A stretch of 64,000 bases of DNA, taken from assembly GCF_900696045.1 (NCBI RefSeq), contig NZ_LR216287.1, positions 2,585,854-2,649,853 of the forward strand. Reading direction: 5' to 3'. The notes below the pieces were generated by a model. It was given only the letters and a program-made list of their open reading frames with translations. It did no database searches and had not been told where the DNA came from. Shown here one piece after another: positions 1-64,000 of this stretch. Numbering within the stretch: position 1 is the first letter of the stretch; each line of letters opens with the position of its first letter. This DNA comes from Candidatus Nitrosocosmicus franklandus (GTDB lineage Archaea > Thermoproteota > Nitrososphaeria > Nitrososphaerales > Nitrososphaeraceae). The translations under genes were made by a program, and so were the position numbers.

Positions 1-527
1 TCAATTCACCTCTCGGTGACGTCATTTCGCCTTCATATGTAAAACGACTTGACTACGAGGCCGAATTAGCAGTCGTGATGGGATCGCGCGTGAAAAAGAT
101 CGCTGAAGAGGATTCCCTCAATGCAGTATTTGGATATATGATCTTTCACGATGTCTCTGCTCGTGATATTCAATTTAGGGATAAGCAATTCACGCGCGGA
201 AAGAGTATAGATACTTTTGCACCTTGTGGGCCGTGGATAACCACGAAAGATGAAATTCCTGATCCCCAAAACTTGCGCATAACAACCAAGGTAAATGGAG
301 AAACAAGACAAAACTCGTCTAGTAGTAAGATGGTAATACCAATTCGTAAGATAATTTCGTCTCTTAGTAATTTGATAACCATGGAGCCTGGTGACATTAT
401 ATCTACAGGCACGCCTGCAGGTGTCGCAATGTCGATGAAGGAACCTCGGTACCTAAAACACGACGATGTCGTGGAAATTTCTATTGAAGGGTTAGGCACA
501 ATACAAAACAGGATCTTATTCGACTGA
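1..527 (+). CDS. Fumarylacetoacetate hydrolase (FAH) family protein, 5' end cut off
   Basis: The reading frame is open from base 3 of the window to the stop at 527, so the true start lies upstream. The visible part begins with a DYEAELAVVMG stretch, which matches the metal-binding ExE region of FAH-family enzymes. VSARDIQFRD follows, then a C-terminal block with the GDIISTGTPAGV motif typical of the fold. Members cleave or decarboxylate acylpyruvate-like compounds (for example acylpyruvase, oxaloacetate decarboxylase, or homoprotocatechuate-pathway enzymes) with a divalent metal in the cytoplasm. The family is clear; the substrate cannot be told from sequence. An ATG at 75 lies inside the conserved core and is not the natural start. 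Confidence 0.88.
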   Translation, partial: NSPLGDVISPSYVKRLDYEAELAVVMGSRVKKIAEEDSLNAVFGYMIFHDVSARDIQFRDKQFTRGKSIDTFAPCGPWITTKDEIPDPQNLRITTKVNGETRQNSSSSKMVIPIRKIISSLSNLITMEPGDIISTGTPAGVAMSMKEPRYLKHDDVVEISIEGLGTIQNRILFD

Positions 528-608
528 TTTTGTTATTTCTCTTTTAACATTTTATCCCATCAAGCCTGTTCTTACAAATTTCGATAAATAACCGAACAGT
601 ATTATGTT

Positions 609-938
609 TCACATTCGACTTGTCTGACTATTTTTCTTCTCATTTTCATCAAGTGCAATTCTCAATTCATTTTCCAATATTGAAATATATTGTTTATAAA
701 TGCCAAGTAACTGTTCTCTTACATTTGCCAATTGCATTGATAAATTTAAGGTTTTGATGCAGCTTTCAAGTGTTCTCTCTGTCACGAAATTTTCCATTTC
801 GATCTTGAATTGCTTTACAATTTCTCTTTGGTCATCACTGGCCTCTTCTATTGATCTTACCAAATGTTGCAAATTTTCATTAAGCAATTTGGTTTCTTTG
901 ACATGAGCATCTTTCCCTCTTTTTCTTGAGAATATCAA
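609..938 (-). CDS. Hypothetical coiled-coil protein
   Basis: This is a 109-residue, charged and Cys-poor protein. It begins with a basic patch (RKRGKD) and then has long heptad-like stretches rich in Leu, Ile, Glu and Lys, for example NENLQHLVRSIEE and LLGIYKQYISILENEL. That pattern predicts an almost wholly alpha-helical coiled coil. There is no signal peptide, membrane segment or known catalytic motif. It is convergent with the FAH gene, with an 81-base gap. I do not recognise a family. The even composition and helix periodicity favour a real gene over a chance frame. Confidence 0.55.
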   Translation of the reverse strand: MIFSRKRGKDAHVKETKLLNENLQHLVRSIEEASDDQREIVKQFKIEMENFVTERTLESCIKTLNLSMQLANVREQLLGIYKQYISILENELRIALDENEKKNSQTSRM

Positions 939-1240
939 GATATGTTTAATTAGGTTTTTATTTATTTAATTGTTAAAGTCATTTTTTATCTTTTTGCAAA
1001 GTTCACTATATTATTAGTTAATATTAGTTGTATACTATACAGCATTTTTCATATTATTACTAGCTCTTAGATTAATTGACTGAACTGAATAGTCAATACC
1101 TTGCGCAGATTCTTCTAAAGGCCGTAAAACAGAATGATGTCATGTAACATTGAAACAAAGACAAAGTAAGGTATGTATGTTATTTTTAGATGACTGCTTC
1201 TAAAACTATAAAGCCGTGATTTTGATTTGAAAGATTATCT
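939..1240. other. Intergenic, no gene seen
   Basis: AT-rich stretch between two divergent genes. It should hold both promoters, but no TATA box stands out clearly enough to place. No RNA gene or repeat was recognised. Confidence 0.5.
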
Positions 1241-2443
1241 TTGAGCTATGATATTGCGATAGTAGGTGGAGGGCCTGCAGGACTTTCTGCTGCATATTCT
1301 GCTTCAAAAGAAGGCTTGAAGGTTGCTCTTTTTGAAAAGGACCCGTCATTTGGCCACAATATTAGGACAAGTGGCGTGAGCTGGATAAAGGAAATGCTAA
1401 AGTATGAGATTCCGAGTGATTGTTACAATCCAATCAAAAACTTTGTTTTTATATCCCCTAATAATGAGATAAGAATTTCCGGAAAAGAGGATTCTGCTTG
1501 CGTGTTGGATGTAAGAAAAATGTACCAGTACTTGGCTAGCAAGGCAGCGGCTGCAGGAGCAAACTTATTCGTAAAAAGTCAAGTTGCGGATATTTCTAGA
1601 GACTTGATGACCAAGACAAGTCATTTAAAAGTAAACTCAACCATCAGTCCAAAATCCATTAAAGCCAAGCTAATCATAGATGCATCCGGATTTAGTAGTT
1701 TTGTTTCTAGAAAGTTGGGTTATGTAGTAGAGTGGAAAAGATTCGGTGCGGGTGCAGAATACGAGTGTTACTGCGACAATATCGATGAATCAACTCTAAC
1801 CCTTATGGTGGGAAGTATTTACTCTGAAGCAGGTTATGCCTGGGTTTTCCCTCTTTCAAAAAACAGAGTAAGGATAGGAGTTGGTATTGGTAAACCTGAT
1901 TCAAATGTAGATCCAGTCGAGAAACTAAATAAACTCATAGCGAATCGTGTTAAACCACTTGACAGTCTGGGCAAAATCCAGCCCATAGAATTCCATTTTG
2001 GTTTAATACCCAATGAAGGGCTTAGGACGAGGAGTATTTATGAAGGTCTAATTATGGTAGGTGATGTCGTGGGGCAGGCAAATCCATTAGTTCTGGAGGG
2101 GATCCGATATGCAATTGAATTTGGCAGACTAGCTGGAAAGGTGGGAGCAGATTCCATACCATTCGGTTGTACCATTGAATCGCTAAAACCCTATGAGATT
2201 GCTAATAGAAAGACATTAGAGAAGAAAATAAATTCTGCACTCCGAGTTCAGGAGCGCTGGCTTGCGCTATCTGATGCAGAATGGGATAAGGAGATTGATA
2301 TCATAAAGGGGTTAACTATTGACGAATTCTTGGATTTCATAAAATCAGATTTCACCACTTCAAAAATGCTCAAAGTAGCCTTGACACACCCTAAATTGCT
2401 GGCCAAACAGTTGTTTAACCTTGTTGCAAAAAAAAATGAATAA
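1241..2443 (+). CDS. Geranylgeranyl reductase family FAD-dependent oxidoreductase
   Basis: This 400-residue flavoprotein has the dinucleotide-binding motif IVGGGPAGLSAA at residues 7-18 and the second FAD motif GDVVGQANPL near residue 275. Both are hallmarks of the geranylgeranyl/digeranylgeranylglycerophospholipid reductase group. In archaea these enzymes saturate isoprenoid chains of membrane lipids or quinones. A TTG start at 1241 places the Rossmann motif at the usual distance from the N-terminus; no ATG fits. AOA genomes usually carry several paralogues, so lipid versus menaquinone substrate cannot be assigned here. It stands alone, with long non-coding flanks on both sides. Confidence 0.85.
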   Translation: MSYDIAIVGGGPAGLSAAYSASKEGLKVALFEKDPSFGHNIRTSGVSWIKEMLKYEIPSDCYNPIKNFVFISPNNEIRISGKEDSACVLDVRKMYQYLASKAAAAGANLFVKSQVADISRDLMTKTSHLKVNSTISPKSIKAKLIIDASGFSSFVSRKLGYVVEWKRFGAGAEYECYCDNIDESTLTLMVGSIYSEAGYAWVFPLSKNRVRIGVGIGKPDSNVDPVEKLNKLIANRVKPLDSLGKIQPIEFHFGLIPNEGLRTRSIYEGLIMVGDVVGQANPLVLEGIRYAIEFGRLAGKVGADSIPFGCTIESLKPYEIANRKTLEKKINSALRVQERWLALSDAEWDKEIDIIKGLTIDEFLDFIKSDFTTSKMLKVALTHPKLLAKQLFNLVAKKNE

Positions 2444-3228
2444 ACGCGCATATGTATGATTAATTAAATTTAGAAAATAGTGGATATATTCGTTCATGCA
2501 TGTATCCATACATACAGCATACATACTTTGGTATATGAGGATATTAAACATGTCTAATTGGGGCCGCTCTAGGAGGTTGTCAAATACGTAATATATCCTT
2601 AATTTTAGTTTAGCACTTGTTCTACCTAGAATGTATATCAACATGAGGTCTCATGCAGGTTATCTATGGGATTATTTAATATGTAGCTCTTTGCTATCAT
2701 AAAAATCCAAGTTTTGTTAAGGACTGATATCGCGATATACCACACAAAAAACACAGTTTACAATGAATCATCCAAAAATTACCTATTGATAGTTTATTCT
2801 TTTTGAAATACTTTGGGATGATCTTGTGTAATATTTGAACCAACTTATCTTTTTGCGTGGGAAGATCTTTGTTCTACCTTGAGATAGACTTTTCAGGGTT
2901 TGTTGGGAGAGAAGATGACCATCATATTTTATATCTCGACATTAAGATATTGTAGTCTTATTTCTCATCCTCGCCCTTTGTGATTAAATTAGATTAAATA
3001 TTCGTCGACAAGATATCAAAGTCATGATAGGTATGTGATTTGCAGTCATCATCAACCAATTTTTCTTGCATAAAATTAGTTTAATTAATCTACTCTTTAG
3101 TTAAATGTTTACTTTCCTAATTTTGTTTTTTTTCAAAAACGGATCTTGGTTTTTTCCCCAAATTACATTTCAAGATACATTATTCAGGCAGTATAGGAAT
3201 TGCACGAGATTCGGTGAATATAAAGATA
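2444..3228. other. Long intergenic region upstream of the nuo operon
   Basis: About 0.8 kb without a convincing gene. Frames on both strands are short and of unlikely composition. A GC-richer patch near 2560-2580 encodes at most a 13-codon frame. The right end carries the nuoA promoter. Confidence 0.5.
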
Positions 3229-3236
3229 TTTATATC
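3229..3236 (+). promoter_or_regulatory. TATA box of the nuo operon
   Basis: TTTATATC lies about 25 bases upstream of the TTG start of nuoA at 3260. That is the archaeal TATA-to-transcription-start distance, so the nuoA message is probably leaderless or nearly so. This supports the 3260 start. Confidence 0.5.
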
Positions 3237-3259
3237 TTCTATTCTCAGCCACTTTTAAT

Positions 3260-3634
3260 TTGGCAGGAGAAACCGCTACACAATTTCTTCCAATCTTATA
3301 TTTATTCGGGTTTGGAATTTTGGCTGGGGTTCCCTCAATAGTTTTGTCAAGACTATTGATGAAAAGAAGAAGATATAATCCAGTAAAATTTCTTCCTATG
3401 GAGTGTGGTCAAGTCCCGTCGGGAGAGGGCAGATCACATTTCATGATGCAGTATTATTCTTATATTCTTATGTTTGTCGTCTTTGATGTGATGTCTATAT
3501 TCTTGTATGCCTGGGGCACTACTTTTTTTTCAATTCCAAAAGAAGCAACGTTGCCAATGATCGGATTCTTAGGTATAATGTTCGCTGCGATGGGCTATGC
3601 ACTATTTTTGGCAGGAAGAAAAGGTATATGGTAG
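3260..3634 (+). CDS. nuoA: NADH-quinone oxidoreductase-like subunit A
   Basis: This 124-residue protein has three membrane segments (about residues 8-28, 64-86 and 95-117). The conserved NuoA loop YNPVKFLPMECGQVPSGEG lies between the first two. NuoA sits at the junction of the peripheral and membrane arms of complex I and contributes to the quinone cavity. A TTG start at 3260 gives a normal length and agrees with the TATA box at 3229. It is the first gene of an eleven-gene operon. A longer frame in another phase (from 3105) overlaps it and is not coding. Confidence 0.93.
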   Translation: MAGETATQFLPILYLFGFGILAGVPSIVLSRLLMKRRRYNPVKFLPMECGQVPSGEGRSHFMMQYYSYILMFVVFDVMSIFLYAWGTTFFSIPKEATLPMIGFLGIMFAAMGYALFLAGRKGIW

Positions 3635-3694
3635 AATTTGTAATCCCAATAGGTATTAATAACTTGAAATCTAAATACTATCAAGTGTAGAGGT

Positions 3695-4210
3695 ATGATA
3701 AAAGATCTCGTTAACCCTACCAATTTTAATATTTTAGTATCAAAGCTAGGTGATGTCCTGGTAAAAGCTTTGGATGAACCCCTGGGTTATGCAATAAATT
3801 GGGGTCGTGTTTGGTCATTATGGCCAGTTCATTTAGAGACTGCTTGTTGTAGTGTTGAATTCGGAGCAGTTTCAAGTCCTAGATACGATGCAGAAAGATT
3901 TGGTGTTTTAGAGGCCTTTGGATCATTGCGTCAATGCGATTTAATAGTGGTTCAGGGAACTGTAACAAGAAAAATGGCTCCTCGGCTAAGGATGGTTTAC
4001 GACCAGATGCCAGAGCCTAAGTATGTTATAGCAATGGGCGCATGTGCGATAACAGGAGGATTATATCTTGATTCATACAATGTACTACCAGGTTGTGATA
4101 GTATCCTACCTGTTGATGTATATGTACCAGGCTGTCCGCCCAGACCAGAGACACTAATTCAAGGTACTATGTTATTGCAGGAAAAGATTAAAAGGTCGAA
4201 GATCAAATAA
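3695..4210 (+). CDS. nuoB: NADH-quinone oxidoreductase-like subunit B
   Basis: NuoB carries the N2 [4Fe-4S] cluster that passes electrons to quinone. The family signatures are present in order: LETACCSVEFGA (tandem cysteines near residue 50), CDLIVVQGTVTRKM, GACAITGG and the PGCPPRPE motif near the C-terminus. These supply all cluster cysteines. Length (171 residues) is usual. The gene begins 60 bases after nuoA, and its stop overlaps the nuoC start by one base (TAATG), which indicates translational coupling. Confidence 0.95.
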   Translation: MIKDLVNPTNFNILVSKLGDVLVKALDEPLGYAINWGRVWSLWPVHLETACCSVEFGAVSSPRYDAERFGVLEAFGSLRQCDLIVVQGTVTRKMAPRLRMVYDQMPEPKYVIAMGACAITGGLYLDSYNVLPGCDSILPVDVYVPGCPPRPETLIQGTMLLQEKIKRSKIK

Positions 4211-4740
4211 TGGAAAAGGCTATTGCAAATGTTAATAAGGAAAACCATGTAGAACTGAAAGAGGATTCTAATTATCCTTTATCAAGCGAATTACTCTCAT
4301 CCCTCGCCAATAATTTTGGTGACAAGGTAGGAATTGTTTACAAAAAGGAATTTCGATCAAAAATAATGGTAAAACCGGAGAATTTGGTTGAGGTAGCTCT
4401 TTTTCTAAGAAATCATCATGGTTTTGATCATGCAGAATCTGCGTCAGGCACTGATTATCCTGCCGATAATGAAATTGAGTTAAATTATCATTTGGGATCT
4501 TATAGTAATACCGATTACTATCCTTACATTGTTATCCTGTCAACTAGAGTTAATCGCGATGACCCAAAATCCAATAGTTTGATAAATATATTTCCAAGTG
4601 TTGAATACCATGAACGTGAGACTTATGAGATGTTGGGGGTATACTTTCTGGGTCATCCACGAAATGAAAGATTTATCCTACCTGAAGATTGGGCCGATAT
4701 ACCACCACTTCGGAAAGATTTCCGTATTAAAGGGAGATAA
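4210..4740 (+). CDS. nuoC: NADH-quinone oxidoreductase-like subunit C (30 kDa)
   Basis: This 176-residue peripheral-arm subunit has the 30-kDa signature ERETYEMLGVYFLGHP(R) near residues 137-153 and the ILPEDW..IPPLRKDF C-terminal motif that contacts NuoD. It has no cofactor of its own and scaffolds the quinone-binding NuoD. Its start overlaps the nuoB stop by one base, and nuoD follows after 6 bases. The N-terminal 30 residues are polar and variable, as often seen. Confidence 0.94.
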   Translation: MEKAIANVNKENHVELKEDSNYPLSSELLSSLANNFGDKVGIVYKKEFRSKIMVKPENLVEVALFLRNHHGFDHAESASGTDYPADNEIELNYHLGSYSNTDYYPYIVILSTRVNRDDPKSNSLINIFPSVEYHERETYEMLGVYFLGHPRNERFILPEDWADIPPLRKDFRIKGR

Positions 4741-4746
4741 TAGCTA

Positions 4747-5907
4747 ATGAGCAGTATAGAAGAACAGATTAATGAAGCCAAGAAACTGGCCATTCAAATA
4801 ACAAGAGAATCAGAGGAGGATCGCTTGATGACTCTGAGTGTTGGACCTCAGCACCCTGGGTCAGGACATTTTAGATTTGTTATTAAAGTAGATGGTGATT
4901 ATATCGTTTACGTCGATCCCGATCCAGGGTATGTTCATAGGGGACATGAGAAAATGTGTGAATATCGTAATCATTTTCAAAATATCCCTCACTTGGAGCG
5001 TCCGGTAATTCATGATTCCTGTAATATTACCTATTCATATAGCCTTGCAGTTGAAGATTTGGTTGGAATTACAGTGCCGAGAAGAGGGCAATTCATTCGT
5101 GCTTTGGCATCAGAATTATCCAGGCTGTCATATACGCTTTATTGGCTAGCAATTTACGGGATTTTTCTGGGACATTCTACTATGTTCATGTGGCCTGCCG
5201 GCGATAGAGAATTACTGATCGATTTGCTTGAGCGCCTAACCGGAGCCAGAATCACTAATGCATTTAATATACCGGGTGGGGTTAGATGTGATATTCCAAA
5301 TAATTTTAAGGAAAAATGTCTGGCTCAGGTCAATTATTTCGAAAAAAGGTTGAAGGAATATGAAGATATCTTTTATAATAATCCATTATTTAGACAGCGA
5401 ACAGAAGGTGTTGGAATACTTACAAAGGAAGATGCAATAAAACTTGGTGTAACAGGCTCAGTGTTGAGGGCCTCTGGAGTTCCTTTCGACGTTCGAAAAG
5501 TAGAACCTTATGATGTATATGATGAAATTGATTTTCAAGTACAATATATGAAAACATGTGATTCCTTTGCGAGGGCTTATGTTCCTATCCTTGATATGCG
5601 TGAATCTTGTCATATTATACGACAACTTGTAGATAAAATGCCCGAGTCAGGAGATGTAAGAGAAAAATTGCAATTTAATATAAAGAGTTCACCGGGTGAA
5701 ACTTATAAGAGGGTTGAATCTGGGAGGGGTGCTTTAGGATATCACGTTGTTAGCGACGGATCACCTAAGCCATATAGGGTAAAGGCATCAGTCGGCTCGT
5801 TTAGAAATTTGTTGGCACTGCCTTATTTGCTAACTGGTTCAAAGTTGGGAGATATGCCCGCGATTTATTGGTCATTAAATTATTGGCCAGTGGAGGCTGA
5901 TCGATAA
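4747..5907 (+). CDS. nuoD: NADH-quinone oxidoreductase-like subunit D (49 kDa)
   Basis: This 386-residue protein is homologous to the hydrogenase large subunit and forms much of the quinone pocket. Visible signatures are SVGPQHPGSGHFRF near residue 31, with the HP pair expected at the quinone head group, then GYVHRGHEKMCEYR and the C-terminal RVKASVGSFRNL block. The hydrogenase nickel cysteines are absent, as expected for complex I. The stop overlaps the nuoH start by one base. The roughly 20-residue N-terminal extension before the conserved core is charged and probably helical. Confidence 0.95.
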   Translation: MSSIEEQINEAKKLAIQITRESEEDRLMTLSVGPQHPGSGHFRFVIKVDGDYIVYVDPDPGYVHRGHEKMCEYRNHFQNIPHLERPVIHDSCNITYSYSLAVEDLVGITVPRRGQFIRALASELSRLSYTLYWLAIYGIFLGHSTMFMWPAGDRELLIDLLERLTGARITNAFNIPGGVRCDIPNNFKEKCLAQVNYFEKRLKEYEDIFYNNPLFRQRTEGVGILTKEDAIKLGVTGSVLRASGVPFDVRKVEPYDVYDEIDFQVQYMKTCDSFARAYVPILDMRESCHIIRQLVDKMPESGDVREKLQFNIKSSPGETYKRVESGRGALGYHVVSDGSPKPYRVKASVGSFRNLLALPYLLTGSKLGDMPAIYWSLNYWPVEADR

Positions 5908-7208
5908 TGGGAGCGCTAACACCAGATTTTAGATTTGGAAACTTTGTCGGTAGTATTGTCTGGTTAGTTTTTGTAGTCCTTGCGTTAGTTACATTACTGA
6001 TACTCCCAATTATCTTTTTTGTTCTGTTCTATGTTCCAATGCCAGTTGTCGATGGTGAAGTATTAACTCCTTATCTTTTCTTTTCGATGATGGTGGACCC
6101 TTCAAGGACCTTACCTGTAGTTCAGTTCTTTATTCATACTGATATTTTCAGGGCTGCAGTTTTCCCCGGGTTTGGATTTGCTGCTCTGATAGCTGCAGCT
6201 ACCATATTTGTTGAACGAAAGCTTTTAGCCAAGATGCAATTACGTGTTGGACCTCTTTATGCAGGAAAAGTGGAGGGTATATTCCAATTATTGGCAGATG
6301 GGCTGAAACTATTGACCAAAGAGATCATTGTTCCCTCGGGTGCGGATAAACCGATATTTTGGCTTGCTCCCATTATGTTTGTTTCCACAGCTGCAGCAGT
6401 TGTGGCATTAATTCCAGTTGCTGATGGCTGGGTTGTGGCCGATGTGAGCGTAGGCTTGATTGCTGCCTTTGCTATTTTAGGGTTCTTTCCTTTGATTGCT
6501 CTATTGTTCTCCTGGGCAAGTAATAGTAAATATCCATTCATTGGGGGTCTAAGAGCATTACATCAGATGATAGCATTTGAAATACCGTTCTTCCTCTCAG
6601 CACTTCCGGTAGTTATATTGTCCTCCTCACTCAACCTTACAGAAATTGCCAGATCGCAAAGCGTATTTTGGAATATCTTTGTTCTCCCAATTAACGCATT
6701 TGTGTTTTTTATATCATCTTTGGCTGAACTTGAAAGAATCCCATTTGATTTGCCGGAGGCGGAAAGTGAGATTGTTGCAGGGTGGTTAACTGAGACTACA
6801 GGTATGCTATACGGATTAATCCAGCTGGGCAGTTATCTAAAATTATACGCTTTGGCAGGGCTATTTGTAGTTCTCTTCCTAGGAGGATGGAGTGGTCCCC
6901 AGATTTTCCCACCTGAATTAATAGCTGGAGCTCATGATTCTAATCTACCTTTATTACAAATGTTGGCACTAGATGGTCTTTATAATCCAGTGACTGTTAA
7001 TGGAATATTTTGGTTTTTGATAAAGACTATTATCGTAATTCTGTTGATGCTTATAATAAGAGGTATCAATCCCAGAATTAGAATCGACATTTTGTTACAT
7101 ACAGGATGGTACAAATTAATTGTTTTAACATTCATAAATCTGTTTGTAGTACTAATGCTGATATACGGTGGAGTTATTGGACCGGGAGGAATGATTTCAA
7201 TAAGATGA
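5907..7208 (+). CDS. nuoH: NADH-quinone oxidoreductase-like subunit H
   Basis: NuoH is the membrane subunit next to the quinone channel. This 433-residue version has at least eight hydrophobic segments and the conserved loops ERKLLAKMQLRVGP (about residue 94) and LAELERIPFDLPEAESEIVAGW (about 272), the latter rich in acidic residues that couple quinone chemistry to proton pumping. It is longer than most bacterial homologues because of a roughly 75-residue N-terminal region with an extra membrane helix before the family core. The last bases overlap nuoI (ATGA, 4 bases). Confidence 0.95.
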   Translation: MGALTPDFRFGNFVGSIVWLVFVVLALVTLLILPIIFFVLFYVPMPVVDGEVLTPYLFFSMMVDPSRTLPVVQFFIHTDIFRAAVFPGFGFAALIAAATIFVERKLLAKMQLRVGPLYAGKVEGIFQLLADGLKLLTKEIIVPSGADKPIFWLAPIMFVSTAAAVVALIPVADGWVVADVSVGLIAAFAILGFFPLIALLFSWASNSKYPFIGGLRALHQMIAFEIPFFLSALPVVILSSSLNLTEIARSQSVFWNIFVLPINAFVFFISSLAELERIPFDLPEAESEIVAGWLTETTGMLYGLIQLGSYLKLYALAGLFVVLFLGGWSGPQIFPPELIAGAHDSNLPLLQMLALDGLYNPVTVNGIFWFLIKTIIVILLMLIIRGINPRIRIDILLHTGWYKLIVLTFINLFVVLMLIYGGVIGPGGMISIR

Positions 7209-7705
7209 ACACTGCTACAGGATTTATCAAGGCATTAGAATCTGGCACTAAACATGTTGTTATGAAAAGATTCACTTTCCGTTTTCCACAAGAAAAACTA
7301 AAATTTACCGGTGATGGATATCAGTTTGACCCTAAAAAAGGTGTAGGAATAGCTGGTATACGAGGTAGACATATTCTATTTCACGATAAATGTACCGGTT
7401 GCCAGTTATGTGCGATAGCGTGTGAAGGTATTGCTGAGGCAATAACGATGGCTAAGGTAGATGAACAATGGAAGCAAAACAAAAAGTCCATTATGCCTCA
7501 AATTGATTATGGCAAGTGTGTATTTTGTGGACTGTGTGTGGATGCCTGTCCCTTTTATGCCCTGTACATGACAGACGACTTTGAATTATCATCATATTCA
7601 AAAACGCATCTTATTTATACTCCAGCCCAATTAGCAGTCAAACCCAAGTACGATGGAGATGTAGAAATTAAAATAGGCAAACGTGGTGCATATCATGGTA
7701 GATAG
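7205..7705 (+). CDS. nuoI: NADH-quinone oxidoreductase-like subunit I (ferredoxin-type)
   Basis: This 166-residue protein carries two [4Fe-4S] motifs: CTGCQLCAIACE near residues 63-74, and CVFCGLCVDACP near residues 102-113. In the first motif Glu follows the fourth Cys instead of the usual Pro. I chose the ATG at 7205 because it overlaps the nuoH stop as ATGA, like other joints in this operon; the same frame is open further upstream inside nuoH but that is overlap. NuoI relays electrons toward NuoB. With no nuoEFG in the operon, the electron donor is unlikely to be NADH through the usual module (established for AOA complex I; donor unknown). Confidence 0.94.
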   Translation: MNTATGFIKALESGTKHVVMKRFTFRFPQEKLKFTGDGYQFDPKKGVGIAGIRGRHILFHDKCTGCQLCAIACEGIAEAITMAKVDEQWKQNKKSIMPQIDYGKCVFCGLCVDACPFYALYMTDDFELSSYSKTHLIYTPAQLAVKPKYDGDVEIKIGKRGAYHGR

Positions 7706-8216
7706 TATTTTTGTTGGTTTATCGATCATTACAATTGGATCTGCCATACTTTCTTTAGAAAGCAGGGAGCTGCTGTATGGTGGTATTGCACTTGCAATTT
7801 CAATGCTCGGAATCGCTGGTTATTTTATTATATTGGATGCCCCGTTCGTGGCGATGTTTCAAATAGCAGTTTACGTTGGTGCTGTTGCCGTATTGATTAT
7901 ATTTACCGTCATGCTGGTAAGGGCCCCAAATACTGTCACCAAAAAAGAGACTAAAAGAAGAAAAATTACCGGAATTGCGTTGGGAGTAGCTTTCATGATA
8001 ATGGCTATTTCTATTCTCGAAAGCTCAACAACCAACCAACTCAAATTTAATGATAATGCACAAATCTTTGATGTTCAGGAGATTGGGAAAGGATTATTAA
8101 CATATTACTCTCCCGTACTAATTGTCTTGGCTTTGACATTAGCGGGTGCTGTAATTGGAGCGCTGGCATTAGCCCGCAGGGAGGATATAGAGGAGCGAAA
8201 TGAATCAGCCAACTGA
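7695..8216 (+). CDS. nuoJ: NADH-quinone oxidoreductase-like subunit J
   Basis: This 173-residue membrane protein has five hydrophobic segments and the NuoJ-type core YFIILDAPFVAMFQIAVYVG around residue 50, where a pi-bulge helix is found in known structures. The ATG at 7695 overlaps the nuoI stop by 11 bases; a GTG four codons earlier (7683) is possible but less likely. The stop overlaps nuoK by 17 bases. The C-terminal tail after the last helix is short and charged (RREDIEERNES). Confidence 0.93.
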   Translation: MVDSIFVGLSIITIGSAILSLESRELLYGGIALAISMLGIAGYFIILDAPFVAMFQIAVYVGAVAVLIIFTVMLVRAPNTVTKKETKRRKITGIALGVAFMIMAISILESSTTNQLKFNDNAQIFDVQEIGKGLLTYYSPVLIVLALTLAGAVIGALALARREDIEERNESAN

Positions 8217-8502
8217 TTTCTTATATATTGCGGTCATCCTTATTTCAATAGGTATTTATGGATTAGTCGTAAAGAGAAATGCTCTTAGACTAATTTTTTC
8301 AATCGAGTTGATAGCAAATGCAGTAAACCTCGCCCTTATAGCATTTTCCAGAATGCTACCGAGCCCGGAAGGACAAATTTTTGTCTTGTTTGCTATAGCT
8401 ATATCAGCTGCGGAAGTTGCAGTAGGCCTAGGAATCATAATCGTCGCCTACCGATTCTACAAGGACATAGATATAACTGAATATAAGAATCTCAAAAATT
8501 AA
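8200..8502 (+). CDS. nuoK: NADH-quinone oxidoreductase-like subunit K
   Basis: This 100-residue, three-helix antiporter-like subunit (MrpC/NuoK family) has the membrane-embedded glutamate in LIFSIELIANAVNLALI (near residue 36) and a second acidic position in the third helix (AAEVAVGLG), both part of the proton path. It overlaps the 3' end of nuoJ. A T8 run and a new TATA box follow, so nuoK may end the first transcription unit. Confidence 0.94.
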   Translation: MNQPTDFLYIAVILISIGIYGLVVKRNALRLIFSIELIANAVNLALIAFSRMLPSPEGQIFVLFAIAISAAEVAVGLGIIIVAYRFYKDIDITEYKNLKN

Positions 8503-8525
8503 ATCATTTTTCATATAAATATTCC

Positions 8526-8533
8526 TTTTTTTT
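8526..8533 (+). terminator. Oligo-T tract after nuoK
   Basis: Eight T residues lie 24 bases after the nuoK stop. T-runs are the archaeal intrinsic termination signal. Its place just before a TATA box suggests partial termination inside the nuo cluster. Confidence 0.4.
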
Positions 8534-8546
8534 CACTACTCAACCG

Positions 8547-8560
8547 TATAATATATAAAA
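8547..8560 (+). promoter_or_regulatory. TATA box before nuoM
   Basis: TATAATATATAAAA is the strongest TATA-like sequence in the nuo cluster and lies in the only sizeable gap (105 bases) between nuoK and nuoM. It is about 50 bases before the nuoM ATG, so nuoM-L-N could be transcribed separately with a short leader. Confidence 0.5.
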
Positions 8561-8607
8561 GGAGATAATGTCGTTGAGGTAGGGGTATTCGGAGCAAGAG
8601 AATGTAG

Positions 8608-10431
8608 ATGGTGGATTCTTCCTATTATCTTATGGTGGCAACATTTATGCCCTTGATATTATCTCCGGTAATTTATTTTTTGGGTAAACACAAGGGAGTA
8701 AACATTACAACGTGGTCGACATTTGGAATCTTGGCAGTCTCCACGATACTTGTAATTATTCCATGTATAGACCTTGGTTCTGGGGGATCTTATCAAGAAG
8801 TTTTTGATTGGAGTCAATTAGGCCATTTCGGATTGAAGCTCGATGGATTGAGTATTCCCTTTGCAATCACAATTTACCTATTATCTACAATAATTGTAAT
8901 ATATTCAAAACCTTATATGGTAAGGAAGATTTTGATACAGTTTGATCAACTAAAGAATTCAAAATCTGCTGATAGTTCTACCTATAACGATATAGAAAAC
9001 GATCTATATGCTGCAAAGGATGGTAATTCTTTGTCCACCTTGATGTTGACTACTGACCAAAAATCATATCTAAACGAGCAGCTAGGCTTGTACTATTCGT
9101 TATATCTCGTATTTGCAATGGGGATGTTGGGGACTGTTTTAGCAACTAATTTGTTTGAGTTTTATGTCTTTTTTGAATTAATGCTCGTCCCGTCTTTCTT
9201 TCTAATTGCCTTTTTTGGATATGGCAAGAGGAAAAGAACTTCCTTGATGTTTTTCTTTTGGGCCCATGTTGGTGCCGTTATCATGTTACTAGGCCTTTTG
9301 GCTATGGGTTTCTTGTCAGGTGGTTTTGACTTTGATGAGGTCAAAGCTAATGTTTCTCAAATTCCATCTCCTTGGATCGCAGTGATTGTCGCTGCATTGA
9401 TTATTGGGTTTGCTGTTAAATTGGGCGCCTTTCTAGTTCATATATGGCTGCCTGATTCCTATACCGACGCTCCTACTCCAATAACCGTTTTGATATCCTC
9501 CGCTATGACAGGAATAGGAGCATATGGACTTGTTAGAATCTGGATAGATTTGCTCGCAGGACCTGGAAATTATTCTGATTATGCAATTTATGTCAACATC
9601 TGGGGATTGATCACGATGATCTATGGTGGAGCTATGGCCTTGATGCAAAAGGATATCAAACGCGTCTTGGCCTATTCGAGTATCAGTTCTATGGGTTATC
9701 TTCTTTTTGGCATAGGTTCTGAAAGTATACTTGGAATAAGTGGTGCTATCTTTATGTATGTAAGCCATGCTTTGGGTAAAGGACTGTTGTTTATGATGGC
9801 TGGGGCGATTATATTGCAGACTGGCACTAGGAATATGGATAAATTAGGTGGATTAGGAGGCAAAATGCCATATACTGCAGTTTTTGCTATGATTGGAGGG
9901 CTAACTATAATTGGTGTTCCGATTACAAGCGGATTTATGTCAGAATGGGTTTTGTTTAACGGTGCATTACAGAATGCCGTAGTTGATTGGAGCGTATTGA
10001 AGACTGTTTCTTTTGCTTTGGCTATTTCGGCTACTATATTGACATCCGCATATATTTTATGGATGTACAAGAGAATCTTTTATGGGGTCGTTCCAGAAAC
10101 ATTAAAAAACGTACGAGATTCGAGTAAGTATGTTTTAATAACCATGGGGATCTTGGCTTCACTTACATTAATACTCGGTGTTTATCCTGACCTGCTTTAC
10201 AAACCCATTATAGGATATGTACAAAATCTATATGAGGAAACTTCTGACGAATTGAAACCGATAAAGATTACGCCTGGTTCTTCTAATGCCCTATCAAATA
10301 CTACGGAAGCGAATTTAGGAAGAGAACAACCAGGCCAGATTAACAACGTTACTAGTAACACAGAAATTATAACGATGAAAAAGACACATTTAATTTCGGG
10401 TAACCATTTGGTTTCCTATGTTACAATATAG
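8608..10431 (+). CDS. nuoM: NADH-quinone oxidoreductase-like subunit M (proton-pumping)
   Basis: This 607-residue antiporter-type membrane subunit has the NuoM/MrpD core with the motif Glu in FYVFFELMLVPSFFLI (about residue 192) and pumping lysines in the GFAVKLGAFLVHIWLPD and KDIKRVLAYSSISSMGY segments. Two departures are visible. A polar insertion of about 40 residues (near 112-155) lies between early helices. A hydrophilic tail of about 75 residues rich in Ser, Thr and Asn follows the last helix. Both would be exposed loops and do not touch the pump residues. It is followed by nuoL after 10 bases. Confidence 0.94.
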   Translation: MVDSSYYLMVATFMPLILSPVIYFLGKHKGVNITTWSTFGILAVSTILVIIPCIDLGSGGSYQEVFDWSQLGHFGLKLDGLSIPFAITIYLLSTIIVIYSKPYMVRKILIQFDQLKNSKSADSSTYNDIENDLYAAKDGNSLSTLMLTTDQKSYLNEQLGLYYSLYLVFAMGMLGTVLATNLFEFYVFFELMLVPSFFLIAFFGYGKRKRTSLMFFFWAHVGAVIMLLGLLAMGFLSGGFDFDEVKANVSQIPSPWIAVIVAALIIGFAVKLGAFLVHIWLPDSYTDAPTPITVLISSAMTGIGAYGLVRIWIDLLAGPGNYSDYAIYVNIWGLITMIYGGAMALMQKDIKRVLAYSSISSMGYLLFGIGSESILGISGAIFMYVSHALGKGLLFMMAGAIILQTGTRNMDKLGGLGGKMPYTAVFAMIGGLTIIGVPITSGFMSEWVLFNGALQNAVVDWSVLKTVSFALAISATILTSAYILWMYKRIFYGVVPETLKNVRDSSKYVLITMGILASLTLILGVYPDLLYKPIIGYVQNLYEETSDELKPIKITPGSSNALSNTTEANLGREQPGQINNVTSNTEIITMKKTHLISGNHLVSYVTI

Positions 10432-10441
10432 GTAATTTGCA

Positions 10442-12556
10442 ATGGTAGATGCAATTGGATTTGAAGGCTTGGGGATTAATGCTTGGCTTATTTGGATGAC
10501 ACCCTTTATTGGAGCTGCATTTATCCCGCTGTTGAGGAATAAAAGCGAAAAAATCAAAAGTTTGGTAGCTGTAGGTTTTTCAATACTAAGTGCATTATTT
10601 GCACTTAGTATTTTACCTGTCGGATTATCAAATGGAGAGATACATAGTCAAATTCCCTGGTTTTCAGCCCTGAATTTAGAAGCTGGGGTACTAGCTGATC
10701 CATTGGCCATAATTATGAGTAATTTGGTTGCCTGGATCTCTGCAGCTATTTTCATATATTCTGTTTCCTATATGCATAAACAAAAGTCACTCATCAGGTA
10801 CTGGTTCTTTATGTTATTCTTTATTGGATCAATGCAGTTGATCGTGTTATCTGATAATCTTTTGATGGTTTTCTTTGGCTGGGAGGGTGTAGGATTGGCG
10901 TCTTATGCTCTAATTGGATTTTGGTACCAGGATAGAAAGAAAGACTATGTTGGAAAGGAGGGTCATACTGCATGGGGAATACCTCAATGGACCTCCCCTA
11001 CTCATGCAGGTATAAAGGCATTTTTGCTCAATCGCGCCGGTGACGTTATGATGCTGTCCGGAATGTTTTTGATATTCATGTATGCAGGAACGTTTGGATT
11101 TAGGGAGTTAATAGCAGATCAGGCATGGGCACATGAAATGATGCAACAAAACTTGTTGGTGCCCGCTGCAGTTTTAATATTTGGAGGTGCAATTGGAAAG
11201 TCTGCTCAATTTCCGTTAAATGAATGGTTATTAGAGGCCATGACAGGTCCTACATCCGTTTCGGCACTCATTCACGCAGCAACAATGGTAAAGGCGGGCG
11301 TATTCTTGGTAGCTCGTATTGGGCCTCTATTCTTTGCGTTATCTGTATTTAACATGCAACAATTCTTTGAAATAGTTGCTTGGGTAGGAGCAATTACTGC
11401 AATGCTTTTGGCAACACAAGCACTAGTTAACCCGGAAATCAAAAAAGTACTTGCCTATTCCACTGGATCTCAAATAGGTTATATGATGTTGGCTTTGGGC
11501 ATAGCTGGTTTGAGCACCAATTTTGTAGACGGTTATACCGCTGGCTTTTTCCATCTAATTAGTCATGCATTGTTCAAGGCTTCGTTGTTCATGGCTGCGG
11601 GTGCTATTTTGCATACAGTACATTCAAGATTCATGACTGATATGGGTGGGTTGAGAAAGAGTATGAGAAAAACGTATATCTTTATGGTACTGGCAAGTCT
11701 GTCTTTGGCCGGTGCACCTCTCATAACATCTGGATTTTGGAGTAAGGATGCGATATTTGCGTCAATATTAGAATCAAATTATGAATTTTCATCCTATTTG
11801 TTTTTCATAGCAGTTGCGGTAGCCGTTATGACAGCTTTCTACACCTTTAGAATGGTTGGTCTAGTATTCTTTGGGAAGCCTAGCCAAAACGTCATAGATA
11901 TCGAAAACAAGGGACATCGAATTAGGGAAGTAAACCAGCTAATGTGGATGCCATTTGCGGTACTCGCAATTGCATCTATAGTGATTGGGGTTGTGGGTTT
12001 TGCCTTCGAGGGTCAACTACATCACTTATTTTCAATGTATCTCGCCAGCTCCTTTGGCATTGTAGGAAGCGAAGTTGAGCCCCCGACACTAGCCTCAGAG
12101 AATGGCGATACAATACAAGGTCAACAACAGACAGAAAGTCACACAGAAGGACAAGTAGAGGAATCCTTGGAATTAAATCCGTTAGCTGTAATTGCGTCGG
12201 TACTGGCATTTGGAATTGGAGGATTTTTGGGATATCTCTTTTATATAAAAAGGGCAGCCGATCCAACCAAGATCAATGAAAATGTTGTTTCAAAAGCACT
12301 GTGGAGATTTCTTTACAATAGATGGTACCTTAATTCCCTACTGTATTGGTTCGGTGTAGTAATCCCATTAGGTTTCTATAGACGAGTTAACAAATACTTT
12401 GAAAATATACTAATGTATGGAATCAATCCATCTGTGCAACACTCTATGGTTTTCATGTCAAAGGTAACTAAGGCTGCACAATCAGGTAACGTACAAACTT
12501 ATCTTTATGTTTTCTCTGCGGGCATAATACTAATTACCATGTTACTATTGAGTTAA
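10442..12556 (+). CDS. nuoL: NADH-quinone oxidoreductase-like subunit L (proton-pumping)
   Basis: This 704-residue protein is the most distal pump subunit of complex I. The family blocks are FFGWEGVGLASYALIGFWY (motif Glu near 146), GKSAQFPLNEWLLEAM and PTSVSALIHAATMVKAGVFL, then KKVLAYSTGSQIGYMMLALG. A polar, Glu/Gln-rich loop near residues 540-580 separates the pump core from the final membrane anchors, which in known NuoL follow the lateral helix. A further helix lies at the very C-terminus. It lies between nuoM and nuoN, the order usual in AOA genomes. Confidence 0.95.
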   Translation: MVDAIGFEGLGINAWLIWMTPFIGAAFIPLLRNKSEKIKSLVAVGFSILSALFALSILPVGLSNGEIHSQIPWFSALNLEAGVLADPLAIIMSNLVAWISAAIFIYSVSYMHKQKSLIRYWFFMLFFIGSMQLIVLSDNLLMVFFGWEGVGLASYALIGFWYQDRKKDYVGKEGHTAWGIPQWTSPTHAGIKAFLLNRAGDVMMLSGMFLIFMYAGTFGFRELIADQAWAHEMMQQNLLVPAAVLIFGGAIGKSAQFPLNEWLLEAMTGPTSVSALIHAATMVKAGVFLVARIGPLFFALSVFNMQQFFEIVAWVGAITAMLLATQALVNPEIKKVLAYSTGSQIGYMMLALGIAGLSTNFVDGYTAGFFHLISHALFKASLFMAAGAILHTVHSRFMTDMGGLRKSMRKTYIFMVLASLSLAGAPLITSGFWSKDAIFASILESNYEFSSYLFFIAVAVAVMTAFYTFRMVGLVFFGKPSQNVIDIENKGHRIREVNQLMWMPFAVLAIASIVIGVVGFAFEGQLHHLFSMYLASSFGIVGSEVEPPTLASENGDTIQGQQQTESHTEGQVEESLELNPLAVIASVLAFGIGGFLGYLFYIKRAADPTKINENVVSKALWRFLYNRWYLNSLLYWFGVVIPLGFYRRVNKYFENILMYGINPSVQHSMVFMSKVTKAAQSGNVQTYLYVFSAGIILITMLLLS

Positions 12557-12577
12557 GAGGGGAGTGAGTGAGTTCCA

Positions 12578-14077
12578 ATGATTGATATCTTTTCAACACC
12601 AGCTTTAGTAACCGTAATTCTCGGTAGTGTGGCTCTAGTAATTCCGATAATAGATGCTCTCAATAAAGAAAGAGGTTCCAAAAATAAAGTTTACAGTTCG
12701 ATTGCTTTTGGTGCTCTTGCAATAGCCTTGGCAGTAGTTATCTACCGAATTTTTTCTGGAGAAAACTTGCCTGCTCTGTCTCTTTCAAACAGTGGTGTAA
12801 TTGGTGATGATATTTTTGGTGCCTTCTTTTCTATTGCTTTTCTAATTGTTTCTATAATGGTGACTGTTTCTTCTTGGAGTTATATGAGGAAAAAAAGCAA
12901 TCATGCTGCTTATTATTCGCTAATATTATTATCCAGTATAGGAATGATCCTCATAGGCTACTCTACCGATTTTGTGATGCTATTGGTAGCTTGGGAGTTG
13001 ATGTCTATTCCAACTTACGCTCTTGCGGCTTTCAATAAAAGAGATCCAGTGTCAAATGAGGCTTCAATAAAATACTTTTTGTTCGGTGCACTTTCATCAG
13101 CCATAATTGTCCTTGCAATGGGTATAGTATACGGCCTAACAGGAACTACTAATATTTATGATTCCATTGTGGCTATGACGGAACTAAACGTCCAATTAAT
13201 GCCATTTGCTCTACTGGCTGTTGGATTGTTTATTGCTGGGTTTGGGTTCAAGATGGGGTTAGTCCCGTTTCATATGTGGTTGCCGGATACTTATTCGGGC
13301 GCCCCAACAACAATTGCTACTTTACTTGCCGCCGGAACCAAAAAGGCTGGATTCGCTGCTGCCATAAGAGTGATCGTGATAGGATTAATCGCATTAAATG
13401 TGCACTGGACATTTACTCTTGCCATAATAGCCATCTTCACTATGACCCTTGGTAACCTTGGAGCATTAACTCAGAAATCCATTCCTAGGATTTTGGCTTA
13501 TTCTAGTATTGCTCAGGCGGGTTATATTTTGATTGGACTTGCAGTAGCTCCATATTCTAACTTTGCTCTGGACGCATCCTTGTTGCAAATTATGAATCAT
13601 GCTGTAATGAAGTCAGCAGCATTTATAGCAGCTGCTGCGGTTATTATTGTCCTAGCTGGATATACGTTAGATAAATACAAAGGACTTGGATTTAGGATGC
13701 CCATTACAGCACTTGTTCTTGCAATAGCATTATTGGCGCTTGCTGGGGTCCCTCCTCTAAATGGTTTTTGGGGCAAATACTTGATTTTTGGGGCTGCAGT
13801 CGACAGCGGCGAACAGGTCTGGTGGGGACCTTATCTAGCTATTGCGGGTGTACTTAACAGTGCATTATCGTTGGGTTACTATGCCTGGATTATTAGAAAA
13901 ATGTACATGGAGGAAGGAGAAAATCGGGTAAGACAAAAGGAACCTAAACCCATGGTTGCTGTACTGCTCTTTGCATTAGGATTTATGATCATCTTTGGAA
14001 TTTGGTATGGTCCACTACTAGATCTGGCATCCATGGCTGTACCAAATGATATAGCAAATCTGATGATGGTCAAATAG
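12578..14077 (+). CDS. nuoN: NADH-quinone oxidoreductase-like subunit N (proton-pumping)
   Basis: This 499-residue, about 14-helix pump subunit has the antiporter core signatures LLVAWELMSIPTYALAAF (motif Glu near 139), KMGLVPFHMWLPDTYSGAPT and the SIPRILAYSSIAQAGYILIG segment with its lysine-type region. A GGGGAG ribosome-binding site lies upstream of the ATG. It ends the nuo cluster. The last residues and the TAG stop fall inside an 11-base tandem repeat (14068-14111), so the exact C-terminus could vary between strains. Confidence 0.94.
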   Translation: MIDIFSTPALVTVILGSVALVIPIIDALNKERGSKNKVYSSIAFGALAIALAVVIYRIFSGENLPALSLSNSGVIGDDIFGAFFSIAFLIVSIMVTVSSWSYMRKKSNHAAYYSLILLSSIGMILIGYSTDFVMLLVAWELMSIPTYALAAFNKRDPVSNEASIKYFLFGALSSAIIVLAMGIVYGLTGTTNIYDSIVAMTELNVQLMPFALLAVGLFIAGFGFKMGLVPFHMWLPDTYSGAPTTIATLLAAGTKKAGFAAAIRVIVIGLIALNVHWTFTLAIIAIFTMTLGNLGALTQKSIPRILAYSSIAQAGYILIGLAVAPYSNFALDASLLQIMNHAVMKSAAFIAAAAVIIVLAGYTLDKYKGLGFRMPITALVLAIALLALAGVPPLNGFWGKYLIFGAAVDSGEQVWWGPYLAIAGVLNSALSLGYYAWIIRKMYMEEGENRVRQKEPKPMVAVLLFALGFMIIFGIWYGPLLDLASMAVPNDIANLMMVK

Positions 14078-14111
14078 CGGTCAAATAGCGGTCAAATAGC
14101 GGTCAAATAGC
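14068..14111 (+). repeat. Tandem repeat, 4 x 11 bp, spanning the nuoN stop
   Basis: Four perfect head-to-tail copies of GGTCAAATAGC start in the last codons of nuoN and run past its stop. Each copy contains TCAAATAG. The first TAG, in frame, is the nuoN stop codon. Replication slippage is the likely source. Confidence 0.95.
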
Positions 14112-14805
14112 ATCTAATCATATGTCATTTGTGCTTCAAGATACAAATTATTTGCTGAATTACAGAAAAAATCTTATTACTAGTCGTATAAATCAATAAT
14201 TTAGTCTAATAGAATATCTTGACAGTAAAACTTTGATTGAAAATACATATGCAATATCTTTTATTTGCTTCAATTATGCTGTTACGGATATCACTGTATA
14301 TGGAAAATACTCTTCAATATACTTGAATGTCCTTATAAGTGCCCATCCCGTATGGTACTTACAAATATCTATTTTCTGTGGTATTAATGCTCGTATTCAG
14401 ATTTAATTTTTTCAAACATCTCAAAAACAACGATTACTGATCGTAAAAATACTAGTAATATTATTAATATTAATGAAATCTTGAAATGTTCCAGAATATG
14501 ACATCCATATTCCACAGTTTTCACAATTATTGGGTTATCTCTGCAGAAAATTTGTAACACGTTGGACAATAAACAAACGGACCGATTTGTTCAACTACTG
14601 CAATTCATTGGCAATTCTTGTTTGAAGGTTGTTAGCAGGTATGGCAGTATAAACCAACAATTTCGATAGTCATATTTTTTACTATGAAATGATACAGCAG
14701 ATCTCTAAGTTCTGGTTTAGGTCAAAAGATGCCAACAAAACCTACTGATACTTTTCAAAAAACATGTCTACATATTATTCAGTTTCAAAAGTTTCAAATC
14801 CTTTT
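14112..14805. other. Intergenic region after nuoN
   Basis: About 0.7 kb of AT-rich sequence with no intact gene that I can support. It holds a possible broken zinc-ribbon micro-ORF on the minus strand (14527-14673). An overlapping 61-codon hydrophobic frame (14384-14569, minus) is also open, but has no recognisable family. Confidence 0.4.
14527..14673 (-). pseudogene. Possible decayed two-CxxC zinc-ribbon micro-ORF
   Basis: One frame reads from ATG (14671-14673) as MTIEIVGLYCHTC, then a stop, a second in-frame stop eight codons later, and then IAVVEQIGPFVYCPTCYKF up to a third stop. The spacing of CHTC and CPTC, about 31 residues apart in the same frame, is what a small zinc ribbon would show. 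Two in-frame stops argue for decay. Chance cannot be excluded, since only about 48 codons are involved. Confidence 0.25.
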
Positions 14806-15801
14806 TTACCCTTTATCACGTGGTGTTAGAATTTCCTTGTCATATGAGAAAATCCATCCTTTTTTCCAAAAAGCAATTAATGACAGTATGGTGATGGTAA
14901 GCATAACTATCAATAAAAAGCCTAAATATCGAGGTAAGTCAAGTAGATTGTCTAGGTTAAAACCATCTAAACTTAGTACGCTTAGTATGAGTGATAATGG
15001 CAGTACAATAGCAGAAAAAACTGTCAATACGCGCATTGTTTCGTTCATTTGCAAAGAAATACTGGCCGAAAAAAGTTCCCTGGTTGAGTTTATGGTATCT
15101 TGATAGGATTGAATCATCTCAATTAGCTGGTTTATATTGTCGTATACGATCTGCAGATATTTTATATCGTCTTTATCTTTTTCCATATTGATATGGTAGT
15201 TTATGATATTCCTAGCATCCCAAAAATGCCGTCTTAGGATAATTACTTGTCGAGATAGTGTATCCAAATAGGTCAGCACCCGACCAGAAGGGCGATATTG
15301 TGCGTCTCTTTCAACATCAAATACCTTGAGTTCAATTGCAGTTAATAGTTGTTCATAATCTTCTATGATACTAGAAATTATGCTGTAGTAAAGCGCATCT
15401 ATCGATGTTTCCAGGATAGTTTCTCTGTCTGTGAGAATTTTCTTTACTTTCGTAATCAAGTCTACTTTCTGGGAATGAATTGTAATAAGCCGTTTATCTC
15501 CTACATGAAAATATAACGGAATGGTTTCAAGAGTTTCAAAATTATTAAATTTTAGATGTAAAAGGATGATAAATTTATCGTTATGATCGATCTCTTTAAC
15601 CACTGGTTTTTTTGATTTCTGTCTAATTTTGTCAATTGCTTTCTTATTTAGCGACAGCGTAGTTGCCAGGTTCGTAATATCCTCATCAGTAGGATCTAGC
15701 ACGTCGATCCAAAGATTATGTGAATCCTTAATGCGATCATCAGATTCAGTTTTTTCTTCTATTATCTCGTTTTTATTGTAATAGAAGACTGTTTTTTGCA
15801 C
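14806..15801 (-). CDS. CorA-like divalent cation transporter lacking the GMN motif
   Basis: This 331-residue protein has the CorA/ZntB layout: a soluble acidic N-terminal domain, a long helix with DALYYSIISSIIEDYEQ and MNETMRVLTVFSAIVLPLSLI, then two C-terminal membrane helices (about 263-285 and 293-313) and a basic tail. In CorA Mg2+ channels the first helix ends with GMN, the selectivity loop. Here the place reads SLDGFN, so the filter is altered and the ion is uncertain (ZntB-like or another cation). It is transcribed toward the nuo operon with no clear partner gene. Family membership rests on architecture and the MNE-x-MRVLT segment. Confidence 0.8.
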   Translation of the reverse strand: MQKTVFYYNKNEIIEEKTESDDRIKDSHNLWIDVLDPTDEDITNLATTLSLNKKAIDKIRQKSKKPVVKEIDHNDKFIILLHLKFNNFETLETIPLYFHVGDKRLITIHSQKVDLITKVKKILTDRETILETSIDALYYSIISSIIEDYEQLLTAIELKVFDVERDAQYRPSGRVLTYLDTLSRQVIILRRHFWDARNIINYHINMEKDKDDIKYLQIVYDNINQLIEMIQSYQDTINSTRELFSASISLQMNETMRVLTVFSAIVLPLSLILSVLSLDGFNLDNLLDLPRYLGFLLIVMLTITILSLIAFWKKGWIFSYDKEILTPRDKG

Positions 15802-17463
15802 TATTATTTCTATAATAACAAAGCTTTATAATGTCTACTTTGGAGCGTCCAAATACACTTATTAATTAAAGCAGCTTGGGTTACGATGAGTATAAAATTC
15901 TTCTAGAGCGAACTGCGAATCGGGTTCAAAATAATATAAAAAACCAATACCGCCTAATTTATTTATTTAGTGACCGTCAACTGGAATCATATTCAATATC
16001 TGCTTTATTCTGAAACTGTTATAGCTTTATACGTTTTTTCAGAGTTTTTCCATTATTGAGTTATACTCTTAACAGGATAATTGCATTTCATAGAGTTCGA
16101 CGTCGTAATTTATCTTTAGATAATTAGAACGGGGATAATTATGACCTCAAGTTTATTGATGGTTGCCTGATAAGTTCGCTCTATGTCGATTAAACTGGTT
16201 TGATATTTTTATAAAGTACAACAGATAAATTTATAGATTATCGGCGTTCTTCCTTTTGTCAATTTCCTAGTTATGAAGGAATTTGATGATATTTTATTTC
16301 AATAAATTCGGTTATGAATGTCCATATTCAATTTTAATAGACTTCGTTCATGTTCGTGATTATATATAAGAATCCATCTGAGTGTTGCGGATTTCCCTTC
16401 CGAGTTTTATTGACCCGGGTTGTCCCTACTTTAATATCTGCCACCGATTTTCTGAGATAAAGCCCATTCTCTAGCCACATACACATTCAAATCTTGCTTA
16501 TCTGCACAGGTGATTTATTTACTATTTATAGGTTATTTTGATATCTTGGATTAATGAATTAGCTCATTAGTATTAGGTAAATTTTGATTCCTATTAAAAT
16601 TGGAATCTTAATGGATCATGTTATATACGTTTATAGAACAAATAACTTGTTCAGAAGGCGATATCTAACCAAGGAAAGTATCCTTAGATCATTGCACAAA
16701 TCATTTTCATCTAAAAATCCCAATTTGAAAATTCCACTTTAAATTCCACTTTGTTAGTTTTGAGAGCTGTCATATCTTCAGGAAACATTCGAAAGTTTCT
16801 CAGATTTTTTATTCGGAATTATGGCGCTCCGGTGAGGTTAGTCGTAAGGAGCAAGTTATTCACTCCTTGAGTTCTGTCTCCCATCGGTATCTCTAGATTG
16901 TCTAATCCAGTTTGAGTCTTGTTATCATAGCTTAGTCAGCTAACTGGTATCATAAAAGGTTAAAATATTAAGGTTGTAACAAGCATGCTTAAAGCAGAGA
17001 GAATCTTTATTTGATTCATAGACTTTTTGTTCAAACATGATATTTAAAAAAGATATTCACAACAATTGAAATTCTCACTATATAATTTATCATATACATA
17101 TTGTATTGTATTCTTAGTAATGATATTCTCGAATTACATTCGGAATCTTACTGTTTTTGTAATCCGTGTCACTATGCCAGTTTTATCTCCAATAATAGCC
17201 AGACAAAGCTAACTAATTCTAACACTATTTCACACTTTGCCTATCTCAGCAATAGTTTCCTTAATGCATTCTTTTCATGTGAAAAACAATTTTTTTTCTA
17301 ATTCATATTCTAAGGTTGTCTTAATAACTCAAAATCTTAAAATTTAGAAGTCAATGAGTTGGTTTAAATTTTATTTAGACCATCTCTTGAATGAATAGAA
17401 TGCGAAAAAGCAACCTTTGAATCAATTCGTATGTTGAATCAATTAGAAATGGTTATAGAAAAC
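15802..17463. other. 1.66-kb gene-poor stretch
   Basis: No intact gene is seen. Features noted are a GC-richer patch at about 16390-16440, a second at 16823-16905 with a six-base-pair hairpin (16846-16851 with 16863-16868), and a 12-base direct repeat (AAATTCCACTTT) near 16729-16753. A minus-strand fragment at 17134-17259 with several stops hints at an old OB-fold gene. None is strong enough to name. Confidence 0.4.
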
Positions 17464-18138
17464 GGCTCTGTTCACTTAATGTGTTTTATTTCATTGTTAT
17501 GATAGTCTACAAAGAGCCGCAGCCAATTCCGTACATGCTTTAACTTGCAATTCTTTATTCTACAAGGAAAGTAGTCATCGAAACTTTCGGTTCTATCCTT
17601 TATGTATTGCATCTTTCTTTCAATCAGACTTTTCTCCAGAGAGGAATGAATGTGATGATCGAGATTTAAGAATCGACACGCTTGAGGATACCAAGTACCT
17701 CCATCATCAGTCGAAACTGGATGAATTCCATGAATCTTGACTAAACCTGAAATGAATCTTTCAGCTACAAACATGTTTCTTTCTTTAGAGAGATAGACAG
17801 TGCGAGAATTTGCCTGTTTTCTGTCTGGTTCAGTTGCAACCCAGAGCCAGACAAACTCTGATCCCACCTTTAACATCGTTTCATCTACAATATACTCTAG
17901 AACTCTTCTTCTAGTTGACTTAGCTTTTGAGGCCTGTATTTTTGAATCCAATTCCAAATGGAAACGTGATTTCTCTTGTATATCTGAGATAATCTTTCCG
18001 AGGCTTTCCTTAAGGATAGGCCTGAAAAGTACAAATGCAACCCATAATATACATACCTTGAAGGTGTTCTGTTTCTAGTAAGCATAAAAGAAATGGAATG
18101 CTTTCAAGCTATAGGCTTATCGTTAACTGAACAGAGCA
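17464..18138 (-). mobile_element. IS6-like insertion sequence, decayed copy (copy 1)
   Basis: Bounded by GGCTCTGTTCACTTAA on the left and an imperfect inverse ending TGAACAGAGCA on the right. It is the same element as the copies at 21089 and 31570. The flanking 8 bases do not match (TAGAAAAC versus CACTGTAC), so no target duplication is left or the copy arose by recombination. The transposase inside is frameshifted. This is the oldest-looking of the three copies. Confidence 0.9.
17472..18085 (-). pseudogene. Frameshifted IS6-like transposase
   Basis: The N-terminal part (18085 down to 17897) carries the helix-turn-helix region and stops soon after KYRPQKL. The DDE part continues in another frame (17957-17472). 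Compared with the intact copies, it also has an extra Asp in STDDGGTWYP and a scrambled stretch, EPDRKQANSRTVYLSKERN. Intact copies read EPANRQILALSISKERN at that point. At least two indels are therefore present, and the copy cannot make a full transposase without help. Confidence 0.88.
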
Positions 18139-18187
18139 CACTGTACCAAGTTGATTGGTTATAAAGTATGTTGAACACTATAAAATA

Positions 18188-18346
18188 ATGACAGATAATT
18201 TTGTTGATGACGCAGCAAAAAAATTAAAGAATTCGCAGCAAGATGCAAAAGCAAAGGCCCAAACAGCACAAGATCATGCAGAGGGAAAACCTAGCTCAGA
18301 GACGCTTAATAAGGCGAAAGAAAAGATCAAGGATGCACTAAGCTAA
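18188..18346 (+). CDS. Small hydrophilic helical protein
   Basis: This 52-residue, Lys/Ala/Gln/Asp-rich protein has a segment of repeating KAKAQTAQDHA type and a C-terminal amphipathic stretch, KAKEKIKDALS. The composition resembles small CsbD-like or LEA-like stress proteins, but I cannot assign a family from sequence alone. The ATG at 18188 is preferred to an upstream GTG in frame (18155), because the first eleven residues would be unlike the rest. It lies just outside IS copy 1, and a T9 terminator follows the stop directly. Confidence 0.6.
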   Translation: MTDNFVDDAAKKLKNSQQDAKAKAQTAQDHAEGKPSSETLNKAKEKIKDALS

Positions 18347-18355
18347 TTTTTTTTT
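18347..18355 (+). terminator. T9 terminator
   Basis: Nine T residues immediately follow the TAA of the small helical protein. Such oligo-T runs directly after a stop are typical archaeal termination signals. Confidence 0.6.
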
Positions 18356-18569
18356 GTAAGATCGTTTCTAGCAATTAATCTGATAATTAAAGATCTGCCT
18401 TTTCAGTATCTGCAGACCAATGCATAGCTCAATAATCTTACTACATTAGGTAATGACAAAGTGTGCAATTCTTGAATTTAGTAAATTATTTAATACTATA
18501 TACTCGTAAAAGCCAAGGCGATATCTGGAAGAACCGTTGCAGTAGAAATAGAGACATCACAATAGAATT

Positions 18570-19157
18570 TCAGAAGTAATTTTCCATAGTATTTGAATCC
18601 TTTTTTATTATTTGATGAAGCTTCTTTATGTCAGCAAAAAAAATCTCTTTTAACTTTGAGTTGTAGATTGTCGCAGCCGGATGATAGGTAACAAAGTATT
18701 TGTTTGAACCATGGTTGATTGTTCTTCCTCTATATTTTCCCATATTGCCATAACCTAAAAGAGACTTTAATGCAGTAACACCCATGATGCAGATCACTTT
18801 CGGAGAAATTAGTTTAATTTCTTTTTTAAGATAGTTGTTGGTACAAATTTCAATCTCTTTATCAGTGGGAACTCTATTGCCAGGTGGCCTACACTTGACA
18901 ACATTAGTAATATAAACATCATTTCTATTCAGGCCGCTCTCAGACAATGCCAAGTCCAGAATTTTCCCTGCACTACCGACGAAGGGAACACCTTTTAGAT
19001 CCTCATTTTTTCCAGGAGCTTCTCCAATCATCAATATCTTATCAGTAGTGTTACCATGACCAGGCACTGCATGTGTTCTGGTTTTGGATAAATCGCATAG
19101 AATACATTCAACTACTTGCTCATTCAAAATATTGAGATTCTGATCTTGGCGATTCAT
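18570..19157 (-). CDS. Family 4 uracil-DNA glycosylase (Fe-S)
   Basis: This 195-residue DNA repair enzyme removes uracil left by cytosine deamination. Visible motifs are GEAPGKNED (residues 45-53), the water-activating region; GVPFVGSAGKILD; and YHPAA near residue 165, the leucine-loop side. The four cysteines expected to hold the [4Fe-4S] cluster are C18, C21, C89 and C105. Length and order match the archaeal/thermophile UDG family 4. It lies between two inverted IS copies with the TFB gene. Confidence 0.92.
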   Translation of the reverse strand: MNRQDQNLNILNEQVVECILCDLSKTRTHAVPGHGNTTDKILMIGEAPGKNEDLKGVPFVGSAGKILDLALSESGLNRNDVYITNVVKCRPPGNRVPTDKEIEICTNNYLKKEIKLISPKVICIMGVTALKSLLGYGNMGKYRGRTINHGSNKYFVTYHPAATIYNSKLKEIFFADIKKLHQIIKKDSNTMENYF

Positions 19158-20002
19158 CAGAATAGTTTCGGTAAGAGATTATGATAAATCTTTCTACTCA
19201 TTTCAAAGATGATCATAATCATCATCAGAATTATGAGAAGTACTATTTATTGGGTACTGTAGAAGCGTCATGAATGGATTCAAATAAAGGGTCATTCCCT
19301 GACCAATAATGCTAGTAAAGCTTTTCATGTTTCCATTTCTGTACTGCAAAACAAAAAATTAAGTTATTTCGCTTATTTTGACATTTTCCAAACATTATCA
19401 ATGCTAGGGCTAAGCGAAAGAATGCAAATATGAGAATATATAAGACCTGATAGGGAAATGATTCTATAGTATTTTGTAAATACCCATGATTCAAACTTAA
19501 TAAATTTCTAAAATCAATCTTCATTTTTGTAATATATCAGAATGATGTAGAGTTATTTTGATTGGTCATTTGCTCTTTCCACTTGCTTTAATTCAATTGT
19601 TTAATAACATTTAGAGAGAGCAAACTTGTTTTTTAGGAACCTACATAAGAAAAATTGATCCACCTTGACGATCCATTGACATTAGACAATGTTCAAACGA
19701 TCTAAGGTCCGAGTTACCCAGTAAGTTTTTCATTTGTGCTATAGTATGTGCTCTAAATATAATTGTGTGTTTCTTTGAATAGAGATTAAGGTTGATGTTT
19801 TAGTTTTTCAATATAGTCTGAACTTTCGTTTTTTGGTAGGATTGCATTAAATAGATTTGTTAAAAAAGATAAAATTCTTACTTAATATAGCCTTAGATAT
19901 TTGAATTTCTATTATTTTCTTACAATAGAATGAAATTAAATTGGTTGTTTGACTCTTGATTAATGATTTTCATAATAGAAACGATAAAATGTGTGTCTCA
20001 CA
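19158..20002. other. Intergenic region between UDG and TFB genes
   Basis: About 0.85 kb. A 70-codon minus-strand frame (19312-19524) with one hydrophobic segment is open but has no family likeness and an unusual composition. A TGATGATGA-containing patch near 19215 lacks any partner box. Nothing else was seen. Confidence 0.4.
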
Positions 20003-20013
20003 TTATATATAAG
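20003..20013 (+). promoter_or_regulatory. TATA box of the TFB gene
   Basis: TTATATATAAG is followed by a GGAGG ribosome-binding site at 20025-20029 and an ATG at 20041. Because the TATA box lies inside the longer open frame that begins at 19963, the shorter start is the real one. Confidence 0.65.
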
Positions 20014-20040
20014 ACTCGAAATGTGGAGGAAAAAATCAAA

Positions 20041-20976
20041 ATGAGTCAAAAATTAATGAATTCATATTCATCAACCTTATGCCCATTATGTAATAAACCG
20101 ACTAATATAATTACCGATCAAGAGTCAGGCGAACTAATATGCACTGCATGTGGAACCGTTATAGTTGATCAAAATCGCCAAGAAAATCTCGGATGGATGA
20201 ATTCTAATACTGAGGAAATAAATTTCAGATCAAGGACTGGAGCTCCTACTTCATTAGCAAAATATGATCGTGGTTTATCAACGGTCATTGGCAAGATTGA
20301 TAGGGATGCATCAGGACGACAGATTGACGTATCCATGCGAAGCAGGATTGGACGATGGAGAACATGGGATGCACGAACCCAAACAAATGATTCTTCAAAA
20401 AGAAATCTACAGACAGCTTTTGTCCATCTATATATGGTGAAAGACGCGCTTGGTCTTCCTGAACATGCAATTGAGAAGGTAGCATACCTTTATCGAAAAA
20501 TTCAGGAAAGAAAACTAATCAAAGGAAGGACAATAAAAGGTGCTCTTGCCGTAGCTTCATACATTGCTTGCAGAGAAATGGGAATTCCAAGAAGCTTACG
20601 AGAGATATCAAAAATCATGAATTTAAAAGAAAAAGAGGTCGCAAGGATCTATCGAAAAGTAATGGTAGAATTAGATCTAAAGATACCTCAGGTGGACGCG
20701 GTCAAAGAAATCATCAAAATAAGTAACATGTGCTCTGTATCGGAAAAATCGAAGAGAGTAGCCATAAGAATTTTGATCAGTGTTATGAAAACATCATCTT
20801 CTGTAGGAAAGAATCCTATGGGCTTAGCTGGTGCTTCATTGTATCTCGCTTGCAAAGAAAACGGTGAAGAACTCACACAGTCAAAAATTGCTGAAGTTGC
20901 AGGAGTGACTGAAGTGACATTAAGACATGATTTAGATCTACTATTGGACCTACCAGAGCTTAAGGTAAGAAATTAA
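20041..20976 (+). CDS. tfb: Transcription initiation factor TFB
   Basis: TFB bridges TBP on the TATA box and RNA polymerase. This 311-residue protein has an N-terminal zinc ribbon (CPLCNKP near residue 13 and CTACGTVI near 33), then the B-reader/linker region around RSRTGAPTSLAKYDRGL, where TFBs carry a conserved charged stretch. Two cyclin repeats follow (about residues 110-205 and 210-305), each with the ...ASYIACREMGIPRSLREI-type helices. AOA carry several TFB genes, so this may be a paralogue used for a subset of promoters. IS copy 2 is inserted 112 bases after its stop. Confidence 0.95.
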   Translation: MSQKLMNSYSSTLCPLCNKPTNIITDQESGELICTACGTVIVDQNRQENLGWMNSNTEEINFRSRTGAPTSLAKYDRGLSTVIGKIDRDASGRQIDVSMRSRIGRWRTWDARTQTNDSSKRNLQTAFVHLYMVKDALGLPEHAIEKVAYLYRKIQERKLIKGRTIKGALAVASYIACREMGIPRSLREISKIMNLKEKEVARIYRKVMVELDLKIPQVDAVKEIIKISNMCSVSEKSKRVAIRILISVMKTSSSVGKNPMGLAGASLYLACKENGEELTQSKIAEVAGVTEVTLRHDLDLLLDLPELKVRN

Positions 20977-21088
20977 ATCAGCACAAAATCTTTTTTTGTT
21001 TCTTGATTAGTACCTACCAAATAGACGTACGTAATATTGTGAATTTTTTTGTATCATTTTTGAATAAAAACTATCTTTTTTATCGATC

Positions 21089-21758
21089 GGCTCTGTTCAT
21101 TTAACGATAAACCTATAGCTTGAAGATGTCCTATTTCTTTTATGATTAGTAGAAACAGAACACCTTCAAGGTATGTGTATTATGGCTTACATTTGTACTT
21201 TTCAGGTTTATCTTCAAGAAAAGCCTCGGAAAGATTGTCTCGGATGTATAAAAGAAACCATGTCTCCATCTGGAATTGGATTCAAAAATACAGGCCTCAA
21301 AAATTGAAAGCATCAAGAAGAAGAAGAATTCTAGAATATATTGTAGACGAGACAATGTTGAAGGTAGGGTCAGAATACATCTGGCTTTGGGTGGCGATAG
21401 AGCCTGCAAACAGACAGATCCTCGCACTTTCTATATCCAAAGAGAGAAACATGTTTGTTGCAGAAAGATATCTTTCTAATTTGATCAAAGTTCATGGAAA
21501 GCACCCAGTTTCTACAGATGGTGGGACTTGGTATCCCATGGCTTGTCAGTTTCTCAAACTCGATCACCATATTCATTCCTCTTACGAGAAAAGTGTAATC
21601 GGAAGAACGATGCAATACATAAAGGATAGAACCGAAAGTTTCGATGACTACTTTCCTTGTAGAATAAAGAATTGCAAGTTAAAGCATGTACGGAATTGGC
21701 TGCGGCTCTTTGTAGACTATCATAACAATGAAATAAAACATATTAAGTGAACAGAGCC
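21089..21758 (+). mobile_element. IS6-like insertion sequence, intact (copy 2)
   Basis: The 670-bp element is bounded by GGCTCTGTTCATTTAA and its inverse, with one mismatch in the first 16 bases. It is flanked by a perfect 8-bp direct repeat, TATCGATC, at 21081-21088 and 21759-21766. An 8-bp target duplication with a single DDE transposase is the IS6-family signature. The perfect duplication and uninterrupted transposase point to a fairly recent insertion. Confidence 0.95.
21142..21750 (+). CDS. IS6-like family transposase
   Basis: This 202-residue transposase has an N-terminal helix-turn-helix region (residues 10-50: HLYFSGLSSRKASERL and SIWNWIQKY). The DDE catalytic core follows: first Asp in YIVDETMLKVGSEYIWLW, second Asp in VSTDGGTWYP, and the Glu in the YEKSVIGRTMQYIKDRTE segment. 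In this copy the residue after the isoleucine is Gly (VIGRT) where copy 3 has Glu (IIERT). If that Glu is the catalytic one, copy 2 would be inactive despite being full length. A C-terminal Cys-containing tail (FPCRIKNCKLKHVRNW) is shared by all copies. Confidence 0.92.
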   Translation: MISRNRTPSRYVYYGLHLYFSGLSSRKASERLSRMYKRNHVSIWNWIQKYRPQKLKASRRRRILEYIVDETMLKVGSEYIWLWVAIEPANRQILALSISKERNMFVAERYLSNLIKVHGKHPVSTDGGTWYPMACQFLKLDHHIHSSYEKSVIGRTMQYIKDRTESFDDYFPCRIKNCKLKHVRNWLRLFVDYHNNEIKHIK

Positions 21759-21962
21759 TATCGATCGCTTTGAACCTGAAATAAATGTTATTAAATCTTC
21801 TACAGTAATTTCAGGGTGATTATTATTTTACATTGTCTGATTTCTATCAACGATGTAGGAGCATCCGTGATAATATTTGATGTTTTTTAGAGAAATAATA
21901 TTGCTTAATAATTCAGGATTTTCATTAAACATGAAAAGTTATTTCTAAGAGTACAATCGATT

Positions 21963-22646
21963 TCAACGAGGTACCTTTACCTTAAATTGGTCTACTCTAT
22001 CACCATTCACTTTTAACATCACTTCTTGACCATTGTAAGATTGGATTTCGTCTTTAGAGAAATTGAATTCATCTTTTGCTCCCTCAGAAGTAACTATCAC
22101 ACCGTCATCATTTACAGCTGTCACTACACCTATCGAAATTTCGTCCAAAGTTCTTACACCTTTCTTGAGTATTGTATCCCAGTCTTTAATCCCTGCTGTG
22201 GGGTTGGTATAAGATGCATCCGTTCCTACCTTATCAATCTGCCTTTTCTCAATTAATGGTAGATATTCTTGTAAATCACCCAAGGATTCTGTTCTCTCTT
22301 GTGCTTGGACATCTGGTTGTTCTGTTACTGAAGCTGATTTATATCTAGAATATTCTCCCATTTGAGGTGGATTATCTTTTTTAAAGTTATCTTCTGCTTC
22401 GGTTTCTGTGATATTAAACCATAGCACTTCTCCATCATACCCTGAAACCAAGGCCTTGGGGAGATAAAATTTATTCTTCTTGAGTCTCCCCCTTTCAGTA
22501 ACGACAAATTCCTGACCTATTTCTTGAACTTCGCCTAAATCGTCTCCCTTTTCGTATCCTCTAGCTTCTTTCTTGATAATATCTTTCCATTTTATTCGAT
22601 TATCCTTCCAATCAAAACGCTTATTATTTTTCGATTGATTATTCAT
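21963..22646 (-). CDS. PRC-barrel-like / DUF2171-like two-domain protein
   Basis: This 227-residue protein has two related beta-rich blocks. One spans about residues 22-85: WKDIIKKEARGYEKGDDLG..., then a ...FYLPKALVSGYDGEVLWFNI end. The other spans about residues 155-225 (WDTILKKGVRTLDEISIGVV..., then FNFSKDEIQSYNGQEVMLKV). Each reads like a PRC-barrel/DUF2171 unit: a charged lead, G-x-V strand, then a YxGxEV strand. They are joined by a polar linker. Such proteins are common stress-related or ribosome/RNA-associated factors, but this one's role is unknown. There is no signal peptide or membrane segment. It stands alone. Confidence 0.65.
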   Translation of the reverse strand: MNNQSKNNKRFDWKDNRIKWKDIIKKEARGYEKGDDLGEVQEIGQEFVVTERGRLKKNKFYLPKALVSGYDGEVLWFNITETEAEDNFKKDNPPQMGEYSRYKSASVTEQPDVQAQERTESLGDLQEYLPLIEKRQIDKVGTDASYTNPTAGIKDWDTILKKGVRTLDEISIGVVTAVNDDGVIVTSEGAKDEFNFSKDEIQSYNGQEVMLKVNGDRVDQFKVKVPR

Positions 22647-23383
22647 ACAACTTTATTAAGAGCATCGTATTTAACACTAATAATTTTATCACAAGTCAAC
22701 TTTAATCAGGCTATGGTTACCGTATTTTAGTAGTGCCTGTTGCATTCTCTTGTATACATATTTATAACTGGGATTACTATAACTGATTCCCATTCATTAA
22801 TTTTGGTTTTTCTAATGATATGGTCGATGTCATTGATCAATTTTCTGCAGAATTCCTACAAATCCTTTCGGAATGACTAAAATTCTTATTGATACATTCT
22901 ATTTTCAATTTTTTAGATTTTGTATCTCTTTGATCTCTAATTAGGTACTATATTATGATTTAAAATCGGGTATTATTCGATTGTATTGAAATCAATATTC
23001 AATCTGCTAAATGAATTTCTTGCATTACAATTAAATAGGATGCTCTCGTCTATAATGCATATCAAGCTCAGATTCATCTTTTGCTTGGTAGTTGCATACT
23101 TTACAGGTTTTATTATCCTTGCGCCCACTAAGATAGTCCGCAAGACGCATTAAAAGAATAGTTATGCCCCACATGTATACTAACAACTGACATAGTATTT
23201 ATGTCCAATTATTTTCCCTTACAGAGTATCAATTACCTTTTAATTCTTAAATTTGACAGATTTTCAAAATTTAATAACGCTCAACCATACTATTTATTAT
23301 ACGTAATGTCCATCGTAAAATGATAAATAAGATCATGATTGGGAAACAGAAGTACTATAAATTCTTTGTTTAATGGGGTTTGT
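22647..23383. other. Intergenic region before the DUF1259-like gene
   Basis: About 0.74 kb. The only item noted is a 37-codon membrane-type frame at 23040-23153, listed separately. No RNA gene or repeat was recognised. Confidence 0.4.
23040..23153 (+). CDS. Possible 37-residue single-span membrane microprotein
   Basis: An ATG-initiated frame encodes a short positive N-terminus (HIKLRF), one hydrophobic span of about 20 residues (IFCLVVAYFTGFIILAP) and a positive C-terminal tail (KIVRKTH). That is a sensible membrane peptide, and stands out from the surrounding AT-rich sequence. No ribosome-binding site or clear TATA box was found, so a chance frame is possible. Confidence 0.28.
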   Translation: MLSSIMHIKLRFIFCLVVAYFTGFIILAPTKIVRKTH

Positions 23384-24109
23384 ATGATGCATAAACTTAC
23401 AAGATTATCATTGGCAAGTGTATTTATCATTGCCATGATGATAATACCTATTTCAAGTAATAATGCGGTACAAAATATATCCGCACAGTCAGAATCCGCA
23501 ACAAATCAAACAGGATCTCAACCTCCTGCTGATGATAAGAACAATACTCAAGTAGCACAACTTTTTACTTTTAATGAAAAAAGTAAACCTCCAAATGATC
23601 CTAAAAAATGTGCTGCGCTAGCTAGTGAAGTGAAAGGCAAAGCAGTTCCAGATTATAACTTGTGCGATGTTATTGTATATAGACAAGCCCCAGCAATTAT
23701 GAGACATGATGGCTTAGTTTTGAATAACTTTTCAGGCATAGGTCATTACATAGAAATGGTCCCTGCTATTCTGAACAACACAGATATGTACGCAGGTAAT
23801 AGTACCAATATTACTACTAGCAGTAGTAACGCTAATACCACTGGAAATCTGAAAGCTGCATTTGGTGAATTTGCTCTCCTTGACTCGGAAGTAATCCCAG
23901 TTAGAGAAATTATGAATAAATACAATTGGACTGAAACTGCCTTGCACCATCATATGTTAGGTGAAACACCAAAAATACTGTTCTTGCACTGGTCCGTAAC
24001 TGGCGACGCAAGCGAATTGATTAAACAAGCCAAAGAAATGATAATGCAAACATCCACTTATGACAACCTTGATAGTAACAGCAAGACTCCGACATCTGCC
24101 GGCCCATAA
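23384..24109 (+). CDS. Secreted DUF1259-like (LppY/LpqO-type) protein
   Basis: The frame starts earlier (TTG 23339), but the ATG at 23384 directly precedes a signal peptide (KLTRLSLASVFIIAMMIIPIS, cut near AQ). The mature part has an N-rich linker. Its C-terminal half (FGEFALLDSEVIPV, then TALHHHMLGETPKILFLHW with GDASEL) matches the DUF1259 pattern, in which a TALHNHML-E-P block is diagnostic. The function of that family is not established. Several NxS/T sequons (NNT, NST, NTT) in one loop suggest N-glycosylation of an extracellular protein. The histidine cluster could bind metal (inference). Confidence 0.7.
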   Translation: MMHKLTRLSLASVFIIAMMIIPISSNNAVQNISAQSESATNQTGSQPPADDKNNTQVAQLFTFNEKSKPPNDPKKCAALASEVKGKAVPDYNLCDVIVYRQAPAIMRHDGLVLNNFSGIGHYIEMVPAILNNTDMYAGNSTNITTSSSNANTTGNLKAAFGEFALLDSEVIPVREIMNKYNWTETALHHHMLGETPKILFLHWSVTGDASELIKQAKEMIMQTSTYDNLDSNSKTPTSAGP

Positions 24110-24119
24110 TTTTCTTCCC

Positions 24120-24126
24120 TTTTTTT
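24120..24126 (+). terminator. T7 tract after the DUF1259-like gene
   Basis: Seven T residues lie 11 bases after the stop, in a pyrimidine-rich stretch. This is a plausible archaeal terminator. Confidence 0.4.
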
Positions 24127-24263
24127 GAGTTACCGTAAGAAAATCTAAGTTGATTGTTTAATTCATCCATTAGCAGACACCATTAAATAAATCCACTTTC
24201 AATTATATTAGATAAGAAATTTCTATACCCGACGTTTCAAACATAATTGAAGCTCAAAAACAG

Positions 24264-25439
24264 TTGTCAGAACTGAATATTCGAAAAACAGATCTCATAA
24301 GGTCTACAACATTTTCCGAAATTACAAATAGTAATCTTTTTCTAAAGTTGGAATGTTTACAAAAAACTGGATCTTTTAAGGTCAGAGGAGCAATGTTTAA
24401 AATAAATAACCTTTCTAAGGACCTAAAAAAACAAGGCGTTGTTGCAGCATCTGCTGGAAATCATGCTCAGGCCGTAGCATTTGCTTCTTCTATCCAAAAC
24501 ATATCTTGTGTAATTGTTATGCCCAAGAATTCATCCCCCAGTAAGATACTTGCGACAAGATCCTATGGTGCCAAAGTAATACTTGAGGGTAATAGTTATG
24601 ATGAAGCTGCCGAATATGTAAAAGAGTTTGCCAGAGAGGAAAATAGAACTATTATCCATGCTTTTGATGACTCAGAAGTTATTGCAGGACAAGGAACGGT
24701 AGGTTTGGAGATACTTGAAGAGCTTTCAGATGTTGATGAGATTTATGTACCTGTCGGCGGCGGAGGGCTTATTTCTGGGGTTGCAATAGCTGCGAAATCT
24801 TCTCGACCAAAAGTTAAGATAATTGGTGTCGAATCAACAGCATATCCTACAATGAGAGAATCGCTAAAAAAGAAACAAATATTGAAAGTTGAAGTAGGAC
24901 ATACAATTGCGGATGGTATTTCCATCAAGACCCCTAGCCAATTGACTTTTAATCTTGTAAAAGATTATGTTGACGAAATTGTCCTAGTTGATGACCCATC
25001 GATTGTCAAAACCATGTTCCTTCTTATGGAAAGATCAAAAATTGTTGCGGAAGCTGCTGGAGCTGCTTCGTTGGCATATCTCATTTCTAAACCTGAACTT
25101 TTGAAAAAAGACAAGAAAATAGTGTCTATAATATCTGGAGGAAATGTCGACATGTATTTGCTTGGACAAATAGTTTCAAAAGGACTTATGCAAACAGGAC
25201 GTCTACTAAAAATATTTGTTGATTTACCTGATAAACCTGGAGCATTAAAAAAAATTGTAGATGAAATAACAAAAGCAAATATCAATATTGTCGAAGTTGA
25301 GCACGATAGATTAAGCGCAAATGTTCCTGCAGGGACTGCTGGCGTATATTTGAGTCTCGAGTTAGAGAATAGTGAGAAATCAGAGACACTAATTAATCTC
25401 TTTGAAAAAGAAAAAATTGCTTTCAATATAATGAAATAG
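24264..25439 (+). CDS. ilvA: Threonine ammonia-lyase (PLP-dependent)
   Basis: The enzyme deaminates threonine to 2-oxobutanoate, feeding isoleucine synthesis or catabolism. The 391-residue protein has the PLP lysine in KTGSFKVRGA (residues 35-44), the N-binding SAGNHAQA motif, the phosphate-binding PVGGGGLISG loop near residue 166, and a C-terminal ACT domain (about 320-391: FVDLPDKPGALKKIVDEI). The TTG at 24264 is the first usable codon, but the in-frame bases upstream read SNIIEAQKQL, which resembles the missing N-terminal helix of the family. A non-canonical start such as ATT near 24219 or 24246 is possible. Confidence 0.88.
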   Translation: MSELNIRKTDLIRSTTFSEITNSNLFLKLECLQKTGSFKVRGAMFKINNLSKDLKKQGVVAASAGNHAQAVAFASSIQNISCVIVMPKNSSPSKILATRSYGAKVILEGNSYDEAAEYVKEFAREENRTIIHAFDDSEVIAGQGTVGLEILEELSDVDEIYVPVGGGGLISGVAIAAKSSRPKVKIIGVESTAYPTMRESLKKKQILKVEVGHTIADGISIKTPSQLTFNLVKDYVDEIVLVDDPSIVKTMFLLMERSKIVAEAAGAASLAYLISKPELLKKDKKIVSIISGGNVDMYLLGQIVSKGLMQTGRLLKIFVDLPDKPGALKKIVDEITKANINIVEVEHDRLSANVPAGTAGVYLSLELENSEKSETLINLFEKEKIAFNIMK

Positions 25440-25444
25440 ATATT

Positions 25445-26332
25445 TTATAGGAGGACTGTACCACCATCTATAACAATAGTGTTGCCAGTTGCAAAAGAGA
25501 AACCATTATCAGCAATACACGCTGCAACTTTTGCCACTTCAATCGGTTTACCCCATCGTTTCATGGGCGCCTCCTGAGCTGCCTCGATTCTAACTTTTTC
25601 ACTTATTGCTTCATATGTAGCCTTTGTTGCTATATTTCCTAGCGCTAGGCTGTATGCCCGTATGTTTTTATCCCCATATTCTTTTGCTATGCATTTGGTC
25701 AATGAAATATTTCCGGCCTTTGCTACAGTATACGGAAAGCCGCCTATGCGTCCTGAAATTGCTGGGGTTGAGGAAATTGTAATTATTACTCCTCCGTCTC
25801 TTTCTGTGGGTATTGACTCTTGAAAATCATTTTTAAGATCAACCATCCCGGTTATTTCCGGTTTGCTATTGTTAGAATGATGTTGAGTGTATGACGAATT
25901 GTTTTTACTTTCTTTGTATTTGGTACCAATTTGTTGAAGCATGATAGGAATTACTGCTCTTGAAAGTCTAATTGCACCCATCAAATCAACATCCATTATT
26001 CTCCATAGTTCCTCGATAGTTACTTCATGAAGTTGCTTATTCCAAATATTTTCATCATATGGATAGCCTGAATTATTTATCAATACATCTATTACACCAT
26101 ATCTTTGAACAATTTCTTCAATGAAATTCCTAACGCTCGATTCAGAAGTTACGTCGACCTCAAGTGCCGTAGTGGTGCCGTTTATCATTTTGGCAGCATT
26201 TTCCGATTCTATTCGTGATCTTGAGCAAACAATAACGTGAGATTTCTTAACCTCTGAAAATTCTTTTGCAATCTCAAAACCTATGCCCCTACTAGATCCC
26301 GTTACAACAACTACTTTACCTTTAAGAGACAT
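25445..26332 (-). CDS. Short-chain dehydrogenase/reductase (SDR)
   Basis: This 295-residue classical SDR has the NAD(P) motif TGSSRGIG (residues 11-18), NNSG at about residue 86 in place of NNAG, and the catalytic Tyr-Lys pair in the PYTVAKAG segment with a Ser in TISSTPA. The C-terminal end FATGNTIVIDGGTVLL is typical. A polar insertion of about 40 residues (Ser/Asn-rich, near 135-175) makes it longer than the usual 250. The substrate cannot be assigned. It is convergent with ilvA, with stops only 5 bases apart. Confidence 0.85.
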   Translation of the reverse strand: MSLKGKVVVVTGSSRGIGFEIAKEFSEVKKSHVIVCSRSRIESENAAKMINGTTTALEVDVTSESSVRNFIEEIVQRYGVIDVLINNSGYPYDENIWNKQLHEVTIEELWRIMDVDLMGAIRLSRAVIPIMLQQIGTKYKESKNNSSYTQHHSNNSKPEITGMVDLKNDFQESIPTERDGGVIITISSTPAISGRIGGFPYTVAKAGNISLTKCIAKEYGDKNIRAYSLALGNIATKATYEAISEKVRIEAAQEAPMKRWGKPIEVAKVAACIADNGFSFATGNTIVIDGGTVLL

Positions 26333-26646
26333 TTTGTAAAATAGTAATGGATGACTTTATAATTTATTGTATATGCAATCTACATGTCAAATTGTTCAAT
26401 TTTTTTATATTTTGATATATCCTGAAGACTCAACTTTGAGCAATTAACATGAATATCTACTATAGTTAACACTCGTTTTTGACGATCATAAATCAAGTCA
26501 AATAAATGTCATTTGGATTAGATCATATATTACTAGTCCTTATAAACTATACATACTTTCGGATTCATAAAAACAAAAATAATCCATTAATGGTTATTGT
26601 CTAAAGATCTTATATTGCATAAAACCTTCAATAATCATATAACATT
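26333..26646. other. Intergenic, no gene seen
   Basis: About 0.3 kb between divergent genes; it should carry both promoters. No RNA gene or repeat seen. Confidence 0.4.
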
Positions 26647-26967
26647 GTGAAGATTAAAACAAAATCTAAGAATATGCGAATTAGAAGACTTAAGAATTCC
26701 ATAAAATTCTATCTGCCTAGGATAGAAGGATATCTTGAGGTTCTCAATAGTCTGTTAGTGGAATTTGAAGGGATGTCATTGATTGAATTTGATGGATATT
26801 TTGAAAAAAAAGTGGAACCTGCAAAATATGTTAGAGCAGAAGTACATATTGACAAGATGAATGAAAGGAAAATAATTAAGCAGGCTAATCAAATACGTAA
26901 GCGACTAGATCAGAAGAGCCTTGCAATAGAAATAAATGGTCAGCTTGTTTTAATTGAACATAAATAG
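26647..26967 (+). CDS. Hypothetical basic protein
   Basis: This 106-residue protein starts with GTG, with an ATG at 26674 as an alternative that would remove nine Lys-rich residues. It has a basic N-terminus, a helix-rich middle (YLPRIEGYLEVLNSLLVEFEGMSLIEF) and an end, LAIEINGQLVLIEHK, that looks like two short strands. There is no known motif, signal peptide or membrane span. I do not recognise it. The regular composition suggests a real gene. Confidence 0.5.
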   Translation: MKIKTKSKNMRIRRLKNSIKFYLPRIEGYLEVLNSLLVEFEGMSLIEFDGYFEKKVEPAKYVRAEVHIDKMNERKIIKQANQIRKRLDQKSLAIEINGQLVLIEHK

Positions 26968-27529
26968 GGGCATCAATACAGTCACCTCCAAAAAATCAAT
27001 ACTTCTAATGGGGTTTTTCTTCTTTGAACTCCATCAAATCGAGAATTGAAGTGAGCCAGTAGTCGTCGATCTCAAGGTACTTTCAATCTTTGCTGTTGTT
27101 ACTTTTAAGATATGCTCATCCATTCTGTATCACTAAAAAATGAAAATCATCTGTAGATGTATCCAGAATATCAATCTAAATTTTAGAACATCTGAAAATA
27201 ATGTAACCTTCCTACAAGACGTCTTCCTCCTTAAGACTCGAAACAAAGAACTTAAGTAGGTGACATTCCATCCTCCATAAAAAAATATTTTTGATATAAA
27301 CCTATCCGTGCATGTTTTCCTTAAAAAATGAAATACTATAGACTAATCGACTTAGCTGACTTAAACAAAATTATAGAATTCTAACTTCCCTCCTTATTTT
27401 GTGAAAAAACTTTACTAATACTGAGATTAGAGTCTCGTAGTTTTCTAATTATTAGTTGAACGTTAGTTGCTGTGTTTTGTAAAAATTCATTAATGCTAAA
27501 TTACAAAATACATTGTATGTGGATTCTTG
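26968..27529. other. Intergenic, no gene seen
   Basis: About 0.56 kb of AT-rich sequence between convergent genes. No RNA gene, repeat or plausible frame was recognised. Confidence 0.5.
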
Positions 27530-28297
27530 TCACCTTAGCTTACAAACCGGTATCGGAAATTCATGTTTATGCCGATTAGATTCTATCCATTTTACAACTA
27601 GCTTTACGTCTTTCATATTTACTCCAGCAATGGTTGGTAGTTTAGAATTACTAGATATCTTGTCATATTGGATTTTTTTTAGTATTCTATCAATTTTATC
27701 ATATCGAACGCCAATTTCTCCTTCCGCTGTTTGACCTCTCCAAATTCTAGCACTACTTTTTTTTCTTATTATTGCTTGAGGTATGCCTAAATATTTCGCA
27801 AATTCCCTGACATCGGTCTTGTACAAGTCTGCAATGGGAAAAATATCTGCCCCGCCATCTCCATATTTAGTAAAATAACCAAGCTCTAGTTCGCTTTTAT
27901 CCGCGGTTCCAACCACTAGTCCACCCTTTGCAGCAGCAAAATAATACAAAATTGCCATTCTAAGCCTTACAAGAAAGTTGCCTCTTGCCAATTTGTCGTT
28001 AGGAAATCCCTTTATTAGAATCTTTTTCCCTTTCCCCACCTCAATTACCTTGTAATTTATTCCAAGGGATTCTGAAATTTCTAACCCATGTTTCATATCA
28101 ACTTTGGGCGTAACAGAATGATCAGGAAGCAAAAGTCCAAGAACCTTCTTGGCGCCAAGAGATTTCGCCGTCACATAAGCTGTTACTGAAGAATCTATCC
28201 CCCCACTAATCCCAATTACTGCACATTTTGCCTTCCTAGAATCAAATTCTTTAATTAAGAAATCTGAGATTTTGTCAAATACTTTTCCATTATCCAT
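27530..28297 (-). CDS. nadE: NAD+ synthase (ammonia-dependent)
   Basis: This 255-residue enzyme makes NAD+ from nicotinic acid adenine dinucleotide, ATP and ammonia. The N-type ATP pyrophosphatase P-loop SGGIDSSV lies at residues 30-37; GTADKSELELGYFTKYGDGGAD at about 155-176 is the NaAD/ammonia site. It has no glutaminase domain, so it uses free ammonia, as in other archaeal NadE. That is notable in an ammonia oxidiser only as context. No operon partner is adjacent. Confidence 0.93.
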   Translation of the reverse strand: MDNGKVFDKISDFLIKEFDSRKAKCAVIGISGGIDSSVTAYVTAKSLGAKKVLGLLLPDHSVTPKVDMKHGLEISESLGINYKVIEVGKGKKILIKGFPNDKLARGNFLVRLRMAILYYFAAAKGGLVVGTADKSELELGYFTKYGDGGADIFPIADLYKTDVREFAKYLGIPQAIIRKKSSARIWRGQTAEGEIGVRYDKIDRILKKIQYDKISSNSKLPTIAGVNMKDVKLVVKWIESNRHKHEFPIPVCKLR

Positions 28298-28915
28298 AGC
28301 TCATTTCAAACCTTTCTAATTTCAAGTTGAGCTAATGGTCTAAATAAGTTGTTCCTAAATATCATCAGTAGGAAAACTAGGTTATGTATCTAACAAACAT
28401 AGAATATCGCATATGTAATAATGGCCCTAAAACTGAATACTGGATGGATTCACCAAATTATTTCCAGAAATTCGTCTTCATAAATCCAAGTTGTTAAAAT
28501 CATTTGAAAACGCTGGAGATTGTTTTCCTAGTACATTTTGTCTATCTCTCCCTCTTCATCTAAAAGTGACTGAATCGAATATCTGGTTATACCTCATGCA
28601 GTAGTAACGTAATTGTTCACAATCTTATTAGTAAGTTGTATCCTTTATTCAGACAATGATACAAAACAGCGCTGTGCAATTCTAATGGTATCAATTATTT
28701 CAGATTTTTGTCTAAAAGCAAATGGATTTTTAACTCAAAGATTTGAATCAGTCAATGCTGATAAACATAGTTTGGGAAAAAATTTACAAAGTTTGTGCTT
28801 TGAATGAAATTGAATGGCCGTTAACCGGCTACTTCTTTGAAAATACTTGATATATGTGACAAGGGTAAAGTAAAGAAAATAGTTAGATGCTCGATATACT
28901 GAAAAAGATTTGTAG
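28298..28915. other. Intergenic, no intact gene seen
   Basis: About 0.6 kb with short frames only. It runs into the possible gene remnant at 28916-29132. Confidence 0.4.
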
Positions 28916-29132
28916 AAAGCAGAGTCTATAAATGAGAATAAGGTAGAAAGTCAAGATATATATCCAAATCATGAAGAACTTGAATTCTTGAATGCCACTA
29001 AACTAATGAAGTATATTGAAAAAAGAATTATATAATTCAAAGCTTAAGGTTGCTTCGTTTATCGGTCTGGGTGAATTGGACCGTAATAATGTGTTTGGGG
29101 CATATCGAGGAAGTTTAATAGAAAGAAATTAG
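28916..29132 (+). pseudogene. Possible frameshifted gene remnant
   Basis: Two overlapping frames of protein-like composition follow one another. The first reads through NHEELEFLNATKLMKYIEKR to a stop at 29033-29035. The second, shifted, reads KLKVASFIGLGELDRNN, then VFGAYRGSLIERN, to the stop at 29130-29132. A one-base shift near 29016-29030 would join them. No start codon or family was recognised. This could be the tail of a decayed gene. Confidence 0.3.
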
Positions 29133-29227
29133 GAGTTTTGCAAAGTTTATACAAAGAAAAAAATTCATTTCAACCTCGTTGGATATATGCTAAGAAAGAT
29201 ATATCATAGTAATTTATGTCGACCTGA

Positions 29228-29923
29228 TCAATAAATATCTCTACACCAGTTTACTAAATAGCTGACAGCTGACTTTGTATCCTTGAACAATACATTCTCC
29301 AGTCTTTGTCTATCTTTGGGTAGTTTTACAAAATCATCTAGTTTTAGTGGCGTATTATTTAATGTAACTATAAAGCGGATACCTGCTTTTGCTGCTGATT
29401 CTACACCTAGAGGTGAATTCTCGACCGCAAGTGCCTCATTAGTTCTTAGACCAAGCTTTTCGAGAGCAGTAACAAAAGGTTCAGGACCTGGTTTGCCTTC
29501 TTTCAAGTCTTCTCCTGTAATGACAAGCTCGAAACTACTAAGAAGATCATTTTTTTGTAATAGAGATTTTACCTCATTTTCTGCAGCCCCACTTACTACA
29601 GCTTTGACGCAATTATCATCACCTTTTAATAAACTCAACAACTCTTTTACTCCTTCAAAGGGTTTTACTTTTTCATTCTTTTTGAAGTGATCCTTTTTAC
29701 GATCGCTAATTTTTTCGATAATAGAATGGTCCGAATTGCTTTGACCATATTTCTTTAAAATCTCTTTTACTAAGTCTCGACCTGGCATTCCTTCAAGTAA
29801 ATATACGTCTTTTTTGTCAATATCTAGATCGACTACTTCTTTGAATGCTATTTCAAAAGCATTTGCATGAAAAGGCATTGCATCGAGCAATACTCCATCC
29901 ATATCGAATAAAATCCCCTTCAC
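29228..29923 (-). CDS. HAD-superfamily phosphatase/phosphomutase-like protein
   Basis: This 231-residue protein has motif I FDMDGVLLDAM at the N-terminus (nucleophile Asp6, acid Asp8), motif II in AVVSGAAENEVKSLL, and motif III/IV in KEGKPGPEPFVTALEKLG with AVENSPLGVESAAKAG. The helical cap lies between motifs I and II, as in the beta-phosphoglucomutase/phosphoglycolate phosphatase subfamily. In motif IV the usual EDS reads ENS, so one metal-binding Asp is replaced by Asn. The substrate cannot be assigned from sequence. Confidence 0.87.
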   Translation of the reverse strand: MKGILFDMDGVLLDAMPFHANAFEIAFKEVVDLDIDKKDVYLLEGMPGRDLVKEILKKYGQSNSDHSIIEKISDRKKDHFKKNEKVKPFEGVKELLSLLKGDDNCVKAVVSGAAENEVKSLLQKNDLLSSFELVITGEDLKEGKPGPEPFVTALEKLGLRTNEALAVENSPLGVESAAKAGIRFIVTLNNTPLKLDDFVKLPKDRQRLENVLFKDTKSAVSYLVNWCRDIY

Positions 29924-31052
29924 TATTACTAAATAATCAGAATATGTTAAATATAGTAGAAGAACTCGTTAAGAGAAGCATCCCTGAAGGCACAAATATT
30001 AGCGATGTATAATCGGTAAATGAATATTATATATTAATTTCCAATATTCATTTAGTGGCGTTAATAAGAGCAACTCCTACCTTAAAATTAAAAGGATTTG
30101 TATAACAGCCATGTGTTTAACTGCGTACTCGCAAGTTATCAATCATAATCAATTTCTATTATGTATCAATGATACAGTATTACTAAAATCAAGAAAAATG
30201 ATCAGACAAGTAAATGTCCCAAATAAAAGTGACATCAAAATAGATTCTTACAACTCTATGGCTATTTACGGCCCTTTGTTCGCCGTTCTCAGATATGAGT
30301 TGAACAGAATCCTGATGGTATTTGGCTCATCAAATATCCATCAGAATTAGATTCTTATATTAAGTAGTTGATAGTATCAGGGTTTCTTTTTGAGAAAAAG
30401 ATATGTTTTGGTATTCTAGAGTGTTTTTCAAAACTTCTTGATGACTCAGATTGCGCAGCCTTGATTTAAAAGAGCGTTGAGATTGGATCTCAATTTGCGA
30501 TATCTTATGAGTAATGGACAAAGAAGAGACGCAGATCTTTTTTAATACCAATGCCAATATATTTAGTGTACTCCAGGAGACGCCCCAGCTGACAAGTGAG
30601 ATCTGTACGGTGATTAAAACTAGATAAGAGAAAACTCATTAATCGAGGGTGTCGAGAAGGGGGAGACAAAAAGTGAATCAAAAGATTCTTACATACGAAT
30701 TATTTAATATTTAACCTATTTAATCATTTTATTGGACAAGTATCTCATTTTGTTAATTTTGTTTAATATATCTTAACCCCAATAGAGAAAAACTATTTAT
30801 TTTATATCAGGTGATCCGGAGTGTGTTTAATGGTGATCGTTTCCAAATGATGTGTCTGCCAATCAACAAGTCGATTGACTATTGCCTAATGTACCCAAAG
30901 TTTGTATACTAATAACCAATTCTAACTCTCTTGTAACGAAGTCTATAAGAATTTGTTTAATTTTTTCTAAATGTGCTTCGGTTGGGAAATTGAGGGAATC
31001 AATATGTTTACAAATGACGAATCGATCAATACCTCAATAAATCAATTGCTCG
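29924..31052. other. 1.1-kb gene-poor stretch
   Basis: Short frames at 30111-30350 (plus) and 30360-30557 (minus) are open, but have no family likeness or start signals I trust. No RNA gene or repeat was recognised. Confidence 0.4.
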
Positions 31053-31372
31053 CTAACTAATTTGAAGGAAAATTTGTTCCATTCTTAATTTTTCTCTTGA
31101 CTTCATTGATTCAATTTGTAATAACAAATTGATTCCATCTTTTGCGATAAAAAATGATCTTAACCTACCGCTATAAGTTATGAGATTGCATTCAATCATG
31201 TAAAACAAATACTCTTTTACCAATTCATTTCGGATAGGCATCATACTCGAGATAGTTGAAATTAGATATGGAATCGTAGTGCCGTCAAAACAGGACACAA
31301 GGATAGGTTGCAGAATAGCTGCTTTTATTAATATTTTTTGCTGTTTTTGTAGTCTCTTCCTACGACCTCCAT
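31053..31372 (-). pseudogene. HTH_45-like winged-helix regulator broken in an A-run
   Basis: The 3' part (31298 down to 31053, GTG in frame) encodes IPYLISTISSMMPIRNELV and NLITYSGRLRSFFIAKDGINLL, the recognition helix and wing of the archaeal HTH_45-type winged helix. The same frame extends upstream as LIKAAILQPILVSCFDGTT without a start. An ATG at 31370-31372 opens in another phase (MEVVGRDYKNSKK). The two phases meet at a run of six A (31334-31339 on the plus strand as T). One extra A would give a continuous protein of about 106 residues. It is either a real frameshift or a sequencing error. Confidence 0.5.
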
Positions 31373-31569
31373 ATACTTTCTAACCTTATAGTCTAACTCT
31401 TCCCGAGAGTTCTTTATCTAAACTTCTGGTAAGCATAGTTATTTTTCGCTTCTCCGATTATGAACATCAAAGATTAAAGCATTATAATATGATCCATTTT
31501 CGAAATTTTTCTCATCTATCATTCTGCTAAGTGTTGATATATGGGAATAGCATTTTAGACTGTTCATTT

Positions 31570-32236
31570 GGCTCTGTTCATTTAACAAGTTTGATCTCGC
31601 TATTATGATAATCCAAAAACATATTCAACCAATTTCTTACATGACTTAGTTTGCAGTTCTTTACTCTGCAGGGAAAGTAATCATCGAAACTTTCGGTTCT
31701 ATCCTTTATGTATTGCATTGTTCTTTCAATGATGCTTTTCTCATAAGGGGAATGGTTGTGATGTTTGAGTCCCAAGAACTTACAGGCCATTGGGTACCAT
31801 GTACCACCATCCGTAGAAACTGGATGTTTTCCATTAAATTTTACTAAACCACCAATGAATCTTTCAGCAACAAACATGTTTCTTTCCTTAGAGATAGATA
31901 GTGTGAGAATTTGTCTGTTTTTAGGCTCTATTGCTACCCATAGCCAGATGTATTCTGATCCCACCTTTAACATCGTTTCATCTACAATATACTCCAGAAC
32001 CTTTCTTCTGCGTGACTGCATCTTTTGGGGTTTGTACTTTTGAATCCAGTTCCAGATGGAAACATGGTTTCTTTTGAAAAGTTGAGATGGTCTTTCGGAG
32101 GCTCTCCTGAGAGAAAGACCTGAAAAGTATAGATGTAGTGCATAATATACATACTTTGAAGGTGTTTTATTTCTGGTAATCACAAAGGAGATAGAACATC
32201 TTCAAGCTATAGATTTTTCGTTAAATGAACAGAGCC
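31570..32236 (-). mobile_element. IS6-like insertion sequence, intact (copy 3)
   Basis: The 667-bp element has perfect 17-bp terminal inverted repeats (GGCTCTGTTCATTTAAC). It is flanked by a perfect 8-bp target duplication, GTTCATTT, at 31562-31569 and 32237-32244. It lies in the opposite orientation to copy 2 and the same as copy 1. It is the best-preserved copy. Confidence 0.95.
31578..32183 (-). CDS. IS6-like family transposase
   Basis: This 201-residue transposase has the same plan as the copy at 21142: a helix-turn-helix N-terminus, then YIVDETMLKVGSEYIWLW (Asp 1), VSTDGGTWYP (Asp 2) and YEKSIIERTMQYIKDRTE, where the Glu after II probably completes the DDE triad. Relative to copy 2 it has several substitutions (for example KPQKMQSRRR, LGLKHHNHSPYE). 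The two therefore did not arise from each other very recently, although both retain clean target duplications. All three key acidic residues are present, so this copy could be active. Confidence 0.93.
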   Translation of the reverse strand: MITRNKTPSKYVYYALHLYFSGLSLRRASERPSQLFKRNHVSIWNWIQKYKPQKMQSRRRKVLEYIVDETMLKVGSEYIWLWVAIEPKNRQILTLSISKERNMFVAERFIGGLVKFNGKHPVSTDGGTWYPMACKFLGLKHHNHSPYEKSIIERTMQYIKDRTESFDDYFPCRVKNCKLSHVRNWLNMFLDYHNSEIKLVK

Positions 32237-32373
32237 GTTCATTTTATATGAATGAGATCGATTAACATTTTATATGAAGTCTGATCTTATTTTGTTCATT
32301 AATCTTTTTTCAGTTACAAATACCTTTAATTTCGATTAATCCTTGTTATATTCATTGTTTACAATACGAGTCT

Positions 32374-34287
32374 TTAATTGTCTACAATTGTAAATTCAAT
32401 AGCTAGTATATGCTTGCATTTCAAACGTCGAAATTGATAATCTGCACAAGTACAACTTTTTTTTTCAAGGTCAATAATGTATGTTTTGCTATCGTCTACT
32501 GTGCTCTTTACTTTGTAAATTCGTGAATTTTTCTCCAACTTTTTTCCTTTGGATACATGTCCGTTTGTTTCTTTGTTAAGGTAGTCCACATCAAGGCCCT
32601 TAATTATTGACTTTTCCTTAAGTGTGTGTTCTACTATCTGAAACGCCTTGTTAATCCTTTTTACCTGATTGTCATCATTAGATCTTGACTTTAGTAACCT
32701 TATGGCTTTTTTGTTAAGAATATCAACTTCGTTTCTGTTTCTTTTATTATAAGAATTGTCATGTTTTTTTATTGGTTCTGGAGTTTCATCAATAATTCTT
32801 CCTTTTGTGACAATCTCTTGAAAATTTCTATCTTGACTATTTTTGATCTCTCTCACACTGGGTCGTTCTTCTGTTGGAGACACAGCCTTAGCAACACTGT
32901 CAATCACATTATCATCCTTAGTATCTGGAATATATACAACATATATTAATGCAATACTTTTGTCTTCGTATTTTCTAAGTACCCTGCCTATTCTCTGAAC
33001 GATTTGATTAATGTTTGAGGTAGTGGCTAGAATTATTTCAATTCTTACTTGAGGGACGTCGTACCCGATTTCGAGAGTATGAACTGATAACAGAACATTA
33101 AATGTGGTTCCCCACTTATCTAAAATACGCTGTCGTTCTGAAGACCGTACTTTAGCGTCAATGATCATTGACTTGATTCCTTTTTCTAATAAGATCCTTT
33201 TTAGTTCTTGAATCGACTCTATTGTTTCGCTAAAGACCATTATTTTTTCGTCAGGAAATTTTTTTTCTATGATGTCTACAGCTGCTGACAACTTATTGTC
33301 AGCATAGCTTAGCAAAAGTTTTCTCTTTCTAACATTTGAGAACCATGCTTTTGCCATCCCGCTTGCAAATCCCCCTTTTTTTAAGAGGTTGGTCATCGAA
33401 CTAGCGTCGTACCTCTTAAACCGATTCGAAATGTTCTTTATCTTGGTAGTATAATTTTGATATTCTTCTCTTTCCTCGCCTGTGAGCGAAACCTTTACAG
33501 GAATAATAACGGGTTTTGCTAACCTCTTGTCTTTTACCGCCATCTTGATTGGATATCTTATTATTGGTGGTACTACTGCCATGATCGTGCTATTTTTTTG
33601 ATCTCTTTCATCTAAGGTTGCAGTCAATCCCAATAACCCTTTATTTGGATCTTCTATTACGTAATCAAATAATTTAACAAAGGATTTTGAGGAATCCTTT
33701 ATTAGGTGCACTTCATCAAGAATAACCATATTAGAACGCCTAATCAAAATTGGATTTCTAACTACGCTGTTATATGTACTAACAATAATTTCTTTTTTTT
33801 CCTTACGTTCTCCAAAATAAGAACCTATACTTTCCTTTGGAATACCATATGATATTAACCTGTTGATTGTTTGATCTATCAATGATATTCTTGGGACTAA
33901 AATCAAAATATTAAAAAATGAAAACGAAAACGATTTTTGATCTTCTTTTTCAGATACAAATGGTTTATTCGCTCCTTGATCGACGAGACTTGGAATGTCG
34001 TCAATTTTTGAAGTTAATTCAGATCTACCGGTGGAGTTGGTAATTATGCTACTGTTCATACTTGCAAAATAGGGATATGTCATAATCATTCTTTTAGCAC
34101 ATTCGAATGCAATCTCTGTCTTACCTGTGCCCGTGCTATACAATATGGTTCCGCGATACCCGTTATCTACCCAAGACTCTACAGCAACAAGTTGGTCATC
34201 CTTCAGAGTAAAGGGGAATTTAAGTGAAAGAATAGAAGGGGTATTCAGTTTTTTAGCATTTGAAAATGATCTATCAAAGGTATCCAT
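32374..34287 (-). CDS. SF2 helicase (XPB-like) with C-terminal SWIM zinc finger
   Basis: This protein has about 637 residues from the ATG at 34287; a TTG seven codons earlier is possible. Helicase motifs in order are the Walker A YSTGTGKTEIAF, LVPRISLIDQ (Ia), LDEVHLIKD (II), GLTATLDERD (III), FSETIESIQELK and VQRIGRVLRK (VI). The C-terminus ends with a SWIM zinc finger, CTCADYQFRRLKCKHI, which fits CxC...CxH. Between them lies a polar, Lys/Asn-rich linker. SWIM domains bind DNA or protein, so a DNA-repair or chromatin-remodelling role is plausible. The family is seen in AOA and other archaea, but its exact function is unknown. Confidence 0.85.
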   Translation of the reverse strand: MDTFDRSFSNAKKLNTPSILSLKFPFTLKDDQLVAVESWVDNGYRGTILYSTGTGKTEIAFECAKRMIMTYPYFASMNSSIITNSTGRSELTSKIDDIPSLVDQGANKPFVSEKEDQKSFSFSFFNILILVPRISLIDQTINRLISYGIPKESIGSYFGERKEKKEIIVSTYNSVVRNPILIRRSNMVILDEVHLIKDSSKSFVKLFDYVIEDPNKGLLGLTATLDERDQKNSTIMAVVPPIIRYPIKMAVKDKRLAKPVIIPVKVSLTGEEREEYQNYTTKIKNISNRFKRYDASSMTNLLKKGGFASGMAKAWFSNVRKRKLLLSYADNKLSAAVDIIEKKFPDEKIMVFSETIESIQELKRILLEKGIKSMIIDAKVRSSERQRILDKWGTTFNVLLSVHTLEIGYDVPQVRIEIILATTSNINQIVQRIGRVLRKYEDKSIALIYVVYIPDTKDDNVIDSVAKAVSPTEERPSVREIKNSQDRNFQEIVTKGRIIDETPEPIKKHDNSYNKRNRNEVDILNKKAIRLLKSRSNDDNQVKRINKAFQIVEHTLKEKSIIKGLDVDYLNKETNGHVSKGKKLEKNSRIYKVKSTVDDSKTYIIDLEKKSCTCADYQFRRLKCKHILAIEFTIVDN

Positions 34288-34478
34288 TTTCAAAGTTCCT
34301 TTTACCAAATTTTACTTTTGAGTTACATACGAGGAAATGTCGGACACTACCTATCAATATTCTTATTATCTAAATTATGCGGTCTGGCCTATTATGCCTT
34401 TGGGATACTGCATAATAACATGTTTTGTGTTTGTTAGAGTTTCAACTTTACAGTTGCGACTGAAAATGATTAATCTTT

Positions 34479-34700
34479 TTAACCATTGTTGCTATCTAGC
34501 TTTGCTGCGATGTCAGCGCTTTTTATATCTCCGTTGTTTACAAGTGCTTCCACAATACGCAAATTGATGTTATCTAGTAGTATGATTTTTGAGTTTTCAT
34601 ACTTAGACTTCTGATCTTTTCTTTTTGTAATCTTTAGATTTTCTTGGTGTATGTCATATTCGGCATTTAATAGTTTTTTTTGATCTTTGAACTCCGAGAA
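34479..34700 (-). pseudogene. Remnant of an Lrp/AsnC-type HTH gene
   Basis: A 73-codon open stretch without any start codon ends ILLDNINLRIVEALVNNGD, then IKSADIAAKLDSNNG and a stop. The matching part of the intact regulator at 35071-35796 reads PLDRINLEIIAELLTEGD, then IKSSEIATRLKVPL. The similarity covers the first two helices of the DNA-binding domain and breaks off just before the recognition helix. It is therefore a truncated relative, probably left from a tandem duplication, with the 3' part lost. Confidence 0.6.
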
Positions 34701-35070
34701 TTAATTTTCTCTCTTTGACTCCGCGGCAATTTAGCCCTTGTTTTTATATACGATGAGATTTAAGCATACCTTTTTACCTCTTTTTGACTTTCTGCATCAT
34801 AATATTGTTCATTTCTGAAAATAAAATCATTAAAATGAGACAAGTATGAATATGTGCAATACAATCGTTCTAGTATCATGCGAATAACAATCTACATCAC
34901 TAATCATTTCCACAACGAACGATAAAAAGGCCCTGATATTTAATGAATGATAAATTATATAATAACAAATTCGCCTTTGTTAAAAATAATACTAAATATT
35001 AGTAATGCGAGTTTTTATCATTTTCTAATTAATCTTTTATTACAAAAAAGCTGTAATTGATTTATCTAGC
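34701..35070. other. Intergenic, no gene seen
   Basis: 0.37 kb of AT-rich sequence between the HTH remnant and the intact Lrp-type gene. Nothing recognised. Confidence 0.4.
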
Positions 35071-35796
35071 TCATAGTATAATTTTTGGAACTTTGACTTC
35101 TCCAAGCTTGTCAGATAATGCATTTTTAATAATTGTAGCAAGATTGTCTCCAATTATCATGACTTGTTCTGACCAATCCACTTTAGTCGCAACGGGGAGT
35201 GCCTTGATTTCTTCTAATAAATAATGCAATTCGTCAGATCCATTGTATACGATTTCAAGACATAGATTGTTTGTTGAGTTTATCCTGGTGGATGCCCGTA
35301 CAACATTTTTGTCATATTTTTTCAAAAGATGTTCGCCAGTTTCTTTTACTTTTCCTCCTTGAATGTCAACAAATATGTGCGCCATTCTAAATCCTAATCG
35401 AGACAATTCAATTTGGTATGTCTTCTTTAAGAGATATTTTTCGATTCTTGCCCTTCGTCTTTGGATAGTTGATAGTGGCACCTTGAGTCTCGTTGCTATT
35501 TCAGAGCTCTTTATATCTCCTTCAGTTAAAAGCTCTGCTATGATCTCTAAGTTTATTCTATCAAGTGGGAGTTGGTTAAAAGAGATTGTACTTTTAGCGT
35601 TGCTTAACGAATTTGACTTGCTCTTTGTATGAATGAAGGATTTATTTCTTAATTTTTTACCTTGATTCCCATTTATCCTACTAGGATTCTTGACTTTAGG
35701 TAGATAGTTGTCATTTTGAATTCGTTGTTCACTATGTTTACTACTTAACCTTTTAATCTCGTCAAAACGCGCTTTTTTAGGCAAAGGACTCATCAA
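35071..35796 (-). CDS. Lrp/AsnC-family transcriptional regulator with basic N-terminal extension
   Basis: This 241-residue protein has a roughly 75-residue Lys/Ser/Asn-rich N-terminal tail. A helix-turn-helix follows (LDRINLEIIAELLTEGDIKS, then SEIATRLKVPLSTIQRRRARIEKYL, about 77-125). The remaining portion resembles the RAM/effector fold (AHIFVDIQGGKVKETGEHLL, then VVRASTRINSTNN). The family senses amino acids or related ligands and acts as dimers/octamers. The tail is unusual in length and may add DNA contacts. A broken relative lies downstream (34479-34700). Confidence 0.8.
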   Translation of the reverse strand: MMSPLPKKARFDEIKRLSSKHSEQRIQNDNYLPKVKNPSRINGNQGKKLRNKSFIHTKSKSNSLSNAKSTISFNQLPLDRINLEIIAELLTEGDIKSSEIATRLKVPLSTIQRRRARIEKYLLKKTYQIELSRLGFRMAHIFVDIQGGKVKETGEHLLKKYDKNVVRASTRINSTNNLCLEIVYNGSDELHYLLEEIKALPVATKVDWSEQVMIIGDNLATIIKNALSDKLGEVKVPKIIL

Positions 35797-36727
35797 TTTA
35801 TAGACTTAGAACCTTTTAAATATATTTAATTCATAATTTATGACATATCGAATCACTAAAAGTATTTCAGATCAAATTTGTCTCATCATATAGATCTTTT
35901 TATAAAGTAAACCTTCTAATATATACATCGTCTCACAATGTTGAAACTTGACACCATTTAATTAAGATCGGTGGTTTTTAGTATGTTGAATAAACCTTCG
36001 ATTGATAACAAGTAGATTTGATGTAACATTCTAGTTTAAGAATTATATAAAACCAGCCTAACGAATTAATTTGAAATTTCATTTATCAAAGCAAAACTAA
36101 TCGGATTTAGCTTGTCTCCGTAATCCCTGTGGTAGTCTCTTTACGGTTAATCCTGCAATCCACTTTGAATACAAAAGGGAGCCAATTTGAACCAAATTGA
36201 AAAATCTGAATTATTAGACCTTTTACTTGTTATATCTTCAATAATGGATTGAAAAATCCAAACCTTTCTTAAAAATCAAATAACAATAAAAAGTAGATCT
36301 ATGTTTCGATTAGTCACTACTATACGTGGATTCTTACTAAAAATTGTCTACATCTTCAGTATGTGTTAGTGAATATATATCTTGATAAATATCTGATATT
36401 GTGATAGTACATAATGATTATGTGAGCAGTATGGGAAATACCTGTTCAACACCTGGTCATTTAAAAAAACAGAATCCAAATTCTAGTGTTTTATATCTTA
36501 ATTCAAAGCTGAAATGTACTTTATTTCATTTATGGTTATTCATCATCCCGTCTTGAAATCAGTTACCGCAAATAAGAAGATTAGTAGAACTATCTTAAAG
36601 GTGTGTTAAATAGGGTGATCACTGAAAGCATAAGGCGTAGTACTTTAAACCTGAATACTTTTACAAACGTAAAAATTGGAATTATTTTCCAGTCCTTAAA
36701 CAGAATTTTAAAAGTGGATTACGCTAT
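35797..36727. other. 0.93-kb gene-poor stretch
   Basis: No supported gene. A minus-strand stretch near 36110-36210 reads as a short amphipathic peptide, but lacks a start signal. No RNA gene recognised. Confidence 0.4.
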
Positions 36728-37183
36728 TTGAGTTCAAAAAATAGTTATAGTCTGCCTATTTTGAAACGTTTAATTACTAGAATTGATCGTACCTCTTCAC
36801 CCGCTCATGTGGGTAAACTAAAAAATGCAGTAGATTTTTTAGCACCAATAGGAACACCTGTTTTAGCAGCAGCAGAGGGAGTAGTAACCTACGTTGAGGA
36901 TAGATATAACATTGGTGGACCAGATTTTTCATACCAAAAGTTTTCAAACTTTATAGTATTGAGGCATTCTAACGATGAGTTCAGCCGGTATGATCACCTT
37001 AATTGTCAAAGTTCAAAAGTAAAGGTCAATCAAAGAGTAAGATGTGGGGAGCATATAGCAAATGTAGGTATGACCGGTTTTACATTTGTACCTCATTTAC
37101 ATTTTCAAGTCTTTGTATTTACAGGACCAAACATCTGGGTGGATTATGTAACTCTGGCAATAAGTTTTGTTGAGGATGTCTAA
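36728..37183 (+). CDS. M23-family (LytM-like) metallopeptidase
   Basis: This 151-residue protein starts at TTG (36728). It has the M23 layout: a first metal-ligand region HVGKLKNAVDF (His and Asp), GTPVLAAAEGVVTYVED, the RYDHL segment, and the HLHFQVF motif with HxH near residue 126. The spacing between the first His and the Asp is longer than in LytM, as in a known subgroup. M23 enzymes cut peptide cross-links. AOA have no murein, so the target here is unknown (inference). No signal peptide is seen, which is unusual for a wall-acting enzyme. It is convergent with the lipid kinase gene, with no gap. Confidence 0.82.
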   Translation: MSSKNSYSLPILKRLITRIDRTSSPAHVGKLKNAVDFLAPIGTPVLAAAEGVVTYVEDRYNIGGPDFSYQKFSNFIVLRHSNDEFSRYDHLNCQSSKVKVNQRVRCGEHIANVGMTGFTFVPHLHFQVFVFTGPNIWVDYVTLAISFVEDV

Positions 37184-38230
37184 TCAAATTTTTATTTTCA
37201 AACATTTAGGATGAACTCGAAAGAATGCAGGAAGAATTCCAACAGGTTCGCCATCAAGACTTACTGTAATGTTATTACTGTAATCCGTCAACCAGCTAAC
37301 TGTTTGTGATTGCCCATAGTAGATATCTTCTTCGTTATCCATGGCCTCTTCTCCCTTTTTTATGTTTACAAGCCTTTGCAATATCTTAAAACTATCAGAA
37401 TTTTTTATAACAATTGTGTCTAGCAAACCATCTGAAACTTCAGCTTTAGTAGCAGCTTGAAATCCTCCACCAAGAAAGCTTCCATTTGAAACCATTCCCA
37501 TGGTCATTTTAGTGGTAAGACTATTGACGATCTTGTGACTAGTAGTGGATCCTTCTATTATTTGACAGCTATTGCTTTTGTATATAGGCAGAGTGGCAAT
37601 AACACTTGTGATCGTAGATAAGATTCGACTACTAATTTGATCCCTTATCATTTTTCCTTTCTCAATAATTTCAGCTCCCAATCCTATTTCAGCAGCATTT
37701 AAGAATATTCTAAATTGATTCTCGGCTTTTTCTGTGCTTGTCCTTACAACAGCGCTAATGATATCGATGAAGTCAGTTGAAGTTGTCGATGATTCACTCA
37801 GATATTTACAGCACTCTTCAAAATCCGATGGCAACCCCAAAGATCTCACAAGTACATTTCGTGTTCCACCAGGAAGAATGGTCATAGTGGCATCAATATT
37901 TATTTTGTCCAATTCTGTAAGAGCAAGAATTTCGTTATACTCTACCGTCATAATATCGATCTTTCGTAATCTGTCTCTATCTACATTTTTAAAAAAGCCA
38001 TTACCAACCTCATTTATCATGCCGTCTCCTCCAATAGGAATGATATTCTCATAACCTTTTTCTAGATATGATCGAGTGAAAAGAGTTCCATCTCCAGATT
38101 TTTCTGTAAATACAAATTCTAAATCATTGCCAAAATACTTCTGTAAAATAACTTTTATCGAGTCCCAGTTATTTCCGGTTTGACCCCCTTTGGAATTAGG
38201 ATTAACTATTACGATTGATTTGGCGGGCAT
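37184..38230 (-). CDS. Diacylglycerol kinase-family lipid kinase
   Basis: This 348-residue member of the DAGK/YegS/BmrU family starts with IVIVNPNSKGGQTGNNW at the N-terminus. The nucleotide loop IPIGGDGMINEVGNGF lies at about residue 63, TILPGGTRNVLVRSLG at about 117, and SLDGEPVGILPAFF at the end. The family phosphorylates diacylglycerol, sphingoid or related lipids; in archaea the substrate may be an archaeol-type alcohol (inference). It is convergent with the M23 peptidase gene (stops adjoining). No membrane segments, as usual. Confidence 0.88.
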   Translation of the reverse strand: MPAKSIVIVNPNSKGGQTGNNWDSIKVILQKYFGNDLEFVFTEKSGDGTLFTRSYLEKGYENIIPIGGDGMINEVGNGFFKNVDRDRLRKIDIMTVEYNEILALTELDKINIDATMTILPGGTRNVLVRSLGLPSDFEECCKYLSESSTTSTDFIDIISAVVRTSTEKAENQFRIFLNAAEIGLGAEIIEKGKMIRDQISSRILSTITSVIATLPIYKSNSCQIIEGSTTSHKIVNSLTTKMTMGMVSNGSFLGGGFQAATKAEVSDGLLDTIVIKNSDSFKILQRLVNIKKGEEAMDNEEDIYYGQSQTVSWLTDYSNNITVSLDGEPVGILPAFFRVHPKCLKIKI

Positions 38231-38397
38231 TAATATGACTTATCTTAACAAAAGCTTTCAGACATATATAAAGAAGATTATTGAATAGAGTCTTCTTAAT
38301 TCTAATGTTATTTCTTTTCTAAAAATTGTACGAAAAATACCTGCTGGCTTGGAGTGTACGTTGCTATATATTGGATATATATATGTTAAAATCTTTT

Positions 38398-39021
38398 TTA
38401 TTCTTCCTGCTTCTCACTATCCCTGCCGATACTATCGCCATCTTCAGCCAATGATATACTAATTTCGCCTAATAGTTTGGATGACTCTTTTACACTTTTA
38501 ATTTGCAAATTATCACTACGAGAAATGATTTTTGATATGCTGGGATTTGCATCCTTGCCCATAATAATAGCCTGCTTCCCTTTTCTATGCAAGACGATAG
38601 TAATGTTATTCTCTGTGAGTTTTGATGCAAAATCCTTTACAATTTTGAGCTGATCAAAAATACTTGCTTCGTTATCTGTAAACAAGTGAAAAAACTCCTT
38701 GGCCGTATCCAACTTGTTTTTAATCTTATCAACAGAATCATTTTTCGAATCAATTAAACTATCATCATCATCCTGAGAAGGACTGTCCTTTCTTTCATTT
38801 ACTTCATGATTTTTGAGAACATCAAATATCTCTGGATCCAATATGTCAATATCTATTCTTTGCACTTCGTTTGACCGTGATGCCTTGATATCTATCGTTG
38901 GTCTATTTTCCACTTCAATTAAGATTTTTCCTCCTTTAATTGATCCTATCGATTCTACTATGACATCGGGTAATGAGTGTGATTGGTTTTTTGAGTTATT
39001 TGGATATTTGTATGCAACCAT
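38398..39021 (-). CDS. Hypothetical acidic protein
   Basis: This 207-residue protein has an N-terminal beta-rich part (VIVESIGSIKGGKILIEV), a strongly acidic low-complexity centre (QDDDDSLIDSKNDSVD), and a C-terminal part with LKIVKDFASKLTENNITIVL and KGKQAIIMGKDA. There is no signal peptide or membrane span. I do not recognise the family. It follows the gene at 39105-39521 on the same strand after 83 bases, so the two may be co-transcribed. Confidence 0.6.
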   Translation of the reverse strand: MVAYKYPNNSKNQSHSLPDVIVESIGSIKGGKILIEVENRPTIDIKASRSNEVQRIDIDILDPEIFDVLKNHEVNERKDSPSQDDDDSLIDSKNDSVDKIKNKLDTAKEFFHLFTDNEASIFDQLKIVKDFASKLTENNITIVLHRKGKQAIIMGKDANPSISKIISRSDNLQIKSVKESSKLLGEISISLAEDGDSIGRDSEKQEE

Positions 39022-39104
39022 TTGCAGTCTTCCCTAAGTTTGACTTTTCAATTCCAATTGTTCTAAAATAGGTAGTCACTGTTTTACCACTTGACTTCTA
39101 AAAT

Positions 39105-39521
39105 TCAACTAGTTGGATTTTCGGTGCTGTTATAATCTCGAAGTGCGGGTTCTTCAGCAGATGTTTCAAGATTATGGCCAGTAGTATAGTCCACCAAATT
39201 ATTGTCTTTGCTTTCTGATGCACTTTCGGAATTTTCATTGCTTATCGAAATCCCTGTACCTTTCATATCATTATTCTGATCCTCGAGGTGTTGAACCCTG
39301 GCCGAAACTGCAATAGTTCCACGAATGGTTATTTTGCCTTCACGTATATTGCGTCCGTTCGGATCTTTAACAGAAGGCATTTCGATCTTTAGATCATTAA
39401 ATGAATACTTGATTAATGCACCTTTTCCTGTCAATTTATCAAGCAATCGCTCAATAACTGGTGCTCCTTGCTCGGCTATCTTGCTAGTTATATTTCCAAT
39501 ATTCTTATTTATTTCACTCAT
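39105..39521 (-). CDS. Hypothetical protein, likely partner of 38398-39021
   Basis: This 138-residue protein has a helical N-terminus (NKNIGNITSKIAEQGAPVIE, then RLLDKLTGKGALIKYSFNDL), then a strand-rich piece (KITIRGTIAVSARV) and a disordered Ser/Asn/Glu tail. There is no known motif. It lies upstream of the acidic hypothetical gene on the same strand. The unknown pair may work together, but nothing in the sequence says how. Confidence 0.55.
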   Translation of the reverse strand: MSEINKNIGNITSKIAEQGAPVIERLLDKLTGKGALIKYSFNDLKIEMPSVKDPNGRNIREGKITIRGTIAVSARVQHLEDQNNDMKGTGISISNENSESASESKDNNLVDYTTGHNLETSAEEPALRDYNSTENPTS

Positions 39522-39766
39522 TTTTCTTATAAATTATTAAATATATCATAAGTTATAAGGTGTAGCGTTGCTTTGGAAAAAGGATTTGTGCTTGTGATTA
39601 TGATTTTCTGTCTTTGTTAGGAAACTATTGATAGGAATAAATTGTAATCTTTAGAATAGTATTTCGCGAACTCAGACAATTGATCAGTAATTTGCTTTGT
39701 TTGCGCAGGTTTTACAAAAAATGTAATAAACCAAAGTAATTAAATGGGATAGAGACCTTAATAATA

Positions 39767-40063
39767 TTGTTGATTCCAGAAAGCTGTTCCTTTGCATACA
39801 GTGGTATTCGATGCCCTCTCCCTCCTCAATTCATAATAGAAATTGCTGATGAGGGACCAAAAAATAGCAAATTTATGATTGGTTTGACCTGCGCAGATCA
39901 CAAAACAGTTTTAGAAAGAAAATTTCTTACACTCCAATCAAATAACGTTATTCCACCAGGTAAAATTATTCTGAGTCCAATTAAGATAGTTCATACAGAC
40001 TGTGTTAAAGGTAACTTGCAGGATGAAGAAGAAGTTCAATTAAAGAGAATGACTGACTTATAA
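39767..40063 (+). CDS. Hypothetical protein with Cys/His cluster
   Basis: This 98-residue protein starts at TTG 39767 or the next TTG. Cysteines at 7, 16 and 42 with His45 (CADH) form a possible metal site: CSFAYSGIRC...TCADHK. The rest is strand-rich (IIEIADEG, FMIGLTCADH, VIPPGKIILS), which suggests a small beta fold. I do not know a named family. Its 3' end adjoins the convergent dehydrogenase gene. Confidence 0.55.
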   Translation: MLIPESCSFAYSGIRCPLPPQFIIEIADEGPKNSKFMIGLTCADHKTVLERKFLTLQSNNVIPPGKIILSPIKIVHTDCVKGNLQDEEEVQLKRMTDL

Positions 40064-40064
40064 T

Positions 40065-41072
40065 TTAGTTGATTAACAATGCCTTTTCATCAGAACCTTG
40101 GAGAACATTTACTATATTTAATGCGGCCCTTTCTGACATTTTGTTCCTTGTTTCTGTGCTTGCGCTGCCGATATGCGGTAGTAGAACCACATTCTTCATC
40201 TTTAATAGTTGATTGTTTTTAGAAAGGGGTTCCTCTTCGTAGACATCAAGAGCAGCTCCTGTAATGATTTTTTTCTTTAAGGCTGCTATCAAGTCTTTTT
40301 GATTTACTATCTTGCCCCTTGCAATGTTTATTAAAAAAGCAGTCTTTTTCATTTGAGAGATGAATTCCTTATCTACCAAGTGATAACTATCTTTATTTAA
40401 GGAACAACATACGATAACGTAATCTGACCTGCTAGCAAGCTCGCTCAGTTCACTATATTTTATGTCTGTAAAATTAGGAAATAGATTTATCAAATTTGGT
40501 CTTGCAATTGAGGTTCTATTTGTGTAAATTATCTTCATGCCGAACCCTAAAGCTCTTCTTGCTATTTCAGTTCCTATTTTTCCCATCCCGATAATCCCTA
40601 GGGTCTTTCCATGTACATCTGTACCAACCATCAAGTCGGGACACCATCCATACTTCCACTTTCCAGCTTTCACAAGATTATCTGCCTCTACAATTCTTCG
40701 TCCTACACATAAAACGAGACCAAAAGCTAGGTCGGCAGTAGTTTGTGTCAGAATATTTCCTGTATAGCCGATTTTGATATTTCTTTTTTTAGCTTCTATA
40801 ACGTCTATATGTTCATATCCGGTGCTATATGTGCTAATGATTTTCAGATTTGGTCCCGCAGCTTCTATAACGTCTTTGTCTATAGTATCAGTTAAAAAAC
40901 ATAGGATGGCATCCACATTCTTTGCCATATGTTTTAATTCCGAAGGCTTCAGTGGACGATTAGTTGAATTGATAATGAGATCATAATTTGCTTCCTTAAG
41001 TACGTTTAATCCAATTTCAGGAATAGGTCTAGTTACCAATACCTTAAGTTTTGAAATATTTGATCTCGCCAT
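40065..41072 (-). CDS. D-isomer-specific 2-hydroxyacid dehydrogenase (glyoxylate reductase-like)
   Basis: This 335-residue NAD(P)-dependent enzyme has the Rossmann loop LGIIGMGKIGTEIARRALGFG at about 150-170. The substrate/catalytic Arg is in INIARGKIV (about 245), the Glu in DVYEEEPL, and the catalytic His in LLPHIGSAST (about 300). It resembles glyoxylate/hydroxypyruvate reductases and D-glycerate dehydrogenases; phosphoglycerate dehydrogenase is less likely, because no ACT domain follows. Metabolic role: reduction of a 2-oxoacid to a D-2-hydroxyacid in the cytoplasm. It stands alone. Confidence 0.88.
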   Translation of the reverse strand: MARSNISKLKVLVTRPIPEIGLNVLKEANYDLIINSTNRPLKPSELKHMAKNVDAILCFLTDTIDKDVIEAAGPNLKIISTYSTGYEHIDVIEAKKRNIKIGYTGNILTQTTADLAFGLVLCVGRRIVEADNLVKAGKWKYGWCPDLMVGTDVHGKTLGIIGMGKIGTEIARRALGFGMKIIYTNRTSIARPNLINLFPNFTDIKYSELSELASRSDYVIVCCSLNKDSYHLVDKEFISQMKKTAFLINIARGKIVNQKDLIAALKKKIITGAALDVYEEEPLSKNNQLLKMKNVVLLPHIGSASTETRNKMSERAALNIVNVLQGSDEKALLIN

Positions 41073-41290
41073 TCAAAAGATTAGATATCGAACATATTTT
41101 ATTTGTTCAGATAAAGTTATTACTCTTAATCTATGATTAGCCCCTGAATAGTATTTGAAGAATTGTCAGTGCTGCTGCCTAATTAAATGAGGAGATCTTG
41201 TTTTTTTTTGACGAGTCTGTTGAATGTAATTTATCAAGAATTATATTATTATAAGTATATTTTTATAGATAATATCAGAAGAACCTATGT

Positions 41291-42160
41291 ATGCAAGAAT
41301 CGTCCTCTTCTTCTTCTTCTACTACTTATTATAATGGTAATGAGGAATTCAGAGATTTTGATGATAAATTTGTTACGTCAGGAGCAAAAAGGAATACCCG
41401 TTTGAAAAAAACACAGAAGGTTGATCAGGTAGTTTCAGATTCTGATATTTCTCATAGCCCTGAATCCATTCAACTAGAGAATTCTGATCAACTGTTTGAA
41501 AATATAGTGGGTTATGATGATGTTAAAAAAATTTTCAATTATGCTATAAATTCTTCGTTACCTGTTCATATCTTATTGGTGGGACCCCCAGGCTCGGCAA
41601 AAACTCTGTTTCTAATGGAATGCATGAAACTTCCACGATCTTATTTTACTCTTGGCAGTCATAGCACTAAGGCAGGAATGCTAGATTACTTGTTTAATCA
41701 TCGACCAAGAAATCTTATTATTGATGAAATTGAATATATGGCAATAAAGGATCAAGCTGCTCTGCTCAGTATCATGGAAACAGGAATTTTGAGTGAGACT
41801 AAATTCGAAAAAACACGGAAATCTGTAATGCGAACTTGGGTATTTGCTTCCTGTAATAACGAAAAAAAATTGTTGACTCCTTTGCTTTCACGTTTTTTTG
41901 TTCTTTATTTTAAGAAATATGATTTTAAGACGTTTGAAAGAATTTCAAATCATATACTGAGTAAAGAATGCAACTTGGATCTAGAAATTTCATCATTGAT
42001 TGCTAATCTTGTTTGGAATAAACTAAAATCAAGGGATATTAGAGATTGTATAAAAATTGGACGAATTTGTAAGAATAAGGAAGATGTCAACATGATAGTG
42101 AGAATCCTTAAGCGTTATGGTAATCAGAGTTCATCTATTGAAAAGAACTATATATTCTAA
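41291..42160 (+). CDS. AAA+ ATPase (RuvB-like fold)
   Basis: This 289-residue protein starts with a Ser-run (ESSSSSSSTT) and a polar N-terminus of about 70 residues. The AAA+ core follows: FENIVGYDDVKKIFNYAI, Walker A VGPPGSAKTLFL (about 98-109), Walker B NLIIDEIEYM (about 140), sensor 1 in FASCNNEKK, and an Arg finger in LLSRFF. It is close to RuvB-/MCM-/RFC-like clamp ATPases but too short for MCM. The C-terminal lid is Lys-rich. The client is unknown. The divergent HemB-like gene follows after 290 bases, probably with its own promoter. Confidence 0.82.
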   Translation: MQESSSSSSSTTYYNGNEEFRDFDDKFVTSGAKRNTRLKKTQKVDQVVSDSDISHSPESIQLENSDQLFENIVGYDDVKKIFNYAINSSLPVHILLVGPPGSAKTLFLMECMKLPRSYFTLGSHSTKAGMLDYLFNHRPRNLIIDEIEYMAIKDQAALLSIMETGILSETKFEKTRKSVMRTWVFASCNNEKKLLTPLLSRFFVLYFKKYDFKTFERISNHILSKECNLDLEISSLIANLVWNKLKSRDIRDCIKIGRICKNKEDVNMIVRILKRYGNQSSSIEKNYIF

Positions 42161-42450
42161 ATGGGGATTGTAGGAGTTCATCCATTTCTACTATTCCTAG
42201 AGATGATATCAAAGTTATTCGTAGAGTGGAGGCCGCTTAGATTGGACAGTTTAAAAGGATTTTTAACTAAATTTACTTCTTTAAAGTTTTTATCGAAAAT
42301 TACCGTAATTAGCTTTCCATCATAGAGAAGTATGATGTAAGTAAGGCTTGAACAAAAGATATTAACCCCTACTCTTTCGTATTTTGGTTAAGCTTTCATT
42401 CTTTTAGTTAGATTTAATATGCCTTTTACGATATTGCAGTTAGTAATCCG

Positions 42451-43602
42451 TTGAATTTCTCTGATTTTAGATTGGATGATTTTATATTTCCTCTGTTTAT
42501 TTATGAAAACGAGAACGTCTACAGACAAAGTTTAAAATCAGGATATATGAACAGTTCTAAGGTTTATCTTCACAGATTGGAAATCTTGTTGGAACAATTG
42601 ATAAAATTAAACGTTTCTCAAATACTCCTTTTCGGCATTCCTAGAAGAAGGACCAAAAATGGTGATTTGTCGTCTGCTAAACGCGGGCTAATTCAAAGCT
42701 CGATAAGGAAAATAAGAGAGAATTTTGGCAACGATTTTACGATATTTTCTGATGTTTGTCTCTGTCAGTATAACACCTCTGGTCAATGTGGAATCGTGTC
42801 AGATAGATCTGGTAATGTAGTAGTAAAACGAGGTAATTCTTATGATAATGTGATTGACAACGATAAGACTCTGCAATCACTAGGAAGAGTATCTCTAAGT
42901 TTGTGTGAAAGTGGGACGGACTTTATTGCCCCCTCTTCTATGATGGATGGTCAAGTTCTTTATTTGAGAAAGTTACTAAATAGTCACGGATTTGGGACTG
43001 TAAAAATATTAAGTTACTCAGCCAAACATAATTCTTGTTTGTATTCTCCTTTCAGAAATAACAATTATCTGCATGCAGATTTTATCGATAAATCTAGTTA
43101 TCAGTGTTCAATTAATAATAAAAGTGAGTCAATAAGGGAACTTTTACTTGATATTGAAGAGGGTGCAGATTGGATAATGATAAAACCCTCACTATGGTAT
43201 ATGGATATTATTAAGCAAGCGAGGAAATTAGTCAATGTCCCATTAGTGGTTCAAAATGTATCAGGAGAATATGCACTGCTGAGATCATTATTGGAGTCAG
43301 AACAACTTTATGGGTTATCTTTCGGCATAAATATTTTTGATGAGAAAAAATTGGATCCAAGAAGTGATGAGATTGGCAATGTAAGGATCAAACCCGTTCT
43401 ACGTAATAGAGGGCAAGTTCAGAAAAGTAAAAGACATATTGATAATATTCGCAATCCTGGCCCCTTCGCAGGCAATTCTAATCCAGACTTTGCTCTAATT
43501 TCCAAATTTTTACTTTCGCTCAAGCGCGCTGGGGCTGATAAGATCATAACTTATTTTTTACTCGATATTATAAAAAATAAAGATAATAGTAAGCTGATAT
43601 GA
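42451..43602 (+). CDS. Divergent porphobilinogen synthase (HemB-like) protein
   Basis: HemB condenses two 5-aminolevulinate molecules for tetrapyrrole synthesis. This 383-residue homologue keeps the zinc cysteines C103, C105 and C113 (SDVCLCQYNTSGQCG), SSMMDGQ at 172, the two Schiff-base lysines K192 (SYSAKHNS) and K245 (MIKPSLWY), and VSGEYA near 280. It differs in three ways. The N-terminal arm before DDFIFPLF is very short, with a TTG start. The active-site lid reads DKSSYQCSINN instead of the usual DRKSYQMDPAN. A polar insertion of about 50 residues (295-345) precedes the C-terminal LLSLKRAGADKIITYF block. Activity or substrate may be changed. Whether a standard HemB exists elsewhere cannot be told here. 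Confidence 0.8.
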   Translation: MNFSDFRLDDFIFPLFIYENENVYRQSLKSGYMNSSKVYLHRLEILLEQLIKLNVSQILLFGIPRRRTKNGDLSSAKRGLIQSSIRKIRENFGNDFTIFSDVCLCQYNTSGQCGIVSDRSGNVVVKRGNSYDNVIDNDKTLQSLGRVSLSLCESGTDFIAPSSMMDGQVLYLRKLLNSHGFGTVKILSYSAKHNSCLYSPFRNNNYLHADFIDKSSYQCSINNKSESIRELLLDIEEGADWIMIKPSLWYMDIIKQARKLVNVPLVVQNVSGEYALLRSLLESEQLYGLSFGINIFDEKKLDPRSDEIGNVRIKPVLRNRGQVQKSKRHIDNIRNPGPFAGNSNPDFALISKFLLSLKRAGADKIITYFLLDIIKNKDNSKLI

Positions 43603-43625
43603 GGTAATGTGCTTGTTTTTTATGG

Positions 43626-44066
43626 TTATTTTGAAGCGTTTACAAATGAAATAATGCGTCCACTGGTAGAATCTACGTAGTATTTCGTACCATTGAAAGT
43701 AATCTCCCAACCAAAATGACTTCCTCCACTTAGAGGCTCATTAGTCATACCAATGACTTTAGAGGTTGTATGGCTATCCTTGTCAGCTTCATAGATAATT
43801 CCTTCTCCATTTATCATTACATATTGAGCACTAAATTTACCCCGCACATCATCAAAAGTGATATTGAGCAGGTCTTCCATTGGTTTATTAAATACATCGT
43901 GAAGAATAATTACGTAAGCCTCTTCAGGAATGAGTCTCGCAAAAGTCGTACTCTGTTGGTTGAGTGAATAATTTATAACAAGATACATTGCAAGGGTGAA
44001 TCCCACAGATAGTAAAACAATCAAAATGACCTTGTTTCGCGATCCATCTGGGTTCACCAATATCAA
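43626..44066 (-). CDS. Membrane-anchored PepSY-like protein
   Basis: This 146-residue protein has one N-terminal membrane span (KVILIVLLSVGFTLAMYLVI, about 12-31) and an outer domain. A C-terminal WEITFNGTKYYVDSTSGRI segment resembles the PepSY beta-alpha unit, in which a substrate-like propeptide inhibits a peptidase. NxS/T sequons (NIT, NGT, NAS) fit an extracellular face. The role is unknown. It is convergent with the HemB-like gene, with a gap of 23 bases. Confidence 0.6.
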   Translation of the reverse strand: MILVNPDGSRNKVILIVLLSVGFTLAMYLVINYSLNQQSTTFARLIPEEAYVIILHDVFNKPMEDLLNITFDDVRGKFSAQYVMINGEGIIYEADKDSHTTSKVIGMTNEPLSGGSHFGWEITFNGTKYYVDSTSGRIISFVNASK

Positions 44067-44116
44067 TTATGATAAAGAAACACTATTTAATCATTGGTTA
44101 CGAACCTACGATTAGA

Positions 44117-44125
44117 TTATATATC
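44117..44125 (+). promoter_or_regulatory. TATA box of tRNA-Tyr
   Basis: TTATATATC lies about 27 bases before the mature 5' end of the tRNA. This is the expected distance for an archaeal promoter that starts at or just before the tRNA. Confidence 0.55.
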
Positions 44126-44147
44126 AAATACCTTAAAAATTAATTGT

Positions 44148-44306
44148 CCCGCGGTAGCTCAGCCTGGTAGAGCTTTCGGCTGTAGTTGTTGGCAAAATAT
44201 TGCTAATCTTGCATCAGCCTATCAGGCTTACATCCAACAGTAACCGAAGAGTCGCAGGCTCAAACAAAAAAGGTAATCTTTTTTGGAGCAAATCCTGCTC
44301 GCGGGA
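44148..44306 (+). tRNA. tRNA-Tyr (GTA) with two introns
   Basis: Exons join to a 74-nt tRNA. The acceptor is CCCGCGG with TCGCGGG (first pair C1-G72, the archaeal Tyr identity pair). The D-stem is GCTC/GAGC, the anticodon stem TTCGG/CCGAA, and the loop CTGTAGA with anticodon GTA. The T-stem is GCAGG/CCTGC and the discriminator is A; CCA is not encoded. Intron 1 is 44186-44242 (57 nt, position 37/38), with BHB helix CTGT/ACAG and three-base bulges AG^T and TA^A. Intron 2 is 44264-44291 (28 nt, position 58/59 in the T-loop), with helix GCTC/GAGC, bulges AA^A on both strands and an eight-pair inner stem. After splicing the T-loop is CTCAAAT. Position 54 is C rather than T, and this C is one of the bases paired in the BHB. 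Confidence 0.93.
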
Positions 44307-44335
44307 TACAAACACATTTCGTTTATTATATCTTA

Positions 44336-45406
44336 TTAATTGGGATTTATTATAGCTCGTCCTATTATTTTTCCATTTTTCAAATCCTCCAACGCTTCGT
44401 TAACTTGATCAAGTGAATATCTTTTGTCTAATACGGTTTTTACCTTTCCCTGAGAAGCCAAGTTAACTAGCTCCGTTAAATCCGAAAACGTTCCTGTATA
44501 TGCTCCAGTAAGCGTATATCCTCTTAAAGGAATCATCGGCAAATTTAGTTCCATCGATCCTCCAAACAAACCCACCATAATCATTTTTCCTCTTTTCCTC
44601 AGCATATTAAATGAATTAATTGAAGTAATGTTATTATTTACAAAGTCAATGACAACATCAGTACCAGCACCGTTCGTAAGTGCCTTTACCTCTTTGACTA
44701 TATCTGATTTTTCCTTACTGTTGATGACGGTGTCCGCACCCAATTTTCTTGCCTCAGACAATTTTTGATCATTTACATCAATGACTGTAATATTTGAATC
44801 ACAGATTGCTTTTGCAATTTGAACTGCCATCAAGCCTAATCCGCCTGCTCCGACGATTACTATGTTATGATCTTTCTCAAGTCCTTGTGCAGGTTTGGCC
44901 TTCTTTACCGCGTTATATGCAGTGAGCCCAGAACAAGCAAGTGATGAAGCTGAATCAAATTGCAGATTACTTAATTTTATAACATATTTTGAATCTGGAA
45001 CCAATACAAATTGCGCATATCCGCCATTTTGATAAATTCCCAAAGTTTTGGGTGAGTCACACAGGTTTTGTTCTCCAGATAAGCAAGCAGGACAGGATCC
45101 TTCTCCCAACCATGGGTAAACGAGCACGTTATCTCCAACTTGAACGTTGCTAACCTCATTCCCGACTTCTTCAATCTCGCCTGATATTTCATGTCCTGGA
45201 ATGAGCGGAAACTTTACACCTCTATCCTCAACCTTCATGAATACACCTTTAGGTCCTGCATAGCCTCCCTCCCACAAATGAAGATCACTGTGACAAACTC
45301 CAGACGCAATAACCTTAACTAATACTTGTTTTCCTTCGGGTTTAGGATCCTTGATATCATTAATTTCTAACGGTTGGTTTGTTTTAATTATTTGAGCCCC
45401 TTTCAT
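44336..45406 (-). CDS. Zinc-dependent alcohol dehydrogenase
   Basis: This medium-chain dehydrogenase has 356 residues from the ATG at 45406. An upstream in-frame ATG (45454) would add 16 residues unlike the family. Catalytic zinc site: GVCHSDLHLW (Cys), GHEISGEIEEVG (His-Glu). Structural zinc: CPACLSGEQNLC. The NAD(P) loop IVGAGGLGLMAVQIAKAI lies near residue 185. It oxidises or reduces an alcohol/aldehyde pair; the substrate is not assignable. The 3' end lies 29 bases past the tRNA-Tyr gene. The promoter region is shared with the C/D-box sRNA on the other strand. Confidence 0.9.
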   Translation of the reverse strand: MKGAQIIKTNQPLEINDIKDPKPEGKQVLVKVIASGVCHSDLHLWEGGYAGPKGVFMKVEDRGVKFPLIPGHEISGEIEEVGNEVSNVQVGDNVLVYPWLGEGSCPACLSGEQNLCDSPKTLGIYQNGGYAQFVLVPDSKYVIKLSNLQFDSASSLACSGLTAYNAVKKAKPAQGLEKDHNIVIVGAGGLGLMAVQIAKAICDSNITVIDVNDQKLSEARKLGADTVINSKEKSDIVKEVKALTNGAGTDVVIDFVNNNITSINSFNMLRKRGKMIMVGLFGGSMELNLPMIPLRGYTLTGAYTGTFSDLTELVNLASQGKVKTVLDKRYSLDQVNEALEDLKNGKIIGRAIINPN

Positions 45407-45470
45407 ACAAAACCCATAGTTAACATGTTTAATTATCTTTGCTAACCGTAACAAAATTTTGGTTAAAAAG

Positions 45471-45480
45471 AATATATAAT
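45471..45480. promoter_or_regulatory. TATA-like element between adh and the C/D-box sRNA
   Basis: AATATATAAT is AT-palindromic enough to act in either direction. It lies about 25-30 bases before the 5' end of the sRNA (plus strand) and about 65 bases before the adh ATG (minus strand). It fits the sRNA best. Confidence 0.4.
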
Positions 45481-45499
45481 TTGTGATAGTAGCTAGCCT

Positions 45500-45572
45500 G
45501 ATGTCGATGATGACGACGAAGAGCCGTCTGATAGTATAACACCGTGACGAAGATTATGAGTACTGAGGCATC
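45500..45572 (+). ncRNA. C/D-box small guide RNA, predicted to guide methylation of tRNA-Met C34
   Basis: All four boxes are present in order. Box C is ATGATGA (45507-45513), D' is CTGA (45528-45531), C' is GTGACGA (45544-45550) and D is CTGA (45563-45566). The terminal stem GATGTC (45500-45505) pairs with GGCATC (45567-45572), including one G-U pair. Guides are 14 nt before D' and 12 nt before D; the D'-C' spacer is 12 nt. The D guide is complementary to TACTCATAATCT, which contains CTCATAA, the loop of a CAT-anticodon tRNA-Met. Base five upstream of box D pairs with C34, a site known to be methylated by such RNAs in Haloferax. The D' target is unknown. Archaeal L7Ae, Nop5 and fibrillarin would be the partners. 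Confidence 0.82.
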
Positions 45573-45789
45573 GATCTTTAATTGGTTGTGACCACGGACT
45601 AGAGTCTACAGGTTTTCAAAATTATTGCAACTAAAAGTGGTTACACGATTTGAATGGTTTAGGTATTTCAGTTGTTGTCTATGGTGTTTTTAGATTATCT
45701 AGATAGTTCTTAACATCTGTCATTAAATATCATTTCCATTAACCATCTTTAAAATTATATATCGTAATGGTGAACTCAATTCAAAATTA

Positions 45790-46554
45790 ATGAATTCCAC
45801 ACAACGGTATCTACTATCATCCATTTATTGTAATAACCTATCGTTAGAAATCTTGCAAGAAAATAACGACAATGATTCTAAAGGAAATGAAGATTCTATT
45901 TCGATTTCTACTTCTGCTTCTCCTGCCCCTGCCACGCGTGCCGAAATGCCATTTCTTTCCTATTTGTCTAGGAAGTTGGAATTTGATTCAACATTGTTTG
46001 AAAATGAACTGCTTAACCTTGAAAAAGAAAAACTCATTGAAATAAAAAAAAATAAACAAATAGGAAGATCTACCATAAACAAGGAAGATGAAGTCTTTTT
46101 AACAAAAAGGGGTAGAGCCGAAATAAAAGTAGTTCTGGTAGGTGGTGTCTTTGATCTTCTTCATGCTGGTCATATTCATACCCTCAAGGCGGCTAAATTA
46201 TTGGGCGATGTTCTCATTATAGTAGTGGCAACTGATGCTACTGTTAGCAATTTAAGAAGTAATCGCAAAATATTTCACAATGAAAACAGTAGGTTAGAAT
46301 TGGTTTCTTCAATAAGGTTTGTAGATAAGGCCATCATAGGCAGAAAAACGTCAATATACGATACTGTATCGTTTGTGAGGCCAGACATTATTGCTCTGGG
46401 ATATGACCAATCTCATGACGTCAAATCAATGAAAAAAAATTGTCTGGAAAGGGGAATAGATGTAGAAGTTGTCAGACTCTCCTCTCCGATCCCTGAGTTG
46501 AAGAGTTCGGCGATTAAGAGCGAACTTGGAAGCTCTTTTTATGATTTACAATGA
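45790..46554 (+). CDS. ribL: FAD synthase (RibL-type) with N-terminal winged-helix-like extension
   Basis: This 254-residue protein has a nucleotidyltransferase domain from about 113 onward: VVLVGGVFDLLHAGHIHTLKAAKLLGD with the HxGH motif, VVATD, and a C-terminal VVRLSSPIPELKSSAIKSEL near the end. Archaeal RibL transfers AMP (or CMP) to FMN to give FAD. The first 110 residues are not part of the enzyme. RYLLSSIYCNNLSLEIL plus FLSYLSRKLEFDSTLFENEL and LTKRGRAEIK look like a winged helix interrupted by a Ser/Pro-rich stretch. The gene is convergent with riboflavin kinase, the preceding step, 11 bases apart. Confidence 0.87.
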   Translation: MNSTQRYLLSSIYCNNLSLEILQENNDNDSKGNEDSISISTSASPAPATRAEMPFLSYLSRKLEFDSTLFENELLNLEKEKLIEIKKNKQIGRSTINKEDEVFLTKRGRAEIKVVLVGGVFDLLHAGHIHTLKAAKLLGDVLIIVVATDATVSNLRSNRKIFHNENSRLELVSSIRFVDKAIIGRKTSIYDTVSFVRPDIIALGYDQSHDVKSMKKNCLERGIDVEVVRLSSPIPELKSSAIKSELGSSFYDLQ

Positions 46555-46565
46555 AACCATGATTA

Positions 46566-47309
46566 TCACTCTCTGATCTTTATTACTACATTGTCCCCAT
46601 CCTTTAATTTTAAAGTCTCTTTGATATTGTGAGGTCCAATTACTTCGATTAAACTATTGTCGTGGTGTGTTCTTTCCAAAAGTAACACATGTACGTTTCC
46701 TTCTTTATAGTGCTGCGGAGTTGAATTCAAGGTATAACTACTTCTTGCAACGGCTGTTATTGTTGCAGTATAACATTTTACCCATCCAAATGTTCTATCG
46801 GAATTTCTAAAGCCATCAATATGAATTGACGGATGATTTATCAAATCCCTTCGCGAGTTTATGTAACGCGCGTCTATCAACTTGACATTGAGTGTGCCCG
46901 GAAAGGGTTTGTAGCCAAGCTTATTATAAAATTGCTTTCTATATCCTTCAAGAGACATGTAATACGCACCTTCACCCATCCCGGTGACTATTTTACCCTT
47001 AAATATAATTTGCTTGTCAGCAGACACTTCCATCGATTTCTTTAATATTTCGTAAATGTCCTTAAGAGATTGATATCCTTCATCCGTTAATTTGATTCCA
47101 AATTTCTTATTGTTTTTTACTCTTTCAATTAAATTTTCCCGTTCCAAATCAATTAACACCTTGGATGCAGTCTGCTGTGATCTATTTATTAGTCGGCTCA
47201 TTTGACTGCTAGTAACTTCTAAGTAGTTGTTTTTGCCCCCATTTGATAATAGATGTACTAAAATTAAAAAATGAAGAAAGTTAAAGTTTTCATGATCTTT
47301 TACCATCAT
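46566..47309 (-). CDS. ribK: CTP-dependent riboflavin kinase with N-terminal HTH domain
   Basis: This 247-residue protein phosphorylates riboflavin to FMN using CTP. The N-terminal HTH covers about residues 20-85 (VTSSQMSRLINRSQQTASKVLIDLERENLI). The DUF120 kinase barrel follows: KIVTGMGEGAYYMSLEGY, YKPFPGTLNVKL, then HYKEGNVHVLLLERT. HTH-fused RibK occurs in several archaea and may regulate flavin genes. It follows dnaG after only 7 bases on the same strand, so the two are probably one operon. The ATG at 47309 is the second of a short run of possible starts. Confidence 0.92.
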   Translation of the reverse strand: MMVKDHENFNFLHFLILVHLLSNGGKNNYLEVTSSQMSRLINRSQQTASKVLIDLERENLIERVKNNKKFGIKLTDEGYQSLKDIYEILKKSMEVSADKQIIFKGKIVTGMGEGAYYMSLEGYRKQFYNKLGYKPFPGTLNVKLIDARYINSRRDLINHPSIHIDGFRNSDRTFGWVKCYTATITAVARSSYTLNSTPQHYKEGNVHVLLLERTHHDNSLIEVIGPHNIKETLKLKDGDNVVIKIRE

Positions 47310-47316
47310 GTGAATT

Positions 47317-48747
47317 TTAACTACTTCTAATTGATTGACTGATCAAGCCAATATCAGAGAACGTTTGAACTCTGACACTCGGATTGAGTTTTTTTAGATC
47401 ACTTATCCTATGACCAATTATATATTTGATCCCAGACTTATTTGCGGCCTCTATCAACCTTGGAGTAATTATCCCATCGAGAACCAACAAGTTGCCGTCT
47501 TTCAAATTCGAGATCTTTTTTAATATTTCAGAAACAGGAATTTTCACTATCTTTTTCATAGATTTGTCAAAAATTATTGCCTCTAATTTTTCATTAATTT
47601 CTTCAAAAACCTTTTTTGCGGTAGAAATGACTTCTTCATCTTCTTTTGAGATGGGCTGTAATGAAGACGAAGTTGTTGCAGTTGATGTTGTCGACGAGTT
47701 TGGAGTTCTAATTACCTCTGAATTAACTGAATCATACTTGACATAGTTGTTCCTATTTGAACTTGAACTTGGGAGTTCTTTTTGGTAATCGCGTGCTGCT
47801 GACCCTTCTTGGCCGTTTACAAACTTCAGTCCGTATTCATTTCTATGATTATTTCTGATTTGTTGGACGTTTGTAGGTCCTGATGTGTGAGCTTCACTAT
47901 GCTTATCCTTCATGAGTTGTTCGACGTCCTTAAGTATTTCTGAAATTTCTAAAGGTGTGCATTCTTCTACCTCTCTTCCTGGTGGTGCTCGATAGACTTT
48001 ATCGATGTTCACCAATCCTTGTAATTCTTTCAAAATAAGATCACCTGCACGATCTCCGTCAATGAATGCAACTATTTTCTTACCCTCTGTTAGTTTTAAT
48101 ATTGTCTCATCAATTTTTGCTCCTTCTATAGCTATTGAATTATCGTAGCCAGCTCTGAGCAAATTTATAACATCGGCACGGCCTTCTACTAATATTATCC
48201 AGTCACTATCAAATACTCCAACACCGCAAGCTAATTGTGCTTTTCCAAAAGTAGTTAATCTACCTGGTTTGCTTGCATCATATACATCCTTTAGCATTTC
48301 CTCTCCTTCACTAATTGTTTTTGTGGCCCATTCTTGAACAATTTTCTTTGCTCTGTCTACTATAATTTTTTTCTTAATTGCTCTAATGTCATCAATACCA
48401 ACTAAAGAAAATTTGGCCTGGAAAGGTCCAACTTTATCAATACTCTCAATTGCCGCAGCTATTAAAGCTGCGGTAGAGATATCAGTACTCATTGGAATTA
48501 AAGCATCACCTCGAGCCGAGTTAGATTTTGTATCTACATTAACTTCAATCCTTCCCACCTTTGAAACTTTTTGTAATTCATTCAAATTCATTTCCGGACC
48601 TAGCAACCCTTCAGTTTGACCAAAAATGGCGCCAATAATATCTGCCTTCTCTACTAGGCCATCTACCTCAAATTTCAGCTTTACATGATACTTAACAATC
48701 CCAGTGTTTGGCATCTTTACTATCTCGTTATTAATTTTGTTTATCAT
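47317..48747 (-). CDS. dnaG: Archaeal DnaG-like primase (TOPRIM)
   Basis: This 476-residue protein has an archaeal N-terminal region (IIGAIFGQTEGLLGPEMNL), then the TOPRIM domain (about 170-250: WIILVEGRADVINLLRAG with the catalytic Glu, and FIDGDRAGDLIL with the DxD pair). A long Ser/Thr/Asn-rich disordered linker follows (290-375), then a C-terminal domain. In archaea DnaG is associated with exosome-like RNA degradation and also shows primase activity. Two ATGs compete (48747, used here, and 48714); both fit the family N-terminus. Its neighbours are a second TOPRIM gene upstream and ribK downstream. Confidence 0.93.
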   Translation of the reverse strand: MINKINNEIVKMPNTGIVKYHVKLKFEVDGLVEKADIIGAIFGQTEGLLGPEMNLNELQKVSKVGRIEVNVDTKSNSARGDALIPMSTDISTAALIAAAIESIDKVGPFQAKFSLVGIDDIRAIKKKIIVDRAKKIVQEWATKTISEGEEMLKDVYDASKPGRLTTFGKAQLACGVGVFDSDWIILVEGRADVINLLRAGYDNSIAIEGAKIDETILKLTEGKKIVAFIDGDRAGDLILKELQGLVNIDKVYRAPPGREVEECTPLEISEILKDVEQLMKDKHSEAHTSGPTNVQQIRNNHRNEYGLKFVNGQEGSAARDYQKELPSSSSNRNNYVKYDSVNSEVIRTPNSSTTSTATTSSSLQPISKEDEEVISTAKKVFEEINEKLEAIIFDKSMKKIVKIPVSEILKKISNLKDGNLLVLDGIITPRLIEAANKSGIKYIIGHRISDLKKLNPSVRVQTFSDIGLISQSIRSS

Positions 48748-48890
48748 ATTTTGATGATTATGATAAGTATAATTACATGCCTTGATTAAGTTTTTTGTTT
48801 TTAAGAGTATTTACAATAGCCCTACTTTGTCTTTATCTTCGTAATTGAAAAATGTGGTTTTTGTCCAAAAGATTTTCTTGATTGGACATG

Positions 48891-49286
48891 TCAATCTATC
48901 AACATACTATTGTAAAAGGATTTTAATTCTTCAATATTTTTTACTCTTCCTTGAGTTATATTTGAAAGCCTATTTCTATACTTTTGATCAATGTACCGAT
49001 TACCAAGCATACTGCATATCTTCTTAGTCATCAACTCTCCACTCCTGTCTAAATCCAATAATATTATTAATTTCTTGTAATTATCACGGAATTTGTCAAC
49101 CATATCAATGGGACTTTTAAAATTATGGTATATCATTATATTGCCACTGCATCCAAGATACGCTAGCGCTTCCCGATCTCTTTTTCCTTCCACTAGCACT
49201 AACGACTCCTGGACTGGCTCGCTATTAATTTGATTTATAAAGTCATTAATTTCTCTGATTATCCGTAATCTATCGTTCTTGTCCAT
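48891..49286 (-). CDS. Small TOPRIM-domain protein
   Basis: This 131-residue protein reads LVLVEGKRDREALAYLGCSG (TOPRIM motif I Glu near residue 34), then LIILLDLDRSGELMTKKI (DxD motif II near residue 77). Small stand-alone TOPRIM proteins of this type in archaea resemble ribonuclease M5-like or OLD-like nucleases. No other domain is present. It lies 143 bases upstream of dnaG on the same strand, which places two TOPRIM proteins side by side. Function unknown beyond a likely metal-dependent nucleic-acid phosphotransfer. Confidence 0.85.
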   Translation of the reverse strand: MDKNDRLRIIREINDFINQINSEPVQESLVLVEGKRDREALAYLGCSGNIMIYHNFKSPIDMVDKFRDNYKKLIILLDLDRSGELMTKKICSMLGNRYIDQKYRNRLSNITQGRVKNIEELKSFYNSMLID

Positions 49287-49314
49287 TATAATTAGATTAA
49301 AAATGCGGATAGAG

Positions 49315-49617
49315 TTAAGAGCCTACTCTCTTCATTTTTGAGCCACATTTTGGGCAAGCAGATTGATTATGTTTTGTACCACAACTCATGCAGTAGTAAC
49401 TCACCGAACTACCATTTCCTCCAAAAACAGATCCTGCCATACCCATTTTCTTCATGGTTCGATTTCTGATATAATAACTGAGTAATATGAAAACTACAAT
49501 TATTACTGGAAGGGATAATGGAAACGGTAGCAAAAATGAGATTGCAAGGCTTATACCTAATGATATGCCAATCCACAATAACTGCTGAGACAAGAATTGT
49601 TTGTTATTACCTATCAC
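49315..49617 (-). CDS. Small membrane protein with C-terminal zinc ribbon
   Basis: This 100-residue protein has two hydrophobic spans (about 13-28 and 33-50), then a basic linker (RNRTMKKMG), a flexible Gly/Ser stretch, and a zinc ribbon YCMSCGTKHNQSACPKCGSK with two CxxC pairs. The ribbon should face the cytoplasm. The arrangement resembles small membrane-tethered zinc-ribbon proteins common in AOA, of unknown role. It is co-directional with the small TOPRIM gene (28-base gap), so likely in one operon. Confidence 0.75.
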   Translation of the reverse strand: MIGNNKQFLSQQLLWIGISLGISLAISFLLPFPLSLPVIIVVFILLSYYIRNRTMKKMGMAGSVFGGNGSSVSYYCMSCGTKHNQSACPKCGSKMKRVGS

Positions 49618-49684
49618 TATCTCTCAGTCATATAATTAAGAAACATTATATATAAAATGTTTCCCTTCGATATCGATCTAACAA

Positions 49685-49990
49685 TCAGTTGTATTCTGCA
49701 TAGTACTTGTACCTCTTTTCGACTTCTTTGTTTTTTCCTTGTCTAACTATTTCTATCTCTCGGCTAAGTAGTCCTTTACAATGCTGTTTAAATTTTGTCC
49801 CTTCTTCTGTATCTGGAAATTTTCCAAGGGAGTATTCTAACTGGCTCATAAAATCTATAACTGTGTTTCTAAATTCATCCTTAGTTGGCCGTTTGTTATT
49901 ATTAACTTTATAAAGCGAGACGGCAAGTTGCGATGCGTAGATCTTAGCTAAATCTTCTACCAATCTATCTACTTCAAAGTAATCTGTCAT
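49685..49990 (-). CDS. Hypothetical helical protein
   Basis: This 101-residue, all-helical-looking protein begins MTDYFEVDRLVEDLAKIYA and continues with VIDFMSQLEYSLGKFPDTEE, then a charged tail. The ATG at 49990 is used; the preceding TTG codon would add one residue. No known domain. It is the first gene of the minus-strand run that leads to the zinc-ribbon, TOPRIM, dnaG and ribK genes, and is divergent to rpl40e. Confidence 0.6.
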   Translation of the reverse strand: MTDYFEVDRLVEDLAKIYASQLAVSLYKVNNNKRPTKDEFRNTVIDFMSQLEYSLGKFPDTEEGTKFKQHCKGLLSREIEIVRQGKNKEVEKRYKYYAEYN

Positions 49991-50083
49991 CAAAGTAGGA
50001 GGCTGCGATAACTAATAAATTTTGTCAGCACGAGGTGAATGAATAGAAAGGTAAAAATGGGTATTTCTAAAAGAGTCTTTATC

Positions 50084-50251
50084 ATGCCAATTACTGACGT
50101 AGTTAAGAAGCAAATAGCCCAGCAGCGAAGACTATTCTTTAAGATTTGTTTCGATTGCGGTGCAAAAAACCCAATTGGTGGAACCAGGTGCAGAAAATGT
50201 AGAGGTAGTCATATGCGATTAAAAAACAGAACTTTAGGTGCCAAGAAATAA
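50084..50251 (+). CDS. rpl40e: Ribosomal protein L40e
   Basis: This 55-residue large-subunit protein has a zinc ribbon: CFDCG near residue 24 and CRKCRGSH near 38, with a basic end RLKNRTLGAKK. The ATG at 50084 (MPITDVVKKQIAQQRR) is the family start; an earlier in-frame ATG (50039) would add 15 residues that do not belong. Archaeal L40e is equivalent to the ribosomal part of the eukaryotic ubiquitin-L40 fusion; here it is not fused. Confidence 0.92.
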   Translation: MPITDVVKKQIAQQRRLFFKICFDCGAKNPIGGTRCRKCRGSHMRLKNRTLGAKK

Positions 50252-50349
50252 TTTGGTAGTTATTTAATCTTTTTTTAATATTTTTGGGTTATAAATAAGA
50301 AAACTTTAATTATCTTTTTTGATTCCTACATTCTGAGATAACATATATT

Positions 50350-52074
50350 ATGAAGTATCCAAAGGTCGTTCTTACTGCCGATAGAACATTAATGTCCCCC
50401 TATAGAGGAATTTCACTTGCATCATTTTTTGGATGTGCTCCTGCCCTAGATCCTAATCGCAGCCATGATTCATTCTGGTATAAAATATTGGGTAATCAGG
50501 TTACACCTAAATTACTTTTTGACTTTATATGTAATCCCATAGCAAATTCAAATGGTCTAGCTGATTACGCACCTTATGGATTAAGAAAGGTGGAGGCCTC
50601 ATTATTGAGAGATGGTTATTCCCGCGAAGATGTTGTCGTTGCTCATCCTGATCATATAGATAAATTTATTGGTCCCGATACTGAGTTTGTTGGAACTTAT
50701 GAAATGGACCCACTTGGGATGGGTCCAGTTACCATGACTTTTACCTATGGTAGAAAACAAATGTCATATGCAGAATTTTACAATCGCGATTTACATCATC
50801 GTATAAATGCTGCTAAACAAAAGAACGGAAGTAAGGCTAAAGTTGTGGTTGGCGCATCTGGAACTTGGCAATATAATTATGATCCAGCAAAAATAGAAGA
50901 ATATGGACTATATGCTATAGTCGAAGGCGAATTAGGGGGAATAGGCCCTGAAATTGATGGACCTGGAGGAAGATTTTTTGATTCTTTAATTAACAATGAA
51001 TTTGAAACTGCCAATCCATTTAAGAAATCTGAGTTTAAAGTAGAAATTAAGGAATTTAACAAGAACGGAAGAAAGTATCATGGAAGGTTTATTCACTATT
51101 CAAAGGAACCAAGCGTTGATGAAATTCCTGACATTGTTAATCCCAGTATGCATGGAATGGTTGAGGTTATGAGAGGCTGTGGACGAGGTTGCAAATTTTG
51201 TGATGTAACTCTTAGACCACTACGCTATTATCCAATCGAAAAAGTACAGCGAGAAATTCAAGTTAATATGAAGTATGGGGGGTTAAAGAACGCCTGGATT
51301 CACAGTGATGACATATTTGTATATGGTCTTAATCCAAGAACAACTAAAAATATGCAACCCAATCGCGAAGCTATTGAAGAATTATTTAAAGGTATAATGG
51401 AGACGGGGGTGGAACATACAAACCCTACTCATGGAACATTGGCGGGAGCCATAGCCGATGAAAAATTAATTCCCAATGTTTCTAGGATTATACGAGCTAG
51501 TTCCTCTAATCATATCGGTATACAGTGCGGTTTTGAAACTGGAAGCATTAGATTGATAGGTAAATATGCCGACAGAAAACTTGCTCCATTTAGGCCTTCT
51601 GAATGGCACTGGGTTGTGAAGGAGGGTGTTAAAACATTAAATGAAAATTATTGGGTTCCTGCCTTTACTCTTATAATGGGACTGGATAACAATGAAACCG
51701 CAGATGATAGTTGGGAAACAATTCAGCTTATACATCAACTAGAAAAGGAGCAACCAGATTCTAAATTCACGGTAACTCCTCTTACTTTTGTTCCCATAGG
51801 CCTGTTAGAAAAATCAGACTTTTTTGATATTGGAAATACTATGGACCCAGCTAAACTCGGAGTGATGTATAAAACTTGGCAACATAATTTCAAATATGCT
51901 ATTCACAAATTTATGCACAAAGTTGGTCAAAATGATCCTATAAGGAAATTCTTTTTCGCTACTCTTGCCAGAACCTTAGGTGGTGTACCTCTCAGTGCTA
52001 TGGAACGATATGCGCGAAAGAAGAGCCCTGAACATGAAAGAGTAATAGAAAAAATAAAAACTCAATATGCATAA
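50350..52074 (+). CDS. Radical SAM protein with N-terminal B12-binding-like region
   Basis: This 574-residue protein starts with TADRTLMSPYRGISLASFFG. A roughly 250-residue region with a VVVGASGTWQYNYDP stretch, of the kind seen in B12-binding radical SAM enzymes, precedes the cluster. The radical SAM motif CGRGCKFC (Cys 277, 281, 284) then binds the [4Fe-4S] that cleaves S-adenosylmethionine. HGTLAGAIADEKLIPNVSRI and a GFETGSIRLIG block complete the barrel. It faces a regulator with a cobalamin-sensor-like domain (52094-52996). Archaeal B12-type radical SAM enzymes include the tetraether lipid-modifying Tes and Grs groups. Membership cannot be decided by eye. Confidence 0.85.
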   Translation: MKYPKVVLTADRTLMSPYRGISLASFFGCAPALDPNRSHDSFWYKILGNQVTPKLLFDFICNPIANSNGLADYAPYGLRKVEASLLRDGYSREDVVVAHPDHIDKFIGPDTEFVGTYEMDPLGMGPVTMTFTYGRKQMSYAEFYNRDLHHRINAAKQKNGSKAKVVVGASGTWQYNYDPAKIEEYGLYAIVEGELGGIGPEIDGPGGRFFDSLINNEFETANPFKKSEFKVEIKEFNKNGRKYHGRFIHYSKEPSVDEIPDIVNPSMHGMVEVMRGCGRGCKFCDVTLRPLRYYPIEKVQREIQVNMKYGGLKNAWIHSDDIFVYGLNPRTTKNMQPNREAIEELFKGIMETGVEHTNPTHGTLAGAIADEKLIPNVSRIIRASSSNHIGIQCGFETGSIRLIGKYADRKLAPFRPSEWHWVVKEGVKTLNENYWVPAFTLIMGLDNNETADDSWETIQLIHQLEKEQPDSKFTVTPLTFVPIGLLEKSDFFDIGNTMDPAKLGVMYKTWQHNFKYAIHKFMHKVGQNDPIRKFFFATLARTLGGVPLSAMERYARKKSPEHERVIEKIKTQYA

Positions 52075-52093
52075 AACAACATTATTTGTTACC

Positions 52094-52996
52094 TTACCTA
52101 GACATTCTTTTTTCTAAATCATTCAGTAAAATATCAAAATCTGTATACATATTTATTCCTACAATGGTTTTTTCGATCTTTTCTTTCAGAATCTTATTAG
52201 AAAATACAAAAATTTGATTCCTTTGCTGAAGATTCGTTTCCATCAGTGCTGTAAATAGGAATCTGATGGAGGTCTCACTATTTGAAATCACTACGATGAC
52301 AGATTTTCCTCTAGTTCTCTTTGAGAGTTTATTAATATACCGCTGTAAATCTATATCAAAAAAAGGATCGATGTATTTCTCTATATTTCCTATAAGTACT
52401 GAGTTAATACCTTCCTTTGCTGTCAATATTTCCAACATTATACAGATTGGCAGGGAGTCATCATCTCCAGACATTATTATTAATTGGGAGTCTCCAAACC
52501 TTGTATTGGTGGACTTTATCACATTTCTAAGAATCCTGATGCAGTTTGAAAGATTATTTAACAAATGAATTTTTTCTGTCTTTCCGATTTTACCTCTATT
52601 ATATAGTTCTAATATCGTATTTAGTACTGGTAGACAGACATTGTTAACAATTTTCCTAAGGTTAAAATTCCGGTTAATCAAACTGAGAACAATATTTTCT
52701 GCGACCTCCCCTTTACCACTAAGCAGTGCCTCAATTAGTTTTTGTTGAAACTCGAGAAAGTCTTCATCTTGAGAGTCTAAATTGGTTATGCCAGGCTGTA
52801 AATACCAAAAATTTACAGACCCTATCTTCCTTTTATTAATTATTTTCTGAAAATATAATATATCTAGGTATTTAGAAATGGTAATACGATTTGTTCCCAA
52901 AACCTTCGCTATTTCACTACTGGACATGGGATTATTGTTTTGGAGAAGGTCTATAATATCTCGTTGAATATCTGCCAAATTATATTTCTTGTACAT
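52094..52996 (-). CDS. HTH regulator with degenerate cobalamin-sensor-like domain
   Basis: This 300-residue protein has an N-terminal winged helix (about 5-65: DIIDLLQNNNPMSSSEIAKVL, then RITISKYLDILYFQKIINKR). The next part, LIEALLSGKGEVAENIVLSL, then VCLPVLNTILELYNRGKIGK, has the four-helix pattern of the CarH/MerR-type B12-binding domain. The Rossmann-like end (LIIMSGDDDSLPICIMLEIL) follows, but lacks the DxHxxG histidine that ligates cobalt; GDDDSL is in its place. The helical Trp-x9-Glu-His signature is also not seen. If B12 is sensed it must bind differently; the ligand may be another molecule. It is convergent with the radical SAM gene, 19 bases apart. Confidence 0.7.
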   Translation of the reverse strand: MYKKYNLADIQRDIIDLLQNNNPMSSSEIAKVLGTNRITISKYLDILYFQKIINKRKIGSVNFWYLQPGITNLDSQDEDFLEFQQKLIEALLSGKGEVAENIVLSLINRNFNLRKIVNNVCLPVLNTILELYNRGKIGKTEKIHLLNNLSNCIRILRNVIKSTNTRFGDSQLIIMSGDDDSLPICIMLEILTAKEGINSVLIGNIEKYIDPFFDIDLQRYINKLSKRTRGKSVIVVISNSETSIRFLFTALMETNLQQRNQIFVFSNKILKEKIEKTIVGINMYTDFDILLNDLEKRMSR

Positions 52997-53044
52997 TGGT
53001 TACCTCATTCCAGCTATTGTTTATAATGAATAAAAAAGTGTGAT

Positions 53045-53731
53045 CTATTTTGATTCTTTGAATTGTTTTGCTAATTCATAAATTTTTTCATACCAATTGT
53101 CCGATTTGACAATGCTGCTTGCTACAAGTATTCCCTCAGATCCTAGGTCTAAAGCTATACGAATATCTTCAGGTGTATTGATTCCTGCTCCGCAAATCAA
53201 TTTTGATCTTACTCCATTGGAAAGTAAATAATCCGATGATTCTTTGATCAAAGATGGTTTTTCGGTAGAGATTGATCTCTTAGTCCCAATCAATTCTGGA
53301 GGCTCTATGGCAATATAGTCGGGTTCTAATTTACTAATATCTGTTAACTCGTTAAAATTCTTTGTACAAACTACAGAAACAAGCTCTAAAGATCTCATCT
53401 TTTTTAATATTTCTTTTATACAATTAATGTCAATTGGATGTTCACTATGATTGATTAACGAACCGACGACTCCTGATTCCTTTATCATTTCTGGTATTGT
53501 AAAACCAGTACTAGGTCCCACTGGACTGAAATCTACATGCTGTGAAACGATTTCTAGACTGGTATTTCTAGCTACCCAGGCTATAAGTGGTTGTGGGGGT
53601 GATATTACAATTCTGGTTCCTAGCTTCTGACTGACCCTCTCTGCTTCTTTTGTAAATGCAAGAGCTTTATCGCCAGAAATTTCTAGATAGTTTTTTAAAT
53701 TGATTATAAATGGTCCCTTAGTCACTGACAT
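53045..53731 (-). CDS. tpiA: Triosephosphate isomerase (archaeal type)
   Basis: This 228-residue enzyme interconverts dihydroxyacetone phosphate and glyceraldehyde 3-phosphate. The substrate lysine is in IINLKNY (K13), the electrophile His in LINHSEH (about 95), and the catalytic Glu in AIEPPELIGT (about 143). The phosphate loop is LICGAGI with GSEGILVASSIV. Short archaeal length, as usual. It lies 15 bases after fbp on the same strand, so the two form a gluconeogenic operon. Confidence 0.93.
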   Translation of the reverse strand: MSVTKGPFIINLKNYLEISGDKALAFTKEAERVSQKLGTRIVISPPQPLIAWVARNTSLEIVSQHVDFSPVGPSTGFTIPEMIKESGVVGSLINHSEHPIDINCIKEILKKMRSLELVSVVCTKNFNELTDISKLEPDYIAIEPPELIGTKRSISTEKPSLIKESSDYLLSNGVRSKLICGAGINTPEDIRIALDLGSEGILVASSIVKSDNWYEKIYELAKQFKESK

Positions 53732-53746
53732 CTAGTTTGTTTCCAG

Positions 53747-54829
53747 TCATTTGAACTTATCATTGAGTTTAGACATTCGAGTCTCATATCCTTTGTTGTA
53801 TTCCAGCTCATCAGGAACTAATGTTGCGGGATGAATAAAACCTTGAACCCTAAGTACCATTGCACGTTCAGAAGCTAATCTTCTCTGATAGTCCCAGTCA
53901 GCAGTTCCAAAACCATCATGGGGTCCAGTTAATTTCCCATTATGCATACTAAAAAGCAAACACGATACTATGGGAATCGAATAATTAAGGCTAGCAGGTG
54001 AATTCAAGGCTACAGGCATAAACGGCATATGGTGACTTCCTCTTGTATTTCCTGCTACTATATGGGGGTCATTAAAAGCACTGCCTGCCTCTTCGGTTGC
54101 GGGAAAATTCTTCTGAGTTCTTACTATAGCTATTGGATCATCTTTTCCCACATATGTTCCAGCAATATTGTGAAGTCTGTCCGTAGAACACGATACTATT
54201 TGTTCGCCTTGATGCGATAAGATAGAATGCACCACATATCTTCCAGGATACATCAAAGCCGCTTCCAATTCTGGTTTTTCATTCCAGAGTTTTAGGTCAG
54301 CAATTTTTCCTGTCATCACATCCATAATCCTAAAAATTACGCCGTGTGCCAATTCTTCGTTAATGATCAAACCTGTGTTGCTTCCGGTATCCACAAACAT
54401 TCTCCAGAACGGAAAATTGTAAGCACCAGGTTCAGTTTTGTCTGCTGCAAAAACACAAAATACTTCACTCGGCCTTTCATCCATCTCTATTTCTGCAACA
54501 CCTGGTCCCATGCCCTTCACGTTGCCCGAAAATGAGTCTTTTAGAAGATCTTGGCCTGCGCCGTATAATCCCTGTTCTTTTGCAACTGTGGTTCCCTCTG
54601 TAAAGGCATCCCATGCTAACTTGTGAATTTGTTCATTTTCTACTCCCAATGTATGAGTCATTATGATATGAATATCGTCTCCAGTGTATCCAACATAATT
54701 ATCGATGAGTATACCCTTTCCATTCTTATTTACAAAATCCCTTACTGTCTGTACCAACTCATCACTTGGTCTAGTATGCCCACCTATACCTCCAATATCT
54801 GCTTTTATTGCCGAAACAGTGATCTTCAT
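53747..54829 (-). CDS. fbp: Fructose-1,6-bisphosphate aldolase/phosphatase
   Basis: This 360-residue bifunctional enzyme makes fructose 6-phosphate from triose phosphates in one protein. That makes gluconeogenesis effectively one-way, and is typical of archaea and early bacteria. The N-terminal MKITVSAIKADIGGIGGHTRPS block and the metal-rich HTRPS, GAGQDLLKDSF, TEPGAYNFPFWRMF and GTADWDYQRR segments are all characteristic. Transcribed with tpiA, it supplies sugar phosphates from CO2 fixed by the 3-hydroxypropionate/4-hydroxybutyrate cycle (inference for this organism). Confidence 0.95.
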   Translation of the reverse strand: MKITVSAIKADIGGIGGHTRPSDELVQTVRDFVNKNGKGILIDNYVGYTGDDIHIIMTHTLGVENEQIHKLAWDAFTEGTTVAKEQGLYGAGQDLLKDSFSGNVKGMGPGVAEIEMDERPSEVFCVFAADKTEPGAYNFPFWRMFVDTGSNTGLIINEELAHGVIFRIMDVMTGKIADLKLWNEKPELEAALMYPGRYVVHSILSHQGEQIVSCSTDRLHNIAGTYVGKDDPIAIVRTQKNFPATEEAGSAFNDPHIVAGNTRGSHHMPFMPVALNSPASLNYSIPIVSCLLFSMHNGKLTGPHDGFGTADWDYQRRLASERAMVLRVQGFIHPATLVPDELEYNKGYETRMSKLNDKFK

Positions 54830-55053
54830 ACACCTCTTTGGCTTATAAGAGGCTTAAAAATTTTTGTTTCAAAATCTAATATGACACATAAATGTAAAAG
54901 GACTAGCATAATTTCTGTTCAATGAATTTGTTTTACAAATATTTGCATATTTGTTGTTACCTTTTCAAAAATATATCCATATCCTATAATAAATATCAAT
55001 ATTTGTTGCCATACAAAGTAACCAATAAATAACCTGGATTCTTCTTTACTAGT

Positions 55054-55311
55054 ATGCGTGACGCAAATCTAATCAAAATAATGATAGAAGAAAGAGCATT
55101 GGTAAAATTGATTAAGACAATCGGGGAAAAGGAATATTCTACAAGAGATCTTTTGAAGAAATTGGGTGCCTATGGGTACGGTCATAAATTACTCATAAAA
55201 GCCGAGGACAAGGGATTGGTAGAAAGAAGTAACGTAAAGAACAAGACCTATAACAAATTGACAAAGGAAGGAAAAAAGATCATAAGACTAGCTAAAGAAA
55301 TTGGGGTATAA
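55054..55311 (+). CDS. Small winged-helix protein
   Basis: This 85-residue protein reads KLIKTIGEKEYSTRDLLKKLG, then YGHKLLIKAEDKGLVERS, then NKLTKEGKKIIRLAKEIG. These are the helix-helix-wing order of a MarR/PadR-like winged helix. No ligand domain. It may regulate the adjacent fbp-tpi operon (divergent) or argG (101 bases downstream), but the sequence does not say which. Confidence 0.75.
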   Translation: MRDANLIKIMIEERALVKLIKTIGEKEYSTRDLLKKLGAYGYGHKLLIKAEDKGLVERSNVKNKTYNKLTKEGKKIIRLAKEIGV

Positions 55312-55412
55312 TCTACCCATCAAGTGATATTTTTTTAATAAAGAATCAATTTTTAAGAAATGTATTAATTCATAAGAATTAAATTATTAATTATCACTAT
55401 CGTCGCCTGTTA

Positions 55413-56615
55413 ATGAGTAAAGTTGTTCTTGCTTTTTCAGGAGGCCTAGACACTTCCGTATGCGTAAAATATTTGCAGACATTACATCATCTTGACGTAA
55501 TAACTCTTACTGTTGATGTGGGACAAGATGATGATTTTGAGGAAATTGCCAAGGTTTCTTCTGAGTTAGGTGCTATAGATCATGTTTACATTAATGCGAA
55601 ACATGAATTTTTGAATGATTATGTGGTCCCATCTATAAAGGCTAATGCATTGTACCAACAAAAATATCCACTTGCAACGGCTATTGCTCGACCATTAATT
55701 GCAAGAAAAGTCGTCGAAGTAGCAAAAAAGCATGACGCAATTGCAATTTCTCATGGCTGTACAGGTAAAGGGAACGATCAAGTGAGATTCGATATTGCAA
55801 TTCGTTCCCTTGATCCTAATTTGAACATAATTGCTCCAATTAGAGATATGAATTTGACAAGGGATAAGGAATTACAGTACGCTGAAAAAAACAATATTAG
55901 AATTTCAGACGTCGCAAAAAAGTATAGCATAGACGAAAATCTTTGGGGCCGAGCCATTGAAGGCGGTAGTTTAGAAAATATAGAAAACGAGCCCCATGAC
56001 GATGCTTTTAAGTTTGTACAACAGAGCAATAATGAGGCAGGTTACATAACCATAGGCTTTGAGAGAGGTAGACCCGTATCCATTGATGGAGAAAAATTGG
56101 AAATTGATTCTCTTATAAATAAGCTCAACAAAGTTGCAGGTTCACACGGAGTGGGAATAATCGACCATATAGAAGATAGAGTAATAGGCATCAAGTCGCG
56201 TGAGGTATATGAGGCACCGGCAGCATTGCTTTTAATTGAGGCTCATAAGGATTTAGAAAAGCTCGTTTTGACTAATCAAGAGCTTCGATTTAAATTTCAT
56301 GTGGATGATCAATGGGCATGGTTAGCATATTCTGGTTTGTGGTTAGATCCACTTCTAACGGACTTAAACGCCTTTATTGACAAGACACAAGAGCGTGTTA
56401 CTGGAGAAATAAAGATTAAAATGCATAGTGGTTCTTATCGTGTGGTGGGGAGAAAATCAACGTTTTCATTATATGACGATGATGCTATAACGTATATGTC
56501 AAGTTCAAAATTCGACCAGAGATTAGCAACAGGGTTTGTGACTCTTTGGGGCCTTCAATCTTCTGCCGCAAACAAAAAGATCTGGGAATACAAGCGTCAA
56601 AATGGTAAAATTTGA
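55413..56615 (+). CDS. argG: Argininosuccinate synthase
   Basis: This 400-residue enzyme joins citrulline and aspartate with ATP, the penultimate step of arginine synthesis. The N-type ATP pyrophosphatase loop LAFSGGLDTSV lies at residues 6-16. SHGCTGKGNDQVRFD lies near residue 118 and binds ATP and aspartate. EGGSLENIENEPHDD, near residue 180, is the citrulline-facing block. Length and order are standard. Its 3' end overlaps argX by 14 bases, which links arginine formation to the LysW-type early pathway. Confidence 0.95.
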   Translation: MSKVVLAFSGGLDTSVCVKYLQTLHHLDVITLTVDVGQDDDFEEIAKVSSELGAIDHVYINAKHEFLNDYVVPSIKANALYQQKYPLATAIARPLIARKVVEVAKKHDAIAISHGCTGKGNDQVRFDIAIRSLDPNLNIIAPIRDMNLTRDKELQYAEKNNIRISDVAKKYSIDENLWGRAIEGGSLENIENEPHDDAFKFVQQSNNEAGYITIGFERGRPVSIDGEKLEIDSLINKLNKVAGSHGVGIIDHIEDRVIGIKSREVYEAPAALLLIEAHKDLEKLVLTNQELRFKFHVDDQWAWLAYSGLWLDPLLTDLNAFIDKTQERVTGEIKIKMHSGSYRVVGRKSTFSLYDDDAITYMSSSKFDQRLATGFVTLWGLQSSAANKKIWEYKRQNGKI

Positions 56616-57474
56616 TATCTTATTTGACAAATTGCGCTTTGAGGAAAAGGCGTTATACAACACAGCAATAAAGAGAGGATTAGACGTTAGATTAGTCGAT
56701 TCAAGAAATATTATTATGGATACAGACGATCTGGTATCATCAAATAGAGAATTCGGGGATGTATTACTGCAACGAAGCATTAGTCATTTTAGAGGGCAGT
56801 TTCTGACATACTGTTTGGAATTATGCGGTTACAATGTCATTAATGATTCTAAAACAGGAGAAGTGTGTGGAAATAAACTTTTGACCTCGATGATACTTAA
56901 GAAAAATAACATTCCAACTCCAAAATCGTTCTTTTCATTTAACGCGGATTCTGCATTTGAATTTATCGAAAAAGTAAATTTTGATGAAAATCCTGTTGTT
57001 TTCAAACCTGTGATCGGTTCATGGGGGCGTGGCGTTTTCCCAGTTAGAAACAAAGAAATTGGAAAAATAATAATAGAAATGAGGCAAGAAAGTACTAGTC
57101 CTTTTTCAAACATATTTTACTTTCAGGAGCTTATTCATAGACCTCCAAGAGATATTCGTTGCATTGTAGTTGGCGATAAGTTAGTAGCGGCTGTGTATCG
57201 ATATTCTTCAGAAAACGAATGGCGAACTAATGTTGCCAAAGGTGGAAAAGCGGAGCTTCTGAAGGTGACTAACGAGTTAGAAGATCTAGCTATAAAAGCT
57301 GCAAACGTGGTCGGTAAAGGAATATTGGGAATAGATATGATGGAAGATAACGAACGCGGACTAATGGTCCACGAGATCAATAATACCGTAGAATTTAGAG
57401 GTGCCAGTTTAGCCACAGGGATCGATGTGGCTGATATGATTATTGAATATGCAAAAAATCAGAGGAAAAGTTGA
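56602..57474 (+). CDS. argX: LysW-glutamate ligase ArgX (RimK-like ATP-grasp)
   Basis: This 290-residue ATP-grasp ligase attaches glutamate to the C-terminal residue of the carrier LysW. The P-loop-like GSWGRGVFPV lies near residue 139. PPRDIRCIVVGDKLVAAVYRY and the metal-binding HEINNTVEFRG (about 258-268) complete the fold. The NTVEFRG end differs from NTTEFKN in the second ligase at 62588. Together with the argG overlap this is why I call this one the arginine-branch enzyme; the split is an inference. The end is 127 bases from lysY, with a possible new promoter. Confidence 0.85.
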   Translation: MVKFDILFDKLRFEEKALYNTAIKRGLDVRLVDSRNIIMDTDDLVSSNREFGDVLLQRSISHFRGQFLTYCLELCGYNVINDSKTGEVCGNKLLTSMILKKNNIPTPKSFFSFNADSAFEFIEKVNFDENPVVFKPVIGSWGRGVFPVRNKEIGKIIIEMRQESTSPFSNIFYFQELIHRPPRDIRCIVVGDKLVAAVYRYSSENEWRTNVAKGGKAELLKVTNELEDLAIKAANVVGKGILGIDMMEDNERGLMVHEINNTVEFRGASLATGIDVADMIIEYAKNQRKS

Positions 57475-57601
57475 AATATACATACAGAATAAAAAAATAT
57501 GGCCGAGGATCATTAAAAAGCTTATAATCTATGAAATTATTTGTTGATAAATACTTTTTATTTGTATATACAATAAGTATAGTCGAGTTGGAGTATTCTA
57601 A

Positions 57602-58654
57602 ATGAAAGTTGGAGTAATAGGCGCATCTGGATTTGTGGGAGGCGAACTGCTACGATTGTTAGTTACTCACCCAAAGGTAGAGATATCTATGGTTACCTCC
57701 AGACAAAAGGCTGGTGAATATGTTCACAGAATTCATCCAAGTTTAAAGAGTTTTATTAATCTCACATTTTCAGATATGAACTTAGATAAGTTGACAGATA
57801 GTTGTGATATAGTTTTTGTTTCAGTTCCACATGGTAAGTCTAATCAGATAGTAAATGACCTTTTTAAGAGAGGTGTAAAAATTATTGATCTTTCGGCCGA
57901 TTTTAGATTGAAAAATCCACAAGATTATGTAAAGTGGTATGGATGGGAACATCCGTATCCTGACTTGCTTTCAAAGTCTGTATATGGCGTCCCCGAATTT
58001 CATCGTGAGAAGATCAAGGGGGCCCAACTAGTAGCTTGCCCTGGATGCATGGCAGTCACATCTCTATTGGCGCTGAAGCCTCTAATTGAAAATGACGTAT
58101 TGGACACCGATCATATAATAGTTGACAGTAAAATAGGATCATCAGGTGCAGGAGGGCAAGCAGGATCTGCTACCCATCATGCTATGCGTTATGGGGTAAT
58201 CCGTCCTTATAAACCAGCAAAACATCGTCACACTGGAGAGATTGAGCAAGAGTTGAATTTGTTAAGTAATAAAAAAATTCATGTCAGTATGACCCCTCAT
58301 GCGGTTAATATGGTGAGAGGCATTCTTACGACTAACCATGCCTTTTTGAAAAAGAATCTTAGTGAATTGGAGATATGGAAATTGTATAGAAATATTTATG
58401 GAAAAGAAATATTCGTTAGGCTGATTAGAGATAAAAATGGCATATACAAGTTTCCTGATCCTAAATTTGTAATTGCGTCAAACTTTTGTGACGTTGGTTT
58501 TGACTTAGATGAGGAGAACAATAGGATCGTGGCGATGTCTGCTTCAGATAATTTGATGAAAGGCGCGGCCGGGTCTGCGGTTCAAAACCTTAATGTTATG
58601 GCCGGATTTGATGAAATTACCGGCCTGAGATTTACTCCCGTAACCCCAGTATGA
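57602..58654 (+). CDS. lysY: LysW-aminoadipyl/glutamyl phosphate reductase
   Basis: This 350-residue NADPH-dependent reductase is homologous to ArgC. The Rossmann loop GVIGASGFVGGELLRLL is at the N-terminus. The catalytic Cys lies in VACPGCMAVTSL (about 150). KHRHTGEIEQEL and AHG-like HAVNMVRGIL (catalytic His region) follow. Its substrates are LysW-bound acyl phosphates in both the lysine and arginine branches. Its stop overlaps the lysZ ATG (ATGA). An AT-rich stretch (57545-57580) may carry its promoter. Confidence 0.92.
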   Translation: MKVGVIGASGFVGGELLRLLVTHPKVEISMVTSRQKAGEYVHRIHPSLKSFINLTFSDMNLDKLTDSCDIVFVSVPHGKSNQIVNDLFKRGVKIIDLSADFRLKNPQDYVKWYGWEHPYPDLLSKSVYGVPEFHREKIKGAQLVACPGCMAVTSLLALKPLIENDVLDTDHIIVDSKIGSSGAGGQAGSATHHAMRYGVIRPYKPAKHRHTGEIEQELNLLSNKKIHVSMTPHAVNMVRGILTTNHAFLKKNLSELEIWKLYRNIYGKEIFVRLIRDKNGIYKFPDPKFVIASNFCDVGFDLDEENNRIVAMSASDNLMKGAAGSAVQNLNVMAGFDEITGLRFTPVTPV

Positions 58655-59448
58655 TAGTAATTAAGATTGGAGGTAGTATTGTAGAGGGTTTGAACCCGAC
58701 TATTCTTGATGATTTTTATGATTTAGTAAAGAATGATAAAGTAGTAATCGTGCATGGTGGAGGCAAAGATGTTACGGAAACCGCAAATAGAATGGGAAAG
58801 GAACAAAAATTTATAGTCTCACCAGATGGTAAAAGAAGCAGATATACCGATAAGGAAACATCTTTGATTTATACCATGGTAATGTCTGGAAAAATTAGTA
58901 AAAACATTACAGCCATGCTAGAAAAACGGGGAATCTTGTCTGTCGGTGTAACTGGTATCGACGGTGAAATGATTCGTGCTGAAAGAAAAAAGAAACTTCT
59001 AATACTAAATGAAAAAGGAAGGAAAATGATTATTGAGGGTGGTTATACAGGCAAGGTATCAACAGTCAATCCGCATTTAATAAACACATTATTAGATAAA
59101 GGTTACATTCCAGTGATATCTCCTGTAGCATTAGGTGAGGATTATGAGTTTTTGAACATCGATGGTGATAGGGCCGCAGCAAGTGTTGCTGGGGCATTGA
59201 ATGCAGATGTTGTTATTTTTATAACAAATGTAAGTGGTCTTCTAATGGATGATAAATTAGTTACCAATCTGTCTCTAGATGAAGCCAGAAATTTGCTACC
59301 TAAAATAGGACCTGGTATGGAAAAAAAGGTATTTGCATGCACTGAAGCATTGGCTTTAGGTGTGAAAAAAGCTATAATAGCCTCTGGCTCAGTACAAAAT
59401 CCTATAAAGATGGCATTGGAAAATAAAGGTTGTACTGTGATATCATGA
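58651..59448 (+). CDS. lysZ: LysW-aminoadipate/glutamate kinase
   Basis: This 265-residue amino-acid kinase is homologous to acetylglutamate kinase ArgB. The N-terminal IVIKIGGSIVEG holds the phosphate-binding Lys and glycines. HGGGKDVTETANRMG follows, then FLNIDGDRAAASVAGAL with the catalytic Asp, and the nucleotide block ALGVKKAIIASG. It phosphorylates the side-chain carboxyl of LysW-bound substrate. Its stop overlaps the lysJ start (ATGATG). It acts with LysY and LysJ in both branches in organisms with this pathway. Confidence 0.92.
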   Translation: MIVIKIGGSIVEGLNPTILDDFYDLVKNDKVVIVHGGGKDVTETANRMGKEQKFIVSPDGKRSRYTDKETSLIYTMVMSGKISKNITAMLEKRGILSVGVTGIDGEMIRAERKKKLLILNEKGRKMIIEGGYTGKVSTVNPHLINTLLDKGYIPVISPVALGEDYEFLNIDGDRAAASVAGALNADVVIFITNVSGLLMDDKLVTNLSLDEARNLLPKIGPGMEKKVFACTEALALGVKKAIIASGSVQNPIKMALENKGCTVIS

Positions 59449-60644
59449 TGCAGAGTTTAGAATCAGAAGAGTATTATGTTGGAAATCTTTACCAGAGATT
59501 TCCAGTCAATATAGTAAAAGGGAGGGGATGTAGAGTCTGGGATACCAATGGAAGAGAGTACCTTGACTGCATGGGCGGTTATGGGGTAGCTCTCGTAGGC
59601 CATTGTAATGATCGCGTAGTGGAAGCGATAACTGAACAGGCTCGTAACTTGATAACCTGTCACATGTCTGTATATAATGAAACTCGCTTACGATTTTTAA
59701 AAAAATTCAACAGTATTGCTCCAAAAAGCCTAAAAAAGACTTTTTTTACAAATAGTGGAACTGAGTCGGTTGAAGCAGCTCTAAAATTTTCAAGAAAATT
59801 TACTGGTAAAAGTGGGATTATCGCTCTAAACGGTGGATATCATGGCAAAACTTTTGGTTCTTTGTCTGTTACATATAATGAAAAATATCGCAAGTCGTTC
59901 TTACCTTTACTTCCAGATGTAAAATTTATATCTTACTCTGAAGTTGAATCAATTCCTGAAATTATTTCTAGAACGGAAAACAAAATTGGAACAGTTATAA
60001 TTGAACCAATTCAAGGGGAAACTGGAATAATCATGCCCCCACCAGATTTCTTGAAATCCGTTAAGGAAATATGCATAGCCAATGACGTGGTACTTATTTT
60101 TGATGAGATTCAATCTGGTTTAGGACGCACAGGAAAAATGTGGGCTGGACAGCACTGGAATGTTGAGCCAGACATAATGTGTCTGGCCAAAGGAATAGCA
60201 GGAGGCGTTCCAATGGGTGTTACTACCATGAGGCCAGAAATCTTGGATTCATTAAAAGTTGGAGAACATTCATCAACATTTGCAGGTAATCCATTGGCAT
60301 GTGCAGCTGCATCTGCTACTTTAGATGCTTTAGTTCAAGATAACCTAGTTGGAAATTCCGAAAGAATTGGTAAACTTTTTAAGAACGGTTTATTGGAATT
60401 GAAGGAAAAATATAAAATTATTCGTGATGTCCGCGGTATGGGATTGATGATAGGGGTGGAAATGAGATTTGATGTTAAGAATATACTCCTTGATGGTATT
60501 AAGAATGGTATCTTGTTGCTTTATTCTGGTAGAAACATTTTAAGATTGTTGCCGCCGTTAGTTATGGACGAAGACGAAGTGAACAAATCATTACATCTGA
60601 TAGATGTTTTATTACAAAATGAGGAGAAAAGGCGGCTTGGCTGA
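59445..60644 (+). CDS. lysJ: LysW-lysine/ornithine aminotransferase
   Basis: This 399-residue PLP enzyme is a class III aminotransferase. GRGCRVWDTNGREYLD opens the fold, NSGTESVEAALKFSRK holds the phosphate site, and VLIFDEIQSGLGRTG holds the PLP Asp. MCLAKGIAGG carries the Schiff-base lysine (about 250). It converts the LysW-bound semialdehyde to the amine. I use the ATG at 59445, which overlaps the lysZ stop, rather than the frame opening at 59430. The regulator gene overlaps its 3' end. Confidence 0.92.
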   Translation: MMQSLESEEYYVGNLYQRFPVNIVKGRGCRVWDTNGREYLDCMGGYGVALVGHCNDRVVEAITEQARNLITCHMSVYNETRLRFLKKFNSIAPKSLKKTFFTNSGTESVEAALKFSRKFTGKSGIIALNGGYHGKTFGSLSVTYNEKYRKSFLPLLPDVKFISYSEVESIPEIISRTENKIGTVIIEPIQGETGIIMPPPDFLKSVKEICIANDVVLIFDEIQSGLGRTGKMWAGQHWNVEPDIMCLAKGIAGGVPMGVTTMRPEILDSLKVGEHSSTFAGNPLACAAASATLDALVQDNLVGNSERIGKLFKNGLLELKEKYKIIRDVRGMGLMIGVEMRFDVKNILLDGIKNGILLLYSGRNILRLLPPLVMDEDEVNKSLHLIDVLLQNEEKRRLG

Positions 60645-61074
60645 TACTAATTCAAACAGTATTGATGACAAAATTTTAGGTATTCTAAAGAATGATTCAA
60701 GAAAGCCATTTGTAGAAATTGCAAATTCGATTGGAATGTCTGAATCGGCTGTTCGTCGTAGGGTCAAAAATTTACAAGATATAGGCGTTATCAAGAAATT
60801 TACTATTGAAATGGGCCCATCTAACAAGACTAGTGCCATTACTCTAATTTCTGTAAGTTCGGCTGCAGATACTGCTGTGGTTTCTGAACAGTTGTTGAAA
60901 TTGACTGGAGTTGAAACAGTGTACGAAATTACAGGTCAGTACGATATCGCAACTATCATTGTAGCTCCCACGATTCTCGAAATAAATTCCTATATCGACG
61001 AGATAAGAAAAATAGAAGGAGTATCTGATACCAATACCGTCATCATTTTAAGAACTCTGGGAAATATTAAATAA
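60637..61074 (+). CDS. lysM: Lrp/AsnC-family regulator (LysM-like)
   Basis: This protein has about 145 residues from the TTG at 60637, which follows a GAGGAG ribosome-binding site. ATGs at 60604 and 60619 are alternatives. The HTH is at about 5-50 (SIDDKILGILKNDSRKPF, then SESAVRRRVKNLQDIG). The RAM ligand domain follows (about 70-140; GVETVYEITGQYDIATIIV). Sulfolobus LysM, an Lrp-type lysine sensor, lies in its lys operon in the same way. I infer that this one regulates the LysW pathway in response to lysine or arginine. Confidence 0.82.
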   Translation: MADTNSNSIDDKILGILKNDSRKPFVEIANSIGMSESAVRRRVKNLQDIGVIKKFTIEMGPSNKTSAITLISVSSAADTAVVSEQLLKLTGVETVYEITGQYDIATIIVAPTILEINSYIDEIRKIEGVSDTNTVIILRTLGNIK

Positions 61075-61213
61075 GGGTGTTCTTACTGATTTGATAGTCG
61101 AGTTCTAGTCTGATATCAAACAGGGGATTTTTGATCTATATGATTGCGAATATCTTCTACCTAATAACGAAAACATACATTAAATAACCGATTATAGTAA
61201 AATTAGTCGTAGA

Positions 61214-62440
61214 ATGTCACTAAAAACAGACGATCCTAACTATTTTGCGCATCAATACAACGATTCATTAAGAGACAGAAAAAAAATCAGGATACTTGAT
61301 TCAACTTTGAGAGAAGGTGAACAGCACCCTGGGGTATCGTTTTCTAATAAACAGAGAATTCAGATTGCTTGGATGTTGGATTCATTCGGGGTCGATCAAA
61401 TTGAAATTAGCCCTGTGGTTTCAGAGGATCATTTTGAAGCAACCAAAGTCATTATGAAACAAGGATTGAAAGCTGATATCGTAGCACATGTAAGAGCGAT
61501 CAAGTCTGATGTAGATCGTGCCTTAGATTGTGATACTGAGTGGGTTGCTACGTACATGGGAATATCGGATATCCATCTTGTATCTAAACTTCGAATTTCA
61601 AGAGAGGAGGCAAAAATTCGAGCTCTTGAGGTTGTCGATTATATAAAGTCTCATGGACTCAAATCACGCTTTACTATGGAAGATGCTAGCCGTACAGAAC
61701 CTGAATTCTTGATAACAATGTGCAAAGAAATGAATCAAAAGGGGATTGAACGGATCAGTATTCCAGACACTGTAGGGATTATGAGACCTCGTGGGATGTA
61801 TAATTTAGTCAAATTAGTATATGATCAGATTGATACTTCAAAGACTTCCATTGATGTACACTGCCATAATGACGTTGGCTTGGCACTTGCAAATGCTTTA
61901 TCTGGCTGTGATGCTGGTGCCGACCAAATTCATACCACAATTGATGGTCTTGGCGAAAGAACGGGAATCCCATCATTGGCAGAAACTGCTGTAGTACTTA
62001 ACTTAATCTACAAGTCTGACAACAATTTTAGATTGCATATGTTAAAGGATCTTTCAAGAACAATTTCCGACTATACTAAAATTCCGATTCATGAATCTAA
62101 ACCCCTTGTAGGTGATAGTTCGTATAAACATAAAGCAGGTACCCATCTTGCAGCGATATTGAGAAATCCAGCGGCGTATGAAATTATTGAGCCAAAAGTA
62201 GTAGGAAATAGACGAAAAATTGTATTTGGTGAATTATCTGGAAAGAATGGGTCAGCCTATTTGCTTTCATTATTGGGTTTGGATTCGACCAAAGAGAATT
62301 CCGAATCTCTTGCTAGAGGATTAAAGGAATTGCGGATGGGTGATATCTTGGAATTATTTTTGGATGAAAAACTTGAGAGAAAAATACTTAACGAGGATTA
62401 CATGAAAAATAGTAAGGAACAAGAAAATGTCAAAAGTTAA
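61214..62440 (+). CDS. lysS: Homocitrate synthase (LysS-type)
   Basis: This 408-residue enzyme of the HMGL-like synthase family condenses 2-oxoglutarate and acetyl-CoA, the first step of the aminoadipate lysine pathway. Motifs are RILDSTLREGEQHPGVSF (metal Asp near 27), the substrate Glu region, VDVHCHNDVGLALANALSG-like HCHNDVGLALAN (metal His pair), and DGLGERTGIPSLAE. By sequence alone 2-isopropylmalate or citramalate synthase are close relatives. The 14-base overlap with lysW downstream is what makes homocitrate synthase most likely. Confidence 0.85.
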   Translation: MSLKTDDPNYFAHQYNDSLRDRKKIRILDSTLREGEQHPGVSFSNKQRIQIAWMLDSFGVDQIEISPVVSEDHFEATKVIMKQGLKADIVAHVRAIKSDVDRALDCDTEWVATYMGISDIHLVSKLRISREEAKIRALEVVDYIKSHGLKSRFTMEDASRTEPEFLITMCKEMNQKGIERISIPDTVGIMRPRGMYNLVKLVYDQIDTSKTSIDVHCHNDVGLALANALSGCDAGADQIHTTIDGLGERTGIPSLAETAVVLNLIYKSDNNFRLHMLKDLSRTISDYTKIPIHESKPLVGDSSYKHKAGTHLAAILRNPAAYEIIEPKVVGNRRKIVFGELSGKNGSAYLLSLLGLDSTKENSESLARGLKELRMGDILELFLDEKLERKILNEDYMKNSKEQENVKS

Positions 62441-62600
62441 TTGTAAGGAATGTGACGCAGAGATTACAATTCCAGCAGACTCGATGCAAGGCGAAATTGT
62501 CACTTGCCCGGATTGTGGTGAAAGCTTTGAATTGGTTAAATCCGGAGAGGAATTCAGCATCAAACCTGCACAAGTAGTTGGAGAAGATTGGGGACAGTAA
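62427..62600 (+). CDS. lysW: Amino-group carrier protein LysW (ends in Gln)
   Basis: This 57-residue acidic carrier protein has a zinc ribbon (Cys 6, 9, 27, 30). It normally ends EDWGE, and the side-chain carboxyl of that last Glu carries the substrate through the pathway. Here the end reads VGEDWGQ: the last codon is CAG, followed directly by TAA. The rest of the protein (acidic, KVNCKECDAEI, then VTCPDCGESFEL) is normal. It overlaps lysS (14 bases) and lysX (13 bases). The Gln could be genuine and require deamidation, could mark a family variant, or could be a base error. Confidence 0.93.
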   Translation: MSKVNCKECDAEITIPADSMQGEIVTCPDCGESFELVKSGEEFSIKPAQVVGEDWGQ

Positions 62601-63469
62601 ATATAGAGGAAGATGAATCTTCTCTCTATATCCTTTTTGATAATATCCGTTGGGAGGAGAAATCCATAATTGAAAAGGCCAAAGAACTGGGGCGGAAATT
62701 ACAGACCATAGATTGTAAAGATCTAATCCTCTTTCTAAATGACGACTTTAACGTATTCAAAGATAAAATTATACTTCAGAGATGTGTAAGTTACTTTAGA
62801 AGCTTACATTCTACGGCTGGTCTCGAAGGACTAGGGGCACGAATGATTAATTCCCTGCACACAGCATTTATGTGCGGAAATAAACTAATATCACATCTTG
62901 AGTTACAAAAAAATGGAATATTAACACCCAAAGCCATGTGTGCTTTTACATCAGAGTCCTCTGTAAAGGGTTTAGACAAATTCGGTTATCCTGTAGTAAT
63001 TAAACCTACTGTAGGAAGTTGGGGTAGATTAATAGGTTTAATCAATGATAAAGAATCCGCAAAAACAGTTTTAGAAGATAGGGAACACATGTTTCCTATT
63101 TATCACATAAGTTACTTTGAAGAATTCATTAAACGTCCTCCTCGTGATATAAGAGCCATTGTAATAGGGGACGAAGTTGTGGCCGCAATTTATCGATATT
63201 CTGGTGAGAATGAGTGGAAAACTAATATGGCGCTAGGAGGTCGTGCGTTACCATGTCCAATAACAAAAGAAATAGAGGATATTTGTATAAAGTCTGCGAA
63301 GATTTTTAAGGGTGATATTGTTGGAGTGGATCTTATGGAAAGTGAAAAGTATGGACTAGTTGTTCATGAAATAAATAACACTACAGAATTTAAGAACACA
63401 GTTAAGGTAACCGGAGTTGATATTCCAAAACTTATAATCGACCATATGGAAAATTTACTAAAAAAATAA
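62588..63469 (+). CDS. lysX: LysW-aminoadipate ligase LysX (RimK-like ATP-grasp)
   Basis: This 293-residue ATP-grasp ligase starts at TTG 62588, inside the end of lysW. It has CGNKLISHLELQKNG, the GSWGRLIGLI loop near residue 143, RPPRDIRAIVIGDEVVAAIY, and the metal site VVHEINNTTEFKN (about 257-269). It pairs directly with lysW and lysS, so it is most likely the aminoadipate-specific enzyme, the paralogue of ArgX at 56602. The specificity assignment is an inference from context and the NTTEFKN versus NTVEFRG difference. Confidence 0.87.
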   Translation: MGTVNIEEDESSLYILFDNIRWEEKSIIEKAKELGRKLQTIDCKDLILFLNDDFNVFKDKIILQRCVSYFRSLHSTAGLEGLGARMINSLHTAFMCGNKLISHLELQKNGILTPKAMCAFTSESSVKGLDKFGYPVVIKPTVGSWGRLIGLINDKESAKTVLEDREHMFPIYHISYFEEFIKRPPRDIRAIVIGDEVVAAIYRYSGENEWKTNMALGGRALPCPITKEIEDICIKSAKIFKGDIVGVDLMESEKYGLVVHEINNTTEFKNTVKVTGVDIPKLIIDHMENLLKK

Positions 63470-63478
63470 TAGTAAAAG

Positions 63479-64000
63479 ATGGTCTCACCTAATTATGCGA
63501 TTGAACTATTGAAGAATACTCTTGATATTTATACTCCATCAAGATCAGAATCTCAACTTGCAAATTACTTAAAGAATATTTGTATGGATCTAGGTTTTGA
63601 ACAAGCAAATATTGATAGCGTAGGTAACATGGTGGCAGTTAGAGGTAACGGTGAACCAATAATTCTTCTTTGTGGTCATATGGACACTGTTCCGGGTATA
63701 GTACCGGTTAGACAAGAGGGAGATTATATGTACGGTCGAGGTGCCTCTGATGCCAAGGCTCCTTTAGTTTCTATGCTACTGGCCGCTGCAGATGTCCCAA
63801 AACAAGCTGGAACGATTGTTTTTGCAGCGGTAGTAGACGAAGAGGGTAATGCAACCGGTATCAAGAATCTCGTAAAAGATGCTTCTTTAAAACCGCATTA
63901 TGCTATATTCGGGGAACCTAGTGGTATTGAAAATATTACCATTTCTTATAAAGGACGCCTCGAAATTCGTTTAATGTGTGACGTAGATAATAGTGCACAC
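63479..64000 (+). CDS. lysK: LysW-lysine/LysW-ornithine hydrolase, 3' end cut off
   Basis: The frame from the ATG at 63479 runs open to the end of the window (174 codons). It is an M20-family zinc peptidase: LLCGHMDTVPGIVPV (metal His and Asp near 62-64), DYMYGRGASDAKAPLV (bridging Asp near 88), and VVDEEGNATG (catalytic Glu near 122). LysK releases lysine or ornithine from LysW, the last step of this carrier pathway. It lies 9 bases after lysX. The C-terminal lid and dimer domain lie outside the window. Confidence 0.9.
   Translation, partial: MVSPNYAIELLKNTLDIYTPSRSESQLANYLKNICMDLGFEQANIDSVGNMVAVRGNGEPIILLCGHMDTVPGIVPVRQEGDYMYGRGASDAKAPLVSMLLAAADVPKQAGTIVFAAVVDEEGNATGIKNLVKDASLKPHYAIFGEPSGIENITISYKGRLEIRLMCDVDNSAH

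Follow-up and report, generated by a model that had tools for sequence, protein, structure and literature searches.

The window, 64,000 nucleotides of the Candidatus Nitrosocosmicus franklandus genome (2,836,447 bases in a single contig), contains a complete box C/D sRNA gene at positions 45500-45572 of the forward strand, 73 bases from stem to stem by direct reading. It is very probably a dual-guide RNA transcribed from its own promoter, with wobble cytidine C34 of elongator tRNA-Met as the predicted target of its D guide and C2510 of 23S rRNA as that of its D′ guide. The sRNA is, as judged from the genomes compared, new and widely conserved, and the C/D guide mechanism that it would use is already known.

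Gene architecture and conservation

The gene is intergenic, with a reverse-strand ORF (44336-45454) on one side and a forward ORF (45790-46554) on the other, and its features are as follows.

45465..45482, +, TATA-box-like promoter element AAAAAGAATATATAATTT, with its centre some 24 nt before the sRNA
45500..45572, +, whole box C/D sRNA gene, from boxes, stem, conservation and pattern scan
45500..45505, +, terminal stem 5′ arm GATGTC, two-sided changes keeping four of six pairs
45507..45513, +, box C ATGATGA, exact RUGAUGA consensus, with ATGA columns invariant in the alignment
45514..45527, +, D′ guide region CGACGAAGAGCCGT, 14 nt
45518..45526, +, D′ guide core GAAGAGCCG, complement of 23S rRNA CGGCUCUUC, N+5 being G45523 opposite C2510
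45528..45531, +, box D′ CTGA, from direct reading and alignment
45532..45543, +, spacer, 12 nt
45544..45550, +, box C′ GTGACGA, one change from RUGAUGA, TGATGA in many relatives
45551..45562, +, D guide AGATTATGAGTA, 12 nt, complement of elongator tRNA-Met A31-C40, N+5 being G45558 opposite C34
45563..45566, +, box D CTGA, ATGA or TTGA in Nitrosopumilaceae
45567..45572, +, terminal stem 3′ arm GGCATC, six pairs with the 5′ arm, one of them G-U

The preliminary description of this DNA had listed boxes C, D′, C′ and D, the 12-nt spacer and the six-pair terminal stem, and all of these were confirmed by direct reading. The boxes stand in the order and at the spacing usual for archaeal box C/D sRNAs, a covarying stem of six pairs joins C and D, and both guides (about 10-12 nt is usual) place N+5 on a stable RNA, with 10 pairs to tRNA-Met and nine to 23S rRNA. 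Through a scan of both strands of the window, the four-box C/D pattern was found to fit positions 45500-45572 only.

By DNA search, the sRNA was present in all 14 genus relatives searched, which gave 15 genus genomes with the source. A covariance model built from it matched 313 of 400 genomes of the class, and a pattern search found both guide cores on one RNA in 249 of the 400, while the reversed-pattern control columns were 0. In the alignment of relatives the boxes and guides are almost invariant and the spacer and flanks variable. The terminal stem showed 15 cells with two-sided change, involving four of the six pairs, and none of 500 shuffles was as high. Together with the covariation between rRNA and guide given below, this conservation and stem covariation place the sRNA beyond chance. 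Judging from these searches, the ammonia-oxidising archaea and related organisms that carry it number in the hundreds. Upstream, a AAAAGAATATATTAATT-like block is kept in 15/15 genus sequences with variable adjacent bases, consistent with a promoter of its own.

In the Nitrosopumilaceae orthologues L128-L139, L157-L162 and L323, box D is ATGA or TTGA instead of CTGA, and guide and stem are retained. Two assemblies carried two sRNA copies each (L145 and L156 in G094; L157 and L158 in G314), which may be true duplicates or assembly artefacts.

The D guide, elongator tRNA-Met and its intron

Targets were searched in a pool of 23S rRNA, 16S rRNA with its first part absent, and 34 tRNAs, collected with Rfam RF00005 and patterns, so that some tRNAs are missing from it. 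The D guide forms 10 contiguous Watson-Crick pairs with A31-C40 of the CAT tRNA L004, with N+5 on C34. This supports the earlier proposal that the D guide is aimed at C34 of elongator tRNA-Met. That proposal had demanded pairing of at least 10 of the 12 guide bases with a tRNA-Met, and the threshold was just passed, with all 10 contiguous; it had also marked position 30 as uncertain, and this position is indeed unpaired in Nitrosocosmicus, as is position 41. Across 22 genomes compared, 9-12 of the 12 guide positions pair with tRNA-Met. The tRNA match alone is modest evidence, because 1.3% of the 12-mers of the window are complementary over 10 contiguous bases to some part of the recovered rRNA and tRNA.

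Three CAT tRNAs were found in the genome. L324 has three G-C pairs and A1-U72, features that mark it as the initiator tRNA. L004 has a GCCGGGG acceptor, tRNAs of its type often carry an intron, and from acceptor-stem features and known sequences we read it as elongator tRNA-Met. L003 and its orthologues have a GGGCCC acceptor stem close to that of tRNA-Ile(GAT), GGGCCGA; this is as in archaeal tRNA-Ile2, and L003 is presumed to be tRNA-Ile2. If L004 were really tRNA-Ile2, the guide would act on a cytidine that becomes agmatidine. The presence of three CAT tRNAs, and an L004 anticodon stem (TTCGA/TCGAA) equal to that of the genome's tRNA-Ile(GAT), would agree with such an assignment, but the acceptor stems, the frequent intron and the separate initiator make it very improbable.

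Two other candidates for the D guide were rejected. The pairing with L003 is weaker (8 contiguous, 7 Watson-Crick). An intron of tRNA-Asn gives an 11-pair match, slightly better here than tRNA-Met, but it is taken as chance since it is not kept across the genus. In the tRNA-Asn genes of Nitrosocosmicus (L023, L284-L296) a noncanonical intron stands ahead of the anticodon stem; it is present genus-wide and drifts in sequence.

The reading of L004 as the target connects the guide with the intron of tRNA-Met. The elongator tRNA-Met genes of Nitrosopumilaceae are interrupted at 30/31 by an intron that ends directly before A31, and the unspliced precursor reads UACUCAUAAUCU in 10 of 11 genomes compared. 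The guides of these 11 genomes pair with their own precursors at 12/12 positions in six and at 11/12 in five. The tRNA-Met gene of Nitrosocosmicus is without intron, and its D guide AGATTATGAGTA is the exact 12-nt complement of the Nitrosopumilaceae precursor UACUCAUAAUCU. The mismatches at 30 and 41 can thus be explained by a guide fitting the intron-containing ancestral target; they look like a memory of that target, and an intron-containing pre-tRNA was probably what the tRNA guide first evolved to match. Among the intron-bearing tRNA-Met genes (L263, L265, L267, L280, L325-L330) the 30/31 site is noncanonical, and most introns end in ...GGCAAU.

The unpaired guide ends also suit a different explanation, that only the D′ guide for 23S C2510 works in Nitrosocosmicus and the tRNA guide is a relic since the intron loss and stem change of tRNA-Met; in some families, moreover, the D′ guide is kept beside a different D guide. 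However, GATTATGAGT is invariant in 15/15 genus sequences, which would not be expected of a relic, and 10 contiguous pairs fall within the usual archaeal guide length of 10-12 nt (PMC7994747). In certain genera of the family without the intron (G160, G022) N+1 has changed to C, which pairs with G30, so that related genera have regained this pair. We regard a relic as improbable, and prefer a functional tRNA guide. One observation counts against this preferred reading: in a few genera (L050, L058, L059, L146, L147, L151, L153) the tRNA guide is separated from box D by one additional nucleotide, by which N+5 would move from C34 to U33.

The D′ guide and 23S rRNA

The preliminary description had recognised the D′ guide but left its target unknown. 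The guide itself was confirmed, and pairing and covariation now point to C2510 of 23S rRNA as its target. It forms nine contiguous Watson-Crick pairs with 23S CGGCUCUUC, with N+5 on C2510, at a site beside the peptidyl transferase centre that comes straight after U2506 of the peptidyl transferase ring. The number C2510 follows E. coli numbering; the site lies 42 nt before A-loop U2552 in the Nitrosocosmicus sequence. The target sequence is identical in the two 23S rRNA gene copies, at G000:C1:2698318 (+) and G000:C1:393-412 (-).

The 23S target reads GGCUUUUCC in 24/24 Nitrosopumilaceae genomes with a match and GGCUCUUCC in 26/26 others, and the sRNA guide reads GAAAAGCC in nearly all Nitrosopumilaceae and GAAGAGCC in nearly all others. 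The Nitrosopumilaceae D′ guide is GGAAAAGCC, in which G is changed to A exactly where the rRNA changes from C to U. This is a two-sided change, and it may represent a single evolutionary event. Other matches of the D′ guide were rejected: the longest, 12 pairs with G-U included, falls beyond the 23S gene on its downstream side, and those that follow are rich in G-U pairs.

Archaeal C/D RNAs have been suggested to serve as chaperones (PMC7994747), so the RNA might act mainly by chaperone or antisense pairing, without methylation. This seems hardly credible here, because the boxes, the guide length and the N+5 registers on both arms are those of a methylation guide, and both predicted nucleotides have human C/D guides (PMC6601510, PMC12288042). 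Methylation guidance by both arms is the reading followed below.

Related RNAs and predicted function

No Rfam family was matched by the sRNA at gathering score. The sub-threshold matches were all C/D RNAs, including SNORD49 (RF00277, 19.7 bits against a gathering score of 37) and sR-tMet (RF02163, 15.6 bits against 50). The sRNA shares with sR-tMet a guide aimed at C34 of elongator tRNA-Met, and with SNORD49 a D′ guide for the equivalent of 28S C4456, as judged by complementarity and covariation. Counted from A-loop U2552, which is 42 nt away, 28S C4456 and C2510 are taken to be equivalent.

Haloferax sR-tMet (RF02163) and the Pyrococcus sR49 guide (PMC2584109) likewise place their D guide on C34 of elongator tRNA-Met. 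In the halophile RNA, intron sequence is reported to be used in the pairing (PMC2584109), a likeness seen in Nitrosopumilaceae. Unlike sR-tMet, the Nitrosopumilaceae intron is at 30/31 and the second guide is aimed at 23S rRNA C2510. RNAs of Altiarchaeota, Methanofastidiosa, Thermococci and Diapherotrites have the same C′-TTATGAG-box D arrangement at the tRNA-Met anticodon loop, but their D′ guides are unrelated to the C2510 guide. For Pyrobaculum, a review describes tRNA-targeting sRNAs whose second guide is an orphan (PMC7994747).

Human SNORD49, listed for 28S C4456 in H90 (PMC12288042), has the guide GGAAGUGCCGUC ahead of box D′, in a register identical to that of the archaeal D′ guide. 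It differs in being eukaryotic and without a tRNA guide, and since the rRNA dictates what the guides must look like, their likeness does not show common descent. Cm34 of human elongator tRNA-Met(CAT) is directed by SNORD97 and SCARNA97; these are separate RNAs, for which a 28S C4456 guide is not described (PMC6601510). In the literature searched, with incomplete coverage, no description of thaumarchaeal C/D RNAs was found, in agreement with the earlier statement that no such example of a Cm34 guide was known.

Outside the class the two guides are mostly on different RNAs, and the tRNA-Met guide stands on unrelated backbones in many other archaeal phyla; a Bathyarchaeota record (L212) carries both. 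In another class of the phylum (family f25; L304-L313, L316, L317) the C2510 D′ guide is kept and the D guides are highly variable. Within the class, some families keep the D′ guide with a D guide other than the tRNA guide, which is absent from the RNA. When D guides of lineages without the tRNA guide were scanned against rRNA, a clear match was found only in G027 (family f4, L054), with 9 pairs to 23S ACCUCGAUGU, which adjoins the D′ site on its upstream side; there both guides of the RNA would be aimed at the peptidyl transferase centre. From this distribution, each arm appears to evolve on its own, and having both on one RNA is typical of most of the sampled class.

We infer the following course. 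The sRNA would be transcribed from its own promoter, and L7Ae, Nop5 and fibrillarin, whose participation is assumed, would assemble on the C/D kink-turn and the C′/D′ kink-loop. The D guide would pair with the tRNA-Met anticodon arm, in Nitrosocosmicus on an intronless tRNA despite two terminal mismatches, and the D′ guide with 23S rRNA just past the peptidyl transferase ring. If the RNA works as C/D guides are known to (PMC7994747), the modifications expected from it are Cm34 in elongator tRNA-Met and Cm2510 in 23S rRNA. Cm34 has been argued to restrict C34 to AUG (PMC7668247), and the methylation should favour AUG over AUA reading.

More tentatively, and with some doubt, one RNP might modify translation at its decoding end (tRNA-Met C34) and also at its catalytic end (23S C2510), with selection holding both together over most Nitrososphaeria; in intron-bearing lineages it might act best on the unspliced pre-tRNA, methylation being ordered before splicing.

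The thaumarchaea thus gain a C/D RNA with two precise predicted targets, one of them found for an orphan guide through the covariation of guide and target. In human the rRNA site and the tRNA site each have a snoRNA of their own; one archaeal RNA would serve both, and the guide seems to record tRNA intron history, since the unspliced pre-tRNA of its relatives fits it better than the intronless tRNA of its own genome.
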